Shown here piece after piece: positions 1 through 30,192 of a stretch of DNA of 30,192 bases; the stretch's first letter is position 1, and every line of letters starts with the position of its first letter. Below the pieces are notes generated by a model. That model was not told where the DNA came from. It searched no databases and saw only the letters and a list, made by a program, of their open reading frames with translations. Source of the DNA: a virus; IMG/VR virus record IMGVR_UViG_3300025450_001518, positions 1-30,192 of that record, one strand, 5' to 3'. Position numbers and translations under genes: made by a program.

Positions 1-2
1 AA

Positions 3-242
3 ACTTTCGGCGAAATTAGCCAAAAAGAAATAGTAATTCAAGCTGCAGCTCGTCAAAAGTATATTGATCAAGGTCAATCATTAAACCTAATGATTCCACC
101 TAACACTAAACCAAAAGATGTCAACGAACTAATAGTATTTGCTTGGGAAAACGGTATTAAGAGTCTTTACTATCAACGTTCAGCTAACCCTGCACAGGAG
201 CTTGCACGTTCAATACTATCTTGTGCTAGTTGTGAATCCTAA
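3..242 (+). CDS. nrdA: Ribonucleoside-diphosphate reductase, class I alpha subunit, C-terminal end (5' partial)
   Basis: The reading frame is open from the left edge and encodes 79 residues to a TAA. The family makes dNTPs from ribonucleotides. The fragment carries the alpha-subunit signature YIDQGQSLNL (about residues 20-29 of the fragment), the downstream YYQRSA segment (56-61), and a C-terminal swinging-arm cysteine pair CASC (74 and 77), which in class I enzymes passes electrons from thioredoxin or glutaredoxin to the active site. The active-site cysteines and glycyl/tyrosyl radical partners lie outside the window. The stop codon overlaps the next start by one base (TAATG), which suggests translational coupling with the iron-sulfur microprotein downstream. 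The family call is firm; the class I alpha assignment rests on the C-terminal signature only. Confidence 0.82.
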   Translation, partial: TFGEISQKEIVIQAAARQKYIDQGQSLNLMIPPNTKPKDVNELIVFAWENGIKSLYYQRSANPAQELARSILSCASCES

Positions 243-436
243 TGAGTCTTGAATTAGACGGCACACACTGTGTTTGCAATAACGTTTCATTTAAAGAGAT
301 TATACATCTTGTTGATAAACATGAAGATATAAAAACGATCGAAGATCTGCAGCAATATTGCCATTGTGCAGATAAATGTAGTTATTGTGAATCCGATGTA
401 CAAAAAATTATTGATCACTTTAAACACATTAGATAG
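242..436 (+). CDS. BFD-like [2Fe-2S] microprotein (64 aa)
   Basis: Cysteines at 10, 12, 46 and 49 form C-x-C-x33-C-x2-C, the ligand spacing of bacterioferritin-associated-ferredoxin (BFD-like) [2Fe-2S] domains. The intervening helix-rich segment with a TIEDLQ motif (32-37) resembles the usual T-x-E-x-L helix. Two further cysteines (40, 42) are present. At 64 residues it is the size of a free-standing BFD domain. Its ATG overlaps the stop of nrdA by one base, so the two are probably co-translated. BFD proteins transfer electrons, classically to reduce stored ferric iron. Inference: here the protein could serve iron or electron supply for the phage ribonucleotide reductase, as the unrelated ferredoxin YfaE does beside E. 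coli nrdAB. It could also serve an unrelated redox partner. Confidence 0.7.
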   Translation: MSLELDGTHCVCNNVSFKEIIHLVDKHEDIKTIEDLQQYCHCADKCSYCESDVQKIIDHFKHIR

Positions 437-450
437 TGGTAAGTACTTTT

Positions 451-1419
451 ATGAAAAAGTATTTCGTAGTAGCGTTGGCATCTTTATTCTTTGCAGGGTG
501 TGTTGGGTTTCCTAAATTAGGGTTTAAATTAAACCCTGACAAAGTTGACACCACTACATCTGCTGCAGCTGTAGTCAAAGCAGAAAATACAGTCAAGCAA
601 GTCGATCAAATGGCTGAAGCCAATAAAAAGGTTGATGATACACGCAATCAATTAGAATTACAGTATGCAAAATTTAGAGCTGATTTACAAAAAGCGTATG
701 ATGACGCTAAAAAGAAAGACGATGAAAACTTTGCTAAAATTGGAGCGCTAGATTACGGAATTTATATAGTTACTCAAGAGAAAAAGAAACAAGACATTAA
801 TACTCTTGTAGCTCATTTAAGAGCAAAAGAGATTTTAGCTCGAACAGATAAATTATCTGTAGAAGATAAAGCAAAAATAGCCAAAGAGGTAGATGATGAA
901 AAAACTAAGACAATTGATCAATTATATGAAAAGTATAACGCTAGTGTAGAGTTAGCTATTAGTCAAAAAGCTGATTTAGATAAAGCCGAGGCTCTTATAG
1001 AGCAAAAAGAAAAAGAAAAACAGCAAATTAGAGAAGAACAGCGTTTAACTATTAATAAACTAGAAGCTGAACAAAAAGCTCAATTAGAAAAAATTAAAAA
1101 AGATACTGCTGATCAAGTTGAAATTGCTAAAGCTAATCAAAAAGCAGAAATGCTTGGTTACATTATTAAAGCTTTAGTAGGTGTAGGTATTTTATTCTTA
1201 ATACTCGCAGTACTATTAAAGAGTGTGACTTTGGGTATCGGATGCTTAGCTTCTTTAGGTTTAGCCTATGTAGCTGCTACTATACCTATGTGGGTAGTAG
1301 GTGCTGTAATAGGTGGTTTAGTGCTATTAATGTTAATTAACGCTCACTATAAAGCTGTAAAGGATAAAATCACTAAACAGCAGGCACCACAATCTGTTCA
1401 GACGCCGACAGTTCAATAA
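451..1419 (+). CDS. Lipoprotein with long coiled coil and three C-terminal membrane helices (u-spanin-like topology)
   Basis: I place the start at ATG 451 rather than GTG 436 because it begins a clean signal peptide: MKK, a hydrophobic stretch and a lipobox ending FAGC with Cys17. Residues about 40-230 are charged, Lys/Glu/Gln-rich and heptad-like, indicating a long periplasmic coiled coil. Three hydrophobic helices follow at about 236-256, 259-278 and 281-297, with a short basic tail. Lysines after helix 1 and after helix 3 fit the positive-inside rule, with the C-terminus in the cytoplasm. An N-terminal lipid anchor plus C-terminal inner-membrane anchoring is the topology of unimolecular spanins, which fuse the membranes at lysis. 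This protein is, however, much longer (322 aa) than T1 gp11 and helical rather than beta. Superinfection exclusion is an alternative. The 3' end overlaps the convergent gene by 47 bases. Confidence 0.6.
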   Translation: MKKYFVVALASLFFAGCVGFPKLGFKLNPDKVDTTTSAAAVVKAENTVKQVDQMAEANKKVDDTRNQLELQYAKFRADLQKAYDDAKKKDDENFAKIGALDYGIYIVTQEKKKQDINTLVAHLRAKEILARTDKLSVEDKAKIAKEVDDEKTKTIDQLYEKYNASVELAISQKADLDKAEALIEQKEKEKQQIREEQRLTINKLEAEQKAQLEKIKKDTADQVEIAKANQKAEMLGYIIKALVGVGILFLILAVLLKSVTLGIGCLASLGLAYVAATIPMWVVGAVIGGLVLLMLINAHYKAVKDKITKQQAPQSVQTPTVQ

Positions 1420-1945
1420 CATTAGTTTCTACTGCTTTAGCTTTAGCCTTACCAGTTAATTGTGCTATAATTTCTTCTCTAGTAGCTACTAGTATGTTTG
1501 TTTGACCAGCTGGCAAGTTAAGATACCCATCATTTTTAAGTTTTTGTATTTCTTTCTTGCCTTCTATTTCAATTTTCTTAACCTCTTTAATGGTTTCAGC
1601 CTTTTTATGCTGTAAATGTATTTTATTAACTGTTTCTATAGCACCGGTACTTGCAGCAATTAAACTAGCCAAACCAGCCATCATTTCCGGGTCACCGGTA
1701 GCCACTGTCAATTTTTGTAATTCCATTATGCTTTTAACACTGTTTTCTACCAAACCTGCTGAGTGTTGCAACACAAAAGCTTGCATATCTTCTGGTGTTT
1801 TAGGTACATTAATTGGAATTGTAACTGTTTCAGAAGTTGCTTGTGGTTCCTCTTTAGTTATATTTAAACCGTCAATAAAATCATCTATTTGATCTATTAT
1901 CTGTTGATTATCTGATGGCTTATTATCCGGTAACGGAGGATTCAT
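1373..1945 (-). CDS. Putative small terminase subunit-like protein (gp16-like), 190 aa
   Basis: Encoded against its neighbours. Residues 1-50 are acidic and probably disordered, about 55-115 are helical, about 115-140 form a charged Lys/Glu coiled coil, and a short segment near 150-166 reads TNILVATREEIIAQL. A helical core, a coiled coil and a near-C-terminal N-x-x-V-x-T-x-E-x-x-x-x-L element resemble T4-type small terminase subunits, which end in a similar short motif and recognise DNA and regulate packaging. This resemblance is from memory and is weak. No large terminase is in the window, and a scaffold or other oligomeric helical protein is possible. The start ATG lies 6 bases after a CATAAATA late-promoter-like element. 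The last 47 bases overlap the lipoprotein gene on the opposite strand. Confidence 0.4.
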   Translation of the reverse strand: MNPPLPDNKPSDNQQIIDQIDDFIDGLNITKEEPQATSETVTIPINVPKTPEDMQAFVLQHSAGLVENSVKSIMELQKLTVATGDPEMMAGLASLIAASTGAIETVNKIHLQHKKAETIKEVKKIEIEGKKEIQKLKNDGYLNLPAGQTNILVATREEIIAQLTGKAKAKAVETNVIELSASEQIVVPAV

Positions 1946-1951
1946 TAATAA

Positions 1952-1959
1952 TATTTATG
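1952..1959 (-). promoter_or_regulatory. T4-late-promoter-like element for the minus-strand gene
   Basis: Read on the minus strand this is CATAAATA, seven of eight matches to the T4 late -10 element TATAAATA, and it sits 6 bases before the ATG at 1945. With such spacing transcription would start at or next to the start codon. The match to the T4 element is established knowledge; use in this phage is inference. Confidence 0.35.
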
Positions 1960-1966
1960 TAAGCCA

Positions 1967-1994
1967 TTGATTTATCAATAATATACTTTATACT
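1967..1994 (+). promoter_or_regulatory. Sigma70-like promoter upstream of dut
   Basis: TTGATT (1967-1972), a 16-base spacer and TATACT (1989-1994) are close to the bacterial -35/-10 consensus. The -35 lies in a 14-base palindrome (ATTGAT, TT, ATCAAT, 1966-1979). A close sister copy lies at 30003-30030 upstream of the last gene with the same spacing. The -10 ends 8 bases before the dut ATG, implying a very short leader. Confidence 0.5.
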
Positions 1995-2002
1995 CATACA
2001 TT

Positions 2003-2524
2003 ATGTCATTCCCAGTTAATATTAAATTCGTTAAAACACACAATTTAGCTGTGTTACCAAAGTTTAATCATTCAGACCCTTATACAGGCGATTCTGGATT
2101 AGATCTTACAGCAGTAGAAAAGGTTACAATACCTGGTAAAGGCTGGGCTACAGTTCCAGTTGGTTTAAAGCTTGGTTACATTACCCCAGGTTATTGGATT
2201 CGTGTTGAAGGCCGATCTGGTGTTGGGTTTAAGAAGCATATATTCCCTCATTTTGGTATTATTGATAATCCTTATAGAGGGGATATGGGTATTAAGCTTT
2301 ATAATTTTGGTTTTGGTGATCAAACCTTTGAACCAGGCGATAAGATCGCTCAATTAATTGTTTACCCTCTTATTCAGGCCGACATTGAATGGACCGATCA
2401 AGTAAGCGAAACAACTCGTGGGGAAAAGGGGTTTGGCTCTTCTGATAATCTAGCAACTCCAGTAGATACGTACAACAAAAAAATGACAGCTAATAACGAT
2501 GGTTCGTTCAGCTTTACTATATAA
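2003..2524 (+). CDS. dut: Deoxyuridine 5'-triphosphate nucleotidohydrolase (dUTPase)
   Basis: Trimeric-type dUTPase, 173 aa, hydrolysing dUTP to dUMP and pyrophosphate; this keeps uracil out of DNA and feeds dTMP synthesis. All five motifs are visible: I, GDSGLDL (29-35); II, RSG (71-73); III, GIIDNPYRG (85-93) with the catalytic Asp88 and Tyr91; IV, GDKIAQL (112-118); V, RGEKGFGSS (139-147), where the usual G-S-T-G ending is varied to G-S-S-D. About 25 residues extend past motif V. It begins right after a sigma70-like promoter, and its TAA overlaps the clamp-loader ATG by one base, placing it in a DNA-metabolism operon. There is no Shine-Dalgarno sequence. Confidence 0.93.
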   Translation: MSFPVNIKFVKTHNLAVLPKFNHSDPYTGDSGLDLTAVEKVTIPGKGWATVPVGLKLGYITPGYWIRVEGRSGVGFKKHIFPHFGIIDNPYRGDMGIKLYNFGFGDQTFEPGDKIAQLIVYPLIQADIEWTDQVSETTRGEKGFGSSDNLATPVDTYNKKMTANNDGSFSFTI

Positions 2525-3465
2525 TGACAATTAATGAACAGTTACTATCAATATGGACGGAACGATACAGGCCATCTAAACTGGCCGATATGGTACTTTC
2601 TGATTATTTACGTCAATTTATAGAAGAATGTAGACGTAAACAAGAAATACCTAACATACTACTTGTAGGTAATGCCGGTACCGGTAAAACCACATTAGCT
2701 AAGGTAATTATTAATGAAATACTAGACGCTCAATATCTGTATATAAACGCTAGCGAAAAAAACGGTATTGATGAGGTACGTACTTCTATTTTAACGTTTG
2801 CTCAAACCAAGAGTATTGACGGTAAACTTAAAGTCATATTTCTTGACGAATTTGATAACTTTACTGATGCTGGTCAAAGAGCATTACGTAATGTTATGGA
2901 AGAATATGCTGGTAACACTCGTTTTATTCTTACTGGTAATTACTTACATCGTATTATTCAACCAATACAATCTCGTTGTCAGGTTTTTACTGATTTCACA
3001 CCCCCTATTAGAGAATACGCTAAACGTATAGTACATATATTAAAGGAAGAAAACGTTAAGATTAATAACGAACAAGCAGAACGTATTAAAGAAGTAATAC
3101 GGTACTATTATCCAGATTTACGTAGAATTATTAATCATATACAACGTAGTGTTATTAACGGCGTATTACAACTACAGAGCACTATTAATAACGAGGGATT
3201 CGCTGAAGATATCCTAATTAAACTTACTAATAGAGAAGACTTAATGTCTCTACGTAAGTTTGTTATAGAATCGGAGCAAACATTCGGTAACGACTACCCA
3301 AAGTTAATGAAAGACCTATTTAATGCTATATATAAAGGCTCGTTAGCAGAAGATAAAAAAAGACTTGCATTACTGCAAGTCTCTGAATATTTGTATCGTT
3401 CGGCTTTAGTTATGGATCAAGAAATTAATTTCTTTTCTTGTCTTATAGCATTAAGTCAATTATGA
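2524..3465 (+). CDS. Sliding-clamp loader ATPase subunit (gp44-like, AAA+)
   Basis: AAA+ clamp loader of the RFC/T4 gp44 type, 313 aa (T4 gp44 is about 320). It opens the DNA polymerase sliding clamp and places it on primer-template junctions. Visible motifs: ERYRP near the N-terminus (13-17, the RFC-box-like start), Walker A GNAGTGKTT (49-57), Walker B VIFLDEFD (104-111), sensor 1 LTGN (136-139) and the SRC arginine-finger motif (150-152). The C-terminal third is a helical collar region. It is translationally coupled to dut by TAATG, ends in TGA, and overlaps the convergent minus-strand gene by 6 bases. A gp62-like small loader subunit is not seen in the window. Confidence 0.9.
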   Translation: MTINEQLLSIWTERYRPSKLADMVLSDYLRQFIEECRRKQEIPNILLVGNAGTGKTTLAKVIINEILDAQYLYINASEKNGIDEVRTSILTFAQTKSIDGKLKVIFLDEFDNFTDAGQRALRNVMEEYAGNTRFILTGNYLHRIIQPIQSRCQVFTDFTPPIREYAKRIVHILKEENVKINNEQAERIKEVIRYYYPDLRRIINHIQRSVINGVLQLQSTINNEGFAEDILIKLTNREDLMSLRKFVIESEQTFGNDYPKLMKDLFNAIYKGSLAEDKKRLALLQVSEYLYRSALVMDQEINFFSCLIALSQL

Positions 3466-4620
3466 TAGGTAAGAATTTGGGTGCGCTTTAATAGTAACAC
3501 CATCATCTGGATGGCCACCTGGTAGATAGCCTCTTTTTGGTTGGTTTTTAGCAACTTTATTAACTTCTTCTAAAGGTCCATCTTCTCCCTGTGTAGGGCT
3601 TTGTTGTCCTGTTTCTTGACTTACTTCAGGATTGGTTGGCATACCTGTGCCTTCTTCCATTCTCCAGCACTCTTCTTTAATATTGCCATCCATTCCCCAA
3701 CATTCGTCAATCATTTTGTTTTCTTCCATGTTCCAACATTCATCTTTTACATGATGTGGTTCAATTTTTAAACGTCCATCACTAAACATTTGTCTATGAG
3801 TGCAACCGCAAACTTCTGCACCGCAAGCTGGACATATTTCTTCTTCTGCCATACCAACAGGTGCTTCATCACATGTGCATGGATTATGATGACAAGTTGG
3901 GCACACATCTGCCTCTTCACTATAGCTTGATTCTGCACCAGATCCCATCATACCTACGTCTTCATTAAGTATTTTAATATAAAGACCGCTCAAAATTTCT
4001 TCTGACTCTTTTAAAGTCTTTGGTTTCATCTTGTTTTTAGGTAATGGTTCGTATTCTTCTGATGGTTTTGAATCATCATGCTCATTAGCACCAACTGAAG
4101 ACTTTTTATCTTTTTCTGCTAATTTATAATCACCTTTTTTAATCCAATTTTGTTCGTGACCTAAATGATTTTGTTCTTTTGTTTCTGGAGTATCAGGATT
4201 TGATTCCCATTCAGCAGCATCTTGAGATGCACCATTAGGGCGCTTGTTATTTGGCGAAACAGGAGGTAGATTTACCCCTGTGTCTATTTCTTCTAAAATA
4301 TCTATTGGTACTGTCATTAAATTACCAACATTACCTGGAGACATTTCAGAATAAACATCAGCATGAGTAGCTGGTAGTTTTTCATAACCTAAAGAACCGA
4401 ATTGAGCATTAGGTGTATGTAAACGACCTAAGCGCATATTAAAACCAGATTTAGCAGCAGTTTCAATACGTATTTTAATCGTTTCGTTTAACGATTTATA
4501 ACAATCCATAGATTTATAATCGGATTTAAGCTTAACCACATCGCCCTCTAAAAAGCCGGCGCCTTGCTTGTAACGATTATAAACGGTTTCGTAAAGATGT
4601 ATAAACTTGCTGTTCTTCAT
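3460..4620 (-). CDS. Hypothetical protein with two zinc-knuckle-like Cys clusters and ECW repeats (386 aa)
   Basis: I do not recognise the function. Residues 1-80 look like a small folded domain (GDVVKLKSDY at 26-35). Residues 110-210 are polar, acidic and probably disordered. Two similar cysteine clusters follow: CPTC at 240-243 with CTC at 248-250, and CPAC at 263-266 with CGC at 271-273, both suited to binding zinc. Then come three copies of an acidic-Cys-Trp-x-Met motif (Cys295, Cys307, Cys318; period 11-12) and a Pro/Gly-rich tail. It is a lone minus-strand gene: its 3' end overlaps the clamp loader by 6 bases, and its start diverges from the baseplate operon across 51 bp, where the minus strand carries TATAAAAA at 4643-4650. 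A virion or host-takeover protein is possible. Confidence 0.75.
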   Translation of the reverse strand: MKNSKFIHLYETVYNRYKQGAGFLEGDVVKLKSDYKSMDCYKSLNETIKIRIETAAKSGFNMRLGRLHTPNAQFGSLGYEKLPATHADVYSEMSPGNVGNLMTVPIDILEEIDTGVNLPPVSPNNKRPNGASQDAAEWESNPDTPETKEQNHLGHEQNWIKKGDYKLAEKDKKSSVGANEHDDSKPSEEYEPLPKNKMKPKTLKESEEILSGLYIKILNEDVGMMGSGAESSYSEEADVCPTCHHNPCTCDEAPVGMAEEEICPACGAEVCGCTHRQMFSDGRLKIEPHHVKDECWNMEENKMIDECWGMDGNIKEECWRMEEGTGMPTNPEVSQETGQQSPTQGEDGPLEEVNKVAKNQPKRGYLPGGHPDDGVTIKAHPNSYLS

Positions 4621-4671
4621 AAAAGGTATATTATTACTTACGTTTTTATACTTTGTTCCTAAGTAATTTAT

Positions 4672-5118
4672 ATGGCAAGTATTACTTTTAGCGGTCTACA
4701 AAATATACAAACAGTCAACAAATATGACTTTGTAGATCTGCACTTGGATTTCAATAAGCCAGTTCAAAGAGATGTTGCAATAGATTATGATCAAGCAGCC
4801 ATTGTTAACTCTATTAACAATCTATTTAATACAATACCTGGCCAAAACTTATTAAATCCAGAATATGGTTTAAACTTAATGCAGTACTTGTTTATGCCAG
4901 CTACTAATACTACTGCAAACTTAGTTGGTCAAACAATATTAAAAAATCTTACTTTTTTTGAACCGAGGGTTTCTGTAAAGAATATAGACATAAGTGTTAA
5001 CCCGGACGATAATTCTATGGCAATTACATTAAGTATCTTAATCCCGTCATTGAATACAACTATTAATATCCCAGGCACTTTAACCAATAACGGGTATACC
5101 CTTCTTCCAATACAATAA
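4672..5118 (+). CDS. Baseplate wedge protein, gp25/GPW-like
   Basis: 148 aa, close to the size of T4 gp25 (132). It carries the gp25-like features: an N-terminal D-I-D-like strand region, a segment NNLFNTIPGQNLLNPEYGLNL in which a long helix leads into a P-G-x-x-x-x-x-P-x-x-G motif, the central EPRV core motif (about residue 102) and a beta-rich C-terminus. In contractile tails this protein forms the core wedge bundle with gp6 and gp53 and starts sheath polymerisation. It heads a tight plus-strand operon; its TAA overlaps the next ATG by one base, consistent with 1:2-type coupled synthesis of wedge partners. No Shine-Dalgarno is present. Confidence 0.85.
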   Translation: MASITFSGLQNIQTVNKYDFVDLHLDFNKPVQRDVAIDYDQAAIVNSINNLFNTIPGQNLLNPEYGLNLMQYLFMPATNTTANLVGQTILKNLTFFEPRVSVKNIDISVNPDDNSMAITLSILIPSLNTTINIPGTLTNNGYTLLPIQ

Positions 5119-6953
5119 TGAATACCACTACAGACGCAAGTAATCTCAACATCACATCCAACCAATACGTTGCGTTTGATGCGCTTTCGTTAAGAGATTT
5201 CATTATTTCTCGTTTAAACACAGAAGGTTTATTTACAGATCAAAACTTTCAGGGTTCGAATATTACAGCTGTTAATAACATTATTTCGTATGCTTTTCAT
5301 ACATTAATGTATTATATGAACCAAACATCAACAGAAACGATGTTTACGGAAGCTCAACTTTATGAAAACATTAACCGTATTGTTAATGTTATTAACTATT
5401 CCCCTATAGGTGCTCAAACATCGACTTTATCCTTTGACGTGTCTGCAACAGCTAATTTAGCTGTAGGTACATATACAATACCGCGTTATACATTTTTACG
5501 TTTAGGTAATGCTTCTTATTCTTTTAATAGTGATGTTACGTTTACTAAAACAATTTCAGGCATACAGGAACTAGGTGATGTAGCTAATCAGTATCTGTTA
5601 TATCAAGGTAGTTATATTGAATACCCGCTTTATACAGCTGCCGGGGAATCTAATGAAATATTGTACTTAGTTCCAGGTACTAATGTAACAATTGATCATT
5701 TTAATATAGATGTTTATGTAAAACAAGCCACTACTGGCAAATGGACCCAGTGGAACAAGACCGAATCTTTATATTTGCAAAACGCAACAGATTCTTCTTA
5801 TGAAATACGGTTAAATAGTGATTTGCATTATGAAATTAAATTTGGCGACGGTATTAACGGTATACAACTTGGAGCGGGAGATCAGGTAGCAGTTTATTAT
5901 CTACAAACAGCAGGCACCGCAGGTCAAGTAGGTGTAGGGGCATTAAACGGCCAAATACCTGCCATTTACAATACTGCTCAGTTTAATTCTATTTCTCCTG
6001 ACGTTATCAGCAGCGATTTAACTCTATTAAACGATGCTAATATAATAAGCCTACAATTTTCTAATAATACTATTTCTACTACTTTTACAGATGTAGAAAC
6101 AGTAGCTAGTATACGTAAAAACGCGCCTGCTTCATTTAGATCTCAATTTAGAGTGGTCACCCCAGGGGATTATGAAGCATATGTAACAAATAATTTTGCA
6201 AACATTATTAACAGTGTTGCAGTTTTAAATAATAATCAATATGTAAGTCAACACTTACAATACCTTTACAGTATTGGTTTGACTAGCCCTGGTACAGATT
6301 ATAGAGTGCTATATAATCAAATGGCTTTTGCTGATGCGGTAAATTTTAATAATGTATATGTTTATGTAATGCCTAAAGCAACTGCATTACTATCTAATAG
6401 TACAGTAAACTATTTAACTCCAGCTCAAAAACAGTTAATCAATTCATCTCTTAATAATGTAAAAGGTTTAACCACTGAAGTTATTGTTATGGATCCAGTC
6501 TATCTTGCAATTACTATAGGTTTGGGTTCACCAAGCGGGGTTGTATATAGTGATATAGCAAACTCTAATTTAGTTATTAATATGGCAAGCAATTCTAAAG
6601 TAGCTGCTTCAACAGTATTAAGTAATGTACAGACAATATTAGAAAACTATTTTAATCCTTCCAATATTACTCTTGGTTATACTGTAGATATACCTGATTT
6701 AACCGGTCAAATACTAGCTATACCTGGAGTACAATCTATAGCAACTCAAAACACAAGTAGCGGGGATCAAATAAATGGAGTTTCATTAATAGTGTTTAAC
6801 CCATCTTATCCTTACAACGATATAAGATCAACAACTCATACATTTACTACATTAGACTTTCAAACTGTATATTTAAACAATATTAACGATATTTTATCTA
6901 GAGTAGTAGTAAATGTTGGTGTAACACAAAGCACTTCTATAGTAAACTTCTAA
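5118..6953 (+). CDS. Baseplate wedge protein, gp6/baseplate-J-like
   Basis: 611 aa (T4 gp6 is 660). The best signature is near residues 330-355: a run beginning ETVASIRKNAP and continuing into a V-T-P-G-D-Y-E motif, the conserved S-I-R-x-x-A-P...T-x-x-D-Y-E block of baseplate J/gp6 proteins. The N-terminal part is helical with LRDFI, and the middle contains KFGDGINGIQLGAG, a beta turn common in this family. The C-terminus includes an ITLGYTVDIPDLTGQI segment typical of the J domain. gp6 forms the ring that links wedges around the hub. It follows the gp25-like gene by TAATG overlap, which reinforces both assignments. The next gene begins one base after its stop. Confidence 0.85.
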   Translation: MNTTTDASNLNITSNQYVAFDALSLRDFIISRLNTEGLFTDQNFQGSNITAVNNIISYAFHTLMYYMNQTSTETMFTEAQLYENINRIVNVINYSPIGAQTSTLSFDVSATANLAVGTYTIPRYTFLRLGNASYSFNSDVTFTKTISGIQELGDVANQYLLYQGSYIEYPLYTAAGESNEILYLVPGTNVTIDHFNIDVYVKQATTGKWTQWNKTESLYLQNATDSSYEIRLNSDLHYEIKFGDGINGIQLGAGDQVAVYYLQTAGTAGQVGVGALNGQIPAIYNTAQFNSISPDVISSDLTLLNDANIISLQFSNNTISTTFTDVETVASIRKNAPASFRSQFRVVTPGDYEAYVTNNFANIINSVAVLNNNQYVSQHLQYLYSIGLTSPGTDYRVLYNQMAFADAVNFNNVYVYVMPKATALLSNSTVNYLTPAQKQLINSSLNNVKGLTTEVIVMDPVYLAITIGLGSPSGVVYSDIANSNLVINMASNSKVAASTVLSNVQTILENYFNPSNITLGYTVDIPDLTGQILAIPGVQSIATQNTSSGDQINGVSLIVFNPSYPYNDIRSTTHTFTTLDFQTVYLNNINDILSRVVVNVGVTQSTSIVNF

Positions 6954-6954
6954 T

Positions 6955-9363
6955 ATGGCTATTTCGTTAATACCGCTAAGTGCATTTTATGGTATTACTG
7001 TTAGTGGGTTAACAGCTAATCCATTAAGCGGTTTTACCCTAGCTACTCCTTTTACATGTGCTTTAAGTGCTCAGCCCGGTATAACTGAAGCTGCAATAAC
7101 TTCAAATTATAACATTATTTGGTGGTTCGGGGATGGTACATATAGTACAGAATATGCTCCGACCCACACTTATAACTGGCCTGGAGTTTATGAAATAAAA
7201 ATAGGTTTATATAATAATAATCCAGGAGATCTCTCTACAGGTGCAAGCCCAACATCTTCTCTTGATGTGAACGTAGATAACGCTAACTGGATACTCACCA
7301 CTCGTGCTGGTGTTAACCCTTTTACGTTTTCTACAACAGTAACAGCTAGTAATTTTATTGTAGATAAATTATACTGGTCTACCAGTGGGTGGTTATCTTC
7401 AGGTACTCCTACTTCTATACCTTCAACCAACATTTATACGTTTTACGGTTATCAATCTAATTATTCAGGTAATTCAGCTGGACCAGTACCTTTAACAATA
7501 AATTATTTTACTAGTTTACAGGACAATAATAACATTAATTTCACTTTTTATGCTGATAATTCTTTATCTCAGCCTTGGACAGAAGTACCTGATGGTCAAT
7601 TAATTAATTTACGACCAAGGTGGAGATTTACATCGGCTTCTGCAACCTCTTTAGATAATGAAGTTGTTTTATTAAACTACCAACCAATAAGCAGTACTCC
7701 GGTATTAATTGATAATAATGGACGTCCTTCATCTTCAGGAACACAAGTAGGTTTATCTGGCTCATTTAATTTTTACTATGTAGACGACTTACCTTCAATG
7801 GTTGTAAATAGTGTTTCTAGTTCTTACGTAAACCCTACTACATTATGGGTAAATTTAGACACTTTAAATATACCTAACCCGCCTGCTAGAGATTACGATT
7901 ACATAGACACTCCAGCCTATGCTAATACAGCAGTAAGCTTATCTGCTTATTATTACGTACAGAGTTTAATTCCAGACCATATAGATTTTACATTAAACGG
8001 TAAAGTACCTTTTGAAAGTACATATTGGTCCGGGGTATCTAGTAGGTTTGTAATGACAATTAACAGCCCTGTTTTAACAGGTACAAATTCTTACCTTTCA
8101 GATACTCCTTTATTAAATTATCCATTAAACATTTTAAGTGGGGCTCCTTTATTTACGATTACATTTTCTCCAAGCGGTCAAGGCAACGTACAAATATATT
8201 TTGAAACCCCTGTTAGTGGTGTAATAAACACATACAATACTTCTTACGATTTACAAACATTTGCATACACCCTTAATAGTGTAGCCTTTAACAGCGGGTT
8301 TTATATAGCAGCTTTTACACCATATGTAACTGCTGGTACTGCTGAATCCTATCTCTACAGTACAGCAATATCGGGCTTGTATTATGTAAACGATTTGACT
8401 GCAAACCCTGTATCAGGGTTCTACCCTTACACCCTTACAAATACAATAACTAGTGTAAAATACAGTCAGCATTTTTCAGGTTATAGTCCGCAATTTGACA
8501 TTGTAGATTTTAATAGTACTTATTTTGCACGTAAATTTGGAGCTGGTTTTGATTTCGGTGCTCAATTAAAATCCTACGCATTACAACCAACAATTGCTCA
8601 AAATACAGTATTTTTTAATGATTATTTATCTGCTATTGCAGGTACTAGTGCAACTAATGAAGATACGTTTGGTGGGGTGCTATACGAAAAAATAACTAAC
8701 TTTGTAGAAAACACTTCAGACCCGCTCACATCAAACGTAAATCAATTTTACTCTTTGTCAGAAATGTTAGATTTAAATCTTAATGACTTTAATTATACTA
8801 ACATACCGCCAGGGTTAGGTAAAATTTATGATTTGTATTCAGTACAACAAAGTAGAGTGTGGGGTGCACGTTCTCAAGATGCCCGTAACTTTACTTTAAG
8901 TGCTGGTTTTCCTAATTTAGGAGGAATATTAACCGAATACAATATAAGCACGACAATGGTATCTGCAGGACAAAAGATAGTGGTTAATGATATGTTTAAC
9001 TCTCAATATTACGAGTTATTAGAAGTACCTGCAATTACATCGTATGCATCTATAACAGCCCGCAATCTGCAAAACTTTTTACCAACAACCGCTTATCCTT
9101 TATCTTCTTATCCTTTAACAACATATCCGTTAAGTGCGTTTTATGGTTGGGGATTAAAGACGCCAGTACAATACAATTATCGTTTCTTTGTATATAGTCC
9201 TGTTACTAATCAACAACAGGTAGCTGGGTTAGTTAACTGGGATGACCCGCTGACGACTTTATCTGAACAGGCTTCTTCCCATGCTGCTTGGGTTAACGAT
9301 GGTGGTACTTTAGAAAAAATCTTTAGTTACTATATACATAAAGGATTGGGTTTAATAAATTAA
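6955..9363 (+). CDS. Virion protein with N-terminal PKD domain, baseplate-associated (802 aa)
   Basis: A PKD-type Ig-like domain lies at about residues 50-90, with the characteristic W-W-F-G-D-G-T and HTYNWPGVYEI signatures. The rest is Ser/Thr/Asn/Tyr-rich and beta-like, with a short YPLSSYPLTTYPLS repeat near residue 715. There is no signal peptide or membrane helix. It sits directly after the gp25/gp6 pair, where T4-type phages place further wedge proteins, and four bases before the next gene. Inference: a peripheral baseplate component or fibre attachment protein. I cannot match it to gp7, gp8 or gp53 from sequence alone. PKD domains in phage virions are often linked to weak polysaccharide binding. 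Confidence 0.75.
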   Translation: MAISLIPLSAFYGITVSGLTANPLSGFTLATPFTCALSAQPGITEAAITSNYNIIWWFGDGTYSTEYAPTHTYNWPGVYEIKIGLYNNNPGDLSTGASPTSSLDVNVDNANWILTTRAGVNPFTFSTTVTASNFIVDKLYWSTSGWLSSGTPTSIPSTNIYTFYGYQSNYSGNSAGPVPLTINYFTSLQDNNNINFTFYADNSLSQPWTEVPDGQLINLRPRWRFTSASATSLDNEVVLLNYQPISSTPVLIDNNGRPSSSGTQVGLSGSFNFYYVDDLPSMVVNSVSSSYVNPTTLWVNLDTLNIPNPPARDYDYIDTPAYANTAVSLSAYYYVQSLIPDHIDFTLNGKVPFESTYWSGVSSRFVMTINSPVLTGTNSYLSDTPLLNYPLNILSGAPLFTITFSPSGQGNVQIYFETPVSGVINTYNTSYDLQTFAYTLNSVAFNSGFYIAAFTPYVTAGTAESYLYSTAISGLYYVNDLTANPVSGFYPYTLTNTITSVKYSQHFSGYSPQFDIVDFNSTYFARKFGAGFDFGAQLKSYALQPTIAQNTVFFNDYLSAIAGTSATNEDTFGGVLYEKITNFVENTSDPLTSNVNQFYSLSEMLDLNLNDFNYTNIPPGLGKIYDLYSVQQSRVWGARSQDARNFTLSAGFPNLGGILTEYNISTTMVSAGQKIVVNDMFNSQYYELLEVPAITSYASITARNLQNFLPTTAYPLSSYPLTTYPLSAFYGWGLKTPVQYNYRFFVYSPVTNQQQVAGLVNWDDPLTTLSEQASSHAAWVNDGGTLEKIFSYYIHKGLGLIN

Positions 9364-9367
9364 TAAT

Positions 9368-10369
9368 ATGCCAGTCTTTAACACAATTAACGCTTTAACA
9401 ACGTCGTCAAATACGTCAACGAATCAAGATTTGACTCAACCTTATTCTTATCAAGATTGGATTATTCGTAATAGTAGCGTTTCTCCTGTAGATCCATATG
9501 CTCAATACAATGCGTATGTACAGAACTGGTATATTAATCATGCTTTAGCCAATTCAACAGCTATTAATGCTGTACAAAATTATTATAAAGCATTTTTACA
9601 GTCTTTAGGGGTTACGGCTCGTAATAACGACGAAAAGCAATTGTTTAATAACGTAAACTTTGATGATCCTTTAAGTGTACAATCTGTTATTACTGGCTAT
9701 GCACGTAGACTTAAAGATATAGCAATTTATCTAGCTAATACTCGTAATCATTTAACTTACACTAAATTAAAATATAATTTAACAGGTACTGCTCTATCTT
9801 TAGAGCGTTTGTTTTATAATTTCCTATTAACATCATTTACTCGTAAAACAACCCCGGACGGATTAATTACCAGCTTAGTTGTTACAGATCCTAATATTTT
9901 ACAATACTTGCCATATTTGGTTACAGTAGCCCCTAAATTTAACGTACAAATACAAGAGTTATACGATACTAATGAATATTACGATTTACAATTAACAGAT
10001 GCCACTAGCGTTAGCGCAACAGTAAATATTGGTACAAATTTAACAGTTCCTGCAGATGTTTATAACGCTGGTCAATATGATATACCAACAGATTATCTAT
10101 TTTCTAATGTTATAGCATCCGTAGCAACATCAACCTCTCTTACGATGGCATCTACTTTACCAACATATTTTACTTTTATAGGCGACGGTAATACAACCAC
10201 CTTTGCCTTAAATAATATAACTTCAAGTACTTCAAGTGCTTATCAAGTTACTATTGATGGTATTGTACAGACTCCAGACAGTAGCTATACAATTAGCTCT
10301 CAAAATCAAACCATAACCTTTAGCGGGCCACCACCTGTTAATACAATTATAGTGATAGTAATACGTTAA
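9368..10369 (+). CDS. Baseplate/tail structural protein with fibre-type C-terminal beta domain (333 aa)
   Basis: The N-terminal 190 residues are mostly helical, with many Tyr and Asn and a segment around 75-125 of mixed polarity. The C-terminal 65 residues start at FIGDGNTTTFAL, continue through VTIDGIVQTPDSSYTI and end in TITFSGPPP. This is the repeated beta module often found at the ends of T4-like tail and fibre proteins (G-D-G-x-T-x-x-F ... V-x-x-x-G-x-x-Q ... Y). Place and size suggest the adaptor between baseplate and the long fibre genes that follow. The start ATG follows a TAATAAT run with no Shine-Dalgarno; the next gene starts four bases after its stop in the same context. The specific role is inferred. 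Confidence 0.7.
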   Translation: MPVFNTINALTTSSNTSTNQDLTQPYSYQDWIIRNSSVSPVDPYAQYNAYVQNWYINHALANSTAINAVQNYYKAFLQSLGVTARNNDEKQLFNNVNFDDPLSVQSVITGYARRLKDIAIYLANTRNHLTYTKLKYNLTGTALSLERLFYNFLLTSFTRKTTPDGLITSLVVTDPNILQYLPYLVTVAPKFNVQIQELYDTNEYYDLQLTDATSVSATVNIGTNLTVPADVYNAGQYDIPTDYLFSNVIASVATSTSLTMASTLPTYFTFIGDGNTTTFALNNITSSTSSAYQVTIDGIVQTPDSSYTISSQNQTITFSGPPPVNTIIVIVIR

Positions 10370-10373
10370 TAAT

Positions 10374-12254
10374 ATGGCATTAGTAAAAGTAGATACATCA
10401 ATGTTAGTTAATAGCGCTGGTACCAGTGGTTACTCTGGTAAGAGTGGTTTTAGTGGTACCTACTCCGGTTACAGTGGTTATTCTGGCCCGGCAGGAGCAA
10501 ATGGTAGTAATGGAAACTCAGGTTGGTCTGGTTATTCTGGTAGATCAGGTATATCGGGTTGGTCTGGTTATTCTGGCTCGGGTACTTCTGGTTATTCTGG
10601 TACGTCAGGTTGGTCTGGATATAGTGGTTACTCTAGCTATTCCGGTTACAGCGGTTATTCAAGCTATTCTGGATATAGTGGTTATTCAAGCTATTCTGGA
10701 TATAGTGGTTACTCTAGTTACTCCGGTTATAGTGGCCCTAGCGGTTATTCAGGCTTTAGCGGACAAGTTGGAGCATCTGTTTATGGTAGAACATATTTTT
10801 TACAAGAGGTTAACAGCGATCAAAACCCTGCTTTATATGAAGTAATGGCTTTACAGCCAGGCGGTGGTGGCTCGACAATTAATGATGATTATGCTATAAT
10901 TACTTCTAGCGCCGGGGTGACTGCATTTGGTTGGTACCTAACACCAATTGGAGAACCGGGAGTGACAGAGATACCCGCTGGTTTGTGGGATGTTGAATTT
11001 TATCGTTATGTGCTGGGTGGTTCAGCAAATTTTGTATTTAGCATATATACATATTCAATGACCACTAGTTCTACTGGTACTTTTATTTTAAGTGCCGATA
11101 GTGGGGCAGTGAATGATACTACTTCTACGTATCAAAAAGTTTCTTACGCCACATCAAGTATTACTACTCTATCTTCTACTGACAGAATACTATTACAGGT
11201 TTCTGCTTATACGTCAAGCGTTTCACCAATTACAGCTGCCTATCAGTATAATGGTAGTTCAGTGTTTACAGTGGTACGTACACCTATAGGGCAAGGTGTT
11301 TCTGGGGCGTCCGGTTATTCAGGTATAGGTACATCCGGGTATAGTGGTATTTCAGGATTTAGTGGTTCAGGTGTTTCTGGTTACTCTGGTAAATCTGGGT
11401 ATTCAGGTATAGGTACATCTGGGTATAGTGGTATTAGTGGTTATTCTGGATGGAGCGGCATTTCAGGATTTAGTGGTTACTCCGGTTATAGCGGTATCTC
11501 TGGTTATAGCGGTATTTCTGGGTATTCCGGTTATAGTGGCATTTCTGGCTATAGCGGTATTTCAGGTTTTTCAGGTTATAGTGGACTCCCTGGTGCTTAT
11601 GCTGCTAGTGGTATTTCTGGGTATTCCGGTTATAGTGGTATTTCAGGGTATTCAGGTCAAGGAACTTCTGGTTACTCTGGTATATCGGGGTATAGCGGGT
11701 TTGGTGGTAATACAATACAAACCATTACTTTCTCAAATTCCTTTTCTGCCGGTCAAGTAGTTGCAAGAGCTTCTGGTGGTGGTAGTTATGTATTAGCAGA
11801 AGCAGATACTTCTTCCGATGCTGAAGCACTTGGCATTGTACAGTCTTCTACAGGTAGCACATTTACTATAGTATATCATGGTTATATTTCAGGTTTATCC
11901 GGTTTAACAGATGGTGCAGTCTACTTCTTATCGCCCACAAGTACAGGTACTCTAACATCTACAGCACCTGTAACAGTGGGGCAAGTTTCCAAACCAATGT
12001 TAGTAGCTACAAGTACAACTACCGGGGTGGTTGTAAACATGAGAGGTATAACAATAGCTTCTTCTTATGGTAGTATGTCGTTACAAAATGCAAACAATGT
12101 TAATATTACCGGCGGGGCAATAACTGGGGTAACATTGAGTGCTTCTAATATACTATTAAACAGTTCATTTGTAAACACTCCAGTTACCAATAACGGATAT
12201 ATTACAATACAAGATTCTTCTGGAAGTACTTATAAATTAATGGTTGGTAGTTAA
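10374..12254 (+). CDS. Tail-fibre-like protein with Gly-X-Ser repeat stalks (626 aa)
   Basis: Two long blocks of Gly-X-Ser triplets (X mostly Tyr, also Ile, Phe, Trp, Thr) at about residues 16-131 and 306-445 flank a beta-rich domain (132-305). A C-terminal domain (446-626) contains FSAGQVVARASGG, ALGIVQSS, YFLSPTSTG and VSKPMLVATSTTTG, a module common in marine phage fibres. Repeats of this kind are usually annotated as collagen-like, but proline is almost absent and the first block replaces Gly by Ser at regular points, so a true collagen helix is doubtful. Alternatives are a polyglycine-II or silk-like stalk. It starts the fibre/adhesin run, after the baseplate genes, and is likely a trimeric fibre. 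Confidence 0.8.
   Translation: MALVKVDTSMLVNSAGTSGYSGKSGFSGTYSGYSGYSGPAGANGSNGNSGWSGYSGRSGISGWSGYSGSGTSGYSGTSGWSGYSGYSSYSGYSGYSSYSGYSGYSSYSGYSGYSSYSGYSGPSGYSGFSGQVGASVYGRTYFLQEVNSDQNPALYEVMALQPGGGGSTINDDYAIITSSAGVTAFGWYLTPIGEPGVTEIPAGLWDVEFYRYVLGGSANFVFSIYTYSMTTSSTGTFILSADSGAVNDTTSTYQKVSYATSSITTLSSTDRILLQVSAYTSSVSPITAAYQYNGSSVFTVVRTPIGQGVSGASGYSGIGTSGYSGISGFSGSGVSGYSGKSGYSGIGTSGYSGISGYSGWSGISGFSGYSGYSGISGYSGISGYSGYSGISGYSGISGFSGYSGLPGAYAASGISGYSGYSGISGYSGQGTSGYSGISGYSGFGGNTIQTITFSNSFSAGQVVARASGGGSYVLAEADTSSDAEALGIVQSSTGSTFTIVYHGYISGLSGLTDGAVYFLSPTSTGTLTSTAPVTVGQVSKPMLVATSTTTGVVVNMRGITIASSYGSMSLQNANNVNITGGAITGVTLSASNILLNSSFVNTPVTNNGYITIQDSSGSTYKLMVGS
10419..10766 (+). repeat. Gly-X-Ser triplet repeat block 1
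   Basis: Codons 16-131 of the fibre gene encode Gly-X-Ser triplets, mainly GYS, with a short GPAGANGSNG break. The DNA copies are synonymous variants: serine uses both TCN and AGY codons, and Tyr and Gly codons vary too. Confidence 0.9.
10626..10733 (+). repeat. Four tandem 27-bp units encoding GYSSYSGYS
   Basis: Units at 10626-10652, 10653-10679, 10680-10706 and 10707-10733 all encode GYSSYSGYS. The two middle units are identical in DNA; the outer two are synonymous variants. The pattern indicates recent duplication of one 27-bp unit within an older array. Confidence 0.9.
11289..11708 (+). repeat. Gly-X-Ser triplet repeat block 2
   Basis: Codons 306-445 of the same fibre gene. Here the units are dominated by GYSGIS and GISGYS pairs with occasional GFS, GWS and GTS, and Gly at every third residue is better kept than in block 1 (short breaks such as GLPGAYAASG occur). 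Confidence 0.9.
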
Positions 12255-12263
12255 TGCACCGGT

Positions 12264-12271
12264 TATAAATA
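12264..12271 (+). promoter_or_regulatory. T4-late-promoter-type element TATAAATA
   Basis: An exact match to the T4 late -10 element, 9 bases before the ATG at 12281 in a 26-bp gap between two tail genes. A T4-type late start about 6-7 bases downstream would leave only a few leader bases. Function is inferred from position and exact match. Confidence 0.5.
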
Positions 12272-12280
12272 TTATCATTA

Positions 12281-13780
12281 ATGGATACCGGTAATACAGT
12301 TGTAGATAGTTTTGCTACACAAGACCAAATAAATTCTGATTTAAATACTTTATCTCAGAAGTATTTAGGTAATAGCGAGTATCTACTTTCTAGTACAAGT
12401 ACTGGACTGATTTCTTCTAGCGTTATACCTATTGCTCCTTTTGCTAATTTAACAAACAGGTATTACCCTACAGTTGCACTTGCACCCCAATTAAACGAGA
12501 ACATTGTTACGAGCGATCAACTTGGTGGTTATTTTGTACCGAGTAATCTTGGTGCGTCAATCTATTTAACTAAAAATATAATATATAGTATTGACTCCAC
12601 TCAAGTAGCTATAGGTACAGGTTACAGATATATTGATCCAACACGTTTTAATAAAGGCTTTACGATAGGTAGTAGCAATCTTGATTCTAAAGTAGTAACT
12701 CATAACACCAATACCAACTGGATGAAAGCTATAGGTATATCAAACCTATATGACGGTACAGTTGTTAATACAGACACATTTCAAAAATTTGTTCCGTATC
12801 AGTCTTTTTATGAAACCACAAAATCTAGTAACAACGGTATAGTTACTGCAGAATATGATTTTGAATTTTGGGAAGGCCCTTATAAAAATATATGGAACCA
12901 AAATAATGGTGCTAACAGTTTAGATGAGTTTAATTACTTTAATTTAAATCAAAGAATAACCAATTTGGTGTTTACCCCAGGAAGAGAGCTTTACTCTTGG
13001 TGTACAGATGTGTTTGGTAATCAATACGGTTTATATAAACCGTTTACAAGACCATACAGTATGTATTCCATGGTTACTGCTACTGGAGCTTTGTGGACAA
13101 AAACAGTTGATGGTACTATTAACATAGGGCCATCTGCTTTAAATTTAATATATAATAACTACATATATGATAGTACAATTTATAGTCAATTAACTGCAAA
13201 CAATATTGTAAACTTTGAAGTGTTTTATGATACGTTAGTTATACAGCTTTCTAGTACTATATTGTACGAAAAGGTTACATTTGATTATAATACCTACACA
13301 ATACAAAAATCCCTACAAAACTATTTACCATTATCTGCCGGGTCTACAGCAAGTAATGCCATATTAACTAATTATTTTAATAGTAGTATAGGTAATCTTT
13401 CTCCTAATGCTGTAACTTATTATGGTGGTAATTGGTATGATGATATAAACAATAATATCACCATTTGTACGTTGGTTTCAAGCACTATAACAGGAGGCTC
13501 TACATCTATTATAGGTAACAACGGCCTTTCTAGTGTAGTTGTACCTGTATTGTATCGACTTGATCTTAACAATCCGAAAGATAGAACTAGAATTTATCCA
13601 ACAAACACTACCGACCCTAACGTATTTAAAGAGTATGTTTACCCACTAGGTACGGTAAGTTATATGGAAGCCCCTGTATTTTGTTATAACGAGGATACTC
13701 AAACTTACGTTATTACATTTATTAGTTTTCCATATCAAACTCAAAAATTAAACCTTATTACCTATAAAGTACAATATTAA
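12281..13780 (+). CDS. Virion structural protein of unknown function (499 aa)
   Basis: I do not recognise a family. The protein is rich in Asn, Thr, Tyr and Ser with low Lys/Glu, the composition of the neighbouring beta-structured tail proteins. There is no signal peptide, membrane helix or low-complexity stalk. The N-terminus (1-60) is helix-like, with a [11 protein letters not shown] segment that could trimerise or dock; the rest looks like repeated beta strands, including LVFTPGREL and YILQ-like elements similar in style to the last large gene of the region. It follows an exact TATAAATA element, so it may head its own late transcript. The next gene starts at its final stop base (TAATG). 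Fibre or fibre-attachment protein is the likely role. Confidence 0.65.
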
Positions 13781-15552
13781 TGTCTGTATTAGCATATAAT
13801 TTTCCGCAGCCAGATCAGGCCTCTCCATTGGTAACTTTAACAGGTTACTCTCCACTTACTGTTGTGTTTCAACCAAGCGCGATTAATTTTGGTAATGACA
13901 CTGTTGGAAGAATTACATATATATTATCAGCTTTTAACTTTCAAAAGGTTATAACGCGTAACTACACGTATAGTAGTTTACAAGACGCTCTTACAGGTGC
14001 AACTGCTGGTATTGATAGTAGAAGTAATTTCGTTTGGACATTTTATAATACAGCAAGTGGTACTTCTGTAACATCTGTAGTTGTATCGGCTACAATGTTT
14101 CCAAGTCTTACAGCTTATACATATAATCTATTAGTAGAAGCAGATTCTACATGGTTAACATATAACCCTATCGCTACAACACCTCAGGCTCCTGCTTCTT
14201 TTGATTCTGTTCATTTATTAAAAAATAGAGCATGGGGTACTAACAATAAGCAAATTATTGTTGCTGAAGGGTTATCTAACTATACAAATCAAGCATTTTT
14301 CTTTAACACTCAAGATCAAGCTGGTGTAGTAAATTATATTCCGTTATCTCCAAATATATCTCTTACTCCAACTCCGTCCATCACCCCTACTCTTACCCCT
14401 TCTTTAACACCTACAACTACACCGACTTTAACGCCAACTGCTACCCCGACTCATACCCCAACAGTAACACCTACATTTACGTCTACTCCAACGGTAACAC
14501 CTACTTCTACTCATACCCCTTCAGTTACTGTAACACCTTCAGTTACGAACACCCCAGCAGTAACGCCTACTATAAGTTTAACACCAGGTGCAACACCTAC
14601 AGTTACCCCGACCGTTACTTTCACTTCTACTCCAACGGTAACACCTACATATACACCTACAGTAACACCTACTATATCGTTAACACCTTCAGTAACATAT
14701 ACTCCTACATTAACCCCTACGAACAGCGTAACACCGGTTTCTACACCGCCTGCTTCTCCGACATCTACTCCAACACCTACACCACCGCCTTCTCAAACAG
14801 CTACTGCTACACCTACCCCTACTTTAACAGTAACACCAACCGGTACACCGGCCTCTACTCCTACTTCTACTCCGACTTCAACACCGCCAAGCACTCCTCC
14901 ATCAACACCTTCGCAAACACCTACTCAAACCCCTGGTTCTTCTGTAACGCCTTCTCATACACCACCAAGTACGCCGCCTAACACTCCTGCTTCAACACCG
15001 ACATCTACACCTACAAGAACACCTCCAAGTACCCCAGCTTCAACACCGACATCTACACCTACTTCTACCCCAGCAAGTACTCCAACTTCAACCCCAACTC
15101 CAACACCGGTACCTTCTAATACCCCAGCTTCTACACCACCTAACACACCACCTAGCACTCCTGATCCTACCCCAACCCCAGCTTCTACAACAACACCTAC
15201 TCCGTCCCCTGTATCCTTAACAGTTACAATGAGTACCGGGGATGCTATTGGTTCTTGTACTAACACTAATGAATGTACCGCAAGTACATCTAACTCTGTA
15301 AGCGTAGGAGGTGGTTCAGGTTCTTACACTTATAGTTGGTCTATAGACAACGGCAATATTAATATAGTTTCTCCTTCAAGTAGTTCTACAAGCTTTACTG
15401 CAGCAGTATTCTGTTGGGAATGCGGTGATACAGTACAGTATGGCACTGCTAGATGCGACGTTTACGATACAGTCTATGGTGTAACTGGAAGTGCTACATG
15501 TTCAGTGAACCTAGAAAACACTCGTACATATGGTAGTTGTACATGTTTATAA
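13780..15552 (+). CDS. Adhesin with Pro-Thr-rich stalk and Cys-rich C-terminal domain (590 aa)
   Basis: Three parts are visible. Residues 1-190 form a beta-rich N-terminal domain. Residues about 191-477 are an almost pure Pro/Thr/Ser stalk ([14 protein letters not shown]-like). Residues 478-590 form an Ig-like domain with a [14 protein letters not shown] turn and eight cysteines, which could form four disulphides outside the cell. The mucin-like stalk probably acts as an extended rod holding the C-terminal domain away from the virion, where it could bind a host surface ligand. Coupled by TAATG to the preceding gene. The disulphides and ligand role are inference. The reverse strand of the stalk is open by codon composition only and is not a gene. 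Confidence 0.75.
14350..15210 (+). repeat. Pro-Thr-rich low-complexity stalk, DNA repeat-rich
   Basis: About 287 codons of ACN and CCN with TCN. Short DNA words recur throughout, such as variants of tctacaccgacatctacacc. It is similar in composition to 16445-16666 and 23513-24031. Confidence 0.9.
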
Positions 15553-15578
15553 TAACGCTAACCTAGTAAATAATATAT

Positions 15579-16151
15579 ATGGCAAATCCACAAATTAGAA
15601 TTATCCAGTTACCTTTAACGAATACAGCTGTTATTCAAGGTACGAACATAGACTATTTGCCGATTGAAAGCAGTAATGCTGGTGGTCGTAGAATATCTGT
15701 TAACGACTTCTTTAACAATGTCGGCTCTAACTATTTTTATCCAGTAGTTTCCAATTTTTCTGGTAATGCGCGGGATATAGTTACATTTACAACTGGTGGT
15801 TCCGGATTCCAAGATAATCCTGGTACACAAATTGATGGTAATGCTATTATATATGCTACAGGCTTTCAATCTCAGTCTTCTGAAAGATATAAAACAAATA
15901 TTAGACCTTTAGAATACTCTTTAGCATGTGTACAACAGTTACAATCTGTAAGGTTTGATTGGATTGAAAAACCTATTACTAATGATATTGGTTTAATAGC
16001 AGAACAAGTTAATTTAATTATACCTGAAGCTGTAGGTAAAGGACCTGTAGGGGAATGTGAATCTATAGATTATAGTAAGTTAGTACCAGTTTTAATCAAC
16101 GCAATTAAAGAACTAACTCTAAGAGTACAAGCTCTTGAAGCTAAATCCTAA
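15579..16151 (+). CDS. Small tail protein with C-terminal S74 intramolecular chaperone/autoprotease domain (190 aa)
   Basis: The C-terminal half matches the peptidase S74 (endosialidase chaperone) family: the S-S-E-R-Y-K-T-N-I motif with a Ser100/Lys105 dyad at the expected S-x-x-R-x-K spacing, then FDWIEK, DIGLIAEQV, IPEAV and a terminal coiled-coil helix LVPVLINAIKELTLRVQALE. These domains trimerise a fibre, help it fold, then cut themselves off before the Ser. Unusually, only about 99 residues precede the cleavage site, so the mature product would be a very short spike or tip rather than a long fibre. The N-terminus (IRIIQLPLTNT) looks like an attachment segment. Coupled to the next gene by TAATG. 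A weak late-promoter-like AGTAAATA sits 6 bases upstream of the start. Confidence 0.85.
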   Translation: MANPQIRIIQLPLTNTAVIQGTNIDYLPIESSNAGGRRISVNDFFNNVGSNYFYPVVSNFSGNARDIVTFTTGGSGFQDNPGTQIDGNAIIYATGFQSQSSERYKTNIRPLEYSLACVQQLQSVRFDWIEKPITNDIGLIAEQVNLIIPEAVGKGPVGECESIDYSKLVPVLINAIKELTLRVQALEAKS

Positions 16152-18382
16152 TGTTATCTGCTACAGGTTATCTTTATAATGTAAACCTAGGCGTGCAAGG
16201 CGCTTCGGCTACTTATGTAGATTTAGTTTCTGCATTTGCTCCGTATTCAGGGGTAAATCAAGCCCCTGTAACAGGTTATAAAGTACTTTCTGGTGGTATA
16301 CAACATGATTTAAATGATTTGTTTGATCGTTCTAATGTAATTAGCGATCAAATAGCAAACCCTACAGATTTTGCTGTTAACACAACACCGAACGTTGGTA
16401 TTGGTGGTAACGATTTAAAGAATATATTTAGGAATTTATATTCTACCCCAACACCTACTCCAACACCGCCACCTACTCATAGTCCTACTCCAACACCTAC
16501 ACCGACAAACACCCCACCAGTAACAGTAACACCAACACACACGCCTACTTTAACGCCTCCAATTTCTCAGTCTTCAACACCAGGTTCTTCTCCTACACCT
16601 ACACCTAGTTATATACCAACTTCCCCACCAGCCCCACAACCTTCTCCTACCCCTACCCCTACTCATGGTACTGTAGCTAGTGTTTCTGTAACCACCCCAG
16701 GGGTATTTGACGGTATAAATCTTTTTCCGTCAATTATAACAAATGGTACGTCTTTAACTATATCGAGTGAAGCTTTTTCAAACTTACAAGTTTCAAGCTT
16801 TGCAATACAGGCCCGTAGTGGTAGTACTAACCCGCCAACAGGCGGTGGTTACGTTACTATAGCAAGTATATCCCCTAATGCTACTAACCCTGTAATAACC
16901 ACTACATGGTCTCCAGATTCAGGGCCAGGTTATTATCAATTTATTGCATATGCTGTAGTTAACGGTACAACCTATTACTCAAGTGATTCTAGTGTTATAC
17001 AGGTTATTAACAATCAAGTAACTGTAGATATAAGCACTAGCCCTGCTTCTTTTTCTGGGGGCGGCCCATTTACAGTTAATTTAACATCTAATGCTAATTC
17101 TAATTGGGGTAATGTTGTACTTAACATACATGGTATACAGCGTTCTACTGATCAAGCTACTTGGACTGACGTTACCGGTTCTCCAATTTACCCTAATACA
17201 GTTAATAACACTTTAACTCTTACAGATGGTGGTTTAGGTGCAAATACATATTATTATAGAGCATACACATCAAACACTACCAACGATACAGTATATTCAT
17301 CTATGGCCACGGTGGGAGCGGTACAAAGCTATGCAGCTACCCCTATTAACGGTAACAATGGTTTATTTACTTCTATAAATGGAGACGGTACTGGTAACCC
17401 GGTAAATTTACCTGCAGGCACATATAGTCTTAATGCTCAACCTCTTGGTGGTTACTATGTAGTAGGCTATCAAGTAAATAGCGGGGCTTGCGTTATTAAC
17501 GGTAGTCTTGTTACAGCAGGCAATCAAATAAGTGTTAATACCACGCAAGGTAGTCTTGATAATTCTACTATAACTATTTCTCAAGATGTGGTTATAACTT
17601 CATTATTTGATATAATTACAGTAGTAGTTGGTCCGGGTGGTGGTTCTGGTGGGGGTGGTTCTGGTGGGGGTGGTTCTGGTGGAGGTGGAGGTGGTGGGGG
17701 TTATGGGCCGGTAATAATTATAGACCCTGGATTTTATATAGGATCAGGAGACCCAACATTTAGTAATTCCCCTCCAGTGGATTATTCTTTACCTGAAAAC
17801 TCAACCGTACCAGAAGGTAAAGTGATTATAGGAAACCCAGTTTTAGCAGGTAGCCCGTTAACTTTGCAAGGCACTCTTGAAGAATTAAATAGCAATGTAC
17901 AAACAAATATAGATGATCAAATTGGTGGTTTTGTGCAAGGTTTAACAGACGCTCTTACTGATTTAACTAATAATTCCGGTATTAATATTAATCAAACATA
18001 TTCTAACCCTATAGTACAGAGTATTGCAAATTCAATAGTAGATCAAACCACAGCTGCTCAGCAATCTTTAGATGCTTCTACTCAATCTGCTACTGATTCA
18101 ATATTTGCTTCTTTAGATGCAAATGTAGATGCACAAAGTCAAGCAATTACCGATTCTATTGCAAATTCTACCGCCGTACCGCAAGGGGAAGTAGATGCTA
18201 ATGGGGCTTATATTTCTCCTGATACGGGCCTTATATATCCACAAACTACAAACGATAGTACCAATGCAGGAGCTGATGCAGGGGGTTCTGATGGTATCAT
18301 GGGTAATGGAGATGGTGGAGAGTTAGACGGTGGAGGCTTTCTTGGTGGAGACGATAGTGGTAATAGTGACGTTTTCGGTTAA
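16151..18382 (+). CDS. Adhesin with Pro-Thr stalk, Ig-like domains and natural G4S linker (743 aa)
   Basis: Domain order: a short N-terminal beta/helical segment (1-98), a Pro-Thr stalk (99-172), two Ig-like beta domains (about 173-400), a further beta domain, a glycine-rich run (496-517) containing three G4S-like units, then a helical, Gln/Asp/Ser-rich region (about 565-690) and a very acidic Gly/Asp-rich tail. The Ig-like region has PKD/FN3-like spacing and Thr-rich strands. Its start overlaps the S74 gene, so the S74 product and this protein may form one fibre complex. The acidic tail may bind calcium or prevent aggregation. Function as a surface-binding virion protein is inferred from composition and context. 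Confidence 0.7.
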   Translation: MLSATGYLYNVNLGVQGASATYVDLVSAFAPYSGVNQAPVTGYKVLSGGIQHDLNDLFDRSNVISDQIANPTDFAVNTTPNVGIGGNDLKNIFRNLYSTPTPTPTPPPTHSPTPTPTPTNTPPVTVTPTHTPTLTPPISQSSTPGSSPTPTPSYIPTSPPAPQPSPTPTPTHGTVASVSVTTPGVFDGINLFPSIITNGTSLTISSEAFSNLQVSSFAIQARSGSTNPPTGGGYVTIASISPNATNPVITTTWSPDSGPGYYQFIAYAVVNGTTYYSSDSSVIQVINNQVTVDISTSPASFSGGGPFTVNLTSNANSNWGNVVLNIHGIQRSTDQATWTDVTGSPIYPNTVNNTLTLTDGGLGANTYYYRAYTSNTTNDTVYSSMATVGAVQSYAATPINGNNGLFTSINGDGTGNPVNLPAGTYSLNAQPLGGYYVVGYQVNSGACVINGSLVTAGNQISVNTTQGSLDNSTITISQDVVITSLFDIITVVVGPGGGSGGGGSGGGGSGGGGGGGGYGPVIIIDPGFYIGSGDPTFSNSPPVDYSLPENSTVPEGKVIIGNPVLAGSPLTLQGTLEELNSNVQTNIDDQIGGFVQGLTDALTDLTNNSGININQTYSNPIVQSIANSIVDQTTAAQQSLDASTQSATDSIFASLDANVDAQSQAITDSIANSTAVPQGEVDANGAYISPDTGLIYPQTTNDSTNAGADAGGSDGIMGNGDGGELDGGGFLGGDDSGNSDVFG
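16445..16666 (+). repeat. Pro-Thr-rich stalk, short
   Basis: About 74 codons of ACN/CCN ([10 protein letters not shown]-like), the shortest of the three Pro-Thr stalks in the window. Confidence 0.85.
17636..17701 (+). repeat. Glycine-rich linker with G4S units
   Basis: Encodes GGGS, then two GGGGS units and a run of eight glycines. The DNA is a near-tandem ggtgggggtggttct-type repeat, so its length is prone to change. Confidence 0.9.
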
Positions 18383-18393
18383 TTTTTTACATC

Positions 18394-18963
18394 ATGTCAT
18401 TTTTTTACCAAGCTGGTAAGATTACAACTGATAAATGTTGGGATAAACCTACTCTTTCAAGTGTAAAGAAATTTATAGAAACCAGACAAGAACAATTACA
18501 CTGCAATAATTTAACACCCTGGGTGTGTGGATCTTGTGTATATGATATGAGTAGCACCTGGGATTTAGATATATGGTTTACCGGAGAATATTTAAACCTG
18601 CAGTTATTAGAAGATACATTTCATGAATTGTATAATTTTGCTTTAAATGAATGCAGACTTAAAATTGACTTAAAGTGGGTTAGTTGTAACGTACAAAACA
18701 CTGTTTGTTTGGAAGATAGTACATGGAAATTGACTTCTTTTAAACAAATACATTTAACTCCCACTATTTTAACCGGAACAAAAAAAGACTTCAACAATGA
18801 CTATAAAAACAATCCAAAATACACTTTAATCACTAGATATTTAGTGCAAAGCGAATTTGGCAATAATAGATACGTAAGTAAAAAACTGCATCAAAGATTG
18901 AACTTAGACGGTAACCTTAAATATATGAGTATTAAAGATTTTATATCCGAAAAATGCAATTAA
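18394..18963 (+). CDS. Nucleotidyltransferase-fold protein (189 aa)
   Basis: The core is a Pol-beta-type nucleotidyltransferase signature: GS at 46-47 followed by DLD at 57-59 (the two metal-binding Asp) and a third acidic residue Asp92 in a RLKIDLKW strand. The motif hG[GS]x(9)D-x-D is clear, although the spacing is compact. These enzymes transfer a nucleotide to a nucleic acid, protein or small molecule; the substrate cannot be read from the sequence. The C-terminal half has many Tyr, Asn and Lys and no recognisable partner domain. It is the only enzyme-like gene inside the fibre cluster, 11 bases after an adhesin gene and 52 bases before the LamG-like protein. No antitoxin-like gene is adjacent, so a MNT/HEPN pair is not supported. 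Confidence 0.6.
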   Translation: MSFFYQAGKITTDKCWDKPTLSSVKKFIETRQEQLHCNNLTPWVCGSCVYDMSSTWDLDIWFTGEYLNLQLLEDTFHELYNFALNECRLKIDLKWVSCNVQNTVCLEDSTWKLTSFKQIHLTPTILTGTKKDFNNDYKNNPKYTLITRYLVQSEFGNNRYVSKKLHQRLNLDGNLKYMSIKDFISEKCN

Positions 18964-18979
18964 CATACCGGTTTAGAAG

Positions 18980-18987
18980 TATAAAAG
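18980..18987 (+). promoter_or_regulatory. Possible TATAAAAG promoter element
   Basis: Six of eight matches to TATAAATA in the 52-base gap before the gene at 19016, 28 bases upstream of its ATG. Weak: supported by position and composition only. Confidence 0.25.
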
Positions 18988-19015
18988 TCCTGTTTCCTGT
19001 AGTAAGTATTACCGT

Positions 19016-22000
19016 ATGATTCTTAGTGCTGCTCCAGTAGCTTTAACGTATGGATATGATAACAACTTAACGTTGCGTGGTGGCATAGTGTACACATTTG
19101 ATGATTTAAACTTTTACAATACCACGCTATTAGGTAATACATTAGATATTACGCTAAACAAAAACGAATTATTAGCATTAACAAATTTTTCTCGTTTAAC
19201 TGATAGTATAACAACTCAGCCATTAATATCTCCAGGAGATTATGTTGTTAACTCTTTAATTACAGATCAAACAGGTACCTTATATCTTTACGCTACTAAC
19301 TTTAATTCTACGTCTGGTAGTACTTTATCGTTTACTACAGAATTAAGTGCAGCAACTATTTTCAATATTAATTTTCCTTCTGAAACCAATACAATACAAA
19401 TTTCTTATGTTAGTACAGACTCGTACAACAACTCTGTAACAAACTACTTAATTAGTAATGGTTTTTATAATCCTCTTTCTGCAGGCCCTATAAACTGGGT
19501 ACCTGATCAATCTTATTATACTTTTGTCACTCTTGCAAGTGGTAGTTATGTAAGCTTATTTAATTCCAAGACAGCCCAAATCGTTGCTCTTTCTGCCAAT
19601 AGTTTGGTACCTCAAACCTTTACTAATTATAGTGTAGGTTCTAACAATTTAACAATACCTTCAGAGTGTATTTTAAATATAACTAGACTACATTTAGATA
19701 ATGCTTATGGTAATACTCAAACATATGGACAGTCTGATTTAGTACAATATTCTAGATTAGATAACAATTTAAGTGTAGCAAGAAGTTCTGGTAATGCAAA
19801 ATTTAATTATTTAGTATCAGCTCCTTTTAAAACCCTTTCAGGTGGCTGGATAGATACTAATATAAACACACTAAAAAATTATTATTCCCCACAGCACGTA
19901 CAATCAACAGTTTTTAATGTTCCGACTCGTTACTACACTAAACTGTTTACTGGGCTAAATCAAACTGAGGGGTTTGATAAAATTTATTTAAGTTATAACT
20001 CTAATGTAGCAAAAATTAACTTTGTAAAAGATCAAGATAATTACTTTCACTATCCTTATGGTTCAGTGGTGCTACCTTTAAGTTCTTCTACATTAATTAG
20101 CTATGGTGCTCGCGCAGACGTTACACCGTTTCGTTCTGATAGGTTGGTCAAAAAAGTAGCTGACTATGCTTATTACAGTAGCTGGGGCAACAGTGCTTCT
20201 GGTGCGTACTATCCAGGTACTAATACATACAACCGCAAAGGGGTATATTTTTGTTCGTGGCTATCAGCTGGTGCTAATGTAAACGTGTTACCGGTTTGGG
20301 TAGATAGGTATTATGACCCTAAACAGGTTAATCAGTATGGTATTGCTTATAGTGCTATATCTGCCTTATCTGGTATATTAGTAAACAGTACAAATAATTA
20401 TCCTAATTTAATATGGGATGTACCTTCAACTAATACTTTTGAACCAGGGGTGTTATACTATTATCATAGATTTGGAGACAATGATAATGAAACATTAGTT
20501 AATTCATTTTCCGGTTTAACGTATTATATTGATAATTTCGGCGATATACTATATAATCAAGTAACAGGCTTAAGTGCAGGCATTATAAACTCGTTTACAC
20601 CAAGTAATTCCGGTATTGATAGTACAGTAAAAACACCATATTATATTACTAATGGTACATATGGTACTATTAATACAAGTATTAACGATTTCAATAACAA
20701 TGAAGGTAATACTCTTTCTTTCTTCTTATATCAAGACAATTGGGCTGATTTAGCCGGAGATCAAATTATCGGTAATTATTTTAATGGCGGTATTGGTGTA
20801 TTTGTTAACAACCCTATATTAACACCTTACTTCACTGTAGCAGCAGCTCCTAATATTCTTTATACATACAACACAGAATTACAAGAATTAAATTACGAGC
20901 TGTACGGTACATTTGAAACTTCTGCAACCGACCCGTTAAGTAGTAGTAGTTTTATATTAAAAGGTCTTTACGATAACAGTTATTATGTTATTGACAATTA
21001 TTCTTCTAACAAATTCGTCTCCACATTTGACCCGGATGGCTTATTAACAAATAAAGTAGCTTTAACCGCTTTTGATTCCACTATTACAAGCGAAGTTATT
21101 GTAAATGCTGAACTTATAACTAAAAATTCGACAAATTATATTATATTAAAAACAAGAAACAATGCCACTTCTTGTTGTTATAGACAATTTTTAACAAATG
21201 GTATTTTAGTAAGTTCAGTTTCTGCTGCTAACTTTAATAACTTTGTTCTTGACTTTGACGGCAAACCCTCGTTTTATAATTCAGATTGGTTATCTTCAAA
21301 AAGTCTAGTCGCTGTTAATGGCTGTGTAGATAGTAATAATAATGTGTACACTCTCAGTGGTGGAATACTGTATAAAAACAATACAGGTATATTAACTGTT
21401 GCATACCCGGAACACATTAATTGTGATAAAAACGACAATGTTTGGATTACTTACAACAAAACTCATTTAGCTAAGATTAATAGTAATGGAACTATACTCT
21501 GGTCAAAGCAAATTAATACTAGTGATTCCTTAGTATATGATCAACCTACAAACAATAGGGTAATTAATTTTATAGCCGAACTTAATAGTAATAATGTGTT
21601 ACAGTACTACGGCTTAGTATTAGATGGTAAGTCTCAAACTGTATATAAAGTTGATGCAAACGGCGTATTAATAAGCAAAGTAGCTGTACCAAACTTAATA
21701 CCAAATGGGGATGTTACAGGGTTTGATTATCAAAGAAAGTTTGTTGCACCTTATGTTAATTCCCAAGGTATAAGAGCAAACATTGTTACTCAAGATCCTA
21801 CTTTAACTACACCGGTACCTACCTACTTTACCCTTAGCTACAACACAAACTTGTTAGCCCCTGGTTGGCATCACTTTGCAGTCACCGTCAGTAATAACAA
21901 TGTAGCATCTTTATATGTAGATGGTAATATAGTTAATAGATCTGTTTGGAAATCACGTCTTCCAAGTGAAAAAGCTAATTTACGTACTATATACAACTAC

Positions 22001-22414
22001 AAAAATAACCCGCAAATAACTATTGGAGCTAGTAACTTCAAAAACTCTACATTAAACGAATGGATAGGTTTACCTGATAGATATCTGTACAACGGTAGAA
22101 TTGCAGATATACGTTTTTATAACATAACACTTACTCGTTCTGATATATTAGCATTATCTAATCATTATCAGTATAATCAATTTAATAATTTTGACTGGTT
22201 AATACCAACAGGGTTACGTGGTTATATTGAAGAAATTGAAAGGTTTTTCTTACATAGATTACCCGGTGCTAAATCTCAATTTTTTGATATAAAGATTAAA
22301 AACTCTGGTATACTTGCACCTTCTGTGCAAGCTATAGTAGAGAATAATATACAAACCGCTGTTGCTAATATAGCTCCAGCATATGCTCAATTGCGTAACA
22401 TAATTTGGGAGTAA
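19016..22414 (+). CDS. Giant adhesin with propeller-like and LamG/concanavalin-like domains (1132 aa)
   Basis: The first 750 residues are Asn/Tyr/Ser-rich and beta-like, without a recognised family. Around 765-850 there is an NHL/propeller-style stretch: NNVYTLSGGILYKNN, DKNDNVWITY and KINSNGTILW read as repeated blades. Around 945-1045 there is a LamG/Laminin_G_3-type lectin domain: GWHHFAVTV, ASLYVDGNIV, QITIGAS, YNGRIADIRFYN and LTRSDILAL are the hallmark strands. The last 80 residues are helical and may attach or trimerise. LamG domains bind glycans, so surface sugar recognition is the likely job. There is no signal peptide, as expected for a virion protein. Twelve bases separate it from the next giant gene. 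Confidence 0.75.
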   Translation: MILSAAPVALTYGYDNNLTLRGGIVYTFDDLNFYNTTLLGNTLDITLNKNELLALTNFSRLTDSITTQPLISPGDYVVNSLITDQTGTLYLYATNFNSTSGSTLSFTTELSAATIFNINFPSETNTIQISYVSTDSYNNSVTNYLISNGFYNPLSAGPINWVPDQSYYTFVTLASGSYVSLFNSKTAQIVALSANSLVPQTFTNYSVGSNNLTIPSECILNITRLHLDNAYGNTQTYGQSDLVQYSRLDNNLSVARSSGNAKFNYLVSAPFKTLSGGWIDTNINTLKNYYSPQHVQSTVFNVPTRYYTKLFTGLNQTEGFDKIYLSYNSNVAKINFVKDQDNYFHYPYGSVVLPLSSSTLISYGARADVTPFRSDRLVKKVADYAYYSSWGNSASGAYYPGTNTYNRKGVYFCSWLSAGANVNVLPVWVDRYYDPKQVNQYGIAYSAISALSGILVNSTNNYPNLIWDVPSTNTFEPGVLYYYHRFGDNDNETLVNSFSGLTYYIDNFGDILYNQVTGLSAGIINSFTPSNSGIDSTVKTPYYITNGTYGTINTSINDFNNNEGNTLSFFLYQDNWADLAGDQIIGNYFNGGIGVFVNNPILTPYFTVAAAPNILYTYNTELQELNYELYGTFETSATDPLSSSSFILKGLYDNSYYVIDNYSSNKFVSTFDPDGLLTNKVALTAFDSTITSEVIVNAELITKNSTNYIILKTRNNATSCCYRQFLTNGILVSSVSAANFNNFVLDFDGKPSFYNSDWLSSKSLVAVNGCVDSNNNVYTLSGGILYKNNTGILTVAYPEHINCDKNDNVWITYNKTHLAKINSNGTILWSKQINTSDSLVYDQPTNNRVINFIAELNSNNVLQYYGLVLDGKSQTVYKVDANGVLISKVAVPNLIPNGDVTGFDYQRKFVAPYVNSQGIRANIVTQDPTLTTPVPTYFTLSYNTNLLAPGWHHFAVTVSNNNVASLYVDGNIVNRSVWKSRLPSEKANLRTIYNYKNNPQITIGASNFKNSTLNEWIGLPDRYLYNGRIADIRFYNITLTRSDILALSNHYQYNQFNNFDWLIPTGLRGYIEEIERFFLHRLPGAKSQFFDIKIKNSGILAPSVQAIVENNIQTAVANIAPAYAQLRNIIWE

Positions 22415-22426
22415 ATAACATAACAC

Positions 22427-25400
22427 ATGGGTTCTGTAAGCTTATATAATAATAGTTCTACTTCAGGGGGTACACTTAGTAACTCTGTATCTATTCACTT
22501 TGATGATTATGTAGGATCTTACGGGGCTACCATTCTTAATAATATAGTAGTTACAAGTACTACTACTAGTTATGTAACAGATTCTTCAGAGTTTCCTAAT
22601 AACGCACAAGCTGTAGCATCTTTCGGTGGTTATACAGCAACGGATAATGAAAGTATTTATAGTTATAGCGTTGAAGCTACTGCTCAAGTAACGATTAATA
22701 ATTTAAGAAGACAGCCTAGCGGAGACTGGGTAGCAGATAGTGTTGTAGTAGCTCCTGGTGGAACGTATTACGGTGTCAATTTCGGTGGGGGTGTGACGGT
22801 TTCAGGTAATGCAACCCCTGAAGGTGGTATATATGGTTTTGATTCAGGTAGTTCTAACATATCTGCTACTGTAAGCTGGTCAACACCAGCTGCACCAACA
22901 ATTGCATGGGATGGTGGTAGTTTTCCTTCCAACTACACAGTCAATTCTGGTCAAACATATCGTCCAGGAGCCAATGCATATTCGGGTGCTAATGCATTAA
23001 TTGCTATATTAATTGACAAGTCTTACGATGGTGGTAGTACATGGGTACCGTGGGCAGAAGTCCCATATAGCTATGTTTCTTCGGCTGATAATACTGGTAA
23101 TAATTCTACTGATACCGGTTCTGGTAACACTACTGTATTATGGCGTGCTCAAGCGCAAGACTCTTATGGTCAAGTAACTACCATATATCAGACTATAAAC
23201 GTTAATGCTTACCCAACAGTTTCTTGGGGTACATTACCGAGTAGTTCTCCAGTAGTAGGCACTAGTTATAGTATTACAGCTAATGGTAGCGATATTGATA
23301 CAGCTTCTTGGGGTAGTATAGCTAGTACTGACATACAGGTATTATTTCCAGGATTCGGTAGTTATACAGATTTAGCAAACGACCCAGGCAGTACAGCAAG
23401 TTACAGTTCTACTTGGGATCATGGTACAGGTAATTACGTATTTAGGGCAAGTTCAACCGATAATAATGGGGCAACCAGTTCGTACATTTATTATACCGTT
23501 ACAGTAGTAGGCCCAACACCTACACCGACAGCTACTACAACACCAGCTGTAACGCCTACACCCACTAGCACGCCGGCATCAACACCGTCCCCTACCCCTA
23601 CTAGTACCCCGCGTGGTACGCCTCCTGCAACACCGACAGCTACACCTACTTCTACTCCGGCTTCTACACCACCTGCTACTCCGACTCCTTCGGTAACACC
23701 GCTGCCGTCTAATACGCCGGCTCCTACTGTTACCCCTGCAGCCACAGTAACCCCCACAAATACACCGTCTTATACTGTTACCCCTAGTGTTACTCTTACA
23801 CCTGGTATCACTCCTACTCCTACAAGTACTCCGACTAGTACTGTAACACCTACCCCTACTGTAACCCCACCACCTAGTGTTAGTGGTACACCTGGTGCAT
23901 CTCTTACTCCAACACCTACCCCTACAGGAACACCGGCAGTTACGCCTACCCCAACAGTAACTCCGGCTTCTACTCCTGGACCAACAGTAACTCCTACAAT
24001 TAGTATAACGCCTTCTGTTACACCTTCTACAGGTGTGCTGGCAGCTTATACGCCTTGGACAGTAGCTACAACAAATTCTCCAGTATGGGTACAGTCAGTG
24101 TATCCAATCAGTAAAAACGTTACAACTTATGGTATTAATTGGGGAGATGGTTCAGGTAATTCCTACTACGGTACACTTTCAGGTTATACATCATATACTT
24201 CTTTACCAAGTAGTAGCAATTTCTTTTTATACAATTATACATTACCTATATCAGCAAATATAGGCTACACAGTAACTGTTGCAGCTTTAGCAGGTATTGG
24301 TGGTGTGCCTCGTGTATTAACTAACAGGTTTTACATTGATGCTACTTTACCTACTTACTCAACAGTTAATTTTTATGACCCAACAATAGATACGCCTGTA
24401 TTACCGTGGAAATTAAACGATATTAAAATAGGTTCAAACGAATGGGCAGTAGCAGGTACCATAAACAATAGTTTACAAAAAATACAAGATAATTTTGACT
24501 ATTTACAAAGTGTATCTCAAATTCTTTCTCTTAATATTAATTTTAATTTAGTAGAGTGGACTGGTATTTTAAATCAAAGCAATACAACCCCTCTAACAGG
24601 GTATGCATGGAGAACAACTATACCTGGATTAAATGACGGCCTATTTAATACATATAATAGTGTAAGCGCAATAGGTTTTGCAGACGGTACTGTAAAAGAC
24701 TTTAAATCTTATAGATTTACAAACAATTCAGCTCCGGATTACTATAATTATATTGCGTTTGCTGGGTTAGGTAGTAACCCTGACTACATACAGGTACGTA
24801 CTAATGACTATTACAACACTTTAGTATTGAGTGCAGCAAATATTGGTAGTTTTAACATGCCTAAGTTTAATAGCTTAAGCGCTATTGATTCTTATAATGA
24901 TGAACTTTTCATACTTGACACAGATACAGTATACAAGGTCGATCTTAACATAAACGACGGCATATTAACCCCTATTGCCCAAGTAGGTGGAGAGTATGGT
25001 ACAAGAAGTAATAATATAGGTTTCAATAACCCTGTAGAAATTAAAGCTTGGAACGCTAAAATTTATGTAGCGGATAGCAATAACAGCTGTGTTAAAGTTT
25101 ACAACACCGCACTAGGTTGGTTAAGTACTCTTTACACAAGTCTATTAAGTGCATATAGTGTACAACGTATTGAAGTAAATAGAGCCAACGAACACGTATT
25201 TGTATTGGCGCAAACATTTGCTCCGGTGCCACCTATTGTAACGTATTCTACAACCATATCTGCTTCTTCTGCAACAGGTAACATGTATCAAATTAACTTT
25301 GTACATGACGGTTTAAGACTAAATGATATTACATCATCTGGTATCAGTAATTCGTTTACTTTATATGGCTTAATTTCTGGTGGTACATATTATTCCCCAT

Positions 25401-26362
25401 TAACAGGCGCCATTTGGTCTAATGCAAGTTTACCGTATCAGCAATATGGTTCTATACCAGATACACAAACAGTTAAGTATGCCGCAGCATCTGGTTTAAA
25501 TTATACAAACTTTGCTGTACAAGCTATAGGTTTAAGTGGGTTTAATTCAGCGCTTTCTAACGGTACTCCTACACCAAACATATATGCTTTTAAATCTCCG
25601 TATGCTATATTTGAGTTAGATCAAAAGAGTAATCTAATTAATGCTTTCCCTGTACCAAACAACACTGCTTATATTTTACCTTCAGGTAACATACAATCAA
25701 ATGATGTTATTAACAAAATGGTAATTGATCCAACCGGTGCGTTTCTTTATTTAATTACCCCTTATTACATATACAAATATCTTACAACAGGTAAAGCGCT
25801 TAACAAAATAGTATTCCCAGACTTTGATACTTTAGGTGGTTTTGAATATCTAAAAACTGGGTTTATTGATGACCGGTTAAACTTTTTCTTAGCTACTAAT
25901 ACTAGAATATTCAAATTTGTTGATTTACCTACAACTCTTAATCTGTACGATACAATAGGAGTTAGTGCTTTGTTTACGCCTTTATCTGCTTGTTTAATTG
26001 ATAGTAATGAATTTATACAAGACTGGGTTTATAATAAGAGCTTGTTGCGCATTATTCAAAACCATGAAATACTTTATAAAGCAATTGAAGGAAAGTATTA
26101 CATTAATCTTGATAGTAACGGCAATCTTATTATACCTAATACAAGTACAACAAGTATATGTTTAACTTCATTTGTGCCTTCAGATATATCTGAAGTGTTC
26201 TCTATAAACGATAGTTATTTTGTACACAGTAACGAATTAGTTACTAGTGATGTAATTAACCGTACGTTAACAAACATATATATTTTACAAAACGATATAC
26301 TTAATTTGGTTACACCGAAAAAAGTAAAAGCTTTACCGAGCTATACTAGCAACAACCTTTAA
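22427..26362 (+). CDS. Giant adhesin with Ig-like domains, Pro-Thr stalk and NHL-like propeller (1311 aa)
   Basis: Order: beta N-terminal region (1-155); two Ig/FN3-like domains (about 156-360, with WDGGSFPSNYTV and DSYGQVTTIYQTINV strands); a Pro-Thr stalk (363-535); an Ig/PKD-like domain (about 540-640, INWGDGSGNSYYG); then a long C-terminal part in which NHL-type blades are seen, for example YNDELFILDTDTVYKVDL and AKIYVADSNNSCVKVYN near 810-900, and a similar blade near 1095-1130. The propeller may bind a host polymer at the end of the stalk. It is the largest gene of the window and closes the adhesin run; its last 4 bases overlap the minus-strand gene. The Pro-Thr stalk resembles those of the genes at 13780 and 16151. 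Confidence 0.75.
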   Translation: MGSVSLYNNSSTSGGTLSNSVSIHFDDYVGSYGATILNNIVVTSTTTSYVTDSSEFPNNAQAVASFGGYTATDNESIYSYSVEATAQVTINNLRRQPSGDWVADSVVVAPGGTYYGVNFGGGVTVSGNATPEGGIYGFDSGSSNISATVSWSTPAAPTIAWDGGSFPSNYTVNSGQTYRPGANAYSGANALIAILIDKSYDGGSTWVPWAEVPYSYVSSADNTGNNSTDTGSGNTTVLWRAQAQDSYGQVTTIYQTINVNAYPTVSWGTLPSSSPVVGTSYSITANGSDIDTASWGSIASTDIQVLFPGFGSYTDLANDPGSTASYSSTWDHGTGNYVFRASSTDNNGATSSYIYYTVTVVGPTPTPTATTTPAVTPTPTSTPASTPSPTPTSTPRGTPPATPTATPTSTPASTPPATPTPSVTPLPSNTPAPTVTPAATVTPTNTPSYTVTPSVTLTPGITPTPTSTPTSTVTPTPTVTPPPSVSGTPGASLTPTPTPTGTPAVTPTPTVTPASTPGPTVTPTISITPSVTPSTGVLAAYTPWTVATTNSPVWVQSVYPISKNVTTYGINWGDGSGNSYYGTLSGYTSYTSLPSSSNFFLYNYTLPISANIGYTVTVAALAGIGGVPRVLTNRFYIDATLPTYSTVNFYDPTIDTPVLPWKLNDIKIGSNEWAVAGTINNSLQKIQDNFDYLQSVSQILSLNINFNLVEWTGILNQSNTTPLTGYAWRTTIPGLNDGLFNTYNSVSAIGFADGTVKDFKSYRFTNNSAPDYYNYIAFAGLGSNPDYIQVRTNDYYNTLVLSAANIGSFNMPKFNSLSAIDSYNDELFILDTDTVYKVDLNINDGILTPIAQVGGEYGTRSNNIGFNNPVEIKAWNAKIYVADSNNSCVKVYNTALGWLSTLYTSLLSAYSVQRIEVNRANEHVFVLAQTFAPVPPIVTYSTTISASSATGNMYQINFVHDGLRLNDITSSGISNSFTLYGLISGGTYYSPLTGAIWSNASLPYQQYGSIPDTQTVKYAAASGLNYTNFAVQAIGLSGFNSALSNGTPTPNIYAFKSPYAIFELDQKSNLINAFPVPNNTAYILPSGNIQSNDVINKMVIDPTGAFLYLITPYYIYKYLTTGKALNKIVFPDFDTLGGFEYLKTGFIDDRLNFFLATNTRIFKFVDLPTTLNLYDTIGVSALFTPLSACLIDSNEFIQDWVYNKSLLRIIQNHEILYKAIEGKYYINLDSNGNLIIPNTSTTSICLTSFVPSDISEVFSINDSYFVHSNELVTSDVINRTLTNIYILQNDILNLVTPKKVKALPSYTSNNL
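23513..24031 (+). repeat. Pro-Thr-rich stalk of the giant adhesin
   Basis: About 173 codons of ACN/CCN/GTN/TCN. The reverse strand is open by composition (Gly/Val-rich) and should not be read as a gene. Confidence 0.9.
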
Positions 26363-26577
26363 GGGGTAAAACCTTTTTGAAAGTCAAATTGCAACTTACG
26401 TGTATCAGCTTCCAGTATACGTAGTACTGTTTGATTTTCTTTCACATTGCATTTCCAAAATGCTTGTTTGTGAGCTTCATACACGTTTATTGCATTCACG
26501 CCTGTTTCTTTTAATACAATTTGTTCAGTTGTATTTTCGTCATAAATGCCTATAATAGCAATATAAAGTTTGTTCAT
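26359..26577 (-). CDS. Hypothetical protein, minus strand (72 aa)
   Basis: I prefer the ATG at 26577 because the region between it and the in-frame ATG at 26610 holds an AT-rich TAAATA-type element; the longer start would give 83 aa. The predicted product starts MNKLYIAIIGIYD, then has alternating charged and hydrophobic residues that look like a small alpha/beta domain, with HKQAFWKC near the middle. No family is recognised. It converges with the giant adhesin, overlapping it by 4 bases, and diverges from the basic small protein. On the minus strand, TTGCTTTA (26610-26617) then TAAATA (26591-26596), 13 bases apart, resemble a T4 MotA-type middle promoter; this is tentative. Confidence 0.6.
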   Translation of the reverse strand: MNKLYIAIIGIYDENTTEQIVLKETGVNAINVYEAHKQAFWKCNVKENQTVLRILEADTRKLQFDFQKGFTP

Positions 26578-26640
26578 GTATGTTGCAAAATATTTATTTA
26601 ATCCGTACATAAAGCAAGTGGAAAATTATTTTAAATAGGT

Positions 26641-26646
26641 TATACT
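26641..26646 (+). promoter_or_regulatory. Possible -10 element TATACT
   Basis: TATACT lies 12 bases before the ATG at 26659; a poor TGGAAA sits 16 bases upstream at 26619-26624. The same TATACT word occurs upstream of dut (1989-1994) and of the gp25-like gene (4647-4652). Confidence 0.35.
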
Positions 26647-26658
26647 ATACCAGTCAAT

Positions 26659-26898
26659 ATGAGTACTACATCAAAAAATACTATCGTACGTGAGTTCAAT
26701 AATCGCACTATTGGTAAGAAGCCAGCTTCACAGCGTTTAGCAGCTGCATTTGCATCAGCTGAACGTCAAATTAACCTTTCAAGGTTTAGTGTTGTAGGTT
26801 TTAATTCCCAATATAGCCAAGTATACCTAAAGCCACGTTTTTATAACGTTCGCGATTCAAAGGGACGCTTTGCTAAGCCATCGAAATCACGCCGCTAA
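26659..26898 (+). CDS. Small basic protein (79 aa)
   Basis: Rich in Arg, Lys, Ser and Ala, strongly basic, with a C-terminal V-R-D-S-K-G-R-F-A segment and a tail KPSKSRR. Basic R-x-x-G-R-F-type tails occur in many small phage proteins that bind nucleic acid. Codon use is a little richer in CGT/CGC and GC-ending codons than its neighbours, and it is followed directly by the best terminator in the window, so a short, abundant transcript is plausible. DNA- or RNA-binding is inferred; no family is recognised. A TATACT element lies upstream. Confidence 0.65.
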   Translation: MSTTSKNTIVREFNNRTIGKKPASQRLAAAFASAERQINLSRFSVVGFNSQYSQVYLKPRFYNVRDSKGRFAKPSKSRR

Positions 26899-26909
26899 GT
26901 TATAACCCT

Positions 26910-26944
26910 AGGGGTCTTATGTTATTGCATAAGACCCCTTTTTT
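26910..26944 (+). terminator. Rho-independent terminator
   Basis: Perfect 11-bp inverted repeat AGGGGTCTTAT / ATAAGACCCCT (26910-26920 and 26929-26939), an 8-base loop, and six T's from 26939. It ends the transcript of the basic small protein, 12 bases after its stop and 8 bases before the next start. Confidence 0.93.
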
Positions 26945-26951
26945 ATCGTAG

Positions 26952-27215
26952 ATGGAAGTAAATTTTAAAGATATAGCGTTTGAATTGTCATATAGTAGTA
27001 TGCAAATAGATGCTATTTATGCTGGATTAGGTATGTTAAATAGTTTAAAATTTAAGATTTCTGTAGCTGATCTTAATAAATATAATAACAACACGTTTCT
27101 CCCTAGTTTTACTGAATGGATACAAAAAGCAGATAAAAAATTAATAATTGTATTTGATAAGCATTTTATACCTGTAAATGAAAATTTTAATGATTGGGAA
27201 CTGTTGCAATATTAA
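26952..27215 (+). CDS. Hypothetical protein (87 aa)
   Basis: No family recognised. The product (MEVNFKDIAFELSYSSMQ) has an N-terminal helix-rich half with many Leu, Asn and Tyr and a C-terminal half with Lys/Phe/Val-rich strands. There is no signal peptide or clear membrane helix. It begins just after the terminator and is spaced only 3 bases from the next gene, so the two are probably co-transcribed. Confidence 0.6.
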   Translation: MEVNFKDIAFELSYSSMQIDAIYAGLGMLNSLKFKISVADLNKYNNNTFLPSFTEWIQKADKKLIIVFDKHFIPVNENFNDWELLQY

Positions 27216-27218
27216 ACT

Positions 27219-27473
27219 ATGAATTTGACATTGATTGGCAATGTTAACGAGCTAACGGCTGTTGAGCAAAAAGCACTATATACAGATGGTGCAGATATAT
27301 ACATGGGAGTGTATTATCTAGTTGCAGATATTGAGTATTTTACTCAGAGTGGTAAAGAGGTAATACCTAATTCTCCAGCATTACGGGCACTTTCAAGTAG
27401 TGCAAATGTAAAATGGGTAGTTACAAACTTTCGTGGAAAAAGAGTAGCTTTTGGGTCTTCTACAGCAAATTAA
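27219..27473 (+). CDS. Hypothetical protein (84 aa)
   Basis: Starts MNLTLIGNVNELTAVEQKAL; contains a VYYLVADIEYFT strand and ends in VVTNFRGKRVAFGSS. Looks like a small alpha/beta protein without recognisable motifs, signal peptide or membrane helix. In the same short-gene run as its neighbours, three bases after the preceding stop. Function unknown. Confidence 0.6.
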   Translation: MNLTLIGNVNELTAVEQKALYTDGADIYMGVYYLVADIEYFTQSGKEVIPNSPALRALSSSANVKWVVTNFRGKRVAFGSSTAN

Positions 27474-27492
27474 AGTTGCACTTGTTTAATTA

Positions 27493-27510
27493 AGTACCAT
27501 ACTAGGTACT
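27493..27510 (+). promoter_or_regulatory. Hairpin directly abutting a start codon
   Basis: AGTACC (27493-27498), a 6-base loop, and GGTACT (27505-27510), the right arm ending at the base before the ATG at 27511. It could limit ribosome access or be a protein-binding site. Six base pairs is short, so chance is possible. Confidence 0.3.
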
Positions 27511-27804
27511 ATGAATAAAGCATTTTTACGTAGACAGGCAGCTTCTCAATGGAAAGACTTACAATGTGGTATTTGGGAACGATGGGATTATCGTTGCTGT
27601 TACCTTGTTATTCGTCAGCTCGATAACGGTAAATTTAAACCTATGATCGGGGCTATGGGAGATTTAAGCATGCCTGGGGCAGATTTACCACCAGAAGGTT
27701 ATCATCAACTTAGTACTTTAGAAGAAGCTAAAAACTTTTTACACAAATATGTTGCCTATATTCGGGAAGTATGGGATAAAGAAATTATAGCTAAAAAAGC
27801 ATAG
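27511..27804 (+). CDS. Hypothetical protein (97 aa)
   Basis: Product has Trp-rich patches (WKDLQCGIWERWDYRCCYLVIR) then a PPEGYHQLSTLEEAKNF segment and a helical KYVAYIREVWDKEI end, so it is likely a compact globular protein. Several Cys and Trp residues sit in the first 35 residues. No family recognised. A 6-bp hairpin abuts its start. Same run of short genes. Confidence 0.6.
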   Translation: MNKAFLRRQAASQWKDLQCGIWERWDYRCCYLVIRQLDNGKFKPMIGAMGDLSMPGADLPPEGYHQLSTLEEAKNFLHKYVAYIREVWDKEIIAKKA

Positions 27805-27822
27805 TTAATTACAAACGACATT

Positions 27823-28176
27823 ATGACAACTCATCAAATACTATATGCTACATTAGTTTGGGCAATAGTGATTATTTTTCTCTATACTTTCATTAGCTGG
27901 AAACACGTAAAAGAGTGTTATGCAATGTGGTTCACAAGAGAGTATTGGACCAATTATAACACTATTGAATGTGTATCCTGGGCTGCTAAAGCAATTATTA
28001 TTATACCAGGTTTAATATTTGGTATTAATATTTGGCAATTTTATTATTTAACACTTATTACAAGCGCAACTTTAATATGGGCAAGCCGTAAAAAAGCGTT
28101 GCCTACATTAGTTGGTTTCAATACTATGTGGTTATGGCTCAGTATGATGGTACTAGCTCAACATTTAATACACTAA
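27823..28176 (+). CDS. Small multi-pass membrane protein (117 aa)
   Basis: Four hydrophobic segments: about 7-25, 52-70, 72-87 and 93-113, with short charged loops (KHVKE after helix 1, RKK after helix 3). A polytopic inner-membrane protein is clear; the function is not. Small phage membrane proteins often serve lysis control or host takeover, but nothing here decides. The following gene starts 1 base after its stop with a GTG. Confidence 0.65.
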   Translation: MTTHQILYATLVWAIVIIFLYTFISWKHVKECYAMWFTREYWTNYNTIECVSWAAKAIIIIPGLIFGINIWQFYYLTLITSATLIWASRKKALPTLVGFNTMWLWLSMMVLAQHLIH

Positions 28177-28177
28177 A

Positions 28178-28630
28178 GTGCAAACATTTTTACCATATTC
28201 AGATTTTAAAAAATCAGCTGAATGCTTAGATGTTAAACGTCTTGGCAAGCAGCGCGTTGAAGTATTACAACTTCTCAACTCTTTTCACAGACCTAACTAC
28301 AAAGGTTGGAAAAACCACCCTTGTAGAGAAATGTGGCGTAATTATGAAAATGCATTAGCATTATATGGTATGGTAGTTTGTGAGGTTTGGAAAGAACGTG
28401 GCTATAAAGATACATGCTATGAAAAGATAGGTGTTTACTACGATAAATCCAAACCTACTACGCTTCCTTGGTGGTTAGGTAATAAAGATATACATTTATC
28501 ACATCAATCAATGCTAATACAGAAATATCCGGAGCATTATAGGCAGCAATTCCCTGATGCTCCAGATAATTTAGAGTATATTTGGCCTTCCAGTAATCCC
28601 GATACCTTCCGTACATTAAACAGTAAATAA
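28178..28630 (+). CDS. Pyrimidine-dimer DNA glycosylase-like protein (Pyr_excise/MSMEG_6728-type)
   Basis: 150 aa, starting with GTG at 28178 (the only usable start: the frame reads M-Q-T-F-L-P-Y-S-D-F and no upstream ATG is in frame before the stop at 28176). The MQTFLPY start, RLGKQRVE (21-28), WKNHPCREMWR (44-54), LSHQSMLIQK (107-116) and HYRQQFP (120-126) match the MSMEG_6728-like family, related to T4 endonuclease V (denV). Such proteins remove cyclobutane pyrimidine dimers, so UV repair is the expected role. The catalytic residue of endonuclease V (N-terminal Thr2 after Met removal) corresponds to a Gln here, so the chemistry may differ. Family call is stronger than activity. Confidence 0.7.
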   Translation: MQTFLPYSDFKKSAECLDVKRLGKQRVEVLQLLNSFHRPNYKGWKNHPCREMWRNYENALALYGMVVCEVWKERGYKDTCYEKIGVYYDKSKPTTLPWWLGNKDIHLSHQSMLIQKYPEHYRQQFPDAPDNLEYIWPSSNPDTFRTLNSK

Positions 28631-28636
28631 TAACGT

Positions 28637-28774
28637 ATGAAAACACTCATTATTATTCTCGTTCTCGCAGCAGCAGGCTTCTTAGCTTATAAGAAATTCT
28701 TCGCTAAGAAATCCGCTACATCAGCAGCTCCTGCAACTCCAGCAGCTACTAATTCAAATCAGCAACAGCAATAA
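28637..28774 (+). CDS. Single-pass membrane microprotein (45 aa)
   Basis: Short ORF, ATG at 28637, seven bases after the previous stop. The product is MKT, a hydrophobic stretch LIIILVLAAAGFLAY (4-18), a positive cluster KKFFAKK (19-25), then an Ala/Thr/Pro/Ser-rich linker and four Gln. Looks like a single-span inner-membrane peptide with a flexible tail. A hairpin terminator follows shortly. Supported by start context, composition and a stop right before the terminator; function unknown. Confidence 0.55.
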   Translation: MKTLIIILVLAAAGFLAYKKFFAKKSATSAAPATPAATNSNQQQQ

Positions 28775-28780
28775 TTAAAA

Positions 28781-28820
28781 ATAGTGCTTGATCTTAATTG
28801 ATTAAGCACTATATTTCTTT
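28781..28820 (+). terminator. Terminator-like hairpin after the microprotein
   Basis: Arms 28781-28793 and 28800-28812 form 13 bp with one G.T wobble and a 6-base loop, followed by a T-rich tract (ATTTCTTTT). It sits 6 bases after the microprotein stop. The tail is T-rich but interrupted. Confidence 0.6.
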
Positions 28821-28833
28821 TCGTTCTTTAAAT

Positions 28834-28990
28834 ACTTTGTAAGTTTAATCGCTTACATTAACAAAGACTCTTCTTTAAATGAGCCTGAACCCTGCGCGTT
28901 GTTAATGCTCCCGTGCATTAACGTATACCTTCGCGGTGTATCTATAGTAAAAGTACAGGGCTGTAGAGTTTTCATAAAGGCACTTTTTTT
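28834..28990 (+). ncRNA. Candidate structured RNA (multi-stem) in the gap before the 29017 gene
   Basis: In a 242-bp gap without a gene of its own, several helices are visible. A first hairpin pairs CTTT/AAAG and GTAAG/CTTAC (28834-28866). A second unit has an outer CCCTG (28890-28894) / CAGGG (28956-28960) helix that encloses two adjacent stems: GTTAATGC/GCATTAAC (28901-28908 and 28915-28922, perfect, loop TCCCGT) and GTATACC/GGTGTAT (28923-28929 and 28935-28941, two wobbles). CGCG at 28895-28898 could pair with CGCG at 28932-28935 as a pseudoknot. A seven-T tract follows at 28984-28990. Could be a small RNA, a leader element or an intron remnant; none can be named. Confidence 0.45.
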
Positions 28991-29016
28991 ATTAAAAATT
29001 TATTAACAACTATAAT

Positions 29017-29238
29017 ATGGATCCTAAAATACAAAAACTTATTGAATTAGGTATTTTTACAGACCCTAACACAGTAAAAAAAGAAACTCAGCGTAATCGT
29101 TTTGGTATAATGGTATGGGACCACAAAACAGGTGGTTCATGTCAAGTACTTTCAGGAGATAGTTTTAACGAAGCAAAGCAGTATATGGCACTGCCTGGAC
29201 ATCGCTCTGGTATACGTAAGTACGGTTTTAGAGGTTAA
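29017..29238 (+). CDS. Hypothetical protein (73 aa)
   Basis: Product starts MDPKIQKLIELGIFTDP, followed by a polar middle and a Gly/Arg-rich end (HRSGIRKYGFRG). No family recognised; small soluble protein likely. It follows the structured-RNA gap and a TATAAT that abuts its ATG (too close to be its own -10). The homing endonuclease starts 8 bases later. Confidence 0.6.
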   Translation: MDPKIQKLIELGIFTDPNTVKKETQRNRFGIMVWDHKTGGSCQVLSGDSFNEAKQYMALPGHRSGIRKYGFRG

Positions 29239-29246
29239 TTAAACGT

Positions 29247-29828
29247 ATGGAAAAAGAGTATAAGTATCACTATCTTTATAAGACAATTTGTACAGTAACT
29301 AAAAAAGAATATATAGGCGTACATAGTACAGACACAATTGAGGACGGGTATTTGGGATCTGGTTACCTATTAACAGAAGACATTAAAAAGTATGGCAAAG
29401 AATATTTTTTACGGGAGATTATAGCATTTTTCGATGATAGAGAAACTCTTTTAAAGAAGGAAAGAGAACTCGTAGATGAAAACTATATAGGTAGAGTAGA
29501 TACCTATAATTTAGTTAAAGGTGGTAACGGCAATGTTTATATTTCAGAAGAAACTATAGCCAAAAGACTTAAAACACTGCAAAAAAGCTATAAACGTTTC
29601 CCAGAACTTTTAGAGAAAAATAGAAAAAACGCACTACTTGGTGCAAAGCTATCTAAAACACCTGAAGCTAGAGCTAAACAAAAGAAAACTCTTCAGGAAA
29701 GAGGTCATCAAAAAGGAGAAAAGAATAGTCAGTACGGTACACGTTGGTATAACGATGGTTTTAAAAACGTTAAAATACCTGCAGGGGTTGTACCTGCACC
29801 TAACTTAATAAAAGGTAGATTACCTTAA
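29247..29828 (+). CDS. GIY-YIG homing endonuclease (free-standing, Seg-like)
   Basis: 193 aa. N-terminal GIY-YIG domain: YLY (9-11, the GIY position) and YIG (22-24), followed by GVHST, EDGYLGSG (32-39), DIKKYGKEYF (45-54) and a KKERELVD helix (70-77), the usual order in T4 Seg-type endonucleases. Residues 80-150 include Lys-rich linker helices. The C-terminus holds the NSQYGTRWYNDG-like motif (160-171) shared by many phage homing endonucleases. These enzymes cut DNA lacking the element and spread the gene during mixed infections. It is adjacent to a 73-aa gene and the structured-RNA gap, so a relation to an intron-like element is possible but unproven. Confidence 0.85.
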   Translation: MEKEYKYHYLYKTICTVTKKEYIGVHSTDTIEDGYLGSGYLLTEDIKKYGKEYFLREIIAFFDDRETLLKKERELVDENYIGRVDTYNLVKGGNGNVYISEETIAKRLKTLQKSYKRFPELLEKNRKNALLGAKLSKTPEARAKQKKTLQERGHQKGEKNSQYGTRWYNDGFKNVKIPAGVVPAPNLIKGRLP

Positions 29829-29829
29829 A

Positions 29830-29979
29830 TTAAGGCTTTTTTTCTTGAGCTTGCTTAGCAGCTTCTTGAGCTTGTTGCTCTTCTTGTAATTTTTTTTGGA
29901 TTTCAGCTTCAGTTGGTTTTGGAGCTGTTTTAACCACGTTACGACCGAATCCGAAAACGCTGCTTGATGTGTTTGGCAT
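29830..29979 (-). CDS. Hypothetical charged protein, minus strand (49 aa)
   Basis: Start ATG at 29979, stop TAA at 29832-29830. The product begins MPNTSSSVFGFGRN, then a Gln/Glu/Lys-rich helical region (IQKKLQEEQQAQEAAKQAQE) ending KKP. A short soluble helical protein. Its stop is one base from the end of the endonuclease gene on the other strand. It diverges from the last gene across 60 bp. Function unknown. Confidence 0.5.
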   Translation of the reverse strand: MPNTSSSVFGFGRNVVKTAPKPTEAEIQKKLQEEQQAQEAAKQAQEKKP

Positions 29980-30002
29980 AATAACATTACTTACAACACT
30001 AG

Positions 30003-30030
30003 TTGATTATTCAATAATCCTGTATAAAAT
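30003..30030 (+). promoter_or_regulatory. Sigma70-like promoter, sister of the dut promoter
   Basis: TTGATT (30003-30008), 16-base spacer and TAAAAT (30025-30030). The -35 region and the following CAATAAT match 14 of 16 bases with 1967-1982, and the distance to the start codon differs by one base (37 versus 36). Confidence 0.45.
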
Positions 30031-30039
30031 ATAATAACA

Positions 30040-30192
30040 ATGAATAGTATTGTGTTATTCTTTTTAATAACCATTTTAGCTTTAGCATTTGTGTTTGCTC
30101 CTATATCTTTAATATGGTCGCTTAACACGTTGTTTCCTACTTTAGCAATACAATACACCTTTAAAACATGGTGTGCATCTTTTTTTATAGTA
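30040..30192 (+). CDS. Membrane protein, 3' partial (51 aa seen)
   Basis: Starts MNSIVLFFLITILALAFVFAPISLIW, a hydrophobic first helix that continues into SLNTLFPTLAIQYTFKTWCASFF and then leaves the window. Similar short membrane proteins with an N-T-L-F-P motif are, from memory, common in marine tailed phages, but I cannot assign a role. ATG sits 9 bases after a TATAAAAT element in the divergent gap. Confidence 0.6.
   Translation, partial: MNSIVLFFLITILALAFVFAPISLIWSLNTLFPTLAIQYTFKTWCASFFIV

Follow-up and report, generated by a model that had tools for sequence, protein, structure and literature searches.

The window analysed here (IMG/VR record IMGVR_UViG_3300025450_001518, 30,192 bases in full) is, as read from its gene content, a fragment of a T4-like phage. 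It carries the end of a ribonucleotide reductase gene (from sequence) and genes for a BFD-type [2Fe-2S] protein, the lipoprotein studied here, a convergent 190-aa product and a dUTPase, together with those for a gp44-type clamp loader, gp25, a gp6-type baseplate protein and long fibres (Table 1). Since the best named matches of the clamp loader reach only about 38% identity, the phage group is distant from cultured phages. The convergent 190-aa gene has no named-phage match, and no Pfam match was obtained for a 117-aa membrane protein near the end of the window.

Table 1. Features in and around the lipoprotein gene, in window positions.
Feature	Positions	Strand	Basis or remark
BFD-like [2Fe-2S] protein	242-436		directly after the ribonucleotide reductase gene
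Late-promoter-like motif [GAT]TAA[AG]TA, here GTAAGTA	439-445	+	12 nt before the lipoprotein ATG
Lipoprotein gene, 322 aa	451-1419 (stop included)	+	ATG at 451 common to homologues
Signal peptide, residues 1-16	451-498	+	lipobox scan, alignment
Lipobox FAGC, Cys17 the predicted lipidation site	490-501	+	invariant in 45 sequences
Variable Pro-containing linker, residues 18-33	502-549	+	predicted disordered (pLDDT <50); conservation 0.39
Long helix 1, residues 34-109	550-777	+	AlphaFold
Conserved helical cap, residues 110-154	778-912	+	alignment; YGIYxVTQEKKKxDxNTxIAHLRxKE just at its start
Long helix 2, periplasmic part, residues 155-237	913-1161	+	AlphaFold
Membrane helix 1, residues 238-256	1162-1218	+	AlphaFold, alignment-wide topology
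Membrane helix 2, residues 259-277	1225-1281	+	AlphaFold, alignment-wide topology; weakest of the three
Membrane helix 3, residues 280-300	1288-1350	+	AlphaFold, alignment-wide topology
Lys-rich tail, residues 301-322, predicted cytoplasmic	1351-1416	+	loop-charge analysis
Convergent 190-aa gene, function unassigned	1373-1945	-	marker for the conserved neighbourhood
Fibre-like genes	10374-12254, 13780-15552, 22427-26362		long GYSGYSG and TPTPTP repeats
117-aa protein with several predicted membrane helices	27823-28176		kept in relatives; possible holin

The first-pass annotation had described an N-terminal lipobox, a coiled coil of about 190 residues and, at the C-terminus, three membrane helices with positive-inside topology. 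This anatomy was partly confirmed, with a correction concerning the coiled coil. The lipobox Cys is present in all 45 aligned family members, and three membrane helices were predicted by AlphaFold, of which the second is weak and, in roughly half of the members, does not reach the cut-off applied. Lys occurs in the loop between the first and second helices, none or Glu in the next loop, and the tail is Lys-rich; these charges agree with the three-helix topology and fit an N-out/C-in orientation. About 190 residues are indeed predicted to be helical, but heptad-like periodicity is marginal for residues 38-100 (P 0.026, uncorrected) and absent for residues 155-236 (P 0.64). Mono-shuffled DNA yielded one lipobox-ORF in 160 kb and the architecture is kept down to 25% identity, which excludes a chance origin.

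Relatives were found on roughly 90 IMG/VR contigs, including ones of 297,258, 122,736 and 119,783 bases, and none among INPHARED phages, PLSDB plasmids or, by pattern scan, GTDB species genomes. The family is an unnamed, phage-only one from uncultured freshwater T4-like phages. The alignment of 45 members, with identity as low as 25%, contains 12 invariant columns, the lipobox Cys among them. Since the signal peptides around this Cys diverge (conservation only 0.48), the residue is taken to be kept by selection. The periplasmic part, measured from the Cys to the first membrane helix, always has 215-236 residues and carries no Cys in any of the 45 aligned sequences, and the C-terminal membrane anchor is present in every complete member. 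At position +2 after the lipobox Cys, Asp was never observed (0/45), and Pro or Gly occurs in 5/45. By the E. coli sorting rule, the lack of Asp at +2 fits outer-membrane sorting, while Pro or Gly at this position can hold lipoproteins in the inner membrane.

Described u-spanins, that is, T1 gp11 and 12 further families (PMC6139136), have one C-terminal helix, a beta-rich periplasmic domain without Cys and N-out/C-in topology (PMC6139136, PMC7830690). The lipoprotein shares with them the N-terminal lipobox, the N-out/C-in orientation, the C-terminal membrane anchor and the Cys-free periplasmic part. It differs in size (322 aa against 133 aa for T1 gp11, for which the same script gave lipobox LSGC22 and a membrane helix at 107-125), in having three membrane helices, two strong and one weak, instead of one, and in a long helical rod in place of the beta-rich domain. 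The u-spanin plan suggested in the first-pass annotation was therefore partly supported: the lipid, the Cys-free periplasmic part, the C-terminal anchor and the topology stand, whereas the single helix and the beta-rich domain do not. Since these two features of the described families are lacking, the protein was not filed as a u-spanin member, and the interpretation is plausible but unproven.

The best explanation, which we put forward tentatively, is a u-spanin-like lysis protein of new architecture. The signal peptide would be cut at Cys17 and the N-terminus lipidated, as judged from the sequence; the lipid would then go to the outer membrane and the three C-terminal helices would remain in the inner membrane. 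Until lysis, the helices would stand stretched out across the cell wall. If the protein follows the spanin model, cutting of the wall by the endolysin would let the chain fold into the predicted helical hairpin, bringing the lipidated terminus to the inner-membrane anchor so that the membranes fuse or tear. This spanin-like reading is supported by the conserved lipobox, the constant length of the Cys-free periplasmic part, the anchor and the topology, and by the lack of Asp at +2 in the 45 members. An envelope tether or lysis-timing protein, which late in infection would join inner and outer membranes rather than destroy them, would have the same topology and would also suit the very constant periplasmic length; it has no direct support, we know of no phage precedent for such a role, and it is considered quite improbable.

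AlphaFold was uninformative with 19 close sequences (pLDDT 58.6); with 45 diverse sequences, pLDDT was 78 overall and >90 for much of residues 60-200. Helices were predicted at 34-109, 116-132, 137-150, 155-256, 259-277 and 280-309, so that residues 34-256 are helical save for short turns. The two long helices, about 11.4 and 12.5 nm at a rise of 0.15 nm per residue, are similar in length and are joined by a small helical cap; this pattern, read without coordinates, suggests a long antiparallel hairpin. The Foldseek analogues, all non-significant with a best E of 0.13, include several such hairpins (EnvC, SMC arms, chemoreceptors, RipA and PcsB). Together with the predicted helix-cap-helix order, they lend some support to the spanin-like lysis reading. 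In the hairpin state, residue 34 would be close to the inner membrane, and a linker of 16 residues would be too short to reach the outer one. The lipid and the membrane helices would thus be placed at the same end, and the hairpin itself would not bridge the envelope. The distance between inner and outer membranes in E. coli is 20-25 nm, which the opened chain could span.

The main uncertainty is whether the predicted fold represents the collapsed state of a fusogen or a resting inner-membrane stalk. The stalk is the main rival and is judged rather unlikely: lipid and three helices would both sit in the inner membrane, with the hairpin projecting about 12 nm into the periplasm, where its cap would bind a wall enzyme, a porin or the DNA-entry machinery of an incoming phage as partner. 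The function would be envelope remodelling or superinfection exclusion, the latter being the alternative named in the first-pass annotation. The hairpin-like pattern with its cap suits it, since both anchors would be set at one membrane, and this weakens the spanin-like reading. The same holds for conservation, which is highest in the cap region (residues 99-153, 0.71), a part needless for a simple fusogen. EnvC, PcsB and RipA, periplasmic or extracytoplasmic helical hairpins among the top Foldseek analogues, resemble the stalk as well, although the likeness is not significant and these proteins have neither the lipid nor the triple-helix anchor. The five members with Pro or Gly at +2 could be retained in the inner membrane, but the absence of Asp there in all 45 speaks against the stalk. 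As to exclusion, strict conservation within a clade is unusual for exclusion genes, and homology to the Cor superinfection exclusion family was rejected because the weak match (phrog_1119, E 0.0036) covers residues 1-33 only, that is, the signal peptide region and not the mature protein.

The lipoprotein gene was found in three gene contexts. In context A, that of the window, it follows nrdA and the BFD gene and precedes the dUTPase and gp44 genes; in context B, its neighbours are non-tail genes, one of them coding for 121 aa; and in context C, seen in jumbo relatives, it lies between tail-tube-like genes and a tape-measure-like gene. No lysis gene was recognised among its neighbours in any of the three. 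The convergent 190-aa gene served as an independent marker of gene retention, informative on context A only. The lipoprotein gene adjoins it at 48/48 testable loci, with some copies only about 30% identical, and two marker loci without the gene, having 352 and 0 bases of room, were set aside. This adjacency indicates that the lipoprotein gene is core, not accessory, within the context-A clade.

The motif [GAT]TAA[AG]TA, which resembles the T4 late promoter, occurs 9-20 nt upstream of 38/139 gene starts in relative G016 (1.5 expected), with many structural genes among them, and precedes 6/29 window genes (0.4 expected). It also precedes a lysozyme-like gene. The listed copies of the lipoprotein gene in contexts A and B carry it, and those in context C do not; there the gene probably belongs to the tail operon. 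The core status of the gene and a motif common to structural and lysozyme genes support the spanin-like lysis reading, which is in turn weakened by the place in the tail operon of jumbo relatives. A virion-assembly or tail-related membrane factor, for instance a scaffold for tail or head assembly, would account for that place and for the late-promoter-like motif elsewhere, but the gene stands away from tail genes in the two other contexts and a lipidated three-helix membrane protein would be an odd assembly part, making this alternative improbable. Separately, in the window and in G016, G014 and G002 the motif stands only about 12-15 nt before many starts, a spacing at which late transcripts might have no leader or almost none.

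Lipoprotein signals were scanned for in all frames of 11 contigs (937 kb), most of them fragments and some near-identical to each other. The lipoprotein gene was present in 11/11. Apart from it, the scan gave only three credible lipoproteins: in the 297-kb relative (G017), CsgG and a glycine-zipper protein of 147 aa, and in G024, a Pro-rich protein of 93 aa. The last (81878-82159) was rejected as an o-spanin, having no i-spanin-like partner nearby. No lipoprotein with an adjacent i-spanin was recognised in the parts read, which supports the spanin-like lysis reading but is suggestive only, because most contigs are fragments. In addition, the G009 (29103-30626; L050/L051) and G017 (226509-228077) contigs encode proteins of 507 and 522 aa, which combine membrane helices at the N-terminus with long coiled-coil-like stretches and a further membrane helix near 387-405.

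Lysozyme-like genes stand alone, away from the lipoprotein gene. The annotations of their named relatives include baseplate tail lysozyme as well as lysozyme, so these genes may not encode the endolysin. The 297-kb relative carries a weak LydA-type holin match and a lysozyme-like protein, both elsewhere in the contig, as well as CsgF (E 2.8e-13) and the curli pore CsgG (E 2.2e-50) at G017 78125-80243 (L083:2125-4243), which makes a diderm host likely. These elements are likewise in favour of the spanin-like lysis reading. The CsgF/CsgG genes are followed by a gene with curlin-like repeats, as seen by eye.

Homology searches with the lipoprotein gave no family match above the cut-offs of Pfam, PHROGs and NCBIfam, and nothing significant by sequence against PDB or with Foldseek against PDB and BFVD. 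A tape-measure match (E 0.00023) was discarded, being confined to the charged helices of one member and not family-wide. A BLAST match to T1 gp11 (E 0.006 against the single sequence, 59 residues of signal and linker) was attributed to composition, not homology. Matches to PHROG 'spanin' families reach E 0.0012 at best and fall on the signal peptide or a charged helix; their weakness counts against the spanin-like lysis reading.

Assignment to class I holins by Pfam failed as well, Phage_holin_3_6 reaching 17.2 bits against a cut-off of 28.4. The protein resembles class I holins in its three C-terminal helices, N-out/C-in topology and Lys-rich tail, but here a 220-residue lipoprotein rod precedes the helices. 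A fused holin and spanin, in which the three-helix C-terminus makes the inner-membrane hole and the remainder disrupts the outer membrane, would explain these likenesses and the weak Phage_holin_3_6 match (E 0.0055) in 3/20 members. However, other membrane families match equally well or better and a holin-like protein is encoded separately in the 297-kb relative, so this alternative is very unlikely.

Compared with two-component spanins (lambda Rz/Rz1, T4 PseT.2/PseT.3), the lipoprotein is alike in its long helical periplasmic segments, interrupted as they are in Rz, and in its Pro-containing linker after the lipid. Unlike them, it joins both anchors in one chain, has no periplasmic Cys and carries its membrane helices at the C-terminus and not at the N-terminus. 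The gene also lies outside any lysis cassette, while the link of u-spanins to holin and endolysin genes is common, not universal. The three helices, the helical rod and the lack of adjacent lysis genes weaken the spanin-like lysis reading, as does the existence of T4-like phages (cyanophages) with no recognised spanin at all. In the most far-reaching form of that reading, which we regard as doubtful, the protein would be the first unimolecular spanin that is both all-helical and multi-pass, retained as a core gene by a large uncultured T4-like clade. It would correspond, in phages, to the class I viral fusion proteins: the helix that bears the lipid would fold onto the one anchored in the membrane and so fuse inner and outer membranes.

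In a survey of Gram-negative phages that considered no other topologies, about 13% lacked a recognised spanin, T4-like cyanophages and further large phages making up many of these (PMC6139136). A conserved helical single-chain candidate in a T4-like clade would offer one answer to how such phages open the outer membrane. Three helices and a long helical periplasmic part constitute an architecture that is new relative to described u-spanins. If the protein is spanin-like, a single chain with a predicted hairpin would provide a simple system for testing the folding-driven fusion model.
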